The position numbers were made by a program, and so were the translations under genes. Positions 1 to 57,329 of a stretch of DNA of 57,329 nt are shown piece after piece. The DNA comes from Acidimicrobiia bacterium (GTDB taxonomy: Bacteria > Actinomycetota > Acidimicrobiia > Acidimicrobiales > Aldehydirespiratoraceae), in contig JAHQYM010000004.1 in NCBI GenBank assembly GCA_024421095.1, forward strand, positions 1 through 57,329, in the 5' to 3' direction. Positions within the stretch are counted from its first letter, which is position 1. Each line of letters opens with the position of its first letter. Below the pieces are notes generated by a model. That model made no database searches. It saw nothing but the letters and a program-made list of their open reading frames with translations, and was not told the origin of the DNA.

Positions 1-838
1 CGTCGCGTTTGTTGTGACGACGACTCAACTCAGCCAACGCACGGGATTTCATCGCCGCCAAAGTCGACTCGGCACGACCCAACACCTTCAACCGCGACCG
101 CAACCCCTCATCAGACAACCCCACCTCATCAACCAACGGCACCCGCAAAACCCCGCCGGCATTATCATCGCTGGCGGCGGGGAAGTAGGTCTGCACCGGT
201 GAAGTGCTATCGGTCCGCGAAGCTCCAGTGGTACAGTCACCTGACGCGGAGGAGGGCTGCATCCGTGAAGCACTATCGGTCCCCGATACTCCGGTGTTGG
301 CTTCACCGTTGGCCGCGGAGGAGGGTTGCATCCGTGAAGCACTATCGGTCCGCGATGTTCTTTGCGCGTCGTTGTCGGGGGCGGTCACCGCATCCGGTCG
401 CAACGGTGACGGGTTATCGGCCCGCGATGTTCTGGTGGTGCTACCTCTGGCTGCGTCAGAGGAGGGTTGCATCCGTGAAGCGCTATCGACCCGCCACGCC
501 CCACCGGCGCCATCGCTGGCCGCGGAGGAGGCCTGCATCCGTGAAGCACTATCGGTCCGCGATGTTCTTTGCGCGCCGTTGTCGGGGGCGGTCACCGCAT
601 CCGGTCGCAACGGTGACGGGTTATCGGCCCGCGATGCTCCAGTGGTACAGTCACCTGACGCGGAGGAGGGTTGCATCCGTGAAGCACTATCGGTCGGCGA
701 TGCTCCGGTGGTGGCGCCATCGCTGGCCGTGGAGGGGGTCTGTACCGGTGGAGTATTGTCGGTCCGCAACGCCCCGGCGGTGTTATCACCGTTGGCCGTA
801 CCTTCCTCAAAAAGCTCTGATGGTGTAAGTAAACTCAT
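1..838 (-). CDS. DUF222/HNH-type (13E12-like) protein, N-terminal part, cut by window edge
   Basis: On the minus strand an ATG at 836-838 opens a frame that stays free of stops to the left edge (about 279 codons). Residues 1 to about 224 are low-complexity, rich in Ser, Thr, Ala and Asp, with a unit close to TDSASRMQPSSA repeated about six times. After that the sequence becomes ordinary globular protein (VPLVDEVGLSDEGL, then RAESTLAAMKSRALAEL), which resembles the start of the DUF222 domain of actinobacterial HNH endonuclease-like proteins. The C-terminal HNH part would lie outside the window. The long repetitive leader is unusual for the family. Family assignment rests on a short stretch and is moderate; that the frame is coding is fairly secure because it alone crosses the repeats and enters globular sequence. 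Confidence 0.6.
   Translation of the reverse strand, partial: MSLLTPSELFEEGTANGDNTAGALRTDNTPPVQTPSTASDGATTGASPTDSASRMQPSSASGDCTTGASRADNPSPLRPDAVTAPDNGAQRTSRTDSASRMQASSAASDGAGGAWRVDSASRMQPSSDAARGSTTRTSRADNPSPLRPDAVTAPDNDAQRTSRTDSASRMQPSSAANGEANTGVSGTDSASRMQPSSASGDCTTGASRTDSTSPVQTYFPAASDDNAGGVLRVPLVDEVGLSDEGLRSRLKVLGRAESTLAAMKSRALAELSRRHNKRD
200..715. repeat. Intragenic degenerate tandem repeat (VNTR-like)
   Basis: A core around TGCATCCGTGAAGCACTATC occurs near 259, 328, 468, 534 and 672. Longer copies are also present: a block of about 80 bp at 348-430 recurs at 557-639, and a block beginning GCTCCAGTGGTACAG at 222 recurs at 636. Spacing is irregular but keeps the minus-strand reading frame, so the repeats change protein length without breaking the frame. 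They encode the Ser/Thr-rich N-terminus of the DUF222-type protein. Confidence 0.85.
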
Positions 839-999
839 GGATCAAACCTTACTGACCCCCTGTGACAATGACCCCGTGAATTACTGAAAAATATTAAAAA
901 AATCCAAAATAATCTGTATAGCACAGAGAACGTAAACCTCTAAAATCCAGCGCACAGACGAGCACCGGGTCCATATTGAGCCCATCAGTCGAACCGGTA

Positions 1000-1302
1000 A
1001 CGCCGAGCCGACCGTCGTCGCGGAACTAAATCACCCGTCGAGCTTGACGACTCCTCCGAGACTGGCTGGACTCGTTGAACACGCGGGGAATGTCGGTTGG
1101 CGTGGACGACCTGTCTAGTTTGGCGACTCCACCAAGGTTGGTGGATGGGTTGCGTTTGATACGTGGGTAATGTCGGTTGGTGTGGACGACCTGTATAGTT
1201 TGGCGACTTCACCGACGTTGGTTGGACTCGTCGAGCACGCGGCGAGTGTCGACTGGAGTTCAACCACCCGTCTAAGTTGACGACTCCACCGACGTTGGCT
1301 GA
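1000..1302. repeat. Four degenerate tandem repeats of about 75-80 bp
   Basis: The phrase TTG(A/G)CGACT(C/T)C(A/T)CC appears at 1044, 1119, 1199 and 1277, giving unit lengths of 75, 80 and 78 bp. The two middle units also share AATGTCGGTTGG and TGGACGACCTGT. No convincing gene covers them. Two tiny minus-strand frames (1379-1453 and 1272-1382) overlap in an ATGA and run into the last unit; they may be remnants of a gene whose 3' end was duplicated. Confidence 0.75.
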
Positions 1303-1456
1303 ACCTCGACGATGAATACATTCTCCGGGTGCAGATCAGCCACCGGGTACACGTTCACGACCCGTCCGACAAGCCGGATCATCTCAACTCGGGAATGTGC
1401 AACAGCGAAACCGAACACCCCAACACCGCAACCCCACCAAAAACCAAAAACATGCT

Positions 1457-1708
1457 TGCGGTCACGTTCCAGACCGATCCTCCCTCGCGTTCAACTGGGG
1501 GCCCTCACCCCACTGACTGCACCCGTCAATGCGAAGAGCCCGATTACGTCATCCTCGGCACGTCTGGCGATGGTATTGTTGAGGTGCGGTCACGTTCCAG
1601 ACCGATCCTCCCTCGCGTTCAGCTGGGGCCCGCTCCCCACTGACTGCACCCCCGCACGCGAAGAGCCCGATTACGTCATCCTCGGCACGTCTGGCGATGG
1701 TATTGTTG
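1457..1708. repeat. Two-copy direct tandem repeat of about 125 bp
   Basis: The segment 1457-1581 (starting TGCGGTCACGTTCCAGACC, ending TGGTATTGTTG) is repeated almost unchanged at 1585-1708, a period of 128 bp. Differences cluster in the middle, around the Pro-like CCC/GGG stretch. No credible coding frame or tRNA is seen in it. The interval 839-1845 as a whole holds only these repeats and no gene that I can support. Confidence 0.85.
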
Positions 1709-1845
1709 TACGTTGGCTGCGTGGACTAGGTGCGGTTGTGTATTGGTTTTCGTTTTCGATTTGTGTTCCTAGACTTGGGGGGCGTTGCCCGCTCACCGCT
1801 GTGACGGTGTTGGAGAATTCTGATATGAGAACGAAGCGCCGATAA

Positions 1846-2994
1846 ATGGGTTTGAGAGGGCCGCTTGCCGGTGTGAAGGTGTTGGAACTTGCGGGGTTGG
1901 GCGCGCTTCCGTATGGATCGTTGCGTTTAGCGGAGATGGGCGCTGAGGTTTTTCGGATTGATCGTTTGTCAGACGTAGCTAGCGAGAAGTCCGCTCAAGG
2001 TGACACTCTTTGGAACCGTGGAAGACGCTCAGTAGCGGTTGATCTCAAACATCCAGCCGGCGTGGAGGTTGTGTTGCGTTTGTCTGAACGTGTTGAAGTG
2101 TTTCTTGAAGCGTTCCGTCCGGGTGTGGTGGAACGTTTAGGAGTTGGCCCAAACGAAGTAATGGCCCGGAATCCGAAGGTGGTTTATGGCCGCCTCACGG
2201 GTTGGGGGCAAAATGGTGTCTTGTCACGTAGTGCCGGACATTCACTGAATTATGAGGCAATAACCGGGTTGATCCGTTCGGTTGGCCCTCACGGTGGTGC
2301 GCCAGTTCCTCAACTAAACGTCCACGGCGATTTCGCTGGTGGTGGGTTGACCATGGCATACGGAGTTGTGTGTGCTCTGCTTGAAGCCCGACAGTCAAAT
2401 GTGGGTCAGGTTCTCGACGTGGCGATGGTTGATGGTGCGGCATCTTTGGTGGGGATGTTTTACCCGTTGGCCGCGAGTGGTGCATATAGTGAGGATCTGG
2501 GTACTAATCTTTTGGATGGCGGAGCACCGTTTTATGCCATTTATGAATGTGCAGATGGTGGCTACATGTCGGTGGCCCCACTAGAACCGAATTTTTGGTC
2601 GTTGTTTTTGTCTTTGATTGGGGTTGACGAATCGGAGTTGCCTCCTCAATACGATCGTGATGGTTGGCCGTTCGTGAAAACCCGTTTAGCTAAGGTGTTT
2701 GCGAGTAAGTCTCGTGGCGAGTGGTGCGAGATTCTTGAAGGCACGGATGCGTGTTGCGCGCCAGTACTCACGTTCAATGAGGCTCGTGCTTACCAGCACA
2801 ATGTGGATCGTCAGACCTTTGTTGGCGAAGATGGCACGGAGGTGGCCCCGATCCCGAGGTTTAGTCGCACGCCTGGTGAGAGCAAGTTGGCGCCGGCTTG
2901 GGTGGGTGCCGATACCGACAAAGTTCTCACGGAGTTCGGATTCAGCCAAAACGAGATAACCCATCTCCGTTCAGTAAACGCGATAGACCGTTAA
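1846..2994 (+). CDS. CaiB/BaiF CoA-transferase family III; alpha-methylacyl-CoA racemase-like
   Basis: This 382-residue protein has the family III CoA-transferase fold: N-terminal GVKVLELAGLGALPYGS, then DLKHPAG and RPGVVERLGVG. In the alpha-methylacyl-CoA racemase branch the catalytic pair is a His in a G-H-x-x-N-Y motif and an Asp in GDFAGGG. Here these are H132 (AGHSLNYEAITG) and D162 (GDFAGGGL), so racemisation of 2-methyl-branched acyl-CoA is the best guess rather than CoA transfer. It would act in the cytoplasm in branched-chain or sterol side-chain oxidation. It stands alone; etfBA at 51151-52911 could serve the same beta-oxidation. The ATG is preceded by only a weak ribosome site. Confidence 0.85.
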   Translation: MGLRGPLAGVKVLELAGLGALPYGSLRLAEMGAEVFRIDRLSDVASEKSAQGDTLWNRGRRSVAVDLKHPAGVEVVLRLSERVEVFLEAFRPGVVERLGVGPNEVMARNPKVVYGRLTGWGQNGVLSRSAGHSLNYEAITGLIRSVGPHGGAPVPQLNVHGDFAGGGLTMAYGVVCALLEARQSNVGQVLDVAMVDGAASLVGMFYPLAASGAYSEDLGTNLLDGGAPFYAIYECADGGYMSVAPLEPNFWSLFLSLIGVDESELPPQYDRDGWPFVKTRLAKVFASKSRGEWCEILEGTDACCAPVLTFNEARAYQHNVDRQTFVGEDGTEVAPIPRFSRTPGESKLAPAWVGADTDKVLTEFGFSQNEITHLRSVNAIDR

Positions 2995-3266
2995 CAACGC
3001 TCGCTGGTGCGGATGTGCCATTCCCCACCCTGATGTCTGTTCGCGTGACAAGGAAGCGAAAAGCCCCAGACAATACCCAACCCAAACGAAACCAGACACA
3101 ACCCCTCCGTCCGTTAGCTATTAGTCGAGCACCGACTTCTTCTTTTGCTGAGAGTACCGCCGCAAACCTACCCACGAGCATCCAAAGAGTGCGGTTTCGC
3201 TATCGTAGGAACCAAGGACGGTAGCGTTACTGCTGCACCGCAATCAATGCACGAGGAAGATTTCGT

Positions 3267-6167
3267 ATGGATACCGATATGCGTGTTCAACAGGGATTTG
3301 AGTTTCTGCTGGACTCACAAGGCGAACAAGATATCCGCAGCCGATTAGCGCACCTCCTCAAAGAAATGGGCGCGGGAGATTACAAACTGGAAGTACGCGT
3401 CGGCACTGGCGCAGCTGACCTTGTGTGCCACCAGTACCGAGTGGTGATCGAAACCAAAGCCCGAAACGAGGCTGACCCAACAAAATCAAGATCGGGAACC
3501 AGCGAAACTCAATTCGAGCAGCTATCTCGATATGTCCAAACGCTTGCCGAAGGCCCCTTCACCGGTGGCGAAGAACGACCTTGGCGAGGGTTCTTGACAG
3601 ACGGCCGCCTTTGGTGGGGTTGGGAGTGGAACGCCGCAAGTGGGGCTTTCCAAACGCAAGATGGGCACTTGACCCCTCTGTCCAGTGCGAAACGCGTACG
3701 CATGACCGCTGTCGACGGCTTCCGCGAGTTCGTCAACCGGTATCTTGCGCCAGAGGCTCGCCGTGGTATGCCCCCGCCGCCATTTCCTTTGCGAATATTG
3801 TTTGACCCGTATATCAAAGAACTCCAAGCACTGTTGCCAAAAGTCGAATCGCAGCCCTCCTACGCAACAAAGTTCAATTTATGGTGGCGTACATTGCAAA
3901 GTTCGGGGTTGGTTGGCCCCGGTGCGGTCGGTCAAGCACACAACTTCGCTGAACACACAATCCTTGTTGTCGCCGCTCGCATGATTGTGCTCGCGGCGCG
4001 AGACGGTTCGCGTGTTGATGAACTACCTGAAGCGGTTGCAGATGGTTTTTGTGCCTGGCTCGGAGATTTCGAAGCTGGCTCGGTACTTTTGGAACGTCTG
4101 GCTCGCAGCGTTACGAAATATGACTGGCGAAGCGCCGATCGAGATTTGCTCAAAGAGTTGTATCACGATTTGGTTGATCGAGATGACCGCAAGGAATTCG
4201 GCGAATATTATACTCCTGATTGGCTGGCTGCTGATGTCGTGGATCAAGTGCTAATGAAAGATCCAGCCCGTCTGGATGCGGCAATCCAAGCCGCAGCACG
4301 AGCGATTGGCGTTGCTCAGAGTGCTGATGATGAACCGATGCGGGCATTTTCGGTTCTTGATCCTGCGTGTGGTTCTGGTACGTTCTTGTTTTGGTCAGCC
4401 AAAGCGATCACTAAACGTATTCGTGCGGCACACCCTCTTTTGGTTGGTTTCTCACGGGAGATCGTAGCGGCGATGGTGACTGGTTTGGATGTGCATCCGG
4501 TAGCTGTTGAGATGGCAAAAGCAACCCTAGCTACGGCTTTGCCAGCAGGTGCCGCGGTGCCTCTTCGTGTGCATCTTGCAGACGCATTGCTGCACTCACA
4601 ACAGACACAGCAAAACCTTCAGGGAACGCTTGGGGTTTTTTCGGCGCGTGGTCAACGCATTGATATCCCAGCAGCGGTCATTGAAGCACCCAACGCCGAT
4701 TCTCTGATTGCTTCCCTCGTTGATGCCGCCGTGGGGAACCGCAAATTAGTCACTACGGATCCAGAAACTCAGGAGATGCTCGGTGGAGTCGTAAAGCAGT
4801 TATCGAACGCCATTACCGACGAAGGCAGCCATTTTTGGCGTTGGTATATCGGCAACCAGGTTGCTCCGGCGGCGTTGAATCGGCAGAAGGTTATGGCGAT
4901 TGTCGCCAATCCGCCGTGGTTGGTGGCCAACGATACGCCCACAGGCATACGCAAAGACCAGTTGGCAACTCTCAGTGAACGGTACGGTTTGCGTCCGAAG
5001 GCAAGGTGGTCTGCGAAAGGAGATCTGGCCTCGGTATTCTCGGCGCGTGTGGCCGATCTTTATTTGGAGGACGGTGGCGCGTTCGGTCTTGTGCTGCCTG
5101 GAAGTGCGTTGATTAACCAGACATGGAAAACTTGGCGTTTAGGTGCTTGGGGTGACGCGCACGTCGATTTTGAGACTGTTGCGAGTTATGATGACGTTGA
5201 ACCGCCACCGTTTCCTCATTCTCCGAACGGTACTTGCACTGTTGTCGGCAAACGCAACAGTGCTGGCGGGCAATCGTGGAGCGATGCCGAGAAGCTTGCC
5301 TATGCGGGAGACCCGGTAACCCCAACGGTCACAGCAATGAGGTGCCGGGAGAGCGTTGCGTCGCGGTATGCAAAAAGGTTTCGGCGTGGTGCTGTGGCCT
5401 CACCTCTCGGACTTTGTTTAGTGCTGGCCCCGATTCAAATAGATGATGGCATAGCCACCGTTACCACGAAAGCATCCACCAAGGCTCCTTGGAAGGGTGT
5501 GAGTTTTACAACGGTTGTTGAGACCGAGGCGTTGCACAGGACACTTCGAGCGCAAACTCTGATGCCGTTTGTGTGTGCGCCCGATGCCTATTTTATCGCG
5601 CCGTTATCCATTGAGCGCACCACTGTTTTGGAGCTTCACAACCACGAGTTCAAAACACGATTACCTCTCACGCACGAGTACTGGGAAGAAGCTGAAACTC
5701 GGTATGCACGCAACCGGTCTGAAACGGCTGGGGTGACGTTATCGCAAAACGTAGATTTCCAGAGAACGCTCACGAGGCAAATCACCGCAAGCGATTCAAA
5801 GAAACTTAGCAAGGTTTTCTACAACAAATCTGGGGATAGGTTGAGGGCATGTCGGGGGCCAATCGGGCTTTTAGCAGATGACAAGACTTACTGGTATGTG
5901 GCATCGTCAGAAGATGAAGCATTGTATTTGATTGGAGTGCTGAACGCTGATTGCTTGCAGGAAGCGTGGCGAGAATCGAAGACCTCGAAACTGCATTTCG
6001 ATACTAACCCCCTGAAACATGTGCCCGTTCCGGCGTTCGATCGGAAGTCTGCATTACACGCTCGGGTTGTGGCGCAAGCGCGAAAATCTGAGCGGCAGCC
6101 CAAGGCTGCTCGTGTTGTGCTCAATGATGCGATTGCTGAATTGCTTCCAGATTATGCCGTTCTGTAG
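3267..6167 (+). CDS. Single-polypeptide restriction-modification enzyme (type IIG-like, Eco57I-type methylase)
   Basis: The 966-residue protein combines nuclease and methyltransferase. Residues 1-70 hold a PD-(D/E)xK-like pattern, D51 in GAADLV and E62-x-K64 in VVIETK. A helical connector leads to EFGEYYTPDWLA and the AdoMet motif I LDPACGSGTF starting near residue 364. The catalytic motif IV of amino-methylases is NPPW at 548-551 (IVANPPWLV). The C-terminal third resembles a target-recognition region ending LHFDTNPLKHVPVPAFD. Predicted role: DNA cleavage and adenine methylation by one protein, host defence. The ATG at 3267 has GAGGAAG 9 nt upstream. No separate specificity subunit or methylase lies nearby. 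Its last 47 bp overlap the convergent DUF4202 gene. Confidence 0.85.
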   Translation: MDTDMRVQQGFEFLLDSQGEQDIRSRLAHLLKEMGAGDYKLEVRVGTGAADLVCHQYRVVIETKARNEADPTKSRSGTSETQFEQLSRYVQTLAEGPFTGGEERPWRGFLTDGRLWWGWEWNAASGAFQTQDGHLTPLSSAKRVRMTAVDGFREFVNRYLAPEARRGMPPPPFPLRILFDPYIKELQALLPKVESQPSYATKFNLWWRTLQSSGLVGPGAVGQAHNFAEHTILVVAARMIVLAARDGSRVDELPEAVADGFCAWLGDFEAGSVLLERLARSVTKYDWRSADRDLLKELYHDLVDRDDRKEFGEYYTPDWLAADVVDQVLMKDPARLDAAIQAAARAIGVAQSADDEPMRAFSVLDPACGSGTFLFWSAKAITKRIRAAHPLLVGFSREIVAAMVTGLDVHPVAVEMAKATLATALPAGAAVPLRVHLADALLHSQQTQQNLQGTLGVFSARGQRIDIPAAVIEAPNADSLIASLVDAAVGNRKLVTTDPETQEMLGGVVKQLSNAITDEGSHFWRWYIGNQVAPAALNRQKVMAIVANPPWLVANDTPTGIRKDQLATLSERYGLRPKARWSAKGDLASVFSARVADLYLEDGGAFGLVLPGSALINQTWKTWRLGAWGDAHVDFETVASYDDVEPPPFPHSPNGTCTVVGKRNSAGGQSWSDAEKLAYAGDPVTPTVTAMRCRESVASRYAKRFRRGAVASPLGLCLVLAPIQIDDGIATVTTKASTKAPWKGVSFTTVVETEALHRTLRAQTLMPFVCAPDAYFIAPLSIERTTVLELHNHEFKTRLPLTHEYWEEAETRYARNRSETAGVTLSQNVDFQRTLTRQITASDSKKLSKVFYNKSGDRLRACRGPIGLLADDKTYWYVASSEDEALYLIGVLNADCLQEAWRESKTSKLHFDTNPLKHVPVPAFDRKSALHARVVAQARKSERQPKAARVVLNDAIAELLPDYAVL

Positions 6168-6723
6168 CTTGGGTAATTACGTTTCGGCTGCGTTCGTCTA
6201 GGTTCGCGCCTAATCCCTGAGCGTGCTGGGTGCCGGCATCACTCATCTTGGTGAGGGTCTTGGCCACGATGTCTGCCGCTTTGTTGTCGTCATTGAACCG
6301 GTCGAGCATCGGTTGAAGTTCCGTTTCTAGGAACGTCAGACTCACAGCGTCCTCAAAGGTTTGCACTTCGGGGTCGGAACCCAAGCCCTTTTTGGTCACT
6401 ATTTCGGAAGCCCTACTCGCTACCGAATCGGGTACCCCCGATTTGCTTAGCACCTCAAGCAGATCGCGGCCGTGACGTTTCCGTTGGTCTCGCCGCCAAC
6501 GCAGGTAGCCGGCTCGGCCGCTTGGATAGCTTGGTCGGGGAAGTTCCCAGCGGCGGAGATGGTGCGCTCGCGCGGCCAACCGCAGTGCCAGCGAAGCGTC
6601 GGGATCAAGGCGTTCTACCCATGCTTCGGCTTTACGGCCTTGGGCGAGCGCCAACGGTTCACGGTTATGTAAGCGAGGGTCGCAGGCGTTGATGGCATCG
6701 ATTGCGGCTTGAGGTTCGTTCAT
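6121..6723 (-). CDS. DUF4202 family protein
   Basis: The 200-residue protein matches my memory of the DUF4202 family: AIDAINACDPR at the start, LAARAHHLRRWELPR, SGRAGYLRWRRDQ, and DPEVQTFEDAVSLTFLE near residue 120-136. The His-rich HHLRRWE and the acidic DAVSLTFLE stretches are the most conserved parts and look like metal- or phosphate-binding sites. The family has no established function that I can state. It is convergent to the restriction-modification gene and overlaps its end by 47 bp, which argues against recent insertion between the two. Confidence 0.75.
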   Translation of the reverse strand: MNEPQAAIDAINACDPRLHNREPLALAQGRKAEAWVERLDPDASLALRLAARAHHLRRWELPRPSYPSGRAGYLRWRRDQRKRHGRDLLEVLSKSGVPDSVASRASEIVTKKGLGSDPEVQTFEDAVSLTFLETELQPMLDRFNDDNKAADIVAKTLTKMSDAGTQHAQGLGANLDERSRNVITQATERHNLEAIQQSHH

Positions 6724-7052
6724 TGCAGCCTCCGCCGTCTACCTTATAGGCGCATTGTGCGCGGCCACAATCGCTGCAAACGTTCGCGGCGAGCGCTGCG
6801 GCGAGTTCTCCACAGCGACTCCAAGAGCGCTTAGTAGTCCGAATCTATTCGTAGAATTTGGTGAGAGTTCAGGCGCCTCGCCCGCAGAACCATAAAGCCC
6901 CCGTGCCACCCATCGCGTATTTGCATGCACGAACCAGATCGCCTGTATGTTGCCAGGGTTCAGTTACCAAAAAGTTGACGCGAAGTTGCACAGGCACCCC
7001 CAACCACCTCGACAACCCCGAGACTATTGACCGCCAAAATTAGCAGTACGGG
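6724..7052. other. Intergenic stretch, no gene seen
   Basis: About 330 bp between the divergently placed starts and ends of DUF4202 and carD. Short frames on both strands (for example 6739-6930 minus) have no ribosome site and no protein-like composition. The stretch probably holds the DUF4202 promoter near 6730-6800, but no clear -35/-10 pair could be picked out, and it also holds the carD 3' end region. Confidence 0.4.
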
Positions 7053-7535
7053 CTATTCGACTAGAGCATCGTCGACCCGGTTGGTGGCTACCTCTTCGTC
7101 GACATCAAGGGCGAAAGCCAGTTCGGAAATCAACACGGTTCGCGCCTTCGTGTAGAGAGACTTCTCACCAGCCGAAAGGCCTTTGGTGTAGTTTCGCAGC
7201 GCCAAATTGCGCACAACTTCAGCGACTTGGTAGACATCACCCGACTTCAATTTTTCTTGGTGGTTCTTGAAGCGGCGAGACCAGTTGGCTGGCTCCCGAA
7301 CATCTCGCTTGGCAAGCACATCAATGAGGTCTGCGACATCTTCGTTTGAAATAGGCCAACGCATGCCGACTTGGTCTACTTGGTCGACCGGCACCGACAG
7401 CACTAGGTCTCCGTGCGCCATGCGTAGCACTAAGTATTCGCGCTCCTCACCGAAGGCAGTGCGCTTCTCCCGCTTTTCGATCACAGCGGCACCGTGATGC
7501 GGGTAAACAACACGGTCGCCAGGTTTGAAAGTCAC
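7053..7535 (-). CDS. carD: CarD family transcriptional regulator
   Basis: CarD binds the RNA polymerase beta subunit and stabilises open promoter complexes. The N-terminal RNAP-interacting domain is seen in FKPGDRVVYPHHGAAVIE and YLVLRMAHGDLVLSVP; the DNA-binding half has the diagnostic EPANWSRRFK (Trp in NWSRR) and the helical GLSAGEKSLYTKAR. I chose the GTG at 7535 because AAGGA lies 5 nt upstream and the resulting 160 residues match the usual length. An in-frame ATG at 7628 or 7640 would add about 31-35 residues of unrelated sequence. In many actinobacteria carD precedes ispD-ispF; they are absent here. It follows an unknown minus-strand gene by about 95 bp. Confidence 0.9.
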   Translation of the reverse strand: MTFKPGDRVVYPHHGAAVIEKREKRTAFGEEREYLVLRMAHGDLVLSVPVDQVDQVGMRWPISNEDVADLIDVLAKRDVREPANWSRRFKNHQEKLKSGDVYQVAEVVRNLALRNYTKGLSAGEKSLYTKARTVLISELAFALDVDEEVATNRVDDALVE

Positions 7536-7630
7536 ACGGTTCCTTGAAGATAACGAAGCACCATCATCAAGGATGCCAGATTTGCAGCCGTTCTCAAACC
7601 TGCGCGGATAGGTGCGTTTGACATCCATGA

Positions 7631-8410
7631 TTAAATCCACCGCCTAATCCACTCTCCAGGCGAATCTAATGCTTCGTCGATACGTGTAATGAGCGAAGGT
7701 TCTAAGAGGTCACGTAGATCTTCAAGCAGGGTATCCTTCTCTGGCAAGTCTGCCAAACACCACCGAGCGAACGAACCGTCATCAAGCCAAGCGGCGATAG
7801 CCGGATCCATCCCCGGCCAGGGGGAACTGGCGTTTGAAGCTCGCTGGCGGAACGCATCCCAACCCAAGGTAAGCCCGGTACGCCGGTCGCGAAGTTGCCA
7901 CGGTTCTATCGCCTCATTACTGAGCGGGTGCAGCATCGCGATTGAACCCCAATTGAGTGGTTGCTCGGGCCCTAGACGCAAAGTTGCGCTGATGATGCTG
8001 TCAAGCCAAAACACATCCAACACATCAACAGGAGGCGTGTGTTCCTCGGGTGTGGCGATGCTGAGCACCCTCCGCCCCACATCAACAGCCGGCCCGAGTT
8101 CCGTTTTGATGTCTAGCGGAAGCGGGCGCCGTGGATCGATGATCTGAGCTGGTGCAGCACGGTTTACCACAACCGCGATAGTGGTGTTGTGCAGTTCGCC
8201 TTGAGCGCGCCCGATCAGGCGCGCTGCAAGTGGGTAGGCAACAGCCTGCACGCGTGGGCCGCAGCGCACACCCACAAGTGGGCCGTATGGGCTAACGGCG
8301 ATACCGTGAGGTGGTGGTAGGGCCAGTATTTCATTGTTGATGGCGGCGACACCACAATTTAGCTTGAGGGCGCGCCGGCCGAGGGTTGAGTTGGAAATGG
8401 GTTGAGCCAT
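7631..8410 (-). CDS. Protein of unknown function
   Basis: A 259-residue protein that I do not recognise. It starts MAQPISNSTLG at an ATG with GGAGACC about 8 nt upstream; an in-frame start 39 bp further up has no ribosome site. The composition is soluble, with Gly/Val-rich beta-like segments (GVAAINNEILALPPP, GIAVSPYGPLVGV) in the first third and an acidic, Trp-containing C-terminus ending in WIRRWI. There is no signal peptide and no membrane span. It lies directly upstream of carD on the same strand and may be co-transcribed with it. Confidence 0.7.
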   Translation of the reverse strand: MAQPISNSTLGRRALKLNCGVAAINNEILALPPPHGIAVSPYGPLVGVRCGPRVQAVAYPLAARLIGRAQGELHNTTIAVVVNRAAPAQIIDPRRPLPLDIKTELGPAVDVGRRVLSIATPEEHTPPVDVLDVFWLDSIISATLRLGPEQPLNWGSIAMLHPLSNEAIEPWQLRDRRTGLTLGWDAFRQRASNASSPWPGMDPAIAAWLDDGSFARWCLADLPEKDTLLEDLRDLLEPSLITRIDEALDSPGEWIRRWI

Positions 8411-8545
8411 CTTGGTCTCCGAAAAGTGTCGGTTTTGATGGCGTTCCAACCCGGATCGCGAGGGAACCTAAGCATGGCCGGGGGGTGTGACACTGCGCTT
8501 TGAAGCAACGCTAGCCAACCGCCCGCAAGTGCGGTCGAGAGAGAA

Positions 8546-9832
8546 TTAGTTGAGAGTTAAGGTGACCAGAAACTGAGTCGGCCAGTTTTTGCCGCCGAGG
8601 ATCCACTGGCCATCACCACGGTAAGCCACGCCGTTGAGCACGGTATGAGTCTCGCTTGCGGAGATGCCAGCTTCCGTAGCCAACAGCGACCCGTCTACGG
8701 TCACGAACACTTCGCCAGAGTCAGGCTCAAAGATGATTATCTCGTTGCTGAGCCAGATGTTGGCGACCACCAAACCGTCAACACATTCAAGTTCGTTAAT
8801 ACGCACCACCGGTTGATTGTTGCGGCGCACCGTTACGGTTTTGGTGACGCTGAAATCGTCGCTGTTGCGCTGCGTTAAGGTTGCCGTGCCGTTGCTCATC
8901 AAGAACCGTGAGCGGGTGTCGTCCCAGCAGATCCCCCAGCCTTCGCCCGAGTAACGAAACTCGCCAAGCGGTTCGAAAGTATCGCGGTCGTAACGCAAAG
9001 CGCGGCCAGCCTTCCAAGTTAGTTGAATGATTTCGTCACCCGCGACGGTCAATCCCTCGCCAAACAAGTTGGACGCAAGAGCCCGCGAGCGTACTTCAGT
9101 GCTTCCCCGCAGAGCGCGCAGGCGAGAGCGCCCGTAAAGGCCAGTGCTTTCATAGATGGTGTCGCCGTGCAGTTCAAGACCTTGGGTAAATGCCTCCGTG
9201 CTGTGCGTCCATTGATCCTCAATCTGCACTCGCCATTGCTGGTCAGCAACCGTGCGAGGGTCAACCGGCCAAGGTGCTGCGGTTGTCGTGGTTGTGGTGT
9301 TGGTGGTGGTGATTTCAGAAGCGGTGATTGACGTAGTGTTGGTTGATCGACCGTTGGTTGTTGCGGTGCTCGCAACTGTGGTCGTGCTCGCAACTGTGGT
9401 CGTGCTCACACTCACACTCGTGCTCGTGCTCACGCTCGTGCTCGTGCTCACGCTCGCGCTCGTGCTCACGCTCGCGCTCGTGGTTTCAGTGTTGGTCGTG
9501 ATGGTGGGATTTGGGGGTGCGGTGGTGGTGATTTCAGAAGCGGTGATTGACGTTGTGGTGGTTGATTGACCGTTGGTTGTTGCGGTGCTCGCAACTGTGG
9601 TCGTGGTTCGCCCCGTACTAGTTGGGGCGGTAGTCGTAGAAATGGAGGTCGTTGGTTTAGCGGTAGTTTCAGCAGTGATCCGCTTAGAGGTGGTGGTTGG
9701 GAGAGCAGTAGTTGCACCTTGGTCGCTCGACTCGGCATTTTCGGAGTTCGCACAACCCGCAACTACTAGGCAAAAGGCAACGCTCAGCAAAAACAGGAGA
9801 GTACCAAGCGCCAATTGGTCTCGGGTATTCAT
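8546..9832 (-). CDS. Lipoprotein glutaminyl-peptide cyclotransferase with Thr/Ser-rich linker
   Basis: The C-terminal ~240 residues are a plant/bacterial-type glutamine cyclotransferase beta-propeller. Marker phrases are AFTQGLELHGDTIYESTGLY, GEGLTVAGDEIIQLTWK, EGWGICWDDTRSRFLMSNGT, INELECVDGLVVANIW and LNGVAYRG. It would turn N-terminal Gln into pyroglutamate on exported peptides. The N-terminus is a lipoprotein signal (LLFLLSVAFCLVVAGC, lipobox VAGC), so it should be anchored outside the membrane. About 160 Thr/Ser-rich residues, including STSASVSTSTSV repeats, form a spacer. The ATG at 9832 is preferred over an adjacent TTG at 9835. Confidence 0.85.
   Translation of the reverse strand: MNTRDQLALGTLLFLLSVAFCLVVAGCANSENAESSDQGATTALPTTTSKRITAETTAKPTTSISTTTAPTSTGRTTTTVASTATTNGQSTTTTSITASEITTTAPPNPTITTNTETTSASVSTSASVSTSTSVSTSTSVSVSTTTVASTTTVASTATTNGRSTNTTSITASEITTTNTTTTTTAAPWPVDPRTVADQQWRVQIEDQWTHSTEAFTQGLELHGDTIYESTGLYGRSRLRALRGSTEVRSRALASNLFGEGLTVAGDEIIQLTWKAGRALRYDRDTFEPLGEFRYSGEGWGICWDDTRSRFLMSNGTATLTQRNSDDFSVTKTVTVRRNNQPVVRINELECVDGLVVANIWLSNEIIIFEPDSGEVFVTVDGSLLATEAGISASETHTVLNGVAYRGDGQWILGGKNWPTQFLVTLTLN
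9403..9482. repeat. Short tandem repeat in the Thr/Ser linker
   Basis: A run built from CTCGTG and CTCACG hexamers, in 12-18 bp combinations, inside the cyclotransferase linker. On the coding strand it gives alternating Ser, Thr, Val and Ala. All units are multiples of three, so expansion or contraction would only alter spacer length. Confidence 0.8.
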
Positions 9833-9885
9833 CAACGATTACCTCGCACAGCACGCGCCTCCGATGCCTGAACCAACCCCTATGA

Positions 9886-10335
<450 letters not shown>

Positions 10336-10375
10336 GCCTAAATCCCAATAAGATCAGCGAACCAAAGGAATCGTA

Positions 10376-10753
10376 ATGGCATTCACTATCTATCATAACC
10401 CGCATTGAAACTCTTCAAGCAATGCTGTAGCGGTCGCTACGCAAATGGGTGTCGAGTTCACAGAAGTCCGCTACATGAAAGACTTCCCAGATGAGGCCAC
10501 GCTCCACGAGATCATCAACAAACTTGAAGAACCAGTTGAAGACCTAGTTCGCAAAGACGCTCAGTTCGCCAAACTCGGCCTCAACGAGGAAGACTACGTG
10601 AACAACCCCGACGCTGTGGTGGCAACACTAAGCAAGTACCATAGGTTGCTGCAACGGCCGGTTATTGTGGGGACTCGCAAGGCGATAATCGGGCGACCAT
10701 TCAACGGCGTGCTGGGCAAGAAACGGATTTCTCAAATTTTGGGTAGCGATTAG
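10376..10753 (+). CDS. ArsC-family reductase, candidate selenoprotein (in-frame TGA at 10406)
   Basis: From ATG 10376 (AAAGGA 7 nt upstream) the frame runs 126 codons to TAG if the TGA at 10406-10408 is read through. The protein begins MAFTIYHNPH-U-NSSSN, aligning with the ArsC active site TIYHNPACGTSR; residue 11, the catalytic Cys, is the TGA. The arginines that hold arsenate in ArsC are all kept: LVRKD, QRPVIV and GRPFN. Everything after the TGA is intact, so this is not a decaying gene. A SECIS-like hairpin follows at 10423-10443. I infer Sec at position 11. Length (125) is at the short end of the ArsC/Spx family, so the substrate could be arsenate or a protein or small-molecule thiol. 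Lies between glnB and a TetR gene. Confidence 0.85.
10423..10443 (+). promoter_or_regulatory. SECIS-like hairpin of the ArsC-family gene
   Basis: Fifteen nt after the TGA the RNA can fold as stem TGC/GCA, a bulged T, stem GTAGC/GCTAC and a four-base loop GGTC. A bulged U below an apical loop containing GGUC is the arrangement SelB recognises in E. coli fdhF mRNA; here the upper stem is two pairs longer. The loop starts 24 nt after the TGA. Fold worked out by eye. Confidence 0.7.
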
Positions 10754-10777
10754 GCACCGAGTCGCTATGCTGTCGGC

Positions 10778-11407
10778 GTGATACTAGAACAACAACTCAG
10801 TCAAAACCAAAAGAGACGCCGTGACCGTGTATTGCGCGCGGCACTAGACCTAGCCGACACCGGCGGATACCACGGGGTGCAAATGCGTGATGTCGCCAAT
10901 CGTGCTGGAGTGGCGTTGGGCACCGTATACAACTATTTTGTGTCGAAAGATCATCTGCTAGCAGTAACGCTAGTTGAGTGGACACGAGAGCTAGCCCAGA
11001 GCGTAAAGCAAAATCCGGCCGAGGGCGATACCACTCTAGAAAAAGTGCTAGATCTGCTCCGCAGAATGACCTTCACCACGCAAAGCAATCAACGAATCGC
11101 CGCCGCCATTGTTGGTGGGTTGATAGCAGAAGGCGAACAGGTCGCGGCGTGCCACCAAGAAATTCATGAAACCTTTACCAACGTTCTGGAGACGGCTTTT
11201 GAACCCGGCTTCGACACCACCAATCGTGACCAGATCATTCGCACACTGCAGAACGTTTGGTTTTCTCAATTGATTTTTTGGAAAAATGGCTGGTTCCCGA
11301 TTGAGCGATGCGTGCAAGAGTTAGAAGACACCGCGAAAATGTTCCTCGCTGACGAACAGCCGGCGAGCGCCTCTGCGGTTACCGCCTCTGCACGTGTCGG
11401 ATGGTAA
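10778..11407 (+). CDS. TetR/AcrR family transcriptional regulator
   Basis: Residues 10-60 form a typical TetR helix-turn-helix: RRRDRVLRAALDLADTGGY, VQMRDVANRAGVALGTVYNYF, then SKDHLL. This is close to the KstR-like branch that represses lipid or sterol catabolism, but the ligand-binding C-terminal domain (residues 65-195) is too variable for me to assign an effector. The start is a GTG at 10778. It follows the ArsC-family gene by 24 bp, so it could regulate that transcript or simply be carried on it. Confidence 0.85.
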   Translation: MILEQQLSQNQKRRRDRVLRAALDLADTGGYHGVQMRDVANRAGVALGTVYNYFVSKDHLLAVTLVEWTRELAQSVKQNPAEGDTTLEKVLDLLRRMTFTTQSNQRIAAAIVGGLIAEGEQVAACHQEIHETFTNVLETAFEPGFDTTNRDQIIRTLQNVWFSQLIFWKNGWFPIERCVQELEDTAKMFLADEQPASASAVTASARVGW

Positions 11408-11621
11408 GGTACTCCAAACTCACACAGTACTAGGCCCAAGTAGGGCCAACGCTACTTCGCGGCACCAAAGCAAGTGTCGTGCAACTGTTGATAAAGGGCG
11501 CTTTCGTAAGTGTCAAGCAACGCCAAGTCGCAAAAGAGTGGATCGAAAACAATCGGGTACTAGTTGACCGTTGGTTGCAAGTGGCCCGGGGCTGACGGTT
11601 TATTTGGATTTAGGTTAGCGT

Positions 11622-13184
11622 GTGGAGTTTTTTGCTCCACGCTCTAAACTGATAGCTGTGAACAATGAACTAGGCGTGAACGAATCGGTTGCGGTCGATG
11701 CGGCCGAAGACCCTTCAAAAACGCCCGCATCAACCCCATTTGCGCCCGCAGAGCCTCCACCACCACCTCCGCTGCCGCCGCAACAGACAACGGATGTCTT
11801 CGAGCAAGCGTTGCCGCAAAATCCGCCAGTATCACCCTTTGAACGGGCTGGGTCACCCTTTGAACCGGCTGGGTCACCCTTTGAACCGGCTGCACAAGGC
11901 AGGTTGTTTCAAGCACCCCCAACCGTGTCGGCACCGGTCCCTTCGTCGCCAGTTCTCTCGGCACCTGCCCCTCCGCCTCCCCCGCCTCCACCACCACCGC
12001 TCACGTCGATGTCAGCGGCAGCGAGTCTCGGTCAACAGCGGAACCGCGGCTCCAAACCTTTCAGGATTGTGGCATCGGTGGTATTAGCGATTTTATTGTT
12101 GGGCGGGTCTTTTGTAGTGGGTCAAAATTGGTCTGCAAATAATCCAGTGGTGCCCGCTCAAAATGATGGCATTGAGGCTTTAGTACCTTCAACCGGCACG
12201 GACTTGGATGCCCCAATCAACGCCAACGCCGACACCCCAACAGTTGAGTCCATTCTTGAGGTGCAACCTGGGCCGTTAGCCAACAGCAATTCCAACGAAC
12301 CAGTAGCCGATGTTGCCGAAGCCCTCAGCCCCTCGATCGTAGTCATAGAAATAACTGACGTAAGTCAAGGTTCGGGTGTGGTTTGGGATGCCGAGAATGG
12401 TTACATCGTCACCAACAACCATGTCGTTGAGGGGGCCTCCACCGTAAGCGTTCGCTTTGCTGACGGTCAAGTGGTAACCGGCACTGTCATTGGTGGCGAT
12501 ACAAGCCGCGACATCGCCATCGTTGGGGTTGACCCAACCGAAGTCAACTCTTTGGTCCAAGCGGTTTTCGCACCGGCTTCTGAAGTGCGCGTAGGTCAGT
12601 TGGCGGTGGCTATTGGTGGCCCTTTCGGGTTGGAACAAAGCGTTACCGCCGGCGTGGTAAGCGCCATCAACCGTGTGTTATTGGGAGGTGGATCAGACCC
12701 AGCAAACCCTAACCCCGTGGAGATGATCCAGACTGATGCTCCGATCAATCCCGGTAACTCAGGTGGTGCCTTGGCCGACAGGCAAGGCCGCATAATTGGG
12801 ATCAACACACAGATCCAAACCACTAGTCTGGCGCGCGGTAGCGTGGGTGTGGGTTTCGCGATTCCTTCAGACACGATTGAGTTGATCGCAAGACGTATTG
12901 TCAGTGGCGAATCCTTAGATGTTGGCTACTTAGGGATACAAGGTGAGACACCCACTGATGGTTCACCGGGTGCTTTAGTGACCTCGGTAGTGGCCGGTTC
13001 GCCCGCCGAAATTAGTGGGCTGCAAATCGGCGATCTAATAATTGCGATCAACGGCAAAGAACTCGCTTCAATGGCCGACTTGGCGGCTGAGGTGAAGCTG
13101 TTCCGGCCAACTGAGGTGATAGATGTTTTGGTGTTGCGTGACGGTGTAAGGTTGACGCTGCGAGCGATCCTTGGTTCCGCTTAA
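11622..13184 (+). CDS. HtrA/DegP-like membrane-anchored serine protease with PDZ domain
   Basis: The 520-residue protein has a cytoplasmic Pro-rich N-terminus (residues 30-130, with three SPFE(R/P)AG units), one membrane span at about 147-166 (IVASVVLAILLLGGSFVVG), then an extracytoplasmic trypsin-like domain. The catalytic triad is visible as H266 (TNNHVVEG), D296 (SRDIAIV) and S379 (PGNSGGAL). A PDZ domain follows (YLGIQGE, GSPAEISGLQIGDLIIAINGK). It would degrade or refold misfolded envelope proteins under stress. The start used is a GTG at 11622; a second GTG at 11658 is possible. The preceding 214 bp contain no gene. Confidence 0.9.
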   Translation: MEFFAPRSKLIAVNNELGVNESVAVDAAEDPSKTPASTPFAPAEPPPPPPLPPQQTTDVFEQALPQNPPVSPFERAGSPFEPAGSPFEPAAQGRLFQAPPTVSAPVPSSPVLSAPAPPPPPPPPPPLTSMSAAASLGQQRNRGSKPFRIVASVVLAILLLGGSFVVGQNWSANNPVVPAQNDGIEALVPSTGTDLDAPINANADTPTVESILEVQPGPLANSNSNEPVADVAEALSPSIVVIEITDVSQGSGVVWDAENGYIVTNNHVVEGASTVSVRFADGQVVTGTVIGGDTSRDIAIVGVDPTEVNSLVQAVFAPASEVRVGQLAVAIGGPFGLEQSVTAGVVSAINRVLLGGGSDPANPNPVEMIQTDAPINPGNSGGALADRQGRIIGINTQIQTTSLARGSVGVGFAIPSDTIELIARRIVSGESLDVGYLGIQGETPTDGSPGALVTSVVAGSPAEISGLQIGDLIIAINGKELASMADLAAEVKLFRPTEVIDVLVLRDGVRLTLRAILGSA

Positions 13185-13257
13185 CCTCAACGCACACACG
13201 CGCACACGCAAAGCACGCAAGTTTAGACCATGAAAGATTAGGTAGGGTCCATCGGCC

Positions 13258-14331
13258 ATGTTCCTCACGATCATTATCGCTATCGCTGCGCTGATCATTA
13301 TCGGTTTCTCAGCGTATTTTATTGTTCAGGCGCGCCGTATTGAACGCGGCGAAGAGTTGCAACTTGAAGAGTCTGGCAGCACCACAACACCCGAACCAGC
13401 AGTTGCCGCACCCTCGTTCAGGGATCGCCTCGGAAAGACTCGCGCCGCACTTTCGGGCTATCTTGGCTCAGTTTTCGGACGTGGTGATATCAACGATGAG
13501 ACTTGGCAACACTTACAAGACGCATTGATTCGTGCGGATGTGGGCGTGGGCACATCCGCTGACATCGTGGCCACAGTCCGCAGCAAAGCTGCTGCCGATG
13601 GCGTAACCGACAAGACAGAATTGGCTGGCTTGGTGAAAACCGAAATCGTCTCACGCCTCAAAGGTTTCGACCGTTCGATGAGCACCGCGCGAGAAGATTC
13701 TGCCACCGAGAACGGCAAAACCAAGCCAGCCGTTTGGCTGTTCGTGGGAGTGAACGGAGTTGGCAAAACCACCACAATAGGAAAGTTGGCGCACCGAGAA
13801 GCGAGTGCTGGGCGTTCAGTGGTGCTGGCCGCTGGCGACACCTTTAGGGCCGCTGCTGTGGAACAGTTGTCGGTTTGGTCTGAACGCAGTGGGGTAGAGA
13901 TTGTTAAAGGGTCTAGCGGAGCTGATCCTTCGTCGGTTGTTTTCGACGCGGTGGAGCATGCCGCGGCGCGTGCTGTGCCATTAGTGATGGCCGACACCGC
14001 AGGCCGTCTCCAAACCAAGACCAACTTGATGGAAGAATTGCGCAAGGTGCGCCGGGTTGCCGAAAAAGGTGCCGGGACGGTTACCGAAACGCTGCTAGTG
14101 ATTGATGCCACAACCGGGCAAAATGCGCTGTCGCAAGCGCGGCAGTTCGGTGAAGCGGTAGACGTGAGTGGTGTGGTGTTAACCAAGTTGGACGGTTCCG
14201 CTAAGGGCGGGATCGTGATTGCGATTCACGCCGAGTTGGGGGTGCCGGTAAAGTTCGTCGGCCTCGGGGAAGGGATCACTGATTTGGTTGAATTCGACCC
14301 GCACGAGTTCGTTGCCGCGCTCTTTGAATAA
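13258..14331 (+). CDS. ftsY: Signal recognition particle receptor FtsY
   Basis: FtsY docks SRP-ribosome complexes to SecYEG. The N-terminus is one membrane helix (FLTIIIAIAALIIIGFSAYF), as in other actinobacterial FtsY proteins, followed by a short acidic linker. The N domain starts near residue 58 (SFRDRLGKTRAAL). The G domain shows P-loop GVNGVGKTTT, DTFRAAAVEQL, DTAGRLQT, TKLDGSAKGG and the closing GLGEGITDLVEFD. It is followed 77 bp later by ffh, its GTPase partner. Confidence 0.97.
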   Translation: MFLTIIIAIAALIIIGFSAYFIVQARRIERGEELQLEESGSTTTPEPAVAAPSFRDRLGKTRAALSGYLGSVFGRGDINDETWQHLQDALIRADVGVGTSADIVATVRSKAAADGVTDKTELAGLVKTEIVSRLKGFDRSMSTAREDSATENGKTKPAVWLFVGVNGVGKTTTIGKLAHREASAGRSVVLAAGDTFRAAAVEQLSVWSERSGVEIVKGSSGADPSSVVFDAVEHAAARAVPLVMADTAGRLQTKTNLMEELRKVRRVAEKGAGTVTETLLVIDATTGQNALSQARQFGEAVDVSGVVLTKLDGSAKGGIVIAIHAELGVPVKFVGLGEGITDLVEFDPHEFVAALFE

Positions 14332-14408
14332 CTCAAACTTGAGCGTTGCCGTAACCAAGCGGCTAGCTCAGACGCACGCAAAGGCAGATCACCGCTAGGC
14401 TAGAAGTC

Positions 14409-15875
14409 ATGTTTGAAACCCTTTCAGACCGTTTTGAGCGGATCTTTCAAGGCATTCGTGGACGAGGCAAACTAAACCAAGCCGACATTGATGCCACGCT
14501 AGCTGAGATTCGATTGGCGCTGCTTGAAGCGGATGTCAACTTGGATGTGGTTGAATCGCTGACTCAGCGTATCCGCAACCGTGCCCTCGGTCAGGAGCTT
14601 TCTAAGGCTCTCAACCCCAGCCAACAAGTCGTCAAAATAGTGCTTGATGAGTTGACTGTGAGCCTCGGCGGGGAAGCGATGAAACTCACTTACGCGTCGA
14701 AACCTCCAACCGTGGTGTTGTTAGCGGGTTTGCAAGGCTCTGGCAAGACCACCAACGCAGCCAAACTAGCACAATGGTTCAAAAAGCAGGGGCGGCATCC
14801 CTTACTTGTTGGTGCAGACCTACAAAGACCGGCAGCAGTTGAACAGCTACGCACCTTGGGTGAACAGATCGACGTGCCGGTCTTTTCTGAAACCAGTCGA
14901 CCGACTAAGGTCGCTAAAAAGGCCCTCAAAGAAGCCGCCCGCACTGCCCGTGACGTGGTGATTGTCGACACTGCCGGTCGGCTCGCCATAGACCAAACGT
15001 TGATGGCCGAGATTGCCAACATTTCTTCGGCGGTCAACCCCCACTACACACTTTTGGTTGTGGACGCCATGACCGGTCAAGATGCCGTGACCATGGCCCG
15101 AGCCTTCGACCAAACCCTTGCCCTAGACGGCGTGATCTTAACCAAACTCGACGGCGATGCACGTGGCGGTGCGGCGCTGTCGGTCAAAGAAGTAGTAGGC
15201 AAACCGATTGCGTTTGCCTCAACCGGTGAAAAAATTGAAGATTTCGACACCTTCTACCCAGACCGTTTAGCAAGCCGCATTCTCGGAATGGGAGATGTCG
15301 AAACACTGATCGAGAAAGCTGAGGAAGCGTTCGAGCAGGAGCAAGCCGAAAAAGCGGCGGAACGCTTGCTTGAAGGCACCTTCACGCTCGAAGATTTTCT
15401 GGAACAAATGCAGCAGATAAAGAAAATGGGCCCCTTAGGAAATTTGGTGGGGATGATGCCGGGGCTCCCCAAAGAAGCCCGAAACGCTGAATTGGATGAC
15501 AGCCATCTGGCGCGGGTTGAGGGGATCATTCGCTCCATGACACCAGCAGAACGAGCGCAACCCGATGTCATCAACGGTTCTAGGCGGTTACGTATTGCCA
15601 ACGGTTCAGGTGTGCAACCCACCGAAGTCAAGCAACTTCTTGACCAATTTTCGCAGATGCGTCAGATGATGAAACAGTTCTCCGGTATGGGTTCAAAAAA
15701 GTTCAACCCGAAAGCCCGAAGTAAGGGCAAGAAAGGTAAGCAACGGCGAGGCGGACGCGTAACCCACAACGACTCGGCGCGAAGCACGGCAAGCAACCCG
15801 GCGAAGGGCTCTGCTAAACCACCGAAAGTACCATTGGCTCTACCCGGGCTCGAAGACCGTTTGCGCGGGTTTTAG
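14409..15875 (+). CDS. ffh: Signal recognition particle protein Ffh
   Basis: Ffh (SRP54) binds signal sequences and 4.5S RNA. The NG domain has LQGSGKTTNAAKLA, DLQRPAAVEQL, DTAGRLAID, TKLDGDARGGAAL and STGEKIEDFD. The M domain carries the flexible Met-rich loop (LEQMQQIKKMGPLGNLVGMMPGL is its core region) and the RNA-binding SRRLRIANGSG. The tail beyond residue 435 is strongly basic and longer than usual (KARSKGKKGKQRRGG), probably contacting RNA. No SRP RNA gene was seen in the window. Confidence 0.97.
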   Translation: MFETLSDRFERIFQGIRGRGKLNQADIDATLAEIRLALLEADVNLDVVESLTQRIRNRALGQELSKALNPSQQVVKIVLDELTVSLGGEAMKLTYASKPPTVVLLAGLQGSGKTTNAAKLAQWFKKQGRHPLLVGADLQRPAAVEQLRTLGEQIDVPVFSETSRPTKVAKKALKEAARTARDVVIVDTAGRLAIDQTLMAEIANISSAVNPHYTLLVVDAMTGQDAVTMARAFDQTLALDGVILTKLDGDARGGAALSVKEVVGKPIAFASTGEKIEDFDTFYPDRLASRILGMGDVETLIEKAEEAFEQEQAEKAAERLLEGTFTLEDFLEQMQQIKKMGPLGNLVGMMPGLPKEARNAELDDSHLARVEGIIRSMTPAERAQPDVINGSRRLRIANGSGVQPTEVKQLLDQFSQMRQMMKQFSGMGSKKFNPKARSKGKKGKQRRGGRVTHNDSARSTASNPAKGSAKPPKVPLALPGLEDRLRGF

Positions 15876-15992
15876 CGTTATGGGAAACATTTTGGGTAGG
15901 GTAGTTGGCTTATGAGGTTGGAATTGGTTGGTCCGCTAGGATTGAATTGAGCATTCAGTCCCTAAATCATCATTTACAGAAACAGAGAATAT

Positions 15993-16304
15993 ATGGCAGT
16001 CAAGCTCCGCCTTATGCGGATGGGTAAAAAAAAGCAGCCCACTTACCGAGTTGTAGCGGCCGATTCGCGCTCTCCCCGCGATGGTCGCTTCCTAGAGATT
16101 CTCGGCACGTATGAACCGCGCCAAGATCCTTCGCGGATCAAGATCAACAACGACCGCGCCTTGCATTGGCTGAGGCACGGCGCACAACCAACCGACCGAG
16201 TTGAGAAGCTCCTTAAGCTCTCGGGCGCGTGGGAACTATTCAAGGACAAACCGCCTAGTTCCGACACCGCAGTAGCAGCCACCGAAGCTGAAGTAGGTGT
16301 TTGA
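15993..16304 (+). CDS. rpsP: 30S ribosomal protein S16
   Basis: A 103-residue S16 with the standard N-terminus [20 protein letters not shown] and the motif [20 protein letters not shown]. It binds 16S rRNA during 30S assembly. It opens the rpsP-khpA-rimM-trmD-rplS block, where genes are separated by 1 to 90 bp or overlap, so joint transcription is likely. The C-terminal 15 residues are an Ala/Glu-rich tail not present in short S16 proteins. Confidence 0.97.
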
Positions 16305-16305
16305 G

Positions 16306-16551
16306 ATGTCGTTGGATAAGGCTCAAGCAGTTTGTGAATATCTGGTGCAACAGTTGGTTGACGACCCAACAGCTGTAGGCGTTGCGGCCACGCAGACGGG
16401 ATCGAAGTTACGCCTTGATGTGACTGTTGGTGAGGGCGACATGGGCCGGGTGATCGGTAGACGCGGGCGTGTGGCCGGGGCTATTCGTACGGTAGTGCGC
16501 GCTGCTGGCTACGAAGAAGGCACCTCCATTGAGGTTGAGTTCATCGACTGA
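16306..16551 (+). CDS. khpA: KH-domain RNA-binding protein KhpA
   Basis: An 81-residue single KH-domain protein. The RNA-binding GxxG loop is visible in RVIGRRGRVAGAIR. KhpA proteins work as small RNA chaperones with KhpB in cell-size control in other Gram-positive bacteria. The ATG at 16306 lies one base after the rpsP stop; the frame extends upstream to a GTG inside rpsP, which is less likely. Confidence 0.93.
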   Translation: MSLDKAQAVCEYLVQQLVDDPTAVGVAATQTGSKLRLDVTVGEGDMGRVIGRRGRVAGAIRTVVRAAGYEEGTSIEVEFID

Positions 16552-16578
16552 CCCTGCGGCACCGCGCCAGGTATATTG

Positions 16579-17091
16579 ATGCTTGAAGTCGGCCGTGTCA
16601 CCCGCCCGCATGGCGTATGCGGCGATCTGGTAGTGATTTTGACTACCAACCGCAGCGAGCGTTTAGATGTTGGGTCGGTGTTGACGGCCGCAGATCGTGA
16701 GTTGGTGGTGGCTCACGCGAGGCCACACAAAAACTCTTGGATTGTCGGGTTTCGTGGTGTGACCGATCGCCTTAGTGCTGAGGCGCTGAGCGGCACGGTT
16801 CTTCGTGCTGTGCCGCTTGTGGATGCTAATGAATTATGGGTGCATGAGTTGGTAGGCGCGCGGGTGCTAGACCAAGACGGGGTCGAACGTGGTGAGGTGG
16901 CAAAGGTAGTGGAAAATCCGGCCAGTGATCTTTTGGAGTTAGACACCGGCGCGCTGGTGCCGTTGCGCTTCCTTACCGAACTAGTACCCACAAAGCGCAT
17001 CGTTGTTGATGTGCCTGAAGGTTTGTTTGATATTGCGAACAACCCAACCGAAAGTGCTGTCGGTGCTGCTGATTCTGGAATGCCTTCGTGA
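16579..17091 (+). CDS. rimM: Ribosome maturation factor RimM
   Basis: RimM assists assembly of the 30S head near S19. The N-terminal domain begins LEVGRVTRPHGVCGDLVV and the PRC-barrel half is seen in ELWVHELVGARVLDQDGVE and PASDLLELDTG ... VPLRFLTELVP. The ATG at 16579 follows an in-frame TTG. The stop TGA overlaps the GTG of trmD, implying translational coupling. Confidence 0.95.
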   Translation: MLEVGRVTRPHGVCGDLVVILTTNRSERLDVGSVLTAADRELVVAHARPHKNSWIVGFRGVTDRLSAEALSGTVLRAVPLVDANELWVHELVGARVLDQDGVERGEVAKVVENPASDLLELDTGALVPLRFLTELVPTKRIVVDVPEGLFDIANNPTESAVGAADSGMPS

Positions 17092-17813
17092 GTTGTTTGC
17101 GCATTGATGTCTTCACCATTTTCGCGCAACTAGTTGATTCGTTTGCTAGTGAGTCGGTGATTGGTCGGGGGCGTCGTGAGGGGGTGCTTGATTTGCGGGC
17201 TTTCGGTCGCGGGGTTCACCAAAGTGTTGATGACGCTCCGTTTGGTGGTGGAGCGGGGATGGTCATGGCTGCGCCGCCAGTGTTTGCTGCGGTAGAGAAA
17301 CATGAACCCCCTCGTCCGTTGCTGTATTTGTCTCCGGCTGGCAAAATTTTCGATCAACGTATGGCTGAACAGTTAGCAGCGAGCGGTGGCTTTTCGTTGT
17401 TATGTGGACGCTACGAAGGCATTGATGAGCGCATTCGTGAGCATTTGGTTGATGCTGAGGTGTCGGTTGGTGATGTGGTGCTTGCTGGTGGCGAAGTTGC
17501 GGCCTTGTTGATAGTGGAAGCTGTGGGTCGTTTAGTGCCGGGTGTTGTGGGTAACGCCGACAGCATCACCGAGGAATCCTTTACGGATCATTTGTTGGAG
17601 TATCCTCATTTTACTCGCCCAGCCGTTTTTCGCGGTTGGCAAGTGCCGCGAGTGTTGCTCTCGGGTGACCACGGCCAGGTGGCTCGTTGGCGCAAGGCGC
17701 AAGCGTTACGGCAGACGCTTAATCGCCGCCCCGACTTGATCGCAAGACGCGGAGGTCTTAGCGACCAAGACAAGAATCTGCTCGCAGAATTTGGATATCT
17801 TGACGAGTTTTAG
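17088..17813 (+). CDS. trmD: tRNA (guanine-N1)-methyltransferase TrmD
   Basis: TrmD methylates G37 of tRNAs that read CNN codons, preventing frameshifts. The SPOUT-fold marks are DVFTIFAQLV, VDDAPFGGGAGMVM, LLCGRYEGIDERI, VSVGDVVLAGGEVAALL and the trefoil-knot region VVGNADSITEESF. The start is a GTG overlapping the rimM stop. The length of 241 residues is normal. Confidence 0.96.
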   Translation: MSCLRIDVFTIFAQLVDSFASESVIGRGRREGVLDLRAFGRGVHQSVDDAPFGGGAGMVMAAPPVFAAVEKHEPPRPLLYLSPAGKIFDQRMAEQLAASGGFSLLCGRYEGIDERIREHLVDAEVSVGDVVLAGGEVAALLIVEAVGRLVPGVVGNADSITEESFTDHLLEYPHFTRPAVFRGWQVPRVLLSGDHGQVARWRKAQALRQTLNRRPDLIARRGGLSDQDKNLLAEFGYLDEF

Positions 17814-17901
17814 GGTGGTGGTTGGTTGAGTTGCCTCTAGGCTTGCTGTCTGGTACGGCTGTTCGGTCCGTCCTTTAGTTCTCACCGCCGCGGAGTATGC
17901 G

Positions 17902-18249
17902 ATGCAGCCCACAGATGTAATTGACAACCTAATCGATAATGCAGAAATACCGGATTTTGCTTCTGGGGATACGCTGCGTGTTCATGTTCGTGTGATGGAG
18001 GGCAATCGTGCCCGTACGCAGGTCTTTGAGGGTGTGGTGATACGCCGTCAGGGTAGCGGTATCCGTGAGACGTATACTGTGCGAAAGTTGAGTTTTGGTG
18101 TTGGTGTGGAGCGCACATTTCCTCTTTACACACCGATTGTGGAGCGCATTGAGCGGGTGTCTCGTGGTGATGTGCGTCGAGCTAAATTGTATTACCTGCG
18201 CGAGCGCGTTGGTAAAGCTGCCAAGGTAAAAGAAAAGCGAGACAACTAG
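17902..18249 (+). CDS. rplS: 50S ribosomal protein L19
   Basis: A 115-residue L19 with the hallmark segments [40 protein letters not shown] and [11 protein letters not shown], ending in [16 protein letters not shown]. In most actinobacteria lepB and rnhB follow; here the next gene is the YraN-family gene, so those two have moved or been lost from this locus. Confidence 0.97.
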
Positions 18250-18306
18250 CCGCTCTAAGCTGGTGTCGTTCAAGGCATTGTCACACCCCCTGATTACTCT
18301 TGAGGG

Positions 18307-18660
18307 ATGCACAAATCCATGGATAAATCAAAGGTAGCCTTAGGGCGTTGGGGTGAAGCCCGAGTCGCCAAATTTTACGAAAACCGCGGTTACGCAGTGG
18401 CGGATCGCAACTGGACGATCAAGGGCGGCGAACTTGACTTGGTACTGACTCGTGGCGACGAGATTGTGTTTTGTGAAGTAAAGACTCGCAATTCGGATCG
18501 CTTCGGTAGCGCTGTAGAAGCTGTTGGTTATCGGAAACAGCAACTTTTGCGCCGTACGGCTGCGTCTTGGTTGAACTGTCATCAGCGGCGTGGCAAGTTG
18601 CGCTTTGATGTTGCTGCGGTGGTGGCTGGCAAGGTGGTGGTTACTACTGCTGCATTTTAG
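18307..18660 (+). CDS. UPF0102 (YraN) family endonuclease-like protein
   Basis: A 117-residue YraN-family protein with a Holliday-junction-resolvase-like fold. The PD-(D/E)xK pattern is visible as GGELDLVLTRGDEIVFCEVKTR: Glu/Asp in GELDL and E-x-K in CEVKTR. The start opens LGRWGEARVAKFYENRGY, typical for the family. It is located between rplS and comM as in many actinobacteria. The biochemical role is not settled; the start could be the ATG at 18307 or the one four codons later. Confidence 0.9.
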   Translation: MHKSMDKSKVALGRWGEARVAKFYENRGYAVADRNWTIKGGELDLVLTRGDEIVFCEVKTRNSDRFGSAVEAVGYRKQQLLRRTAASWLNCHQRRGKLRFDVAAVVAGKVVVTTAAF

Positions 18661-18685
18661 CCCGTAGCTGTCTGCCGTTTGCTTT

Positions 18686-18796
18686 TCAACCAAAGAGTGC
18701 CCAAAGCACTAGTAGCACCGCTACCAATAGGCCGCTACCCACGTAGAGATAGTCGGTTGGTCTGCGACGATGTGTTCGGGTGGGATCCATGCCCAT
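18686..18796 (-). CDS. Small single-span membrane protein (36 aa)
   Basis: A minus-strand frame, too short for usual gene finders. It starts MGMDPTRTH at 18796, continues with basic RRRPTDY, then a hydrophobic span YVGSGLLVAVLLVLWALFG that ends the protein. The positive-inside pattern followed by a C-terminal span looks like a real tail-anchored small protein. No strong ribosome site is visible and the frame is open further upstream without a good start. It sits between yraN and the cytochrome gene, in opposite orientation. Confidence 0.45.
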   Translation of the reverse strand: MGMDPTRTHRRRPTDYLYVGSGLLVAVLLVLWALFG

Positions 18797-18866
18797 GTTG
18801 CTAATTTGGCCTTTACGCTTTGCTGTGTCAGTTTGATCTTGATGTGGACGGTCGTTTGGAGTTGAT

Positions 18867-19211
18867 GTGTACCGTATCGTTAGCGGATTGCTTGCCGTTG
18901 GATTAATGCTTGGCGCTTGCGCTAGCGAGCCACCGGAGGTGCCCCTCGGGCCCGATGGGCTACCCGATTTGGTGTTGGCGACGGGTCGTGGCGTGTATGG
19001 GGAACATTGCGCGTCTTGCCACGGGCGTAGTGGTGGTGGTGGTCAGGGGCCGCAACTTAACGCTGGAGTGGTAATTGCAAATTATCCAAATATTTCTGAT
19101 CAGGTTGCGGTAATTGCCGACGGTAGCGGTAGTATGCCCTCGTTCGCCAAGCGATTGTCTCAAGCAGATCTTGAGGCGGTCACTCGGTATACACGAGAGG
19201 TGTTGAGTTAG
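18867..19211 (+). CDS. Lipoprotein cytochrome c (class I, monohaem)
   Basis: The N-terminus is a lipoprotein signal, VSGLLAVGLMLGAC, with the lipidated Cys about residue 18. The haem site is CASCH in VYGEHCASCHGRSGGG, and the likely sixth ligand is the Met of GSMPSF. The C-terminal helix LEAVTRYTREVL is typical of cytochrome c6/c551-like domains. It would carry electrons on the outer face of the membrane and depends on the Ccm system found at 40478-47485. The start is a GTG; the gene interrupts the usual yraN-comM order. Confidence 0.9.
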   Translation: MYRIVSGLLAVGLMLGACASEPPEVPLGPDGLPDLVLATGRGVYGEHCASCHGRSGGGGQGPQLNAGVVIANYPNISDQVAVIADGSGSMPSFAKRLSQADLEAVTRYTREVLS

Positions 19212-19297
19212 GCGGGGTCACAGACTTGGTCTAACACCTCTTAAACGCTCGCTGTTTGCGAAAGACAGCCTTTTATCACTTATTGAAAGGTTGTCTA

Positions 19298-20806
19298 ATG
19301 CTTGCTTCTATTCGTTCGTCCACGCTTGACGGGATTGACGGTGCCGCGGTTGATGTGGAGGTTCATGTCACCAACGGCCTTCCCGCTTTTACTATTGTGG
19401 GGTTACCTGATGCCTCGTGTCGTGAGGCGCGAGATCGGGTGCGTGCTGCTATCGAGTCGAGCGATCTTGCTTGGCCGATGCAACGTATCACGGTCAATTT
19501 GGCACCGAGCGGAGTGCGTAAAGTTGGCGCTGGCCTTGATGTTCCTATCGGGTTAGGAATTCTGGCCGCTTCTGAGCAGATCCCTCTGTCGGCGCTAGAA
19601 GATATTTCTGCTGTGGGTGAGTTGGGTCTTGATGGTTCGCTGCGAGCCGTGCCGGGCATCTTGCCTATGGTCGACGTTTTGAAGACGAATAGGGTGATTG
19701 TTGCCGCTGGTGACGCTGGTGTCGCTGCGCTTGGTGCGGGTGAGCGGGTTCGGCCGGTGCGGCGCTTGCGCGACATCGTTGATGCGGTCGCTGAGGGTTT
19801 ACCGTGGCCCCATGTTGAACCGCCGCAGTATCACGAGGAGATCCGTAATGACCCCGATTTGGCTGATGTTCGTGGGCAGGTGAGCGCTCGCTGGGGTCTT
19901 GAAATCGCGGCTGCGGGAGGCCATCATTTGTTGTTGGTTGGTCCGCCGGGTGGCGGCAAAACGATGTTGGCAAGGCGTTTGCCGGGTTTGTTGCCCGACC
20001 TTTCACCCGAAGCTGCTCGTTTGGTCACCCGTGTGCATAGTGCTGCGGCGATTCGTCTTCCCGGGTCTGGTTTGGTGCGTCGTCCACCGTTTCGGGCACC
20101 GCATCATTCAGCATCAATGGCCGCGTTGGTCGGTGGTGGGTCGGGGCGGATCGTGCCTGGTGAGATTAGCGTGGCTTCTGAGGGTGTGCTTTTTCTAGAT
20201 GAACTAGGAGAGTTTGCTCCTAGTGTGCTCGACGGTTTGCGTCAGCCTTTGGAGGAGGGTGTGGTGCGTGTGGCTCGCAGTGGTGTGATGCGTGAACATC
20301 CGGCGAACGTTTTGCTAGTTGCGGCGATGAACCCGTGCCCTTGTGGTGAAGGTGGTTCGGTGGGTTGCCGTTGCGGCCCTTCGGCTCGGTTGCGCTACTC
20401 GCGGCGTATTTCTGGGCCGGTGCTGGATCGCCTTGATGTGATGGTGCATGTGGATCGTCCGTCACCAACTGCGTTGTTAGACAGCGCGCCCGGCGAGTCT
20501 TCTGGCGAGGTGAGCCAGCGTGTGGCACGGGTGCGTGAACTTGCTGCGTGCCGTGGTGCGCCCACCAACGCTTCGTTAAGTCGTGAGCAACTCGAAGATG
20601 CGGCACCGCTAGATGCCGAAGCGACCGATGTGTTGCATCAGGCGCTGACCGATGGACGCTTGAGCGCGCGCGGTGCCATGCGAGTACGTGCAGTGGCGCG
20701 CACGATACGAGACTTAGACGATGCTGGCAGCACGCTTAGAGCATGCGATGTCTATGCGGCGATTGGTTTTAGGGTGCGCCCTCCGATGGGGGGATATGAT
20801 GCTTGA
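19298..20806 (+). CDS. comM: YifB/ComM family Mg-chelatase-like AAA+ ATPase
   Basis: The N-terminal domain (LASIRSSTLDGIDG, PAFTIVGLPDASCREARDRV) is the Lon-like fold of YifB proteins. The AAA+ core has Walker A VGPPGGGKTMLARRLPGLLP, Walker B VLFLDELGEF and arginine-rich sensor regions. A Cys-rich zinc-like insert, NPCPCGEGGSVGCRCG, is family-typical. ComM helps branch migration of incoming single-stranded DNA in transformation. I took the ATG at 19298 with GAAAGG upstream; a frame start at 19256 adds 14 unlikely residues. The end overlaps dprA. Confidence 0.93.
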   Translation: MLASIRSSTLDGIDGAAVDVEVHVTNGLPAFTIVGLPDASCREARDRVRAAIESSDLAWPMQRITVNLAPSGVRKVGAGLDVPIGLGILAASEQIPLSALEDISAVGELGLDGSLRAVPGILPMVDVLKTNRVIVAAGDAGVAALGAGERVRPVRRLRDIVDAVAEGLPWPHVEPPQYHEEIRNDPDLADVRGQVSARWGLEIAAAGGHHLLLVGPPGGGKTMLARRLPGLLPDLSPEAARLVTRVHSAAAIRLPGSGLVRRPPFRAPHHSASMAALVGGGSGRIVPGEISVASEGVLFLDELGEFAPSVLDGLRQPLEEGVVRVARSGVMREHPANVLLVAAMNPCPCGEGGSVGCRCGPSARLRYSRRISGPVLDRLDVMVHVDRPSPTALLDSAPGESSGEVSQRVARVRELAACRGAPTNASLSREQLEDAAPLDAEATDVLHQALTDGRLSARGAMRVRAVARTIRDLDDAGSTLRACDVYAAIGFRVRPPMGGYDA

Positions 20807-21944
20807 CGAATTGCGCGGGGAGGCGCGTGAGGATGTGTTGGCGGCTGCTCTCGCGGCCTTGCCCGGGGCGACCGCGCTGCGTTTGCACAACTTGCTTGAA
20901 GCCAGATCCGCTAGCGAGGCTTACGCGGCGATCAATGACGGTGTACTGAGTAGCGATGTAGCACCACTTGAAGTGCTTGAAGAGTGGCAAACTGGGATCA
21001 CTAGGTTTGACTTAGGGATTTTGCAGGCACGAATAGATGCTGCGGAAGTGCGGGTGAGCATTCTCCATGACGCGGATCACCCACTGCAACTCAAACACGA
21101 CATTGACCCGGCAGCAGTGTTGTTTCGTCGCGGCAACCTTCCCGATCCGGGTTTGGCGCATGTGGCCGTGGTGGGCACTCGGCGAGCAACTGCGATAGGA
21201 CGGGAGGTGGCGCGTCAACTCGGATTTGGGCTGGCGCAAGCTGGGGTCGTGGTGGTTTCTGGGTTGGCTTTGGGCATTGATGGTGAGGCGCATCGTGGCG
21301 CGCTATTAGCTGAGGGGGCTGCGCCTGTGGCGGTAGTGGGTAGCGGGGTTGATGTGGTGTATCCGAAACGCCACGCTGATCTTTGGCAACAGATTGCTGA
21401 GTGCGGCGCGGTGGTTAGCGAGGCACCGATTGGGGCGAACCCTGAACCGTGGCGCTTTCCGGCGCGCAATCGATTGATCGCGGCTTTCGCGGATTTGGTT
21501 GTGGTTGTGGAATCGCGTCGGGCGGGGGGATCGTTGTTGACCGTTGAGCAAGCAATGCGTAGAGATATTGATGTGATGGCGGTACCCGGTTCAGTGCGTA
21601 ATCGCGCGGCCGAAGGCACTAATGCGTTGCTTGTTGATGGTTGTGCGCCGGCCCGTGACGTTGCCGATGTTTTGGTTGCTTTGGGTCTCAGCGAGATCGC
21701 GGTGACGGCGCGACGCGACAATTCCTTTGCTGACCGTGGCGCAGCACCGAACCTGAGAGTTGTTGGCGGTGCTGGGTCAAAAGAAATGATCACGGTTCTT
21801 GAGGCGATTGATGACGGCCCAACTTCGATTGATGAAGTGCTAGCCCGCACTGGCTTGGCTGTTTTTGATGTTTCAGCGTGTGTTGAGGAGTTGGTGACAG
21901 CCAATTTGGTGACCCATGACGGTGCGAGAGTTAGGAGGCTTTGA
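20796..21944 (+). CDS. dprA: DNA-processing protein DprA
   Basis: DprA loads RecA on incoming single-stranded DNA. The Rossmann-like core shows VAVVGTRRATAIGREVA, VVSGLALGIDGEAHRGAL, VVGSGVDVVYPKRH, FPARNRLIAAFADLVVVVE and GGSLLTVEQAM. The C-terminal winged-helix (IDEVLARTGLAVFDVSACV) is present. Start: two consecutive ATG codons at 20796 and 20799 inside the comM end, giving an 11-bp overlap. The comM-dprA pair suggests capacity for DNA uptake, although uptake genes themselves are not in the window. Confidence 0.95.
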   Translation: MMLDELRGEAREDVLAAALAALPGATALRLHNLLEARSASEAYAAINDGVLSSDVAPLEVLEEWQTGITRFDLGILQARIDAAEVRVSILHDADHPLQLKHDIDPAAVLFRRGNLPDPGLAHVAVVGTRRATAIGREVARQLGFGLAQAGVVVVSGLALGIDGEAHRGALLAEGAAPVAVVGSGVDVVYPKRHADLWQQIAECGAVVSEAPIGANPEPWRFPARNRLIAAFADLVVVVESRRAGGSLLTVEQAMRRDIDVMAVPGSVRNRAAEGTNALLVDGCAPARDVADVLVALGLSEIAVTARRDNSFADRGAAPNLRVVGGAGSKEMITVLEAIDDGPTSIDEVLARTGLAVFDVSACVEELVTANLVTHDGARVRRL

Positions 21945-22015
21945 TGCGGTCGCGTCAGCAAAAACCTGGTTTGCAGAGGGAGTTTTCTTGGTGGCGTGTG
22001 GTTTTGGGTAGGATA

Positions 22016-22912
22016 ATGGTTATGCAGTCGTGGAACCTCACTACTTGGCTCGACTCGCTTACCCGACTTGCGCCATCAACGAAGGCTGTCTACAAGCGTG
22101 ACATGGATGCTGTCGTGGAATGGTTTCGTGGTAATGATGTGTTGGCACCTGATCTGGTGACACGTCGGCACCTGCGAAGCTATCTGGCAGAGTTGCACAG
22201 TGCTGGTTATGCCCGCCGCACAACTGCACGTAAGGCATCGGTGATTCGCCGCTACTTTGGTTGGTCTTGCCGCGCTGGTGGTCTTGTCAACGATCCGAGT
22301 ATTGAGCTTTTGGCCCCGCGTGGTAGAGCGGCGCTACCTACGATCCTCAAGGCTGCGGAACTTGATGTCTTACTTGTTGGGTCGACTGCTGCTGCGGAGC
22401 AGGCAACGCAACACCCCCATATTGAGTTGCGAGACCGTGCGGTCGTGGAGTTGTTGTATGGCAGTGGTTTGCGGGTCAGTGAACTTTGTGGGCTTCGTTA
22501 CGAAGACCTGCTTGGCTCTAACGACATGATTACGGTTTGGGGCAAAGGTTCCAAGCAACGGCGGGTGCCACTTTCTCAAGCAGCTGCCGTGGCTTTGCGT
22601 GCTTGGATTTATGATGGGCGCCCTGAGATGCTTACTGAGGCCACCCCCGATGATTACATTTTTTTGAATCGGCGTGGTAAACGGTTGTCACCTCGCGATG
22701 TGCGCCGCATTCTCGATCGTCGCTCGCTTACCCCAACGCATCCTCACGCTTTGCGCCACACTTGTGCCACCCATCTCCTTGATGGTGGCGCGGATTTGCG
22801 CAGCGTGCAGGAGTTCTTGGGTCACGCAGACCTGGCAACTACGCAGATCTACACTCGGGTTAGTCGGGAGCGTTTGCGTGAAGTGCATCGCGCTACGCAC
22901 CCTCGGGCTTAG
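22016..22912 (+). CDS. xerC: Tyrosine recombinase XerC
   Basis: All active-site residues are present, counted from the ATG at 22016: R153 (GSGLRVSEL), K180 (GKGSKQRRVP), H244-x-x-R247 (HALRHTCATH), H270 (LGHADL) and nucleophile Y279 (TTQIYTRVS). The N-terminal SAM-like domain is LAPSTKAVYKRDMDAV. It resolves chromosome dimers at dif with a partner. ATG codons at 22016 and 22022 both follow GGTAGG; the frame extends to 21941 but without a better start. Position between dprA and rpsB is the actinobacterial norm, so it is not a phage integrase. Confidence 0.93.
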   Translation: MVMQSWNLTTWLDSLTRLAPSTKAVYKRDMDAVVEWFRGNDVLAPDLVTRRHLRSYLAELHSAGYARRTTARKASVIRRYFGWSCRAGGLVNDPSIELLAPRGRAALPTILKAAELDVLLVGSTAAAEQATQHPHIELRDRAVVELLYGSGLRVSELCGLRYEDLLGSNDMITVWGKGSKQRRVPLSQAAAVALRAWIYDGRPEMLTEATPDDYIFLNRRGKRLSPRDVRRILDRRSLTPTHPHALRHTCATHLLDGGADLRSVQEFLGHADLATTQIYTRVSRERLREVHRATHPRA

Positions 22913-22978
22913 GGCCCGTCTCGGTTTCGGAAGTTCATCGTTGCTGGCTCAACGGTGGCGCAAACATTAAAGAGAAGC

Positions 22979-23581
22979 ATGATGGATTTATTTTGGCTTA
23001 GCAAATGCCTGAGGCGTTGGGTCGTGGCCATAGCGTTGTTGGTTGCCGTTGTGGCGGTTGAGTTACCGCTAGGTTCAGCCGCCGATATGGTTTTTCGGCG
23101 GCCGACTTCGGCCCCGGTCTTAGATCCGTTTCGTTTACCTGACGGCCAATATGGTGCCGGTAATCGTGGGATTGAATACGACACCAAAGAAAACGAGCGG
23201 ATTGTTGCGGCGGCGCGTGGGTTGGTGGTATTCGCCGGACCAGTAGCGGGTTCGCTTTTCGTGACCGTTGATCATGGGAATGGTTTGGAGACTTCCTATG
23301 GGTTCGTCCAGAACATTCTCGTTCGTAAGGGTCAAGATGTGCTTGATGGCGATCTGCTAGCGTTGGCTGCTGGACCGTTTCATTTCAGCGTGCGGCGCGA
23401 TGGCGAATATCTAGACCCGGAACCGTTTTTTGGGGTTCGACGGGTTCGGGTGCGTTTGGTTCCGCACAGCAACGCTAGACTACAGCACGGCTCTTCGAGC
23501 CTCGGACGTTATCAGATTGATATCGACGAATACATGACTGCCTATGCCATTCCCGGTCGCCTTGGTGCTTGGTATGGGTAA
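22979..23581 (+). CDS. M23/LytM-like peptidoglycan-binding protein, probably inactive
   Basis: A signal or anchor segment (WVVAIALLVAVVAVELPLG) is followed by a LytM fold: NRGIEYD, IVAAARGLVVFAGPV, VTVDHGNGLETSYGFVQ, VRKGQDVLDGDLLALAAGPFHFSVRRDG and a DPEPFF ending. In active M23 peptidases these correspond to HRGxD and HLHFE. Here the first His is Asn, the Asp position is Tyr, and the first His of HxH is Phe. I therefore infer a non-catalytic regulator or binder (as in EnvC/NlpD). The ATG at 22979 has AAAGAGAAG just upstream. It occupies the conserved xerC-rpsB slot. Confidence 0.85.
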   Translation: MMDLFWLSKCLRRWVVAIALLVAVVAVELPLGSAADMVFRRPTSAPVLDPFRLPDGQYGAGNRGIEYDTKENERIVAAARGLVVFAGPVAGSLFVTVDHGNGLETSYGFVQNILVRKGQDVLDGDLLALAAGPFHFSVRRDGEYLDPEPFFGVRRVRVRLVPHSNARLQHGSSSLGRYQIDIDEYMTAYAIPGRLGAWYG

Positions 23582-23602
23582 CAACCGGGAAGAAAGGCAA
23601 GT

Positions 23603-24607
23603 ATGGCAGTAATTTCGTTGCAGCAGTTGTTGGATGCGGGTCTACATTTTGGGCATCAGACCCGCCGTTGGAACCCGAAGATGAAACGTTTTATTCATGG
23701 TGAACGTTCGGGAATCCACATTGTCGACTTGCACCAGACGCTAAGGCATGTAGAGCAGTCCTACGTTTTTGTGCGTGACCTCGTGGCGGGCGGTGGAACT
23801 ATTTTGTTCATTGGCACTAAGAAGCAGGCACAGGATTCCATTCAGTCTTTTGCGCAACGTTGCAAGATGCCCTATATCAATGAGCGTTGGCTCGGTGGCA
23901 TGCTCACCAATTTCCAGACCATCTCGAAACGAGTGGGCAAGATGAAGGACTATCAACGCATGCGAGACTCAGGCGAGTTTGATGCCATGCCCAAAAAAGA
24001 GGCACTGCTCATCAGCCGCGAACTTACCAAATTGGAACGCAATCTCGTGGGCATCCGCGACATGGAAACGCTGCCTGCAGCAATTTTCGTGCTCGACACT
24101 AAAAAGGAACACATCGCGGTCACTGAGGCTCGCAAAGTTGGCGTTCCGATTGTGGCTGTGGTCGACACAAACTGTGATCCCGACTTGATCGATTATGCCA
24201 TTCCCGGCAATGATGATGCCATTCGTGCGGGTCAACTCATGTGTCGGGTGATCTCTGATGCAGTTCAAGAGGGCCGCTATATGTGGTCGAAGCGCGCCGA
24301 GTTGGCTGCGCCGGCTGCCCGTGACGCTGCCGAAGAAGCAGAATTTGCTAAACAGCAGGAGGAGGCTCGCAGTAAAGCAGCGAGTGAAGCAGCGCTCCGC
24401 GAAGCCCGCCTAGCGCAAACCCAGCAACCAACAGAAAACGCCGAAACGACTGAGCTCGCCGAAACTGCGGAGCCCGCCGAGTCGGAAGATAATGTAGCTC
24501 CAACCGAAGCCAACGAAGCTATCGAAGCCACAGGAACCAGCGCAGCTAGCGAAGCGGTCGCAATAACCCAACCAACTGAAGCAACCGCAGCGGTTGAACC
24601 CTCTTAA
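23603..24607 (+). CDS. rpsB: 30S ribosomal protein S2 with long acidic tail
   Basis: Core S2 (residues 1 to about 240) is clear: [61 protein letters not shown] and [11 protein letters not shown]. The remaining ~95 residues form a low-complexity tail rich in Ala, Glu and Thr (about residues 240-334), longer than in most S2 proteins. GGGAAGAAAGG precedes the ATG. It is followed by tsf as in nearly all bacteria. Confidence 0.96.
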
Positions 24608-24630
24608 ACTCAAAATCGGAGACAAACAAA

Positions 24631-25419
24631 ATGTCAATCACCGCCAAAGACGTAAAGGCGCTACGCGATGCAACCGGCGCAGGCATGATGGATGCCAAGA
24701 AAGCCCTCGTGGATTGCAACGGAGACAGCGAAGCGGCAACACAGTTGCTGCGCGAAAAGGGGCTCGCCAAAGCCGCCGCGCGCAGCGACCGCGGCAACGA
24801 TGAAGGCACCGTTGCCCTAGTCGCAAGTGTCAACCTCGCAGCAGTCGCGCAAATCAAAACTGAGACCGACTTCTCAGCCAAAAGTGCAGCAGTAACGGAA
24901 CTGGCTCGCCGCATCGCCGATGATGTCTTCAACTCGGGGCTAGACGCTGCGAACCAGCATGCTCCGGCGATAGAAGACTTGCGTGTCAAGATCAAAGAAA
25001 ACGTTGCGCTAGGAGCAGTGCATCGGGTTGAAGCCGCTCCCGGCAACATCATCGACACCTACTTACATAGCCAAGACGGCCGAGGTGTGAACGCGGTTGT
25101 GGTTGAGGGAACCAACGTGCCTCAAGACGCATTGCACCAAGTTGCGTTGCATATCGCCTTCGCCAAACCGACTTACCTTGCTGCATCTCAAGTGCCAGCG
25201 GCTGAAGTTAAAAGAGAACGTGCCTCATTGCTTGAAATCACCAAAGCCGAAGGCAAACCGCAAGTGGCTTGGGAAAAAATCGTGGATGGTCGCATGCGCG
25301 GCTGGTTTGCCGAACGAGTGCTCCTTGAACAGGGTTTACACGGCGATAAGGCCACCGTTAAACAAAGTTTGAAGGGCGGCTCGATTGTTGGATTTTTGCA
25401 GGTTGTGATCGGTAGCTAA
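24631..25419 (+). CDS. tsf: Elongation factor Ts
   Basis: EF-Ts exchanges GDP on EF-Tu. The N-terminal UBA-like domain VKALRDATGAGMMDAKKAL and the core TDFSAKSAAVTELARRIA (canonical TDFVA region) identify it. The 262 residues are of normal length for actinobacteria. CGGAGA lies upstream of the ATG. Only 2 bp separate it from the TTG of pyrH. Confidence 0.96.
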   Translation: MSITAKDVKALRDATGAGMMDAKKALVDCNGDSEAATQLLREKGLAKAAARSDRGNDEGTVALVASVNLAAVAQIKTETDFSAKSAAVTELARRIADDVFNSGLDAANQHAPAIEDLRVKIKENVALGAVHRVEAAPGNIIDTYLHSQDGRGVNAVVVEGTNVPQDALHQVALHIAFAKPTYLAASQVPAAEVKRERASLLEITKAEGKPQVAWEKIVDGRMRGWFAERVLLEQGLHGDKATVKQSLKGGSIVGFLQVVIGS

Positions 25420-25421
25420 CC

Positions 25422-26216
25422 TTGAGCCACGCCACTGAAGCTTTACGAGGGTTGAACACACCGCAATGGCGGAGGGTCCTTTTGAAGATCTCTGGACAGG
25501 CGTTCACCGGGTCGCTTGATTACGGCATAGACACAGACACGGTTAACCGTATTGCCCAAGATATTGTCAGCGTCAAAAGCTATTTTGATATTGAAATAGC
25601 TGTGGTGGTTGGCGGGGGCAACATTTGGCGCGGCGTTCAAGGCGCTCACGATGGCATGGACCTAGCTCAAGCTGATTACATGGGTATGTTGTCAACGGTA
25701 ATGAACGGCCTCGCTTTGCAAGACACCATGGAACGTTTCGGTGTCGACACGCGTTTACAAAGTGCCGTGCATATGGCGCAAATCGCCGAACCATATATCA
25801 GGCGCCGTGCGATCCGTCACCTAGAAAAAGGGCGGATCGTGATTTTGGCGAGTGGTACCGGCAATCCCGGTTTCACCACAGACACCGCTGCGAGTTTACG
25901 AGCGGTAGAGATTGAGGCCGAAGCTGTGCTCAAGGGTACGCATGGGGGCATTGACGGGATCTACACAAACGATCCGAACATTGATAGCGAGGCCGTCAAA
26001 CTAGATCATGTTACTTATCTTGATGTGGTTAATCAAGGCTTGAAAGTGATGGATACAACAGCTATTACATTGTGCATGGAGAACCAAATGCCGATTGTGG
26101 TATTTGATTTGATGGGTGAGGGCAACCTTCAATCTGTGCTAGAAGGAAAGGGGATCGGAACCTTAGTAAATTCTGGCGATACAGCCACTCTTGAAGGTAA
26201 GGTTTCTAGGAACTGA
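25422..26216 (+). CDS. pyrH: UMP kinase
   Basis: PyrH phosphorylates UMP to UDP. The amino-acid-kinase fold is visible in WRRVLLKISGQAFTG, AVVVGGGNIWRGVQG, DYMGMLSTVMNGLALQD, ILASGTGNPGFTTDTAA and IYTNDPN. The start codon used is a TTG at 25422, immediately after tsf; another TTG at 25452 would remove ten poorly conserved residues. A bulge of Asp/Gly replaces nothing essential. The gene is coupled to frr one base downstream. Confidence 0.94.
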   Translation: MSHATEALRGLNTPQWRRVLLKISGQAFTGSLDYGIDTDTVNRIAQDIVSVKSYFDIEIAVVVGGGNIWRGVQGAHDGMDLAQADYMGMLSTVMNGLALQDTMERFGVDTRLQSAVHMAQIAEPYIRRRAIRHLEKGRIVILASGTGNPGFTTDTAASLRAVEIEAEAVLKGTHGGIDGIYTNDPNIDSEAVKLDHVTYLDVVNQGLKVMDTTAITLCMENQMPIVVFDLMGEGNLQSVLEGKGIGTLVNSGDTATLEGKVSRN

Positions 26217-26217
26217 T

Positions 26218-26784
26218 ATGAACGAGATGATTGAGATAGTGCTTGAAGAAGCGGCTGATCAAATGCTCAACGCGGTAGACCACACGCGCCGAGATTTCTC
26301 TTCAGTCCGCACCGGACGAGCATCTTCAAGCCTCATCGATCGCTTGACCGCCGAGGCCTACGGCGTGGAGATGCGTTTGCAGGAGTTGGCAAGTTTTTCG
26401 GTGCCCGAAGCCCGCTTGCTAGTCGTTGCCCCGCACGATGCTGCGAATCTCAACGCTATCGAAAGGGCTATCGTCAATGCCAATCTGGGGTTGATGCCGA
26501 GTAATGATGGCCGGGTGATCCGTTTGGCGTTCCCGGCGTTGACTACGGAGCGGCGGCGTGAACTTTCGCGGGTTGTGGGTGCGATGAGCGAAGATGGGAA
26601 ACAAAGAATCAACGCGGTTCGTAGGGCTGCTCGTAAACAACTTGATGATCTTGATAACGATGGGGGAGTGTCCGAGGATGAGATTGTGCGTACCCAAACG
26701 CGCCTTGACGCACTCAAGGACACACATTTGGCTATGATTGATGAAGCACAGGCCACCAAGCAGCAGGAGTTGATGGAGGTTTGA
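26218..26784 (+). CDS. frr: Ribosome recycling factor
   Basis: RRF splits post-termination ribosomes with EF-G. Its three-helix bundle is recognised by RRDFSSVRTGRASSSLIDRL, YGVEMRLQELASFSVPEARLL, VIRLAFPALTTERRREL and KQRINAVRRAARKQLDDL. ATG 26218 is one base after the pyrH stop. The 188 residues match the normal length. Confidence 0.96.
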   Translation: MNEMIEIVLEEAADQMLNAVDHTRRDFSSVRTGRASSSLIDRLTAEAYGVEMRLQELASFSVPEARLLVVAPHDAANLNAIERAIVNANLGLMPSNDGRVIRLAFPALTTERRRELSRVVGAMSEDGKQRINAVRRAARKQLDDLDNDGGVSEDEIVRTQTRLDALKDTHLAMIDEAQATKQQELMEV

Positions 26785-26814
26785 CTGCGGTCACTCCAGC
26801 GAAAAGAGATATTG

Positions 26815-28128
26815 ATGAGCCACGACCAAGACAACGAGGGATTCGCAATTGAGCGTACCGACCCAATTGATGATGATGTGGCACCAGGTCGGTCAGTGTT
26901 CGGAGAAGACAATGTTTCTTTCGAGGCTGACGATGCGGCGGTGCCGCATTGGAGCGCGCCACCCACTGGGAGGGTTCCAAAAGTGGAGGCACCGGCGGCG
27001 AGCATCACTTTTGATCCCCGAACCGCACCGCTACAACATGAGCAACCGCAGATGCATTCACAAACACAATTGCCGCCCTCGCAACCACCGTTGATTGGTG
27101 GAGACGACACTTCAGGATGGGCTGCCGAAACTAGCCAAACTACATGGGCAGGAGAGCAGAATATGTTGCCGCCGAGACAGCCGAATATCTCTACCGATGT
27201 GGATGCCGATGCCTTCTTTGCCCATAGTGACGATGATGTCGGCGCGCCAGACCAAACAGAGCGCTCGCCTTTGAGTGCGGCTTTTGGTGTGAATGGAGGT
27301 GGCGATCGCAATATTTTTACGGCCACGATCGTGGGGCTCGGGCTTGCGGCTCTGATACTCGCGGCCATGGCGTATCGAGAGTGGGTAGCGGTTGCGATAA
27401 TTACGGTTGCGTTGGGGGTTGCGGCAGTTGAGTTTTTCAACGCGGTGCGTGTTGCGAACTTGCATCCAGCGGTGTTGCTTGGCCTTACCAGCGTGGTGGC
27501 GATGCCTCCGGCTGTGTATTGGAGGGGCGAATCAGCAGCGGGTTTGGTGTTGATGTTATCGGTGGTGTTTGGCGGAATATGGTATGTTGTTGTTGCTCCG
27601 AATGATTCACCGATACGCGGCCTCGGTTCAACCGTGTTGGGTATACTCCATATCGGTTTGTTGGGGTCTTATGCGGCGTTGATGTTGTCTATTCCAGTTC
27701 ATGGAACGGGGCTTTTGACTGCGGCGATTATCGTGACAGTTGCTTATGACACTGGTGGGTTTGTGGTTGGGCGAACCATGGGTCGCTCGCCGTTGTCGCC
27801 AGCGAGCCCAAATAAGACTCTTGAAGGTTTGATTGGTGGGGTAGTGGCGGCGATTGCTGCGGCTTTTGTTATGGGTTGGTTTGAGCAACCTTCGCCGCTC
27901 GCTGATACCGCTTTTGGCGGGGGACTTGGTACCATGATGATTCTTGGTGCTGCTGCGGCGATTGTTGCGCCTCTCGGTGATTTGGCTGAATCTTTAATTA
28001 AACGTGATTTGGGGATTAAAGATATGGGTTCGATTCTGCCCGGCCATGGTGGCGTTCTTGATCGTTTCGATAGTTTGTTGTTTGTTCTGCCAACTACCTT
28101 TTACGTATCTCGTTTCGTCTTGACCTGA
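26815..28128 (+). CDS. cdsA: Phosphatidate cytidylyltransferase with long N-terminal extension
   Basis: CdsA makes CDP-diacylglycerol. The C-terminal ~270 residues carry eight or so membrane spans and the signature near the end: VAYDTGGFVVGRTMGRSP, SPNKTLEGLIGG, APLGDLAESLIKRDLGIKD and LPGHGGVLDRFDSLLF. The first ~160 residues are an acidic, Pro/Gln-rich cytoplasmic extension without obvious domains, absent from E. coli CdsA but seen in some actinobacteria. ATG 26815 follows AAAAGAGA. Confidence 0.95.
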   Translation: MSHDQDNEGFAIERTDPIDDDVAPGRSVFGEDNVSFEADDAAVPHWSAPPTGRVPKVEAPAASITFDPRTAPLQHEQPQMHSQTQLPPSQPPLIGGDDTSGWAAETSQTTWAGEQNMLPPRQPNISTDVDADAFFAHSDDDVGAPDQTERSPLSAAFGVNGGGDRNIFTATIVGLGLAALILAAMAYREWVAVAIITVALGVAAVEFFNAVRVANLHPAVLLGLTSVVAMPPAVYWRGESAAGLVLMLSVVFGGIWYVVVAPNDSPIRGLGSTVLGILHIGLLGSYAALMLSIPVHGTGLLTAAIIVTVAYDTGGFVVGRTMGRSPLSPASPNKTLEGLIGGVVAAIAAAFVMGWFEQPSPLADTAFGGGLGTMMILGAAAAIVAPLGDLAESLIKRDLGIKDMGSILPGHGGVLDRFDSLLFVLPTTFYVSRFVLT

Positions 28129-28129
28129 T

Positions 28130-29323
28130 GTGACCGTTCCCGTTGCTGTTTTGGGTTCTAGTGGCTCCATTGGGACTCAAACACTTGATGTGATTCGGGC
28201 TGAACCTGACCGTTACCGGGTGGCGGCGCTTGGGGTGGCTAACTCTGTTGATATTGTTTGTGAGCAAGCGCACGAGTTCCGTCCTGAAGTTGTTGTTGTA
28301 GCTGATGCGGATTGCGCGAAAGGTTTGCGCGGCCGTTTGCCGGCGGGAACGGAACTGCTTGTTGGTGCGGATGCGTTGGTGTTGGCTGTGCAATGCGCCG
28401 ACACTGTGATCAATGGGGTGGTTGGTTTTGCTGGGTTGCCGGTGACGTTGGCAACTCTTGAGGCTGGTAAACGGTTGGGTTTGGCGAACAAAGAATCACT
28501 TATCGCTGCGGGTCCTCTGGTGCAACGGGCTTGGACGACTGAGGGTGCGGAATTGTTGCCGGTAGACAGTGAACATTGCGCTATTCATCAGTGCCTTCGC
28601 GGCGAGAGTGTTTTCGATGTGGGGTCTGTGGACTGCCAAAGAACGGGAGCGGTGGAGGTGGCGGAACTGGTGTTGACGGCTAGTGGTGGGCCGTTTTGGG
28701 GTCGCTCCAAGGCGGAACTTGCTGGGGTGACGGTTGCTGATGCGTTGGCGCATCCTACTTGGCAGATGGGTCCGAAGATAACGGTCGATTCGAGTACCTT
28801 GATGAATAAGGGGCTTGAGGTTATTGAGGCTCATGAATTGTTTGGTGTTGATTATGATCAGATTCGGGTGTTGATTCATCCTCAGTCGATTGTCCATTCG
28901 TTGGTTAGTTTCGTTGATGGGTCTACGTTGGCGCAACTTTCGCTGCCCGATATGCGCTTGTGCATCGGTTATGTTTTGGCGTTTCCGCGGCGTTGTCGAG
29001 CGAGTTTTGGGAAGATTGATTGGGCGGATGTGCCCGGTTTGGAGTTCGCCTTAGCAGATAGCGATACTTTCAGATGCTTGACCTTGGCTTATGACGCTGG
29101 CAGAGCCGCGCAGACGGCTCCGGCTTGGTTGAGCGCTGCTAATGAGGTTGCGGTTGAGGCGTTTTTGGCTGGGGTGATCCCTTGGTTTGCGATTGCTGAT
29201 GTTGTGGAGGCCGTGATGCAAGTCTGGCCGGGTGTGGTGGCGAGTGATGTTGAGGCGGTTCTTGAAGTTGACCGCGCCGCCCGTGAAGTGGCTCGCGCTA
29301 CGATTCAAAGAACTAAGTTATGA
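28130..29323 (+). CDS. dxr: 1-deoxy-D-xylulose 5-phosphate reductoisomerase
   Basis: Dxr performs the second step of the MEP isoprenoid pathway, NADPH-dependent. NADPH site: AVLGSSGSIGTQTLDVI. Metal and substrate residues are seen in ANKESLIAAG, LPVDSEHCAIHQ, TASGGPFWG, HPTWQMGPKITVDSSTLMNK (split here by position 210-230) and GLEVIEAHELF. GTG start one base after cdsA. Overlaps rseP by 4 bp. Confidence 0.96.
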   Translation: MTVPVAVLGSSGSIGTQTLDVIRAEPDRYRVAALGVANSVDIVCEQAHEFRPEVVVVADADCAKGLRGRLPAGTELLVGADALVLAVQCADTVINGVVGFAGLPVTLATLEAGKRLGLANKESLIAAGPLVQRAWTTEGAELLPVDSEHCAIHQCLRGESVFDVGSVDCQRTGAVEVAELVLTASGGPFWGRSKAELAGVTVADALAHPTWQMGPKITVDSSTLMNKGLEVIEAHELFGVDYDQIRVLIHPQSIVHSLVSFVDGSTLAQLSLPDMRLCIGYVLAFPRRCRASFGKIDWADVPGLEFALADSDTFRCLTLAYDAGRAAQTAPAWLSAANEVAVEAFLAGVIPWFAIADVVEAVMQVWPGVVASDVEAVLEVDRAAREVARATIQRTKL

Positions 29324-30921
29324 CCGACACCCCAATTTCTCAACGCCGACTTCCATTGTTGGCAGAGGGCCGTAGAGCTCCTGACACTGCGCTAAATCTG
29401 GGTGCGCCGGCGAACCTCGCTGCCGGTGATTCCACGTCATTTATTGGACTAGCTATTTTGATTACGGGTTTGCTTGCATTGGGCGTTTTCGTTAGTTGGG
29501 GTTGGGCACTGATTATTTTGTGTTTGGTGTTCATGATTTTTATGCACGAGTTGGGTCATTATCTCACTGCTCGTTGGACTGGTATGAAGGTGGTGGAGTT
29601 TTTTATTGGTTTCGGTCCGCGTTTGTGGTCTTTTCGTCTTGGTGAGACCACTTTTGGCGTAAAAGGGATTCCGGCGGGTGCCTATGTGCGGATCATTGGC
29701 ATGAACAACCTTGATGTGGTTGCCCCTCAAGATGAAAACCGCACTTATCGTGTGAAGTCTTTTCCACGTAAGTTGCTTGTGGTGAGTGCTGGTTCGGCGA
29801 TGCATTTCCTGATGGCGATCGTGTTGTTGTTTGTAGTTTTTGCCCTTAACGGCAAGCTCTCCGTGGACGGCCCTTGGTCGGTTGCGCGGGTGAGTCCACT
29901 GAGTACGGCGAACGTTATTGGTGTCCAACCGGGCGATGAAATCGTTTCGGTTGATGGCGTGGAGATTGGCAGTTTCGAACAACTTGGTGATGTGGTCAGA
30001 ACTCGTGGTGGTCAAGAGGTGGAGGTTGTGCTGAGGCGCGCTGAGCAGACGTTGAGCGAAACTGCGGTGTTGGGTTATCGGTTGAGTGCTGCGGGCGAGA
30101 AGGCGTTTATTGGTTTATCGGAGGATAATCCCGGGTTGTTGGCCGGCGACCGAATCCTCGCTGTTGATGGGGTTAAGGTATCTTCTTGGGATGATGTTCT
30201 AGAGGTGATTGATGGTCGGCTCGGTGAACCTTTGACTTTTATTGTGCTGCCTGCCGCAAGCCCTGATGAGTTGCTTGTTGTGGAGGAGACGGTGGTGGAT
30301 CACGTGCCGTCTCGTGGGGTTGCAACAACGGGCTTTTTGGGTGTTGGTCCACAATTCTCACTGGAGCGTTTCGGGGTTTTGGGGAGTGTTCGAGAAGCCA
30401 TTGTCGGGTTTGGTTCTTACACCAAGATGTTTATGGTGGCTATGTCCCATTTGGTGACGGGTGGCGGTCTTCAGAACTTTGTGACAGACACAGTCACTGG
30501 TGATTTTGGCGCTACGCAAGAACCTGCGCCAACTGCAACTGGGGAGGATGCTAGAGCGTCCGCTGGTCGTGGAGCGGCCACTAGTGATGCAGACCCAGAT
30601 CGGATCATCTCCATTTATGGTGCGGCCCGTGTGGGTGAACAACTTGCTGACGATAGCTTTCAGCGTTTGTTGACTTTCTTGGCGATCCTCAACATTTCGA
30701 TCGGTTTAATCAACTTGTTGCCGTTACCGCCTTTGGATGGCGGGCATGTAGCGGTGGCGGTTTATGAGCGGTTGCGTTCTTTTGGTGGTCGCCGTCATCA
30801 GGTGGACTATGCGAAAGTGTTGCCAGTTGCCTATGGCGCGTTGGTTTTGTTGTTGGCGATCGGGTTGCTTGCGGTGTTCCGCGACATTGCCGACCCGCTC
30901 AACGTTCCACGGAACGGCTAA
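29320..30921 (+). CDS. rseP: Site-2 metalloprotease RseP/Rip1
   Basis: An intramembrane zinc protease that cleaves anti-sigma factors. The zinc motif is H76-E-L-G-H80 in FMHELGHYLTARW; the third ligand lies in LLPLPPLDGGH near the C-terminus. Two PDZ-like regions sit between (IGVQPGDEIVSVDGVEIG and NPGLLAGDRILAVDGVKV). An Ala/Glu/Thr-rich insert of about 35 residues occurs around residue 395-425. ATGA overlap with dxr. In many actinobacteria ispG follows; here the locus ends and a convergent SelW-like gene follows after 15 bp. Confidence 0.94.
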   Translation: MTDTPISQRRLPLLAEGRRAPDTALNLGAPANLAAGDSTSFIGLAILITGLLALGVFVSWGWALIILCLVFMIFMHELGHYLTARWTGMKVVEFFIGFGPRLWSFRLGETTFGVKGIPAGAYVRIIGMNNLDVVAPQDENRTYRVKSFPRKLLVVSAGSAMHFLMAIVLLFVVFALNGKLSVDGPWSVARVSPLSTANVIGVQPGDEIVSVDGVEIGSFEQLGDVVRTRGGQEVEVVLRRAEQTLSETAVLGYRLSAAGEKAFIGLSEDNPGLLAGDRILAVDGVKVSSWDDVLEVIDGRLGEPLTFIVLPAASPDELLVVEETVVDHVPSRGVATTGFLGVGPQFSLERFGVLGSVREAIVGFGSYTKMFMVAMSHLVTGGGLQNFVTDTVTGDFGATQEPAPTATGEDARASAGRGAATSDADPDRIISIYGAARVGEQLADDSFQRLLTFLAILNISIGLINLLPLPPLDGGHVAVAVYERLRSFGGRRHQVDYAKVLPVAYGALVLLLAIGLLAVFRDIADPLNVPRNG

Positions 30922-30936
30922 TCCGCGGGTTGGCTG

Positions 30937-31209
30937 TTAGCTGGACGCTTGTCTGGAGTGGGTGACGCTACCGATGAATTCTTCGAAGCTGTGCAACACC
31001 TCTTCGGGATTGGCGTGGCATCCTGTTTTGTCTTTAGAGTAGATCACTTTGTCGTTGACGGTCACGTCAAAGACCCCGTTGGATCCGGTTGTGAGGTTTA
31101 ACCGCTCAATGATGTGTTGATGGTTGGAGAGTAGGTCTTGGGCTGCGCTCACGGCGTGGCTCAGGTAGTTTCAAGGAACGCAATAGGTGATGTCAATTTG
31201 GTATTTCAT
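30937..31209 (-). CDS. SelW/Rdx-family protein, candidate selenoprotein (in-frame TGA at 31171-31173)
   Basis: From the ATG at 31209 the frame gives 90 residues if one TGA, codon 13, is read. The start is MKYQIDITYCVP-U-NYLSHA, matching the Rdx family N-terminus (I-x-Y-C-x-x-C-x-x-x-x-R/H-A) with Sec in place of the second Cys: C10-V-P-U13. The rest fits: GSNGVFDVTVNDKVIYSKD corresponds to the G-x-F-E-V-x-V-D-G strand, then an Asn/Glu-rich helix. No strong ribosome site is seen. A possible SECIS hairpin follows at 31142-31160. Read conventionally, only a truncated GTG-started fragment would exist. It lies convergent to rseP and divergent from tpx, a thiol peroxidase, consistent with a redox role. 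Confidence 0.85.
31142..31160 (-). promoter_or_regulatory. SECIS-like hairpin of the SelW-like gene
   Basis: On the transcript, starting 11 nt after the TGA: outer pair GC/GC, a 2x2 internal loop (CA/CA), upper stem CGC/GCG and apical loop CGTGA with G at its second position, 18-22 nt from the TGA. A competing fold (CAC/GTG closing a GCC loop at +16) is also possible. Weaker than the other two hairpins; folded by eye. Confidence 0.45.
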
Positions 31210-31311
31210 GCGAAGCAGGCTAGCAGCTTTTTCGATTCTTGTGTCTTTCTTGGTTGCGTCGGTTCTAGGCTTGCTGAAGCAGTTTTATCCACCAATTTGG
31301 GAGCACATCAA

Positions 31312-31812
31312 ATGGCTGAGATCACGTTTCACGGCACAACCATAAACACTAGTGGTTCGTTACCGGCGGTTGGCAGCGAAGCGCCACCGTTGGTGCTTAC
31401 GGGCAAAGATGGTGGCTCGATTTCGTTAGCGGATTTCGCTGGTCAACGCCTTGTCTTGAACATCTTCCCTTCTGTAGACACCCCCACTTGCGCCATGAGT
31501 GTTCGTACTTTCAACGAGCGTGCGGCGAGCCTTGAAAACGCCACGGTACTTTGTGTTTCTGCCGACCTGCCCATGGCCCAGAACCGCTTTTGCGGCGCCG
31601 AAGCCATTGAGCGTGTGCAGACTGGTTCCACTTTCAGGAATCCTCAAGTGTTAGACGATTACGGGGTGCGTATTGTGGATGGCCCTCTTGAAGGTCTTGC
31701 GGCTCGTGCGGTGGTGGTGCTTGACGAGACTGTAACTGTGTTGCATGCTGAACTTGTTGGTGAGTTGGCTGACCAGCCAGACTACGAAGCCGCGCTTAGC
31801 GTTTTGCAGTAA
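31312..31812 (+). CDS. tpx: Thiol peroxidase (2-Cys peroxiredoxin, Tpx type)
   Basis: Tpx reduces hydroperoxides with thioredoxin as donor. The peroxidatic Cys is C60 in FPSVDTPTCAMSVRTFNE and the resolving Cys is C94 in MAQNRFCGAE, the Tpx-specific spacing. The ATG at 31312 has GGGAG upstream; the frame is open to 31138 but that part has no protein character and overlaps the antisense SelW-like start. This enzyme keeps Cys, unlike its divergent neighbour. Confidence 0.95.
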   Translation: MAEITFHGTTINTSGSLPAVGSEAPPLVLTGKDGGSISLADFAGQRLVLNIFPSVDTPTCAMSVRTFNERAASLENATVLCVSADLPMAQNRFCGAEAIERVQTGSTFRNPQVLDDYGVRIVDGPLEGLAARAVVVLDETVTVLHAELVGELADQPDYEAALSVLQ

Positions 31813-31880
31813 TTTGCGTGCGCCATATGTCTGGCGTGTCAAACTAGAGTTGGCCGCGTTGGCATCCAACCGCGCTGCGA

Positions 31881-33272
31881 ATGGCGTACGCTAACGGCAT
31901 GGCAATTCACGAATCGGTGCTTGATTTGGTGGGCAACACACCGTTGGTGAAACTGCGGCGCATCAGCGAGAACTTGCCTTGCGCGGTGGTGGCGAAGATA
32001 GAAGCCACTAACCCTGGCGGGAGTTCCAAGGATCGTCCGGCGATTGCTATGGTTGATGCTGCTGAACGTGCGGGTTTGCTCAGCGCCGGTGGCACGATTG
32101 TGGAACCAACTTCGGGCAACACGGGAGTTGGGTTGGCGATGGTGGCGGCGCAGCGTGGTTATCGCTGTATTTTTGTGGTGACGAGCAAGGTTGGGGTGGA
32201 AAAGGTTGATTTGTTACGGGCTTATGGTGCTGAGGTGGTGGTTTGCCCGGTGGCCGTTGCACCCGACGATCCCGAGTCTTATTATTCGGTTGCTGAACGG
32301 TTGGTGAGAGAAATTCCAGGTGCTTTTCGGCCAAACCAGTACCACAATCTCACTAACCCTCAAGCCCATTTTGAAACCACGGGCCCAGAATTGTGGCACC
32401 AGACCGAGGGTAAGATTACGCATTTCGTGGCGGGTGCTGGCACAGGCGGCACGTTGAGTGGTGTTGGCCGATATTTGAAAGGCAAGAATCCGGCGGTGCA
32501 GATTATCGCTGCTGATCCTGAGGGTTCGGTTTTTTCGGGTGGTAGTGGTCGCCCGTATCTTGTTGAGGGGATTGGTGAAGACTTTTTTCCTACCACTTAC
32601 GATGTTTCGGTGATTGACCAGACGATTGCGGTAAGCGACCGCGATTCGTTTCTTGCGGCCCGTGAGGTAACCGAATCTGAGGGTTTGTTGATCGGCGGGT
32701 CTTGTGGTACTGCGGTTTATGCTGCGGTGAAGGTGGCGCGTGAATGCAGCGCGGATGATCTGGTGGTGGTGTTGTTGCCTGATAATGGGCGGCTGTATCT
32801 AAGTACAGTGTTCAATAATGAGTGGATGGCGGGCTTCGGTTTCTTGCGAGGTACGGGGCCGGTAGTGGCTGATGTTTTAGCGTCTCGCCGTGAGGGGGTT
32901 CCCGATTTGTTGTATGTGCAACCGCATGCATCGGTTAGTGAAGCGGTACGGATTATGAGTGATCATGGTGTGTCGCAGTTGCCTGTTGCTAAGGGTGAGA
33001 TGCCTTTGGCTAATGCCGAGGTGATGGGTTCGGTGAGTGAGTTGCGGGTTATGGATCTGGTGTTTGGCAACGATTCGGTTTTGGAAAAGACTGTGGAAGA
33101 CATTATGGGGCCTAAGTTGCGTACTGTCGGTTCGGGCCAACCAGTGGCGTTGGCGGTGGAGATGTTGGAGTCTTGTGCGGCTTTGCTGGTGCTTGATGGT
33201 GGGCGGCCGAGAGCGGTTATTTCTTCTAGTGATGTTTTGTCGTTTCTTTCGAAAGGTGGCGATAATGGCTGA
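31881..33272 (+). CDS. Cystathionine beta-synthase with C-terminal CBS pair
   Basis: A PLP enzyme that condenses serine and homocysteine to cystathionine. K50 in TNPGGSSKDRPA is the PLP lysine; EPTSGNTGVGLAMVAA binds the substrate; GTGGTLSGVGRYLK binds the phosphate; the catalytic domain ends near residue 330 with LLPDNGRLYLSTVFN. Two CBS motifs follow (VSEAVRIMSDHGVSQLPV and the ALAVEMLESCAALLVL region), as in enzymes with effector control. Two ATGs (31881, 31899) are possible. Overlaps the next gene by 8 bp, together forming a homocysteine-to-cysteine transsulfuration pair. Confidence 0.92.
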   Translation: MAYANGMAIHESVLDLVGNTPLVKLRRISENLPCAVVAKIEATNPGGSSKDRPAIAMVDAAERAGLLSAGGTIVEPTSGNTGVGLAMVAAQRGYRCIFVVTSKVGVEKVDLLRAYGAEVVVCPVAVAPDDPESYYSVAERLVREIPGAFRPNQYHNLTNPQAHFETTGPELWHQTEGKITHFVAGAGTGGTLSGVGRYLKGKNPAVQIIAADPEGSVFSGGSGRPYLVEGIGEDFFPTTYDVSVIDQTIAVSDRDSFLAAREVTESEGLLIGGSCGTAVYAAVKVARECSADDLVVVLLPDNGRLYLSTVFNNEWMAGFGFLRGTGPVVADVLASRREGVPDLLYVQPHASVSEAVRIMSDHGVSQLPVAKGEMPLANAEVMGSVSELRVMDLVFGNDSVLEKTVEDIMGPKLRTVGSGQPVALAVEMLESCAALLVLDGGRPRAVISSSDVLSFLSKGGDNG

Positions 33273-34437
33273 CGATATTTTTGCTGATCTGTCTTGGGGT
33301 TTTGAGACGCGAGCTATTCGGGCGGGGCAGCCGCATGATGTGAGTAGCGGAGCGGTGGTTCAACCGATTTCTTTGGCTACGACTTTTGTGCAAGAGGAGG
33401 TGGGGGTTAATCGCGGTTATTTGTATTCGCGTGTTGCGAACCCTACTCGTGCTGCGTTGCAGGATTGTTTGGCATCGTTAGAAGGTGCCGATTACGGTTT
33501 AGCGTTCGCTTCGGGTATGGCTGCTGAAGACACCTTTTTGCGGACGCTGGCTCCCGGTGATCATATTGTGTTGGGCAACGATGCTTATGGCGGGACATTC
33601 CGTTTGGTTGCCAATGTGTTGTCGCGGGTGGGTATTACTTGGTCGGCGTTTGATTTGTCTGCTGTTGATAGTTTGCGGGAAGAGTTGCCGCCAGCCACGA
33701 AGGTGATTTGGGCGGAGTCTCCTACTAATCCTTCGCTTGCGGTTGTTGATATCGCGGCGCTCGCAAATATCGCTCACGACTTGGGTGCGAAACTGGTGGT
33801 AGACAACACGTTCGCCACACCTTATTTGCAGCAACCATTGCGTTTGGGGGCTGATGTTGTGGTGCATTCAACCACTAAGTATTGCGGTGGCCATTCTGAT
33901 GTTGTAGGCGGTTTTTTGGCAACGAATGACGGAGAGTTGGCGCAAGAACTGGAGTTTTTGCAGAAGGCGGTCGGCGCGGTGCCTAGCCCGTTCGACAATT
34001 TTTTGATTATGCGGGGTTTGAAGACTTTGCCTGTGCGAATGGACCGTCATTGCCGTAACGCGGCATTGGTGGCTGAGTTTTTGGCTGGGCAGGATTTAGT
34101 GGTTGAGGTTTTTTATCCGGGTTTGCGTGAGCATCGCGGCCATGAGATCGCGGTCCGGCAGATGAAAGACTTTGGGGGGATGGTGTCTTTTCGGGTTGCG
34201 GGTGGTGCGGGCGCGGCGATGCGCTTGGCGGCGTCTACCGAGGTGTTTGTTTTGGCGGAGTCTTTGGGGGCGGTGGAGTCTTTGATTGAACATCCTGGGG
34301 CGATGACGCATGCCGCTGCGGCGGGTTCGCCGCTTGAAGTGGCTGATGATTTGTTGCGGCTGAGTGTTGGTTTGGAATCGATAGAAGACCTGATAGGTGA
34401 CCTCAAACAAGCAATTGCTCGTCTTCCCGATGCCTAA
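33265..34437 (+). CDS. Cystathionine gamma-synthase/gamma-lyase (PLP, Cys/Met metabolism)
   Basis: The fold-type I Cys/Met enzyme signature is complete: GFETRAIRAGQPHD, YLYSRVANPTRAALQ, FASGMAAEDTFLRTL, VIWAESPTNPSL, VVDNTFATPYLQ, and the PLP lysine K205 in HSTTKYCGGHSDVVGG. Next to the beta-synthase, a gamma-lyase releasing cysteine is the more sensible role, but synthase and lyase cannot be told apart from sequence by eye. Start: ATG 33265, 8 bp inside the upstream gene, which also marks it as translationally coupled. Confidence 0.92.
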   Translation: MADDIFADLSWGFETRAIRAGQPHDVSSGAVVQPISLATTFVQEEVGVNRGYLYSRVANPTRAALQDCLASLEGADYGLAFASGMAAEDTFLRTLAPGDHIVLGNDAYGGTFRLVANVLSRVGITWSAFDLSAVDSLREELPPATKVIWAESPTNPSLAVVDIAALANIAHDLGAKLVVDNTFATPYLQQPLRLGADVVVHSTTKYCGGHSDVVGGFLATNDGELAQELEFLQKAVGAVPSPFDNFLIMRGLKTLPVRMDRHCRNAALVAEFLAGQDLVVEVFYPGLREHRGHEIAVRQMKDFGGMVSFRVAGGAGAAMRLAASTEVFVLAESLGAVESLIEHPGAMTHAAAAGSPLEVADDLLRLSVGLESIEDLIGDLKQAIARLPDA

Positions 34438-34509
34438 GCGCAATCCTAATTCAGCCTCCCAATGCATTCTTTTTTGGTGCCGAAGGACGGGTGGGCGATT
34501 TTCAAACGT

Positions 34510-35181
34510 TCACTCCCGCTGGTCTGGCTCTTCGGCATCTTGTGCAGTATCTTGTTCAGCATCGTTTTTAGCATCGTCTTGGTTGGCAGAATGTTCATCG
34601 GGAACCAAATGCAATCCCCGTTCCAGCGTTTCCACGACCTCTGCTGATGGGAAGAAATCGCCCAACGGCAATAGTTCCTTTACCGAATCGATCCCCATCC
34701 GTTCGCAAAACGTCGGTGTGGTGCCGTATAGCACGGCCTGACCCGGCCCTGGATCGCGGCCTATTTCGCTAATGTAACCGCGCACTTGCAAAGTCCGCAC
34801 CACGCCATCAACGTTGACTCCACGGATGGCGGCGATCTGATTGCGCGAAACTGGTTGCTTATAGGCAACCACGGCTAACGTTTCTAGCGCTGCGGCTGAC
34901 AAACGAGAAGATTGCCCGTCAAGCACAAAACGTTCAACATAACGCCGCTGCGCCGGCGCGGTTTGGTAGCGGTAACCCCCAGCTACGCGCACCAGCGCAA
35001 AGCCACGACCTTCAGCTTCATACTGTGCAGCTAAATCGTCGCACACTGCTTCAACCATTCCAGGGGTGGTGTCCACCATCTGCGCCAACAACTCAGACGG
35101 CAAAGGCTCCTCGGCTACCAACAAAATCGCTTCAAGCGCCCCAGGAATGTGTTCTTCGATCATCTCAACCGGCGTGTTCAT
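34510..35181 (-). CDS. scpB: Segregation and condensation protein B
   Basis: ScpB is the winged-helix kleisin-associated subunit of SMC condensin. Marker phrases are ALEAILLVAEEPLP, YRYQTAPAQRRYVERFV, LSAAALETLAVVAYKQPVSR, IAAIRGVNVDGVVRTL and GRDPGPGQAVLYGTT. The C-terminal ~30 residues are an acidic Asp/Glu/Gln tail. scpA, usually just upstream, is not in the window; the upstream neighbour is divergent trpS. Start ATG 35181 is chosen over a TTG three bases earlier. Confidence 0.93.
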   Translation of the reverse strand: MNTPVEMIEEHIPGALEAILLVAEEPLPSELLAQMVDTTPGMVEAVCDDLAAQYEAEGRGFALVRVAGGYRYQTAPAQRRYVERFVLDGQSSRLSAAALETLAVVAYKQPVSRNQIAAIRGVNVDGVVRTLQVRGYISEIGRDPGPGQAVLYGTTPTFCERMGIDSVKELLPLGDFFPSAEVVETLERGLHLVPDEHSANQDDAKNDAEQDTAQDAEEPDQRE

Positions 35182-35256
35182 CAACGATCTGGCTCAAGTT
35201 GATGTGGTAAAGTGCGACGTGCTGTTTCAGGATTAGGTGCAGCAACAAATCGAAGG

Positions 35257-35353
35257 CCCCCTCAAACACGGGGGTTTGAACCTCATATGGCATGGCCTCC
35301 AAGCCTAGAAGCGGGATGCGCGGATAAGCAGGTTCTTTCCGCATGTTTGAGGG
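35257..35353 (+). promoter_or_regulatory. Structured trpS leader with mutually exclusive pairings
   Basis: A perfect 10-bp inverted repeat, CCCTCAAACA at 35259-35268 and TGTTTGAGGG at 35344-35353, closes a ~75-nt loop upstream of trpS. The left arm can instead form local hairpins: CCCCC (35257-35261) with GGGGG (35270-35274), or TCAAA with TTTGA (35275-35279). A 23-codon frame beginning at ATG 35287 (Met-Ala-Trp) lies inside. No T-box core sequence is seen and it does not fold as a tRNA. Function is inferred only from the switch-like design. Confidence 0.4.
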
Positions 35354-35388
35354 AGTGAATATCGGTCGAACCTCTAACGTAGGTGTCT

Positions 35389-36375
35389 ATGCAGCGCGTC
35401 TTTTCGGGTATTCAGCCCACTGGTCAACTACACCTCGGTAACTATCTGGGGGCGGTACACAACTGGGCGAAAATGCAGCAACATTCGGATGCCTTCTACT
35501 GCATAGTTGACCTGCATTCGATTACTACACCCCAAAAGGCGGGCAGCATCGGCCGAGAAACGCTGCGGCTGGCGCAGATGTTGTTGGCTGCTGGCCTTGA
35601 CCCGCAAGTCTGCACCTTGTTTGTGCAAAGCCATGTGCGTGAACACACCGAATGTGCTTGGCTGCTCGAATGCACGGTTTCGTTCGGCGAACTCTCACGT
35701 ATGGCGCAATTCAAAGACAAATCTTCGCGCCACGAGTTTATCTCTGCGGGGTTGTTCACTTACCCGGCGCTTCAAGCAGCCGACATTTTGTTGTACGACA
35801 CCAACGTGGTTCCGGTAGGGGCCGACCAGAGGCAACACATTGAACTGACACGCGATATTGCCGAACGGTTCAATCACCGCTACGGCGATACTTTTGTGTT
35901 GCCCACAGCGGTTGTGCCTGCCACGGCTGCTCGGGTGATGGACTTGCAACGACCTAGCGACAAGATGTCTAAATCGTTGAACTCACCTAAAGGTACGATT
36001 GATCTGCTTGATGAACCAACACATATCCGCAAGAAGATCCGCAGCGCAGTTACCGACAACGAATCTGATGTGCGTTTTGATGTGGCCAACAAACCCGGTG
36101 TGAGTAACTTGTTGTCAATCCTCGCGGCTGCTACCGACCGAGACCCCAATACGGTAGCCACCCAATACCATCAATATGGGGCACTCAAGGACGACACCGC
36201 TGATGCCGTAATCGCTTTGCTAGCTCCCTTTCAGGCGAGGTTCTCTGAACTTGAAGCCGACCCGGCGCAAACCTCTCGGCTGTTGCAGGACGGTGCCGAT
36301 AAAGCTCGCGAACTCGCTGCTTCGACCCTGCGGCGCGCCAAAACGAACATTGGGTTCTTGAGTGACACTTATTGA
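35389..36375 (+). CDS. trpS: Tryptophanyl-tRNA synthetase
   Basis: A class I synthetase charging tRNA-Trp. The HIGH-type motif is PTGQLHLGNYLGAVHNW, and the KMSKS motif is PSDKMSKSLNS. Other marks: AADILLYDTNVVPVGADQRQHIELTRDIAERFN and the C-terminal DKARELAASTLRRAK helix. The ATG at 35389 has GTAGG about 8 nt upstream; a GTG at 35383 is in frame. The upstream leader at 35257-35353 may regulate it. Confidence 0.95.
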   Translation: MQRVFSGIQPTGQLHLGNYLGAVHNWAKMQQHSDAFYCIVDLHSITTPQKAGSIGRETLRLAQMLLAAGLDPQVCTLFVQSHVREHTECAWLLECTVSFGELSRMAQFKDKSSRHEFISAGLFTYPALQAADILLYDTNVVPVGADQRQHIELTRDIAERFNHRYGDTFVLPTAVVPATAARVMDLQRPSDKMSKSLNSPKGTIDLLDEPTHIRKKIRSAVTDNESDVRFDVANKPGVSNLLSILAAATDRDPNTVATQYHQYGALKDDTADAVIALLAPFQARFSELEADPAQTSRLLQDGADKARELAASTLRRAKTNIGFLSDTY

Positions 36376-36427
36376 GCGGTGAGCCGGTACTGCGATTGAG
36401 CCGGCACTGCAACTATTGCTGCGGTGC

Positions 36428-36613
36428 TTACTCTGGAAGCGGCATGAATGCTTGTTTTGTGCTGATTGGATCGGCAAAATCGTCTGGCAAGGGAACATCG
36501 GGGGCTTCTTCTGTCCCGCAACCGTTGCCGCCTACGATTGCTCGCAGTTCTTCTTCGGTGAGTTCGTTCTCTGTTTGAGAACGCGCTTCGTGTGTTTGTA
36601 GGGTATCGCCCAT
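36428..36613 (-). CDS. Small double-glycine-leader peptide (RiPP/bacteriocin-like precursor)
   Basis: A 61-residue frame with an excellent ribosome site, AAGGAG 7 nt before the ATG at 36613. Residues 1-29 look like a leader: polar start, then ENELTEEELRAIVGG, which matches the helical leader ending in Gly-Gly cut by C39 peptidases (compare LSDEELxxVxGG of Nif11/lantibiotic-like precursors). The 32-residue core has one Cys (NGCGTEEAPDVPLP), several prolines and acidic residues, and ends in MPLPE. No modification enzyme, C39 transporter or immunity gene is nearby, so maturation would be in trans or not occur. I am sure of expression signals, less of the RiPP label. Confidence 0.6.
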   Translation of the reverse strand: MGDTLQTHEARSQTENELTEEELRAIVGGNGCGTEEAPDVPLPDDFADPISTKQAFMPLPE

Positions 36614-36679
36614 CGCAATCTCCTTCGTTTTGGTGGTTCTTGCTTGCCCAGATTGAACAAGAAAGTCTGGACACCAGAC

Positions 36680-36706
36680 AGTATAAGTGTTTTCAGCACT
36701 TGTCAA
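36680..36706 (-). promoter_or_regulatory. Promoter with operator-like inverted repeat for the GG-leader peptide
   Basis: On the minus strand TTGACA (36701-36706) is followed 15 nt later by TATACT (36680-36685), about 67 bp before the ATG. The spacer holds an inverted repeat, AAGTG at 36685-36689 and CACTT at 36697-36701, 7 bp apart. A repressor bound there would block RNA polymerase. The spacer is shorter than the optimal 17, as in promoters bound by activators that twist DNA. Confidence 0.5.
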
Positions 36707-36753
36707 CATTAGCGATAACAATATTGCCGAGGCTGCGGGTAGCGTCGCATTCC

Positions 36754-37818
36754 GTGAATGGACAGGGAACTGCGATTGTTGTCGGTGTGGGGTTGATTGG
36801 TGGTTCTGTGGCGTTGGCTTTGCGTAGGGCAGGTTGGTATGTCGTTGGTGTGGATACCGATGCGGCCACCGCGCAACATGCTCTAGCAACCGGCGTGGTT
36901 GATGAGGTTGGTGGTTTGGGGCCTTGCGACTTAGCGGTTATTGCTACGCCGGTTAATCTTATTGCGGGTCTGGTGCAGGCTGCCCTTGACGCTGGCGCAG
37001 CGGTGGTTACTGATGTGGGCAGTGTGAAAGCGCCGCTTGCCGCACTTTTGAGTGATGGGCGTTTTGTTGCTGGTCACCCAATCGCTGGCAGCGAACAAGA
37101 TGGGGTTTCTGGCGCGAACGCCGACATTTTTAGCGGCTCAGTGTGGGTGTTGTGTCCAACGGCAGACACTGATGATGCGGCGCTGTCTCGGGTGAAGGAG
37201 GTGGTATCGGTGTTCGGCGCGCAGGTGTTGGTGATGTCGCCGGAGCGTCATGATGAACTCGTGGCGGTGGTTTCACATGTGCCACATCTCACTGCTGCGA
37301 CGCTGATGCGAGTGGCGGCCAACCACGCTGAGCAGCAACGCAATTTGTTGCGTTTGGCCGCGGGTGGGTTCCGCGACATGACCCGCGTAGCTGCCGGTCA
37401 ACCATCGATATGGCCAGCGATATGTACCCAGAACTCGAAAGCTATTGTGAATGTGTTAGACGATTTGCTTACCGATTTGGCCTGGTTACGTGAAGCGGTG
37501 GCGAACCAGGATGAGCCGGCGTTGTTGACCCATCTTGAGGGAGCGAGGGTGGCGCGCCGTAATCTGCCGACCACCGCACCGGATGCTCAAAACATGTCCG
37601 AGATGCGGGTGCCGGTGCTTGACCGTCCTGGCGAGTTGGCGGCGATAGCGGTGCTGGCAACCGAACTTGATGTCAACATTTTCGATTTGGAGATTGCCCA
37701 TTCAAGCGAGGGGCCTCAAGGCGTGGTGGTGCTGTTAGTCGAATCTGAGACCGCTCCGAAATTGTCGATTGCGTTGCGTGAACGGGGTTATCGGCCTTCG
37801 ATTCAACCGTTGGGTTGA
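36754..37818 (+). CDS. tyrA: Prephenate dehydrogenase with ACT domain
   Basis: Makes 4-hydroxyphenylpyruvate for tyrosine. NAD-binding: AIVVGVGLIGGSVALALRRAG. Active-site segments: VTDVGSVKAPL, FVAGHPIAGSEQDGVSGA, VVSHVPHLTAATLM and GGFRDMTRVAAGQPSIW. An ACT domain at about 280-354 (VPVLDRPGELAAIAVLATEL) suggests feedback by an aromatic amino acid. The GTG at 36754 is preferred; the frame extends to 36592 but would overlap the divergent peptide gene and its promoter. Confidence 0.93.
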   Translation: MNGQGTAIVVGVGLIGGSVALALRRAGWYVVGVDTDAATAQHALATGVVDEVGGLGPCDLAVIATPVNLIAGLVQAALDAGAAVVTDVGSVKAPLAALLSDGRFVAGHPIAGSEQDGVSGANADIFSGSVWVLCPTADTDDAALSRVKEVVSVFGAQVLVMSPERHDELVAVVSHVPHLTAATLMRVAANHAEQQRNLLRLAAGGFRDMTRVAAGQPSIWPAICTQNSKAIVNVLDDLLTDLAWLREAVANQDEPALLTHLEGARVARRNLPTTAPDAQNMSEMRVPVLDRPGELAAIAVLATELDVNIFDLEIAHSSEGPQGVVVLLVESETAPKLSIALRERGYRPSIQPLG

Positions 37819-38130
37819 TGCGCCAGCATGGCGCAGCGGAGATGGCTTTGCTTTGTGCGCCCGCCAAGTGGACAGTTTCGTTGGGTGTCACTGGAGTTCG
37901 TGACGACAACTAGCATCTGATTGATGCTGAGATGCTGAGCCCCAATCTTTGTGATGTGGTTGAGATTGCCGACTGGGTTTGTCTTTGTGCAACGCGCCGC
38001 ATCTGGTTGCTCCGTGTACGTTGCTGTTGCACCACCGCCGCGTGGGTTCTCGAAATGCCGAATCGCTCGGCGTTCAAAGCCGTGCTAGCACGCGTCAAAC
38101 CCGAAGAGCCTCTTCGGTTTGTTCACGGCT
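37819..38130. other. Intergenic stretch, no gene seen
   Basis: About 310 bp between convergent tyrA and the Thr-rich membrane protein. Short frames on both strands have unnatural Arg/Cys-rich composition and no ribosome site. No tRNA fold or strong terminator hairpin could be found by eye. Confidence 0.4.
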
Positions 38131-38568
38131 TTAGGCGACTTCGGTATCATCGGTATCTTCAGTTTCTTCGGTATCATCGGTGTCATCGGCAGGTGGTGTT
38201 GTTGGTTCAGTGACTGGGTACTCGGGGAACGTGGTAGAAGGCGGAATCGTGGTAGTCGTTGTCGTGGTGGTAGTGGTAGTAGTTGTTGGTGGTGCGGTTG
38301 TTCGTGGCGTGGCGACAACTGGCGAGGTAGTGGTGGTCGTTGTAACCAACGATGTGGTCGCCGGCGTACGCAATGTTGTGGTAGTCGTGGGCTCGGTTGT
38401 GGTAGTGGTGGGTAGCGTCACCGTAGTTGTGGTGGTGGATGACGTGGTGGATGACGTGGTGGAGGTGGTCGCAGGAGGGGGACTAGGCTCTGGATCATTT
38501 TGTATGGCGTAATACCCGATCAAAATCGATGTCGCGAGCATTACCGGTAACCACCACTCGAGTCGCAT
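38131..38568 (-). CDS. Single-span membrane protein with Thr-rich extracellular tail
   Basis: It starts MRLEWWLPVMLATSILIGYYA, one membrane segment, then ~100 residues that are mostly Thr with Pro, Ser and Val, and an acidic DDTDDTEE tail. Such Thr-rich segments behave as extended wall-crossing stalks. No enzyme domain is present. The ATG at 38568 is preferred to a start ten codons upstream. The repeats make the opposite strand open as well, but that reading (Val/Gly-rich) is a mirror artefact. Confidence 0.6.
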   Translation of the reverse strand: MRLEWWLPVMLATSILIGYYAIQNDPEPSPPPATTSTTSSTTSSTTTTTVTLPTTTTTEPTTTTTLRTPATTSLVTTTTTTSPVVATPRTTAPPTTTTTTTTTTTTTIPPSTTFPEYPVTEPTTPPADDTDDTEETEDTDDTEVA

Positions 38569-38628
38569 TAGTAGAAATACTAGCGGATGCTCGCCCAAGT
38601 GCGAACCCTGTTAGCAAAACCACAGTAC

Positions 38629-38901
38629 CTAATCCGCTTGGTGGTGGGTACGGTCGTGACGGATTGCAGCTTTGACGGCGTAATCTAAGATGATCGCTGG
38701 GGCTAACAAGACCGACCCAACGATCACGGCAACGATCACGATTCGCGCAACCACAGTATTGAAACCGTTTACGAGCCCAAACACAAACACCAGCAGAGAA
38801 AATAGGTACAGCAGGTAACCAAGCCTTTGACCCCACTTAGCCGCGCGGGCGGCGCGAGCACGCGCAACAATAACCGGGTCAACGGGTTGATCTGCTGCCA
38901 T
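38629..38901 (-). CDS. Small two-span membrane protein of unknown function
   Basis: A 90-residue protein with a basic N-terminal helix (ARARAARAAKWGQRLG), then two membrane spans (YLLYLFSLLVFVFGLV and IVIVAVIVGSVLLAPAIIL) and a His-rich polar end. I do not recognise a named family. It lies between other minus-strand envelope genes, 60 bp upstream of the Thr-rich protein, and is likely in one transcript with it. Confidence 0.65.
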   Translation of the reverse strand: MAADQPVDPVIVARARAARAAKWGQRLGYLLYLFSLLVFVFGLVNGFNTVVARIVIVAVIVGSVLLAPAIILDYAVKAAIRHDRTHHQAD

Positions 38902-38942
38902 CACATGCCAATCGCCTGAAACCGATTAGGTGGCGGCGTTCA

Positions 38943-39689
38943 CTAAGGTGCAGGAGTCCAATTTTGGTCGGGTTTTGATTGAAGGTCAGGTGGACTCGAT
39001 TCAGGAAATCTGGGTGGCGGATCAGCGTATACGGAAACTTGTGAAGTTTCGGTTAGCTCAAGGTCTATGTTGATAGCCTTCGTGGGTTCGGGATCCTCAG
39101 CGCTGGCGTGAGTGAACTCATCGGCAGTGAATAATTGGGAATATGGATCGCTCCGTCTTCGGTTGTTGAGTAGCACATTGCCGACAACATTGGCTAAACC
39201 GACCAGAAAAATCAAGTCGCCGATAGATAGCACTTGTTCGATCCAGCGAACCGGAAATGTGTCACCCAAGAAACCAAGTAAGGTGTCGCCGTCGGCAAGT
39301 TCAGTATGACCTGACGTGTAACGGACACCACCTTCTAGTGCTTCGCTGGTGACTATTTCTGCTTCGACTAGGGCGTGTGGCCGAACCGGTGTCTCAAAGT
39401 TGAGGAGAAAAACGAAAAGGTTCAGCGCTAAACCTATTGAGATGATGACCATACCCACTAGATGCAGGTTCATAACCGTGAACACAAAGGCAGTAGCAAG
39501 AGCCACGAAAGCGATTACGCCTTGTCGGTCTATGTTGGTCAGGGTCACAACCAGAGCGCACAACACTGCAGAGGCTAGGAACTCAGGATGGTAGATGCGT
39601 GTGTCGAGGATGGCTCTCAAGGTGCCGCCGCGGATTACCCCAACGATGGCACCGATAATCAGGGCCAATACCAGAACAGGGATTGTCAT
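38943..39689 (-). CDS. DUF5317-like membrane protein
   Basis: A 248-residue protein. The first ~180 residues have about five membrane segments (IPVLVLALIIGAIVGVIRGG with the typical RGG turn, FLASAVLCALVVTL, GVIAFVALATAFVFTV, GMVIISIGLALNLFVF, LIFLVGLANVVGNVLL), matching my memory of DUF5317. The region between spans four and five holds FLGDTFPVRWIEQVLSIGD. The C-terminus is a ~65-residue cytoplasmic, acidic, Pro-rich tail. Function is unknown. Confidence 0.65.
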   Translation of the reverse strand: MTIPVLVLALIIGAIVGVIRGGTLRAILDTRIYHPEFLASAVLCALVVTLTNIDRQGVIAFVALATAFVFTVMNLHLVGMVIISIGLALNLFVFLLNFETPVRPHALVEAEIVTSEALEGGVRYTSGHTELADGDTLLGFLGDTFPVRWIEQVLSIGDLIFLVGLANVVGNVLLNNRRRSDPYSQLFTADEFTHASAEDPEPTKAINIDLELTETSQVSVYADPPPRFPESSPPDLQSKPDQNWTPAP

Positions 39690-39788
39690 TGTTGTCCTCT
39701 CGGTTTCGCTTGCATTGCAACGGTTAGCTCCACACTAGCCGTTCAAGCGGTGAACTCGGCAGTGCTGCTGTAGTTGTTGATAGAAGCG

Positions 39789-40391
39789 CTACCAGCCAGA
39801 TTGGTGGGCATTTCCGACTAGTGCTTCTCCATCAAAACGTTCGACCCAGCAATGGATTTGGCGGTAGCGGGTATTGTCGCCCTCGAAGTTCGTTTTGTTG
39901 GGTGTGATCACGCCGATACCCAACTCCGACAGTTCGTAGCTGCTGCCAACCCAGAATTCAAACTCTCGGTAACAAGATTGCACAGCAAAGTCTTCCATGA
40001 TGTCGTCACCCGGATAGATTGATGGATGCGGAGCTGGATAGTTTAACGTGAAATAGATTTGATGATCATGTGGCAAGTCACAGTTTATGAGACTCGTGAT
40101 GACAACTGATTTGCCGGCTTGTAGGCTCTCGAGCCGATTGAAACAATCCCCCACAGTTAGTGAGTACTGATTGACTATGGCACCCCGAATTTGGGGAATG
40201 GTCGTGTCGGTTTGTGCGTCAGCGTTAGCTGATCTTGAGGTGGTTTGGTTGGGGGGAGCGTTTTCTTCGGCATTGAGCCGTTCCGAAACGTACTCGGCTG
40301 GGTCATCCAACGTGGGTGGCTCGCCAGCATCGTTACTGCAAGCGAGGACGACAAAGGCCATAACGCAAAGCTGGCAAAGCAACATTTTCAT
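39789..40391 (-). CDS. Septum-formation-family lipoprotein
   Basis: A lipoprotein signal, CQLCVMAFVVLAC with lipidated Cys near residue 18, is followed by a ~50-residue disordered linker. The folded domain resembles the Septum_form family: LTVGDCFNRLES, then INCDLPHDHQIYFTL, SCYREFEFWVGSSYELSEL and RYRQIHCWVERFDGE, with four Cys that could form two disulfides outside the cell. Starts at ATG 40391 or 40385. It is divergent from the ccm operon, 87 bp away. Confidence 0.65.
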   Translation of the reverse strand: MKMLLCQLCVMAFVVLACSNDAGEPPTLDDPAEYVSERLNAEENAPPNQTTSRSANADAQTDTTIPQIRGAIVNQYSLTVGDCFNRLESLQAGKSVVITSLINCDLPHDHQIYFTLNYPAPHPSIYPGDDIMEDFAVQSCYREFEFWVGSSYELSELGIGVITPNKTNFEGDNTRYRQIHCWVERFDGEALVGNAHQSGW

Positions 40392-40477
40392 TACCACGAT
40401 GCTAGACCTTGATGTGCGACTGCGGATGCTTGAGTTATGCGCCCACCGCGAGCGATTTCTGTCGGTAACGTTTAGTT

Positions 40478-41155
40478 GTGCCTATTGTGGAGTTGCGTGA
40501 TGTGGTCGTTTTGCTGGGTAGGTTTCCTGCCCTCAGTGGCCTGAATCTTTCGCTGAACAGAGCCGAAGTGGTGCTGCTGCAAGGGCCGAATGGCGCAGGC
40601 AAATCAACTTTGTTGCGGTTGTGCGGGGGTTTGTTGCGTCCCCATTCGGGTAGTGCAGTGGTGTTGGGTCATGACTTATGCACGGCTCGGGCTGCGCTGC
40701 GTTGTCGTGTGGGGCTTTTGGGCCACGACAGTGCGCTCTATGATGATTTAAGCGTTGTCGAGAATCTAAGGTTTTTTGCTAAGGCTGCAAGACTTCCGCC
40801 TCAAACGGTAGTTGCGGCGCTGGATCGTTTGGAGTTGTCCCGGCAGCTACATTCCGTGCCGGTGAGGCAACTTTCGGCAGGTCAAAGGCGGCGAGTGGCG
40901 TTAGCGACTGTGGTGCTGCGCCGTCCCGAATTATGGCTACTTGATGAACCCCATGCCGGTCTTGATCAAGAGGCGCGGAATCTGCTGGACGAACTAGTTG
41001 CTCAAGCGGTGTCTGCTGGGGCCACCGTGATAGTGGCATCTCACGATCATGAACGCACACTCAACTTGGCAACCCGCACGGTTACCATTGTTGGCGGGGC
41101 CGTGGCCACTCAAGCACAAACCGCTGCGGATACCTCTTCGAATCGGCGCTTGTGA
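40478..41155 (+). CDS. ccmA: Haem exporter ATP-binding protein CcmA
   Basis: ABC ATPase of the CcmABCD complex, which releases holo-CcmE. Walker A QGPNGAGKSTLLRLCGG, signature LSAGQRRRVALATVVLRRP, Walker B LWLLDEPHAGLD and switch His in ASHDH. The start is a GTG at 40478. First gene of the coupled operon: its stop overlaps the ccmB start by 4 bp. Family membership as CcmA rather than a generic ABC ATPase follows from its neighbours. Confidence 0.93.
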   Translation: MPIVELRDVVVLLGRFPALSGLNLSLNRAEVVLLQGPNGAGKSTLLRLCGGLLRPHSGSAVVLGHDLCTARAALRCRVGLLGHDSALYDDLSVVENLRFFAKAARLPPQTVVAALDRLELSRQLHSVPVRQLSAGQRRRVALATVVLRRPELWLLDEPHAGLDQEARNLLDELVAQAVSAGATVIVASHDHERTLNLATRTVTIVGGAVATQAQTAADTSSNRRL

Positions 41156-41823
41156 TGCTCGCGGATGTCTGGTTGGTGACCAACAAAGACCTTAGGATTG
41201 AGTGGCGTTCACGCGTTACCTTCAATCAAGTTGTGCCTTTTGCTCTGATTGTCTTGGTGCTTTTTGGTTTCGCGCTAGACACGAACCGAGCAGTTCTGCG
41301 AGCAGCCACCTCTGGCGTGTTTTGGTTGACGGTGCTGTTCGTGGCGGTAGTGGCGGTGACGCGATCAACAATGATCGAAATCTCCGATGGTGCTCGCCGC
41401 GCCCTGCTTTTGGGAGGCATTGAACCGGTGGCGATCTATTTTGGGAAGACGTTAGCTATTGCGATCCAACTGTTTGGAGTTGAGTTGTTGATGGTGGGTG
41501 GAGTGATATTTTTTTTCGACGCAACGATTGCATCTTGGCCGCTGCTCTTGGCCACTTGCGTGGTAGCAACTTGGTGTGTTGCTGCGAGTGGTACGTTGCT
41601 TGGTGCTTTGGTGGCAAATGTTGCGGCGCGAGACACCGTTTTGCCGATATTGTTGTTGCCGGTGTTGGCTCCGGTGCTGATCGCCGCTTCGCGGGCTTTT
41701 GATGATGCGCTTGGGGTGTTGGTTGTTGATGGTTGGGTTTGGCTTGGGTTGTTGGCAGCTTTTGGGATAGTGAACGCAACGCTTGGAACATTGGCTTACG
41801 GTACTTTGTTGGAGGAAGCCTGA
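41152..41823 (+). CDS. ccmB: Haem exporter permease CcmB
   Basis: A 223-residue membrane protein with six predicted spans. It starts with a cytoplasmic NKDLRIEWRSRVTFNQVVPFA, the conserved CcmB N-terminus (D-L-x-x-E-x-R). Further marks are ARRALLLGGIEPVAIYFGK and DTVLPILLLPVLAPVLIA. It pairs with CcmA. The start is GTG 41152 overlapping the ccmA stop, or ATG 41155. Confidence 0.92.
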   Translation: MMLADVWLVTNKDLRIEWRSRVTFNQVVPFALIVLVLFGFALDTNRAVLRAATSGVFWLTVLFVAVVAVTRSTMIEISDGARRALLLGGIEPVAIYFGKTLAIAIQLFGVELLMVGGVIFFFDATIASWPLLLATCVVATWCVAASGTLLGALVANVAARDTVLPILLLPVLAPVLIAASRAFDDALGVLVVDGWVWLGLLAAFGIVNATLGTLAYGTLLEEA

Positions 41824-41826
41824 ACT

Positions 41827-42594
41827 ATGAAAAATATTGCTACTAGTGTTGATGCTGCAACTACCAAGAGTCGCGCTACGCAAATCTTGGGTTTTGTGGT
41901 TCTGTTCGGGGTTTTGGCGCTGATCCTACTCGGGTTTTTTGCCGCTCCTGAAGATGACGAGCAGCGTGATGCTGTGCGTATGATATTTGTTCATGTGCCG
42001 TCAGCGTTTTTGACGTATGCGGCTTTTTCTGTAACCGCTGCCGGTTCGTTGATGTGGTTATGGAAACGTTCTCGGTGGTGGGATATCGTGGCCCATTCGG
42101 CTGCGGAGATTGGTGTGATTTTCTGTGGTTTGACTTTGTTTACTGGCTCGGTTTGGGGTCGACCTACGTGGAACACTTACTGGGATTGGGGGGATGTCCG
42201 CTTGGTCACCACTCTGATTCTGTTTTTGATGATGGTTGGCTACTTGGCTCTGCGCGCTGCTGGAGGCGAGGAAAACGCGGTTGCTACCCGTGCCGCGGTA
42301 GTGGGTCTCTTAGCGGCTGTCAACATCCCGATCATCAATCGGTCGGTGGAATGGTGGGCTAATCGCACACTTCATCAACGCTCTTCTTTGACTGACGGTA
42401 ACCTTGAAGATCTGACGTTGTTCACGCTTGTGGTTGGCATTGTGGTGTGGGTTCTGTTTTTCGTTTGGGCGATGATTCATCGTTTCCGTATTGGTTGGTT
42501 AGAGCACCAACTTCGGGACATCGAGTTGCAAGCTGCTATCGCTGGGCGCCGTGCCGAAACTGCTAATGATCCAACGGGGGGATCGTTGCCATGA
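41827..42594 (+). CDS. ccmC: Haem-handling protein CcmC
   Basis: CcmC presents haem to CcmE. The WWD-type motif is GRPTWNTYWDWGDVRLV, flanked by His residues in VHVPSAFLTYAAF and VEWWANRTLHQRSS, both expected haem ligands. Six membrane spans, 255 residues. Its TGA overlaps the ccmD ATG in an ATGA. Confidence 0.94.
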   Translation: MKNIATSVDAATTKSRATQILGFVVLFGVLALILLGFFAAPEDDEQRDAVRMIFVHVPSAFLTYAAFSVTAAGSLMWLWKRSRWWDIVAHSAAEIGVIFCGLTLFTGSVWGRPTWNTYWDWGDVRLVTTLILFLMMVGYLALRAAGGEENAVATRAAVVGLLAAVNIPIINRSVEWWANRTLHQRSSLTDGNLEDLTLFTLVVGIVVWVLFFVWAMIHRFRIGWLEHQLRDIELQAAIAGRRAETANDPTGGSLP

Positions 42595-42755
42595 CACATC
42601 TTGGTTATCTGTTAGTGGGTTGGAGCGTCAGTCTTGGTTGCGGTGTGCTCTATGCCATGCGGATTGCGTTTCGTGGCCGAGTGTTGTCACGCCAAGTTCC
42701 GGCAGACAAACGGCGTTGGATGCAGAGCAGCGACCACAGCAACAATGACTACTGA
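42591..42755 (+). CDS. ccmD: CcmD-like small membrane protein (54 aa)
   Basis: A 54-residue frame too short for most gene finders. It begins MTHLGYLLVGWSVSLGC, one membrane span, then the basic MRIAFRGRVLSRQ and a polar tail. Size, single span, basic C-terminal side and position between ccmC and ccmE match CcmD, which holds CcmE in the CcmABC complex. ATGA overlap with ccmC and an 11-bp overlap with ccmE show translational coupling. Confidence 0.8.
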   Translation: MTHLGYLLVGWSVSLGCGVLYAMRIAFRGRVLSRQVPADKRRWMQSSDHSNNDY

Positions 42756-43290
42756 TCTCACCCCGCTCCCGCCTCGACCACGCTATGCGCGCCGAACCGC
42801 GGGGCTTGCGGTGACGGTAGCACTCGTGGCCACAGCTGCCGTTGCGGTACTAGTTGTCAACCTTGTTGGAGGCACCCTGTATTTCTACAATGCTGATGAA
42901 GCTGTTGAGGAACGCGCCAGCATTGGTGATAGACGTTTCACTCTGCAAGGAACACCGATTGGTTGTTCGATTGTTGAAGGCTTGAGTGGCAACGAATCGG
43001 TAGTTGCCTTTAGCGTGATGTTTGCTGGGACTGCGGTTGATGTGGTGCATTTTGGCGACCCAGCCGAACTGTTCCAAGCAGATGTTTCTGTGGTGCTTGA
43101 CGGTGGTTGGGTTGAGCAATCACCCCAAGTTGCAGGGTTCGCTCCTCTCGCCAACGATGGTTGGCATTTCGCTTCAGACCGTATGCGTGTCAAACACGAC
43201 AACGATTACATCAACCGCGAAGGTTACGATGAACGGTTAGCGCGCAGTGCCGAGGCGGGAGGTTCAACCGAGGTGGTTTGCGAGGCGTGA
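42745..43290 (+). CDS. ccmE: Periplasmic-type haem chaperone CcmE
   Basis: CcmE binds haem covalently through a His. After a membrane anchor (TAGLAVTVALVATAAVAVLVV) comes an OB-fold with GTLYFYNADEAVEERASIGDRR split over residues 43-64. The haem-binding site is H151-D-N-D-Y155 near the C-terminus, matching HxxxY of the His-type CcmE rather than the Cys variant. The ATG at 42745 was chosen over an upstream start at 42634 that would overlap ccmD almost completely. Confidence 0.9.
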   Translation: MTTDLTPLPPRPRYARRTAGLAVTVALVATAAVAVLVVNLVGGTLYFYNADEAVEERASIGDRRFTLQGTPIGCSIVEGLSGNESVVAFSVMFAGTAVDVVHFGDPAELFQADVSVVLDGGWVEQSPQVAGFAPLANDGWHFASDRMRVKHDNDYINREGYDERLARSAEAGGSTEVVCEA

Positions 43291-45275
43291 GCAACGCCAC
43301 GCTAGGCACGTTGTTGGTCACTCTCGGGGCGGTTAGCGCTCTTTGTGGCGTGGTGTTGGGAGTGTTCGCTTTATTTGGATGGCGGGTGAACTTCTGGCGC
43401 GCCTGCACGCTTTTGGTGGGTGCGATGATGGCCGCTGCTTTAGGTGCGGTGCTGGTAATGGAACGAGCGTTGATTACCCGCGACTTCACGGTCGCCTTTG
43501 TGGCTCAAAATGGTTCTTCGCGTACGCCGCCACTGTTCAATGTGGCAACGTTGTGGTCGGCACTTGAAGGCTCAATATTGTTGTGGACTCTGGTTCTTTG
43601 CGGCTACGTGTTGGCGGTAGTAGTGAAGTTTAATAGCCGCCGCCACGACCCGATGATGGCACCAGTGATGTTGACATTGTTCGTGGTGTGTGCCTTTTTC
43701 TTTTTGGTGATGGTCGGGCCGGCGCAACCGTTTATTGCATTTGATCCGTTGCCACTTCCTAACGGTCAACCTTTTGATGGACCTGGCCCTAACCCTTTGC
43801 TTCAGAACCATATTCTGATGGCTTTTCATCCACCTATTCTTTATCTGGGTTATGTGGGTTTTACAGTTCCGTTTGCTTTCGCGATGGCGGCTTTGGTAAC
43901 TGGCCGGGTGGGTGAGGGTTGGCTATTGGCAACACGGCGGTGGACCGTAATGGCTTGGGGTTTTTTGACTTCTGGGGTGATTCTCGGTGCGTGGTGGAGT
44001 TACGAAACGCTTGGTTGGGGCGGTTACTGGGGTTGGGATCCGGTAGAGAATGTTTCGCTTCTGCCGTGGCTTACTGGTACCGCGTTTATCCATTCGGTGA
44101 TGGTGCAGGAGCGACGACCGATGTTACGGGTTTGGAATCTGTCGTTGGTGATTGCCACATTCTCGTTGACGATTCTGGGCACGTTCATCACTCGCTCTGG
44201 GGCATTGGAATCGGTTCACGCTTTTGTGGAGTCAGGTATCGGCCCCTGGTTTTTGGCTTTTTTCGCTTTGATAGTGGCAGTTTCGTTGGCTTTGATTGTT
44301 TGGCGCGGTGATGTATTGCGTTCACCGGGGCGTATCGATTCGCCGTTGTCACGAGAAGGTGCGTTCTTGTTAAACAATGTAGTCTTCGCGGTTTTTGCCT
44401 TTGTGGTGTTGTTGGGAACGATTTTTCCTTTGATTGTGGAAGCTGTGAACGGGAGCAGGCTTTCTGTAGGTAGCCCATATTTCGAGCGTATGACTATGCC
44501 GATTGGTTTCGTTTTGTTATTTTTGATGGCGGTTGCGCCAGTGTTGCCCTGGCGCAAAGCCTCGTCGGGAGTTCTGAGTCGGCGTTTGATCTGGCCTGCG
44601 TGGTTGGGTGTCGCGGCTATTTTGTTGAGTGTGTTGTTGGGTGCTCGTGGTGCTGCACCGTTGCTGGCGTTTGGGCTTGGGGGTTTTGCTGGGGGCGCGG
44701 CTCTGCGACAGCTTGTCTTGTCGACTCGCCGTGCGGGTTTGCGTGGTCTGATAGGTCGAACAAATGGCGGGATGATCGTGCATCTTGGCGTGGTTTTGGT
44801 GGCGGTTGCTTTGGCGGCGAGCAACTCATATGTGCGTCAAGAAACCTTTGAATTGTCTACCGGCGATACAGCAGAGTTGGCGGGACATACGTTTACTTTC
44901 GTTGGGACTGATCTAGTTGAATACGAAAACCGAGTGGAACGCCAAGCCGGGGTGCGTGTTGATGGTGGTCAGGTTTATGCGCCGGCGATTGCTGTTTATG
45001 ATTTTGCTGGTCGTTTGATAGGTATTCCTTCAGTGCGTTCCACGTTGACTGATGATGTGGCTTTGTCGATTGCGAATTTGTCTGATGATGGCCAGACGGT
45101 GTCTTTGCGGGTGACTGTGCAGCCGTTGGTCGTGTGGTTGTGGATTGGCGGGTTGGTGATGGCCGTGGGTACTTTGTTGGCGATTATTCCAGGTTCGCGG
45201 CGCACTTCGCTAATGGCTGGTGCAGTGCCGCATGGGGTTGTGCAAACGCCTCTTGAGCAGCCGTTGAATCGATGA
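43287..45275 (+). CDS. ccmF: Haem lyase subunit CcmF
   Basis: CcmF takes haem from CcmE and attaches it to apocytochrome c with CcmH. The WWD signature is LGWGGYWGWDPVENVSLLPW, close to the canonical WGGWWFWDPVEN. Further marks: GPGPNPLLQNHILMAFHPP, GTFITRSGALESVHAF and a C-terminal hydrophilic domain. About 15 membrane spans, 663 residues. The start is a GTG overlapping the ccmE stop (GTGA). Confidence 0.95.
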   Translation: MSNATLGTLLVTLGAVSALCGVVLGVFALFGWRVNFWRACTLLVGAMMAAALGAVLVMERALITRDFTVAFVAQNGSSRTPPLFNVATLWSALEGSILLWTLVLCGYVLAVVVKFNSRRHDPMMAPVMLTLFVVCAFFFLVMVGPAQPFIAFDPLPLPNGQPFDGPGPNPLLQNHILMAFHPPILYLGYVGFTVPFAFAMAALVTGRVGEGWLLATRRWTVMAWGFLTSGVILGAWWSYETLGWGGYWGWDPVENVSLLPWLTGTAFIHSVMVQERRPMLRVWNLSLVIATFSLTILGTFITRSGALESVHAFVESGIGPWFLAFFALIVAVSLALIVWRGDVLRSPGRIDSPLSREGAFLLNNVVFAVFAFVVLLGTIFPLIVEAVNGSRLSVGSPYFERMTMPIGFVLLFLMAVAPVLPWRKASSGVLSRRLIWPAWLGVAAILLSVLLGARGAAPLLAFGLGGFAGGAALRQLVLSTRRAGLRGLIGRTNGGMIVHLGVVLVAVALAASNSYVRQETFELSTGDTAELAGHTFTFVGTDLVEYENRVERQAGVRVDGGQVYAPAIAVYDFAGRLIGIPSVRSTLTDDVALSIANLSDDGQTVSLRVTVQPLVVWLWIGGLVMAVGTLLAIIPGSRRTSLMAGAVPHGVVQTPLEQPLNR

Positions 45276-45826
45276 CCACCCAAGCACCTAATCGCGCCGC
45301 GTGGATTGTTGCGCCAGTAGCGGTTGTGTTGTGTTTGTTGATGCTCTTGCTCGCAACCCGTGCTCCCGGGTCGACAAACCTTAATGCAGTGGTGGGTAAA
45401 GGCAAGCTCGCTCCGTCTCTTGCGGGTCAGACCCTTGATGGTGAAGTGTTTGACTTGGACGCGCACCGCGGTCGTTTCGTGGTGGTCAACTTCTTTTCGA
45501 CCACATGCGTTCCCTGCATCCGTGAACATCCAGAACTCGTGAGTTTTCATGAGCGTTACGCGCCGAGCGGTTTTGCTGAGGTCGTCTCGGTGGCTTTTGA
45601 CGACAGCGCCGCGAATGTGGCTGCTTTTTTTACTAAATACGGTGGCGATTGGCCAGTGATCGCGCAAGATACCGGTTCGATTGCGGTGAGCTACGGCGTG
45701 GCTTTGGTGCCTGAAAGCGTGCTTGTCGCCGATAACGGCGAGGTGATCGACAAATTGGTGGGGGGAGTGACTGCGAGCCAACTCGAGTCGGTCATCGCCA
45801 CGTATTTGGAAAGTTCGCAAACGTGA
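45272..45826 (+). CDS. ccmG: Thioredoxin-like CcmG/TlpA protein
   Basis: Membrane anchor at residues 11-29, then a TlpA fold with active site C79-V-P-C82 in NFFSTTCVPCIREHPEL. It keeps the CXXCH cysteines of apocytochrome reduced. The cis-Pro loop is ALVPESVL. It retains Cys at both positions, so not every thiol enzyme in this genome has a TGA. Overlaps ccmF and ccmH by 4 bp each. Confidence 0.93.
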   Translation: MTTQAPNRAAWIVAPVAVVLCLLMLLLATRAPGSTNLNAVVGKGKLAPSLAGQTLDGEVFDLDAHRGRFVVVNFFSTTCVPCIREHPELVSFHERYAPSGFAEVVSVAFDDSAANVAAFFTKYGGDWPVIAQDTGSIAVSYGVALVPESVLVADNGEVIDKLVGGVTASQLESVIATYLESSQT

Positions 45827-46356
45827 AGCACTCGGTATTGGCAGCGTTTCGCCACGGCATCACGCCACGTTTGTTGTCTTGGTTAGGCGTGTTCTTAGTT
45901 GGTGTGTCGGCATTTTTGTACGGTGCATTAGCTGAAGGTGCGCCGCGTACTGATGCCGACCGCGTTTATGCCCTAGCGCAGAACTTTGGTTGCCCAGTAT
46001 GTGACGGGCAGTCGGTCGCGGAATCCGATTCGGTGGTGGCTCGCAACATCCGCGCACAGATTGCGCGGCGGGTAGATCAAGGCCGAAGCAACGATGCAAT
46101 CATCGCCGAACTCGAAACAGCATTTCCCGGGAACGACTACACGCCTGGCGCAACTGGCTTGTCTAGTTTGGTTTGGATTCTCCCAGTTGTGGCGAGCGTT
46201 GCTGGTCTTAGCGGGCTATTTTTCGTTTTTCTGCGTTGGCAACGAGAAACCCAATCCATCGCAACTCCCGTTGACGAAAAGCTAGTCACCGAATGGTTGA
46301 GTGATGCAACCACCACAACGGCACCAACCGGTGCAACCGAACCGGGCGATGTCTGA
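45823..46356 (+). CDS. ccmH: Apocytochrome thiol reductase CcmH (CcmH N-terminal type)
   Basis: The CcmH motif is C57-P-V-C60 in NFGCPVCDGQSVAESDS, with a signal-like N-terminal span and one span near residue 113-135. CcmH binds apocytochrome c for ligation. The C-terminal tail is cytoplasmic and Thr-rich. GTG start overlapping ccmG; the stop lies 8 bp inside the next gene. Confidence 0.92.
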   Translation: MKHSVLAAFRHGITPRLLSWLGVFLVGVSAFLYGALAEGAPRTDADRVYALAQNFGCPVCDGQSVAESDSVVARNIRAQIARRVDQGRSNDAIIAELETAFPGNDYTPGATGLSSLVWILPVVASVAGLSGLFFVFLRWQRETQSIATPVDEKLVTEWLSDATTTTAPTGATEPGDV

Positions 46357-47485
46357 GAGTCATCAAGACAGATTTTCTCGGGAACAAGAATTCTTGGTGA
46401 CCTCATTAGCCGACCTTGAAACGCAGTATTCTGCGGGTGAATTGAGCGGCGAGGATTACGATCTGCTGAAGTCTCAATACGTGGCTCGCATCGCTCGCAC
46501 TATCGGTGCTCATGAGGAAACCGCGGCAACTCACGCTAGGAGCGAAAGGCACTGGCCGGCGTTAGCGCTGTGGTTCTTGGGGATGGTGTTGTTGGCGACG
46601 GTTGCGGGAATAATGTTGGCCACGTTTTCTGGTAGCCGCGGGGTTAACGATCAGATAACTGGCGGTATCCGTGAATCGGTGCGTTCGCGCCTCTTTGACG
46701 CGCGTGAGGCGATGGGTAACCAAGATCTAGGCCAAGCGATCGCCATCTATGATGATGTGTTGCGAGATGAACCGTCTAATGCTGAGGCGTTGGCCTATCG
46801 CGGTTGGCTCGCCAATCTCACTGGTGAAACAGTGGTGGCGCGTGAATTTGTTGAACGAGCCATTGCTGTAGACCCTAGCCTCCCAGACGCTCGTGTGTTC
46901 GCGGCATCGCTGTTGTTGGCGGCTGGGGAACCCTTAGCGGCAAGCGATCAACTGCGCACACTCGACCGCATTGATAGTCCACCTTTTATTGGTCAACTAG
47001 TCGAGTCGCAGCAGTTAGACATCAATGTTGCTATTGCCGCAGGTGAAGCGGCCGCAATGCTCACGGCACCGTTACTTGCAGGCACCACCTTTGACTCAAC
47101 AGAAATTCCAGTCCGCTACGTGGTAGCTGCAGCGGAACATCTTGCGGCAACTCGGCAGCTAAGTGAAGGCTTGAATCTGTTCAAGGCGATGCTTGCAACG
47201 TCGGCCGACGATCCAGAGGTGTTAGTTGCTTTCGCATGGTTTCTGGCTCGTGCTTCAGGCGGGGTCGATGCTGGTGTCAACGAAGCGCGCGCATACTTAG
47301 ATAGGCTTATCGAAGCCGACCCCAACAACCCTGAGGCGTTGGTTTATCGGGCGTTTGTTCTGCAGAAACTCGAAGAACCTGAAGCCGCGTTAGCTGACCT
47401 TGAGGCTTACGATGCACTAGGAGTGGTGCGCCGTGACCTTGATCGATTGTTGACTAATCAAGGCCTACGCGAGGCACTCAGTTAG
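46349..47485 (+). CDS. CcmI-like TPR protein
   Basis: The N-terminus (REQEFLVTSLADLETQYSAG and EDYDLLKSQYVARIART) resembles the cytoplasmic loop region of CcmI/CycH, followed by one membrane span (ALWFLGMVLLATVAGIML) and TPR-like helices (AIAIYDDVLRDEPSNAEALA, YLDRLIEADPNNPEALVYRA). CcmI captures the apocytochrome C-terminus. I chose ATG 46349 overlapping ccmH, not the frame start at 46301. Last gene of the operon. Confidence 0.85.
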   Translation: MSESHQDRFSREQEFLVTSLADLETQYSAGELSGEDYDLLKSQYVARIARTIGAHEETAATHARSERHWPALALWFLGMVLLATVAGIMLATFSGSRGVNDQITGGIRESVRSRLFDAREAMGNQDLGQAIAIYDDVLRDEPSNAEALAYRGWLANLTGETVVAREFVERAIAVDPSLPDARVFAASLLLAAGEPLAASDQLRTLDRIDSPPFIGQLVESQQLDINVAIAAGEAAAMLTAPLLAGTTFDSTEIPVRYVVAAAEHLAATRQLSEGLNLFKAMLATSADDPEVLVAFAWFLARASGGVDAGVNEARAYLDRLIEADPNNPEALVYRAFVLQKLEEPEAALADLEAYDALGVVRRDLDRLLTNQGLREALS

Positions 47486-47493
47486 GCCTTTGT

Positions 47494-47510
47494 ATCGGCT
47501 GAGCGCCGAT
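47494..47510. terminator. Bidirectional hairpin between ccmI and sixA-like gene
   Basis: Perfect 6-bp stem ATCGGC (47494-47499) with GCCGAT (47505-47510) and a 5-base loop, exactly in the 26-bp gap between two convergent genes. It has no long T run, so if it terminates it is a weak or Rho-assisted site. Confidence 0.5.
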
Positions 47511-47511
47511 T

Positions 47512-47979
47512 CTACGGTTGTGCGGTGTAGATGCCTTCGCTGAATTTGGTGCCGTCGACTTTGAGTTCCCAGATGCTGGCCTTGGCGCAACCCCTAGCAC
47601 CGCTCACTTGGAGCCCGGTTCGCAACAGACGGTCGACAGTCCAGCCGATTACGTCACCGTGGCTGCATACCACCAAGTCACCTAGTGCTGCTTGTTCAAG
47701 AAGTAACTCCCAGATTTGTCTGGTGGCGGTTCCTTCTCCAAGTTCGTGGCGCATGTCAAGTTCAAGCGAGTGGCACTCGGCCACGCCGCGAATGGTTTCT
47801 AGGCATCTAGTAGCTGGAGATGACCAGACTGCGCGCACCTCAGCATCAGCGAAGAATGCAGTGATGCGTAGGGCTTGTTGGCGGCCTCTCTCGTCGAGTG
47901 GTCGTTCGTGGTCAGCAAGGTGCCAGCGCTGGCGGTCTCCCGCTGAAGCGTGACGCACAAGAAAAATACTCACTGCCAA
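47512..47979 (-). CDS. SixA-type histidine phosphatase
   Basis: A 155-residue histidine phosphatase of the short SixA class. RHG motif at the start (IFLVRHASAGDR), LDERGRQQALRI, WSSPATRCLETI and the second catalytic His in VVCSHGDVIGWTV. SixA proteins remove phosphate from His-containing phosphotransfer proteins; the substrate here is unknown. Start is a TTG at 47979 or a GTG at 47973; neither has a clear ribosome site. Confidence 0.85.
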   Translation of the reverse strand: MAVSIFLVRHASAGDRQRWHLADHERPLDERGRQQALRITAFFADAEVRAVWSSPATRCLETIRGVAECHSLELDMRHELGEGTATRQIWELLLEQAALGDLVVCSHGDVIGWTVDRLLRTGLQVSGARGCAKASIWELKVDGTKFSEGIYTAQP

Positions 47980-48019
47980 AGAGTTTATATCGGCGTGTCC
48001 ATCGCTACTCTATTTAGAT

Positions 48020-49159
48020 ATGACCCTCACCGAAGCCCAGATACTCGAGGCATTGCGTCCAGTAGAAGATCCCGAACTCCACCGCAGCATCGTTGATTTA
48101 GGAATGGTGCGTTCCACCACAATCGACGGTGGCCAGGTGCAAGTTGGGATTGATCTCACCATCTCGGGTTGCCCCTTGCGAAACGAAATTCACAGACGAG
48201 TAACCGAAGCGGTCAGCGCGCTTGACGGGGTAAGAGTGGTGACCATCGACTTTGGTGTGATGAGCGACACGCAGAGAGCGCAAGTGCGCCAAATGCTCCA
48301 CGGCGACCCGGCGGCCACCGCCGGTTCGCAGCCAACACACGGCCACTCGCAAGGACGGGCGATCCCTTTTGCTCAACCGGGCAACCGTACGCGCGCCCTG
48401 CTTATCGCTTCAGGCAAAGGTGGTGTGGGCAAATCATCGGTGACCGCCAATCTTGGTATTGCTCTAGCGCAGCGTGGTCATAGCGTGGCTGTGGTTGACG
48501 CTGATGTCTGGGGCTTCTCCATACCGCGGATGCTTGGCGTGCAGCAAGCCCCGACAGTAATTGACGAGATGATTATTCCGCCCACCACGCATGGTGTGCG
48601 CTGCGTGTCTATGGGCTTTTTTGCACGCGAGGACCAACCAGTCATTTGGCGTGGTCCGATGCTGCACAAAGCCCTTGAGCAGTTCCTTACAGATGTTTTC
48701 TGGGATGACCCCGACTATTTGTTGGTTGACCTTCCCCCGGGTACGGGCGACATTTCTTTGTCTTTAGCCCAGTTCCTGCCGAGGTCGGAAGCCTATGTCG
48801 TCACCACTCCGAACCCGGCTGCCCAGAGGGTCGCACAGCGCAGCGCGTTTATGTTTGAACAAGTCAAGATTCAGGTTAAAGCTGTGATAGAAAATATGTC
48901 TTGGTTCACAGGAGATGATGGCAAACGTTATTTGTTGTTCGGTTCGGGGGGAGGTGCTGAACTAGCGAAGCGTCTCAATGTCGATCTTATCGGCCAGATT
49001 CCAATGACCATAGGGTTGCGTGAAGGCTCCGACCATGGGCAGCCAATCACCGCGGTCGACCCGCAAAGTCCACCAGCGGTGGTATTCGCGGAGATGGCAG
49101 AGTGGATCGAAATTCACAAACCGTCAAAGCGCACACACGCGGAACTAGTAATCAATTGA
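48020..49159 (+). CDS. mrp: Mrp/ApbC family Fe-S cluster carrier ATPase
   Basis: N-terminal MIP18/DUF59 domain (ALRPVEDPELHRSIVDLGMV, ISGCPLRNEI), then a deviant Walker A GKGGVGKSS at 132-140 and VDLPPGTGDISLSLAQ. It would deliver iron-sulfur clusters to apoproteins, fitting the iron-sulfur protein at 56047. The CxxC cluster ligands usually present before the C-terminal Gly-rich loop are replaced by MSWFTGDDGKRY, which I believe is common in actinobacterial Mrp. 379 residues. Confidence 0.92.
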   Translation: MTLTEAQILEALRPVEDPELHRSIVDLGMVRSTTIDGGQVQVGIDLTISGCPLRNEIHRRVTEAVSALDGVRVVTIDFGVMSDTQRAQVRQMLHGDPAATAGSQPTHGHSQGRAIPFAQPGNRTRALLIASGKGGVGKSSVTANLGIALAQRGHSVAVVDADVWGFSIPRMLGVQQAPTVIDEMIIPPTTHGVRCVSMGFFAREDQPVIWRGPMLHKALEQFLTDVFWDDPDYLLVDLPPGTGDISLSLAQFLPRSEAYVVTTPNPAAQRVAQRSAFMFEQVKIQVKAVIENMSWFTGDDGKRYLLFGSGGGAELAKRLNVDLIGQIPMTIGLREGSDHGQPITAVDPQSPPAVVFAEMAEWIEIHKPSKRTHAELVIN

Positions 49160-49193
49160 TCGCTCAACAGGCTCACACAACGGAGGTGCAACT

Positions 49194-49421
49194 GTGTATA
49201 TTCGTATTGGGGTAACCAACCACGCACACGAGATTTTGGTGCAACTACCCGACAACACCGACCGGCGCTCGGTCAAGGATTCGGTAGACAAGTCGATCGG
49301 CAGCAACACTGCCACGCTCTGGTTGACCGATGCCAAAGGCAAAGAGGTAGCCGTGCTAGGTTCCAATATTGCCTTTGTAGAGCTAGGCCCCGATGCCGGT
49401 AACCCGATCGGTTTCGGTTAG
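49194..49421 (+). CDS. DUF3107 family protein
   Basis: A 75-residue actinobacterial DUF3107 protein: VYIRIGVTNHAHEILVQLPD, then a linker and LWLTDAKGKEVAVLGSNIAFVEL, typical of the family ending near a Gly-Phe-Gly tail. Function unknown. Starts at a GTG with CGGAGG 6 nt upstream. Confidence 0.85.
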   Translation: MYIRIGVTNHAHEILVQLPDNTDRRSVKDSVDKSIGSNTATLWLTDAKGKEVAVLGSNIAFVELGPDAGNPIGFG

Positions 49422-49437
49422 TTCTTGGGGCCAACCC

Positions 49438-49486
49438 AAGATGACCCGAGTGCCAAGATGATCCAAGTGCCAAGATGACCCAAGTG
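49438..49486 (+). repeat. Three 17-bp tandem repeats carrying the GDPD start codon
   Basis: Units AAGATGACCCGAGTGCC (49438), AAGATGATCCAAGTGCC (49455) and AAGATGACCCAAGTG (49472). Each carries an ATG, but as 17 is not a multiple of three only the ATG in the third unit (49475) is in frame with the phosphodiesterase. Confidence 0.85.
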
Positions 49487-50167
49487 ATCGCACATCGAGG
49501 CGCATCTCAAGCAGCGCAAGAGAACACCTTGATAGCGTTTCGTTTGGCGCAAGAGATGGGTGCAGATTGGGTCGAACTAGACGCTCGTCGTGCTGCCGAT
49601 GGAGTGGTTGTGGTTCATCACGATGCCCATTTACCCGACGGACGGATTTTGGCCGACGTATCTAGCGAAGAGCTGCCCGACTACATACCTAGCCTGGCTG
49701 AAGCGCTTGAAGTCTGCGAATCCATGAACGTCAACATTGAGATCAAGAACCTTCCGAGCGACCCCGACTACGACCAAGACCATTTGGTGGTATACGCAGT
49801 TGCGGGTCTAGTACAAGCCTATCTAGGCGTAGAAAGGGCGTTGATAACCTCTTTCAACATTGACGCGGTGCAGCGGATCCGTTCAGTTGACCCATCGCTA
49901 CGCTGCGGTTGGGTGCTCTATGAAATGACCGATCCGGCCAGCGCAATTGGCCGAGCGCTGGCCCACGAAATGGACACCATCCACCCTTGGGACGTGCTAG
50001 TCGACAGCAACTTCGTGAAACGCGCCCATCAAGCGGGACTGCAAGTCTACGTCTGGGCTGTTGATCAAAGAGAGCGGATCGCGGAACTCACCAAAATGGG
50101 AGTTGACGGCATCTGCACTAACGTTCCCGACCTGGCCAGAAAAGTAATCGACGAACTTGGCGCTTAG
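49475..50167 (+). CDS. Glycerophosphodiester phosphodiesterase
   Basis: GDPD-family TIM barrel: VIAHRGASQAAQENTLIAF (catalytic His and Arg), WVELDARRAADGVVVVHHD (Glu, Asp and second His), VNIEIKNLP, LITSFNID and the closing GVDGICTNVPD. It hydrolyses glycerophosphodiesters from lipid turnover to glycerol-3-phosphate. No signal peptide. The ribosome site lies within the tandem repeats; the 3' end overlaps the convergent lipid kinase gene by 4 bp. Confidence 0.92.
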   Translation: MTQVIAHRGASQAAQENTLIAFRLAQEMGADWVELDARRAADGVVVVHHDAHLPDGRILADVSSEELPDYIPSLAEALEVCESMNVNIEIKNLPSDPDYDQDHLVVYAVAGLVQAYLGVERALITSFNIDAVQRIRSVDPSLRCGWVLYEMTDPASAIGRALAHEMDTIHPWDVLVDSNFVKRAHQAGLQVYVWAVDQRERIAELTKMGVDGICTNVPDLARKVIDELGA

Positions 50168-51120
50168 GGTGGGTCGGGCATTAGCAAGGCGAGCCTCTCG
50201 GGTGTCCAAGTGAAACGCAGACTTTTGCTAGTGCCGAGATAGTCGCCGTCAACTTGGTACGGGGCCGGAGGATCGGCTTCGACGAGAAAGGAGCGCTGGC
50301 CGGTGCACAGATCAACTTGTTTTTTTGGGGTTAGGTCTTTACCCCGCAAGGCGCTTGCCATCACCCCGGCAAGACTTGCCAATTTCAGGTCTTTGAGAGT
50401 GACCAGCGCGAGTGGGTCTTTGAGCGATAGGCCGCCCACAAGGTCAATAGGGCGACTACCGAGGTAGGTGTACGGGTTGGTGTTCATCGCAACCGCTAGC
50501 GAACCCTCAGTGAGGAGATTGCCGTGCATATCAAGAACTCTGAGCGAGGGTTTGTTCCGCTCGACCCTGCGCAACCAGGTATCAAACGCGGCCCACACAA
50601 ACAACGGATGACCCGCCCATCGCTTCCAAGTGCCACGATTCTCGACTTGCTCAACCACCGCCGCATCAAAGCCGACACCGCAATGAAAAAGAAAATAGCG
50701 GCCCTCTACTGCACCTAAACCAATGCGAAAAATCGAACCTCGGTCAATAGCATCCAAGAGTACCAAAGCGGCATCAACAGGATCGTCAGGTAGACCTAGA
50801 ATACGCGCCAACACATTGGTGGAGCCCCCCGGAAGTGTAGCCAAGGCAGTTTCGGTTCCAGCGAGACCGTTCGCTGCCTCGTTCACGGTTCCGTCACCAC
50901 CCAACACAACCACAAGGTCGAAGTTGTTGTTCGCTGCCGACAACGCTAAGCGGGTTGCGTGCCCGGAACGGGTGGTTTCGGCCAAGGTCACTTCGTGGTC
51001 GGCCGAGAGTATTTTTTGCGTGATGACACGCCGCCGTGCTGTTACCGACGATGCAACCGAGTTGACGATAAATAAAATCCGCAAGAATATCAAAACTATC
51101 TGCTCAAAGTAGATAGGCAT
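50164..51120 (-). CDS. Diacylglycerol kinase-like lipid kinase
   Basis: DAGK catalytic domain: nucleotide-binding VVVLGGDGTVNEAANGL, LPGGSTNVLARILGLP and FLFHCGVGFDAAVVEQVE; the C-terminal beta-sandwich ends with YQVDGDYLGTSKSLRF. It phosphorylates diacylglycerol or a related lipid. It could be coupled in function with the convergent GDPD. Start uncertain: ATG 51120 leaves 30 bp to divergent etfB, TTG 51084 leaves 66 bp and begins at LRILFIVNSVAS, the usual family start. Confidence 0.88.
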   Translation of the reverse strand: MPIYFEQIVLIFLRILFIVNSVASSVTARRRVITQKILSADHEVTLAETTRSGHATRLALSAANNNFDLVVVLGGDGTVNEAANGLAGTETALATLPGGSTNVLARILGLPDDPVDAALVLLDAIDRGSIFRIGLGAVEGRYFLFHCGVGFDAAVVEQVENRGTWKRWAGHPLFVWAAFDTWLRRVERNKPSLRVLDMHGNLLTEGSLAVAMNTNPYTYLGSRPIDLVGGLSLKDPLALVTLKDLKLASLAGVMASALRGKDLTPKKQVDLCTGQRSFLVEADPPAPYQVDGDYLGTSKSLRFTWTPERLALLMPDPP

Positions 51121-51150
51121 TCGTCAACTTTGCTGGCAAACTCTCCGCCT

Positions 51151-51930
51151 ATGAAAATTGTTGTCTGTGTAAAACAAATCCCTGACCCGGCCGACCCTGG
51201 TGCTCTCGACCCAGAAAGCAAAACTTTGGTGCGTGACCAGAAACTCATCTTGGACGAATCCGACAGCTACGGAGTTGAGATGGCTTTGCAACTTGCCGAT
51301 GCCAACGGTGAAGGTTCGGTGCATCTAGTGTCCATGGCCCCCGACAACCAAATTGCTGGACTGCGCACCGCCCTAGCGATGGGTGCCGATAGCGCAACTT
51401 TGGTAAGCGACGAAGCCCTGAAAGGTAGCGATGCGTTGAGCACGGCAAGGGTTCTTGCCGCGGCGATAGCGCGCAGCGAACCCGATTTGGTGTTAGCGGC
51501 GACCGAATCGAGCGACGGTTACACCGGTACCGTACCCGAAATGATGGCCGAGTTTTTGGAGTTACCGTCGGTGACTTTCGCCAAAGCCGTAACCGTGGAC
51601 GGCAACGTCGCCAAAGTAAAACGCCAAACCGAAGCCGGCTACGACGACGTGCATTGCCCGTTGCCAGCCGTGGTTTCGGTAACCGCGGGTGTGGTCGAAC
51701 CGCGTTACCCGTCTTTCAAAGGAATCATGTCTGCCAAATCGAAGCCACTCGACCAGCTTGGCGTTTCCGACCTCGGTATTGAACCCGGTTCGGTTGGTTG
51801 GGCGGGTGGAAACCAAGAAATCGTTAGAATCGCCGATGCTCCCTCACGCGCTGCTGGCGAAGTATTCGAAGACGAGGGAGATGCCCATGAACGCATCGTG
51901 GCCTTCCTTGAAGACCTCAAAGTATTGTGA
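51151..51930 (+). CDS. etfB: Electron transfer flavoprotein beta subunit
   Basis: EtfB binds AMP and part of FAD. MKIVVCVKQIPDPADPGALD is the standard start; the loop VLAATESSDGYTGTVPEMMAEFL and VKRQTEAGYDDVHCPLPAVVSV are typical. With EtfA it passes electrons from acyl-CoA dehydrogenases to quinone. ATG 51151. The etfA gene starts 13 bp downstream. Confidence 0.95.
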   Translation: MKIVVCVKQIPDPADPGALDPESKTLVRDQKLILDESDSYGVEMALQLADANGEGSVHLVSMAPDNQIAGLRTALAMGADSATLVSDEALKGSDALSTARVLAAAIARSEPDLVLAATESSDGYTGTVPEMMAEFLELPSVTFAKAVTVDGNVAKVKRQTEAGYDDVHCPLPAVVSVTAGVVEPRYPSFKGIMSAKSKPLDQLGVSDLGIEPGSVGWAGGNQEIVRIADAPSRAAGEVFEDEGDAHERIVAFLEDLKVL

Positions 51931-51942
51931 AGAGGAGACAAA

Positions 51943-52911
51943 ATGGGGCTTGACAAGATCTGGGTCTTTGCTGAAACCGACGGTGCTGCCGTAGCCACGA
52001 TCTCTCTTGAAATGTTGGCGAAAGCCCGAGAAATAGCCGGCACGGTCGAAGTTTTCATGGGTTGCGATGGTGAGGATTACGCCACCGAACTTGGTGACCA
52101 CGGTGCTGAGGCGGTCTATTGCACTGGCGACCTTGACGGTGCCTTGCAAGGCGTGTCGGTTGCTTCGGCTGTTGCCAACGCAATCCAGCGGGGTGATGTT
52201 GACGCACCAGACGCGTTTATGCTTGGCACCACCCAAAATGGTCGTGATGTTGCGGCACGGCTTTCAGTGAAACTCCAGTCGCCGGTGATAACCAACATCG
52301 TCGACTTAGTACTAGATGGCGATGACCTCCTCGGTAGTGAACCCATTTTTGGTGGGACAACCGATGTGATGACCAAAAACATCTCCGACAATCCAGGAAT
52401 CTTCTTGGTGCGGCCCAAGTCGTTTACGGCGCAAGCAGTTGGTGCTGCCGAGGCTATGCTAGAAGACCTTGAAGTTGGTGACCTCGGAGCTGTGGGAGCA
52501 GCGCGGATTATCGACACTTTCGCCGAGGAATCCCAAGGGCCCAAACTTGATGAGGCCAACATAGTTGTGTCTGGAGGGCGCGGACTCGGAGCCAAAGAGG
52601 CTTATGCGATGATTGAAGAGTTGGCCGGGTCTTTGGGCGCAGCTCCGGGTGCTAGTCGAGCGATTGTTGATGCCGGTTGGGTTCCGTACAGTTATCAGGT
52701 TGGTCAAACCGGCAAGGTGGTGAAGCCAACAGTTTATATCGCCTGCGGGATCTCTGGTGCTACCCAGCATTTAGTTGGCATGAAAGGTTCAAAGCACATC
52801 ATCGCCATTAATTCAGATTCGGAAGCTCCGATTTTTGCGGTTGCGGATCTGGGTATTGTCGGTGATGTCCACAAGGTTGTCCCCAAGCTGATTGAAACCC
52901 TGAGCGACTAA
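51943..52911 (+). CDS. etfA: Electron transfer flavoprotein alpha subunit
   Basis: The EtfA FAD signature is complete: [54 protein letters not shown] and [21 protein letters not shown]-terminal domain: [22 protein letters not shown] upstream of the ATG. Transcribed with etfB; ends before a hairpin. Confidence 0.96.
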
Positions 52912-52971
52912 AGGAGCGCTCCGTTTGGCAAATTGCGCGATTGAGCCGAAACCACTGTAAACCAGAAATGC

Positions 52972-52991
52972 ACAGGTTTGTCCACACCTGT
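52972..52991. terminator. Hairpin between etfA and the SCO1664-like gene
   Basis: Stem ACAGGT (52972-52977) with ACCTGT (52986-52991), 8-base loop, in the gap between two convergent genes. There is no T tract, so terminator function is only suggested by position. Confidence 0.35.
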
Positions 52992-53018
52992 TGAATAACC
53001 CCAGATGGTGTTTGGTGA

Positions 53019-53768
53019 TCAGATTAGAGGCCAAGGCCAGCGATGTCCGCTACTGTCTTCTTTCGGGAAGGTTCCGCTCTGGGCTAAGGCTTTGGTTCTG
53101 GTCAGCATGGCATCCTGTTCAAGTGGGTTTAGCAGGTCGGCTACCGCCGAGGAGACGCCTCGGTCAGCGAAACTCTGCAAGTCGGCGCGCAATTTTTCTG
53201 GTAAGGGCTCTGAGGCGAAGTCCCACAATACTGTGCGGAGTTTGAACTGATGGTGAAAAGCGACTCCGTGATCGATTGCCCAGATGCGCCCGTCGGTGCC
53301 CAAGATGCAATGCCCAGACTTGCGATCGGTATTGTTGATTACGAGGTCGAAAGCGCAAATTTGTCGGAAGGTGCTGTCGTGGTTTTCGTCGGTCTGGTAC
53401 AACGTGAAGTAATGCTCAGAGAAGTAGTGCGGCATAAAGAGTTGTATCGCACCGGTTTCCAACGGCGCATCCTCACGAACCACGGTTGGTGGTACGATGT
53501 CCCACCCCAGTTCTTGAGCCACATGAAAGGCTGCGACCTCGCGGCGATAAAGACCGCTGGGGAAGTCCCAAAGCGGGCGTTCTCCCTTGCGTGGTTTGTA
53601 GATGCCTTGGGCTTTGAGGCCCGCGTCTGAGATGTTGACCAAGAAAGTGGCGTTCGAAGAATACGGCATGCGACCCACGAGTTCTAACTCGCCGTCTGCT
53701 AGCAGGGTTAGCGCCCGAGGCACCCCTATCGGTTCGCGTGCAAAGAAGGGAGACTCGCTTTCGCTCAT
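53019..53768 (-). CDS. SCO1664-family (PI3/PI4-kinase-like) protein
   Basis: A 249-residue protein of the actinobacterial SCO1664 family, with kinase-like catalytic features: NNTDRKSGHCILG (catalytic loop-like) and IDHGVAFHHQFKL (metal loop-like). N-terminal IYKPRKGERPLWDFPSGLYRRE holds the nucleotide-binding Lys. Substrate unknown. In actinobacteria the gene clusters with DUF3090, an MSMEG_4193-like phosphomutase and often mshC of mycothiol synthesis; mshC is not seen here. Confidence 0.88.
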   Translation of the reverse strand: MSESESPFFAREPIGVPRALTLLADGELELVGRMPYSSNATFLVNISDAGLKAQGIYKPRKGERPLWDFPSGLYRREVAAFHVAQELGWDIVPPTVVREDAPLETGAIQLFMPHYFSEHYFTLYQTDENHDSTFRQICAFDLVINNTDRKSGHCILGTDGRIWAIDHGVAFHHQFKLRTVLWDFASEPLPEKLRADLQSFADRGVSSAVADLLNPLEQDAMLTRTKALAQSGTFPKEDSSGHRWPWPLI

Positions 53769-53799
53769 GTCAAGTTGCGTTTAACGTTGTCTGGGTTGT

Positions 53800-54309
53800 T
53801 CAGTTTTGGCACGCACACCAACCACCATTGCGACTCTCGAGTGGTTGGCCGCAATAAAGGCACGGAGGCCGCCCTGCCGCCACGATCGTTCGGGCACGCC
53901 CAATGAGCCCAACAACATCTTCACGTTCAAGAAAGAAACGCGCTTGGAAAGGTTCCTCGTCTTCGTCGTCAACAAAGGACTCCGCCACCACCACGAGTTG
54001 GTCGAGTTCTTGGGTGTAGGCGATGGCTAGGCTAGCAACCGTCCATTGTGCGATCACCGGTTCTCTGAGTTCGAGATCTTTGGGTGGGGTTGCGGCTTCG
54101 GATTCATGTGCCAACCCGCTTTGTTTCGGCAGTTCGTTGAGCACTCGGTCTAGGTACTCGGCAAGTGCAGCTACTTGCTGTTTTTCTACTTTGAGCGACA
54201 CCAACTGACCTTCGCTGCGGGCTTGAAGAAAGAACTCGCGTTGACCTTTGGGCCCAAGCGTGCCCACGGTGAGAAAGTCAGGTTCACGAAAATCGAAAGA
54301 TTGGCTCAT
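53800..54309 (-). CDS. DUF3090 family protein
   Basis: A 169-residue DUF3090 protein. DFREPDFLTVGTLGPKGQREF at the start and the C-terminal zinc-ribbon-like GRPPCLYCGQPLESRNG followed by a second Cys pair (WCACQN) identify it. The four Cys may bind zinc. Function unknown; part of the three-gene actinobacterial cluster, overlapping the upstream phosphomutase gene by 4 bp. Confidence 0.9.
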   Translation of the reverse strand: MSQSFDFREPDFLTVGTLGPKGQREFFLQARSEGQLVSLKVEKQQVAALAEYLDRVLNELPKQSGLAHESEAATPPKDLELREPVIAQWTVASLAIAYTQELDQLVVVAESFVDDEDEEPFQARFFLEREDVVGLIGRARTIVAAGRPPCLYCGQPLESRNGGWCACQN

Positions 54310-54953
54310 GACGGTATTAGGCAGTTTAGTTCGTCGCCAACGGAGTTAACGGTTAATACGGTTGGCCCTTGCGAATTGTAAAGGATTGCCGATATCGAAC
54401 ACGGAGAAATAACCATACGTTGGAACAAATCGAGGGGCGTACCAGCGGCTGCGGCCACAATTGCTTTGATGACATCGGCGTGTGAAACGGCCACGATTGT
54501 TGCCCCCGTATGACGCTCTACAAGGCTGTCTACAGTGGCAACGGCGCGGTGCTGCATTTCGGTGAAAGACTCCCCTTGCGGGAAACGAAACCCGCTTGGA
54601 TAACGCTGCACTGTGTCCCAGGCCGGTTCTTTGCGCAGTTCTGCAAGCTTTTTGCCGGTCCAAGCGCCGAAGTCGCATTCGATTAACCCGGCTGATTGTT
54701 GCACATCAAGTTTGCGCGCCGTTGCGATTGGTTCGGCGGTTTGCAGCGTTCTCTCCATGGGTGAGGCGTAGATGGCTGCAACCGACTTGAGTGTTGAGAT
54801 GCGTTGAGCGGCTGCTTCGGCTTGGGCGATGCCTATGGAACTCAGGTGCAATCCGGCTGCTCTGCCTGGCAGTGTTTCCCCAGTGGTTGGTGTTTGCCCA
54901 TGGCGCACAAAAAGAACCAGCGTGGGGGTAGGGGCGCTTGCGGGTCTGGCCAT
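54306..54953 (-). CDS. MSMEG_4193-like histidine phosphatase/phosphomutase
   Basis: A 215-residue phosphoglycerate-mutase-fold protein: LVLFVRHGQTPTTGETLPG (RHG), YASPMERTLQTAEPIA, LIECDFGAWTGKKLAEL, FPQGESFTEMQHR and VAVSHADVIKAIVA. It probably dephosphorylates a small molecule. ATG 54953 begins MARPASAPTP; the frame is open to 55076 but that part overlaps the divergent lipoprotein gene. Confidence 0.9.
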   Translation of the reverse strand: MARPASAPTPTLVLFVRHGQTPTTGETLPGRAAGLHLSSIGIAQAEAAAQRISTLKSVAAIYASPMERTLQTAEPIATARKLDVQQSAGLIECDFGAWTGKKLAELRKEPAWDTVQRYPSGFRFPQGESFTEMQHRAVATVDSLVERHTGATIVAVSHADVIKAIVAAAAGTPLDLFQRMVISPCSISAILYNSQGPTVLTVNSVGDELNCLIPS

Positions 54954-55021
54954 GATTGTCTCTAAGCTATCTGGAGTTGCGGTGTCACCAAAGTGCTCTT
55001 TCCCCGCTAACCTCTCAACGG

Positions 55022-55402
55022 ATGAAGATGCACAACGAATCTCGTTTTGGTGAGCCATGTCGTTTTGCTCGGCCACGCCCTTGGGCTATCGTCGTTTTGG
55101 TTCTATTGGCGTTACTAGCTTCTAGTTGCGGTTCTAGCAACAACCCCACATCTTGGGCGGATGCAATGGAGCAACGCACGCTCGAAGAAAACTTTATGCG
55201 TTCTTGCCAGGAGGCCAATGTTGGTGGCGAATTGGATTTGGAGCAGGCTGCACAATACTGCACCTGCGCCTTTCAACTCTTAGTTGACCGCTATGAGAAC
55301 GATTTCGACGGTTTCAAAGAGGCCGAGAGTCGCTTGCGGAGTGACCCCAACGATATTGATGCTTCGCTACGCGGAGCATTCTTGGATTGCGCCACGCAAT
55401 AA
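55022..55402 (+). CDS. Small lipoprotein with conserved cysteines
   Basis: A 126-residue protein. After a basic N-terminus comes a signal (WAIVVLVLLALLASSC, lipobox ASSC). The mature part is Cys-containing and acidic: NFMRSCQEAN, AAQYCTCAFQLLVDRY and FLDCATQ at the end, a pattern seen in small actinobacterial surface proteins with two disulfides. No family that I can name. Divergent from the phosphomutase gene. Confidence 0.7.
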   Translation: MKMHNESRFGEPCRFARPRPWAIVVLVLLALLASSCGSSNNPTSWADAMEQRTLEENFMRSCQEANVGGELDLEQAAQYCTCAFQLLVDRYENDFDGFKEAESRLRSDPNDIDASLRGAFLDCATQ

Positions 55403-55428
55403 CTACGCTCACGCGAACTGCCCAGTCG

Positions 55429-56043
55429 CTATGGTCGGTTACCGAATTCGGGGTGTTCGGTGCGGGTGCGTTTCAGTTCCCAAAAACCGTCAACATCCAT
55501 CATGGTCACAAGCGCATCCCACATGGCTAGTGAATCTTCTGTGGGCGGGACTCGGGTGATGACCGGCCCAAAGTATCCCTGTTTTTCTCCTCGGCGGTTA
55601 TTGAAGGCAATGATCGGTGTGCCGACATCATCTCCGCAAAGCTCCAAACCTGCTTGGTGGCGTTTTTCGATTTCAGCATCGTAGGTTTCGCTGTGGTAGG
55701 CGCTGGCGTGTGTGGGGTTAAGCCCGATGTTGTCGAGAGCTTCGGTTAAGTTGAAGTCTAGTTCTTGGTCGTGGTGGATGCGTCTGCCGTATTCCCAATA
55801 AAGATCGAACACCGCAGCTTCGCCTTCGCTGGCACGTACCGCCTCCATAACCCGCAACAGACGGTATGTCCTCTTGGTTGGCTCGTAGAACCGCGAATCC
55901 GGGTCTGGTTGGTTTTTGAGCAACAAGCTGATCGGTTGCCAAATGATGTTGAGTTGGCGTGCTGGCTTGATTTCGTCAACGACCCAACGGGCCGTCACCC
56001 AACACCAAGGTCAAAGTGGGTCTACCCAAAACTCTATTTCCAT
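55429..56043 (-). CDS. DsbA-family (Rv2466c-like) oxidoreductase, candidate selenoprotein (in-frame TGA at 56011-56013)
   Basis: From ATG 56043 the frame gives 204 residues if the TGA at codon 11 is read. It begins MEIEFWVDPL-U-PWCWVTARW, which aligns with the mycobacterial mycothiol-dependent nitroreductase Rv2466c (FWFDPLCPWCWITSRW): the nucleophilic first Cys of CPWC is the TGA, the second (C14) is kept. The remainder aligns to the end: GRRIHHD, AGLELCGDDVGTPIIAF, GYFGPVITRVP and FWELKRTRTEHPEF. Nothing else is broken, so a pseudogene is unlikely. A long SECIS-like hairpin is at 55977-55997. The ATG lies 3 bp after the stop of the FrhB-like gene, so both are one operon. A Rv2466c-type enzyme would use mycothiol as reductant. 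Confidence 0.88.
55977..55997 (-). promoter_or_regulatory. SECIS-like hairpin of the DsbA-family gene
   Basis: Beginning 14 nt after the TGA, nine consecutive pairs can form: TGACGGCCC with GGGTCGTTG (three of them G-T wobbles), closing the three-base loop GTT. The loop G lies 23 nt after the TGA and is followed by T, as needed for SelB recognition in bacteria. The strongest of the three hairpins. Folded by eye. Confidence 0.7.
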
Positions 56044-56046
56044 TTG

Positions 56047-57216
56047 CTACTCCGTTGGTTTGTTGGTGATGGTTACCTTAGCCGCGGGTTGTGCCCAATC
56101 AGGCCAACGGTCGCGGCTCTTTTGAGCTAGTTTGTGCATCAGCGCGATAGCACCCGGGTCGTCATCGCCAGGCCGGCTTTGGATTACTCCGTCGGCTAGC
56201 ATGGCATTAATCACGGCTCGCCCAAGTTCGGTGCGTACAATGGTGAGTGTCCAGTCGCTCAGCTCGCCAATCCCTCCAGTGGAAATGTCGGCGTGTTCGG
56301 CTGCGAAGTCGGGGCAGTGGTGGCAGCCTTGACGCGTCCAAGCGTGGCATTCTTTGAGGTTGATTTCGTGGTAGTCACCGTCTTTTGTCCAGATCTGGAA
56401 CACCCCTTTGATGTTCATTTTGGCGATGTTCTCTTTTTTTAGGCCGTATTTCACGTGAAAGAGTTCGTCGAATAAGGCATCGTCAAATGATTTGGAGCAG
56501 AGTAAGCCGATGTTGAGTTTGATTGGTTTGGAGACTTTGCCGACTTTGCGGTGCCACATCACCGGCGCTACTGAGGTTTGGCAACTCATGCCTACGAGCG
56601 CTAAGCGTTCTAGGCCCTTTTCTTTGGCTTGAGGGAAGGCCATGGTGTTAGCTGAGTAGGTGTAGCGACTGCCGGCACCGCGCAGGACTTCCTCGCGGTT
56701 GACAGCGACCATCGGGAAGGCCTTCCAACCGGGTTCGCCGTTGGGTAGATTTTCGACTCCGCTAGTGAGCGCTCCGTCGATGATGTCGTTTTCGAGGCAC
56801 CAGATGAGGATTGCTGATACAAGACCGCCGTCTTGGCCGGTTTCGTACACAAAGTCTTCGCTAGCGCGGGTCAGTAGTATGTCGGAGTAAATCCCCGACA
56901 CTTCTTCGGGGTTGCGGGTACGTCCGAATAGGTGTGCATCGGCTTCGGGTTCCCACATGCGGAAGCGGGGGCACGCTCTGGTGCAGGAGGTGCAACCTTT
57001 TTGACCGTGTACGCAGTCGGCGTGACCTAGTTCTTCTTCAAGGTGAAATGGTGTGTATGCGCCGGGTTCGTGTTCGTAGCCGATCACATCGTGGGGGCAG
57101 GAGATCACGCAGCCAGCGCAACCAGTGCATAGTCCGCTGGTGATTACCTCGTCAAAGAGTTCCTTCCATTGGTAAGTCCAACGCGTTTTCACAGATGATG
57201 TTGTGCTAACAGGCAT
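56047..57216 (-). CDS. FrhB-like coenzyme F420 hydrogenase/dehydrogenase beta-subunit family iron-sulfur protein
   Basis: Two ferredoxin-like cluster sites lie at the N-terminus: CTGCAGCVISCPHDV and CVHGQKGCTSCTRACP. The FrhB N- and C-terminal domains follow (YETGQDGGLVSAILIWCLEND, then LALVGMSCQTSVAPVM, KLNIGLLCSKSFDDALF and CHHCPDFAAEHADISTGG). Relatives move electrons between F420H2 or other donors and Fe-S or flavin partners. It is the first gene of a two-gene unit with the TGA-containing DsbA-like gene, so it could supply electrons for that enzyme; this is only inferred from coupling. 389 residues, no signal peptide. Confidence 0.88.
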   Translation of the reverse strand: MPVSTTSSVKTRWTYQWKELFDEVITSGLCTGCAGCVISCPHDVIGYEHEPGAYTPFHLEEELGHADCVHGQKGCTSCTRACPRFRMWEPEADAHLFGRTRNPEEVSGIYSDILLTRASEDFVYETGQDGGLVSAILIWCLENDIIDGALTSGVENLPNGEPGWKAFPMVAVNREEVLRGAGSRYTYSANTMAFPQAKEKGLERLALVGMSCQTSVAPVMWHRKVGKVSKPIKLNIGLLCSKSFDDALFDELFHVKYGLKKENIAKMNIKGVFQIWTKDGDYHEINLKECHAWTRQGCHHCPDFAAEHADISTGGIGELSDWTLTIVRTELGRAVINAMLADGVIQSRPGDDDPGAIALMHKLAQKSRDRWPDWAQPAAKVTITNKPTE

Positions 57217-57269
57217 GCGTTGTCAGCATAGTCGGGATTCTTGGCGGCATTCCCATACAGGTTTCTTTC

Positions 57270-57329
57270 ATGGAGGTGGTAGGTGTCATTGATCCTAGCT
57301 CTGCTGACTTTCAAAGATATTTCATTATT
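57270..57329 (+). CDS. Start of a gene running off the right edge
   Basis: ATG 57270 opens a frame of 20 codons to the edge (MEVVGVIDPSSADFQRYF). This resembles the start of acyl-CoA carboxylase carboxyltransferase subunits (x-D-P-x-S-x-x-F), but twenty residues are too few to be sure. Divergent from the FrhB-like gene. Confidence 0.35.
   Translation, partial: MEVVGVIDPSSADFQRYFII

Follow-up and report, generated by a model that had tools for sequence, protein, structure and literature searches.

The window, which here denotes the whole analyzed stretch of 57,329 nucleotides from an Acidimicrobiia genome, very probably contains a functional gene for a bacterial SelW-like selenoprotein in which the UGA at codon 13 is read as selenocysteine (Sec). 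We examined the gene, its motif and fold, its conservation, hairpin and synteny, and the Sec machinery of the genome computationally, and the features are listed in Table 1. SelW-like selenoproteins have been known from bacteria since about 2005, and the window gene adds another member. They formed the most abundant selenoprotein family both in the Sargasso Sea data (PMC1088965) and in the Global Ocean Sampling (PMC2398784), they were also described from Symbiobacterium, at that time placed in the Actinobacteria (PMC1794560), and a 2026 review characterizes them as CxxU proteins with one Sec (PMC13188914). The window product resembles these proteins in its Rdx family, CxxU motif, single Sec, downstream SECIS and predicted redox role, but its genome differs in having two selW copies and a divergent tpx neighbor. 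A search of the open-access literature for selenocysteine in combination with Actinomarina retrieved nothing.

Table 1. Location of selW, its predicted decoding signals and the adjacent genes in the window.
Feature	Position	Strand	Basis
selW-like selenoprotein gene, 90 codons, CVPU active site	30937..31209	-	PF10262, TIGR02174, AlphaFold model
In-frame TGA (UGA), predicted to be read as selenocysteine 13	31171..31173	-	TGA also in relatives
Bacterial SECIS-like hairpin, loop CGUGA, 4/6 consensus pairs formed in window copy	31143..31159	-	Alignment and folding
Divergent intergenic region selW/tpx, 102 bp	31210..31311		Sequence; order conserved in family
tpx, thiol peroxidase	31312..31812	+	NF001808, 214.6 bits
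rseP (RIP metalloprotease), convergent with selW	29320..30921	+	TIGR00054, 178.8 bits

The gene, its fold and the selenocysteine machinery

An earlier reading of the stretch from the sequence only had proposed, without naming a strand, a frame beginning MKYQIDITYC with a TGA at the second cysteine of a CxxC motif. This frame was recovered on the minus strand, where it ends with a TAA stop codon and gives the read-through product MKYQIDITYCVPUNYLSHAV..., with a single TGA. The plus-strand reading of the same interval was rejected, since the frame is not open there. Ordinary gene calling shortens or overlooks selenoprotein genes of this kind.

When the TGA was translated as Cys, the product scored above the cut-offs of both PF10262 (Pfam Rdx; 62.8 bits, cut-off 22.6) and TIGR02174 (NCBIfam; 48.1 bits, cut-off 34.2), in agreement with the proposed SelW/Rdx identity. 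The score against the equivalog model NF041051 (SelTWH_Campy, Campylobacter group) was 66.3 bits, which is below the curated cut-off of 88 bits, so that we claim membership at the level of the family and nothing narrower. Positions 10 and 13, the Cys and the U of the CxxU motif, were invariant columns in the alignment. The AlphaFold model (pLDDT 91.4, pTM 0.81) predicts a thioredoxin-like SelW fold, with a strand at residues 3–10 followed by a helix at residues 16–33, and the CxxU motif placed after the first strand. The best superposition was obtained with 2obk_E (Z 13.9, rmsd 1.4 Å over 80 residues), and the solved bacterial SelW-related proteins (2fa8, 2obk, 2oka, 3dex, 2p0g, 2ojl) all share the fold (Z 13.5–13.9, rmsd 1.4–2.5 Å) at a sequence identity of just 24–29%, with CxxC in 2fa8 where the window protein has CxxU. 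Mouse SelW (2npb) has the fold in common at a lower similarity (Z 8.7, 16% identity), and CxxU is present in both.

The sequence-only reading had made its proposal dependent on Sec machinery in the genome, and all components sought were found. The selA and selB genes lie next to each other, a tRNA-Sec with the anticodon UCA was located on contig C101 (67 bits), and selD was present (L023, 1477–2436, minus strand). The selD gene is itself probably a selenoprotein gene, since it carries an in-frame TGA of its own in the motif GAGUGCK.

A hairpin had also been proposed at 31142–31160, and this segment coincides with a conserved stem that spans 31159–31143. The consensus from 64 distinct sequences has a stem of six pairs and a five-base loop that starts 17 nt after the UGA. 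The second and third loop positions are GU in every one of the 64, and the loop of the window copy likewise begins 17 nt 3' of the UGA. In eukaryotic SELENOW, the SECIS is located in the 3' UTR, whereas the SECIS-like hairpin of the window gene directly follows the UGA. Mean pairing in the 64 sequences was 0.924 as compared to 0.874 ± 0.006 in synonymous shuffles (none of 500 as high), and the mean folding energy was -11.9 as compared to -10.2 ± 0.23 kcal/mol; these figures are optimistic because the shuffles, in which sequences that share an amino acid in a column exchanged their codons for it, do not keep the phylogeny. Judged from the aligned sequences, the conservation of the hairpin exceeds the expectation from synonymous codon choice, and it is weaker in the window copy, which forms one pair fewer than its paralog and belongs to the nine of 67 sequences with four pairs or less. 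Single-strand folding predicts a structure other than the consensus hairpin for the window segment, and an Rfam scan of the selW region matched no family at E 10.

Conservation of the TGA codon and the two selW copies

We searched 395 genomes of the class with the Rdx profile and obtained a match in 154 of them. Exactly one in-frame TGA was present in 149 of the 150 matches listed, the sole Cys exception being a CTQC protein from a genome without a selA match (G004). Six further genomes gave weaker matches outside the 150, with one TGA in one of them, two TGAs in four, and a contig-end fragment in the last, which is silent on the active site because the match begins at profile position 36. A Cys or TGA codon was thus found at this position in all relatives with a readable active site, as the sequence-only reading had anticipated. 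The selA gene was identified in 142 of the 154 genomes with selW as compared to 117 of the 241 without (Fisher p 5e-21, with related genomes that are not independent); 11 genomes have a TGA-type selW without a selA match, and most of these genomes are incomplete. The scan delineates a lineage in which SelW normally takes the Sec form; across the phylum as a whole, Cys forms of Rdx coexist with Sec forms. When the single window protein was used to scan named genomes, only two relatives were returned, from an uncultured Acidimicrobiales and a Phycisphaerales metagenome-assembled genome. The former is the closest relative with a name, and the class is referred to as Acidimicrobiia-like on its account. 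The Rdx proteins found in a plasmid collection were all distant, at under 60% identity.

A second selW with TGA at the same codon was identified on contig C139 (L012, 4365–4628, minus strand), which is presumed to belong to the same organism and has a similar G+C content (0.548 versus 0.547). The C139 gene is 88% identical to a copy from the same genus. Next to it, on its downstream side, is a decarboxylase gene remnant with an internal deletion (4098–4353, minus strand), of which no intact counterpart of the same kind was found in the genome. Five genomes of the same genus have one selW each, and in four of these selW is divergent from tpx and precedes a gene for this pyridoxal-dependent decarboxylase, after which rseP is located; no such decarboxylase gene is located between selW and rseP in the window. 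A plausible history is that the selW-decarboxylase segment was duplicated, that both sites lost the decarboxylase, and that selW at the ancestral position between tpx and rseP has evolved faster than the other copy. In the tree, the window gene is placed on a long branch (0.81). In the part after the TGA, pN was 0.206 and pS 0.715 between the window and C139 genes, the changes were distributed as 19/10/36 over the three codon positions, and 22 amino-acid changes were counted as compared to 39.5 ± 2.8 in simulations under neutrality. The window gene is a paralog that evolves fast while under purifying selection. Chance as the origin of the in-frame TGA is excluded by the TGA at the same codon in the paralog, by the single TGA in nearly all listed matches of the class, and by the codon-position pattern of the changes.

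The gene could alternatively be an ordinary Rdx gene of the CxxC type whose TGA is a sequencing error or a nonsense mutation, as might be suspected from the fragmentation of the assembly into 231 contigs and from the existence of Cys forms in the phylum, but the genome contains the Sec machinery, and the presence of TGA at this codon in the paralog and across independent genomes of the class refutes such an origin, to which we assign a vanishingly small probability. It is also conceivable, but unlikely, that the window copy is decaying while the C139 gene does the work, so that decoding of the window UGA would be poor or absent. The long branch makes a reduced function possible, and the weaker hairpin, the altered C-terminal end and the greater similarity of the single same-genus copies to the C139 paralog point in the same direction. 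That all 77 codons after the TGA are open weighs little against decay, because 13% of the neutral simulations are also stop-free, but the amino-acid changes are far below the neutral number and the invariant alignment columns have been retained.

Gene neighborhood and proposed function

As described in the sequence-only reading, selW is positioned at the end of the rpsB-tsf-pyrH-frr-cdsA-dxr-rseP block, which terminates 15 bp from the selW stop codon in convergent orientation. The divergent arrangement with a thiol peroxidase gene was borne out as well, and the suggestion that the two form a redox unit is consistent with a gene order that is common in the family, with no linkage of selW to tpx seen outside the family among the class genomes. 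The peroxidase contains the motifs SVDTPTC and FCGAEAI, which we take, from what is established for the Tpx family, to hold the peroxidatic and the resolving Cys, respectively. Divergent pairs of a Sec-type selW and this Cys peroxidase gene were observed in genomes of the same genus and in several other genera of the family, and this suggests a shared peroxide-related unit. There is an even chance that SelW and Tpx are neighbors with no functional link and that the divergent order is inherited synteny, as the confinement of the linkage to one family and the occurrence of tpx without selW in genus g3 would indicate; the maintenance of the order over several genera, despite differences in the gap and in the other flank, argues for a link. 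No selW neighbors common to the class as a whole were identified beyond the family.

For the insertion of Sec, the redox chemistry, the partner and the regulation of the product, we infer the following scheme. The UGA would be decoded by SelB with charged tRNA-Sec(UCA) and the SECIS hairpin directly downstream, yielding a 90-residue thioredoxin-fold product in which Cys10 and Sec13 may form a reversible selenenylsulfide. By analogy with other CxxU thioredoxin-fold proteins, it most likely cycles between the selenol/thiol and the selenenylsulfide states, and on the basis of this chemistry its most likely role would be that of a thiol-dependent reductase or electron carrier for oxidized protein thiols. 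The divergent arrangement with a Cys-type thiol peroxidase gene suggests that the two are employed together under peroxide stress.

A separate arrangement was observed in family f12, where a conserved gene with a median length of 339 codons, unrelated to tpx, lies on the strand of selW and either adjoins or overlaps it in eight genomes (L069, L071, L072, L077, L080, L082, L084, L085).

Relatives with two predicted selenocysteines

In genus g33 of the sister family f14, 16 of the 20 SelW genes contain two in-frame active-site TGAs (YUVPU) at a spacing of nine nt (L140–L143, L149–L160), while the remaining four encode CVPU. When a protein tree was built with masking of the motif, the UxxU rows included, 13 in number, required one change of state (support 93/80). 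All 16 UxxU proteins have at least one Cys at, or at most three residues from, the column of Cys64 of the window protein (31018–31020), which is an extra Cys in the window copy in place of the Arg found in most CxxU relatives. We consider it probable that SelW is almost always a selenoprotein in Acidimicrobiia-like bacteria and that UxxU arose once, by replacement of the first Cys by Sec, with one SECIS serving both UGAs and the Cys near the Cys64 column acting as a possible resolving residue.

Two active-site Sec residues have been reported for SELENOW of the UxxU type in amphioxus and Ostreococcus (PMC7539508), an arrangement shared with the g33 relatives; the amphioxus and Ostreococcus proteins are eukaryotic, and the window gene itself is CxxU. 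Reviews describe UxxU for other prokaryotic families and SELENOW-like proteins as CxxU only (PMC9312934, PMC13188914), and the prokaryotic UxxU SelW, which is absent from both, is a more unusual outcome than the window gene. The clade is a natural system for testing the contribution of a second Sec and the decoding of two close UGAs by a single SECIS in bacteria. The change from Arg to Cys at the Cys64 column was also seen to be common to the window copy and part of the UxxU clade (e.g., L140).
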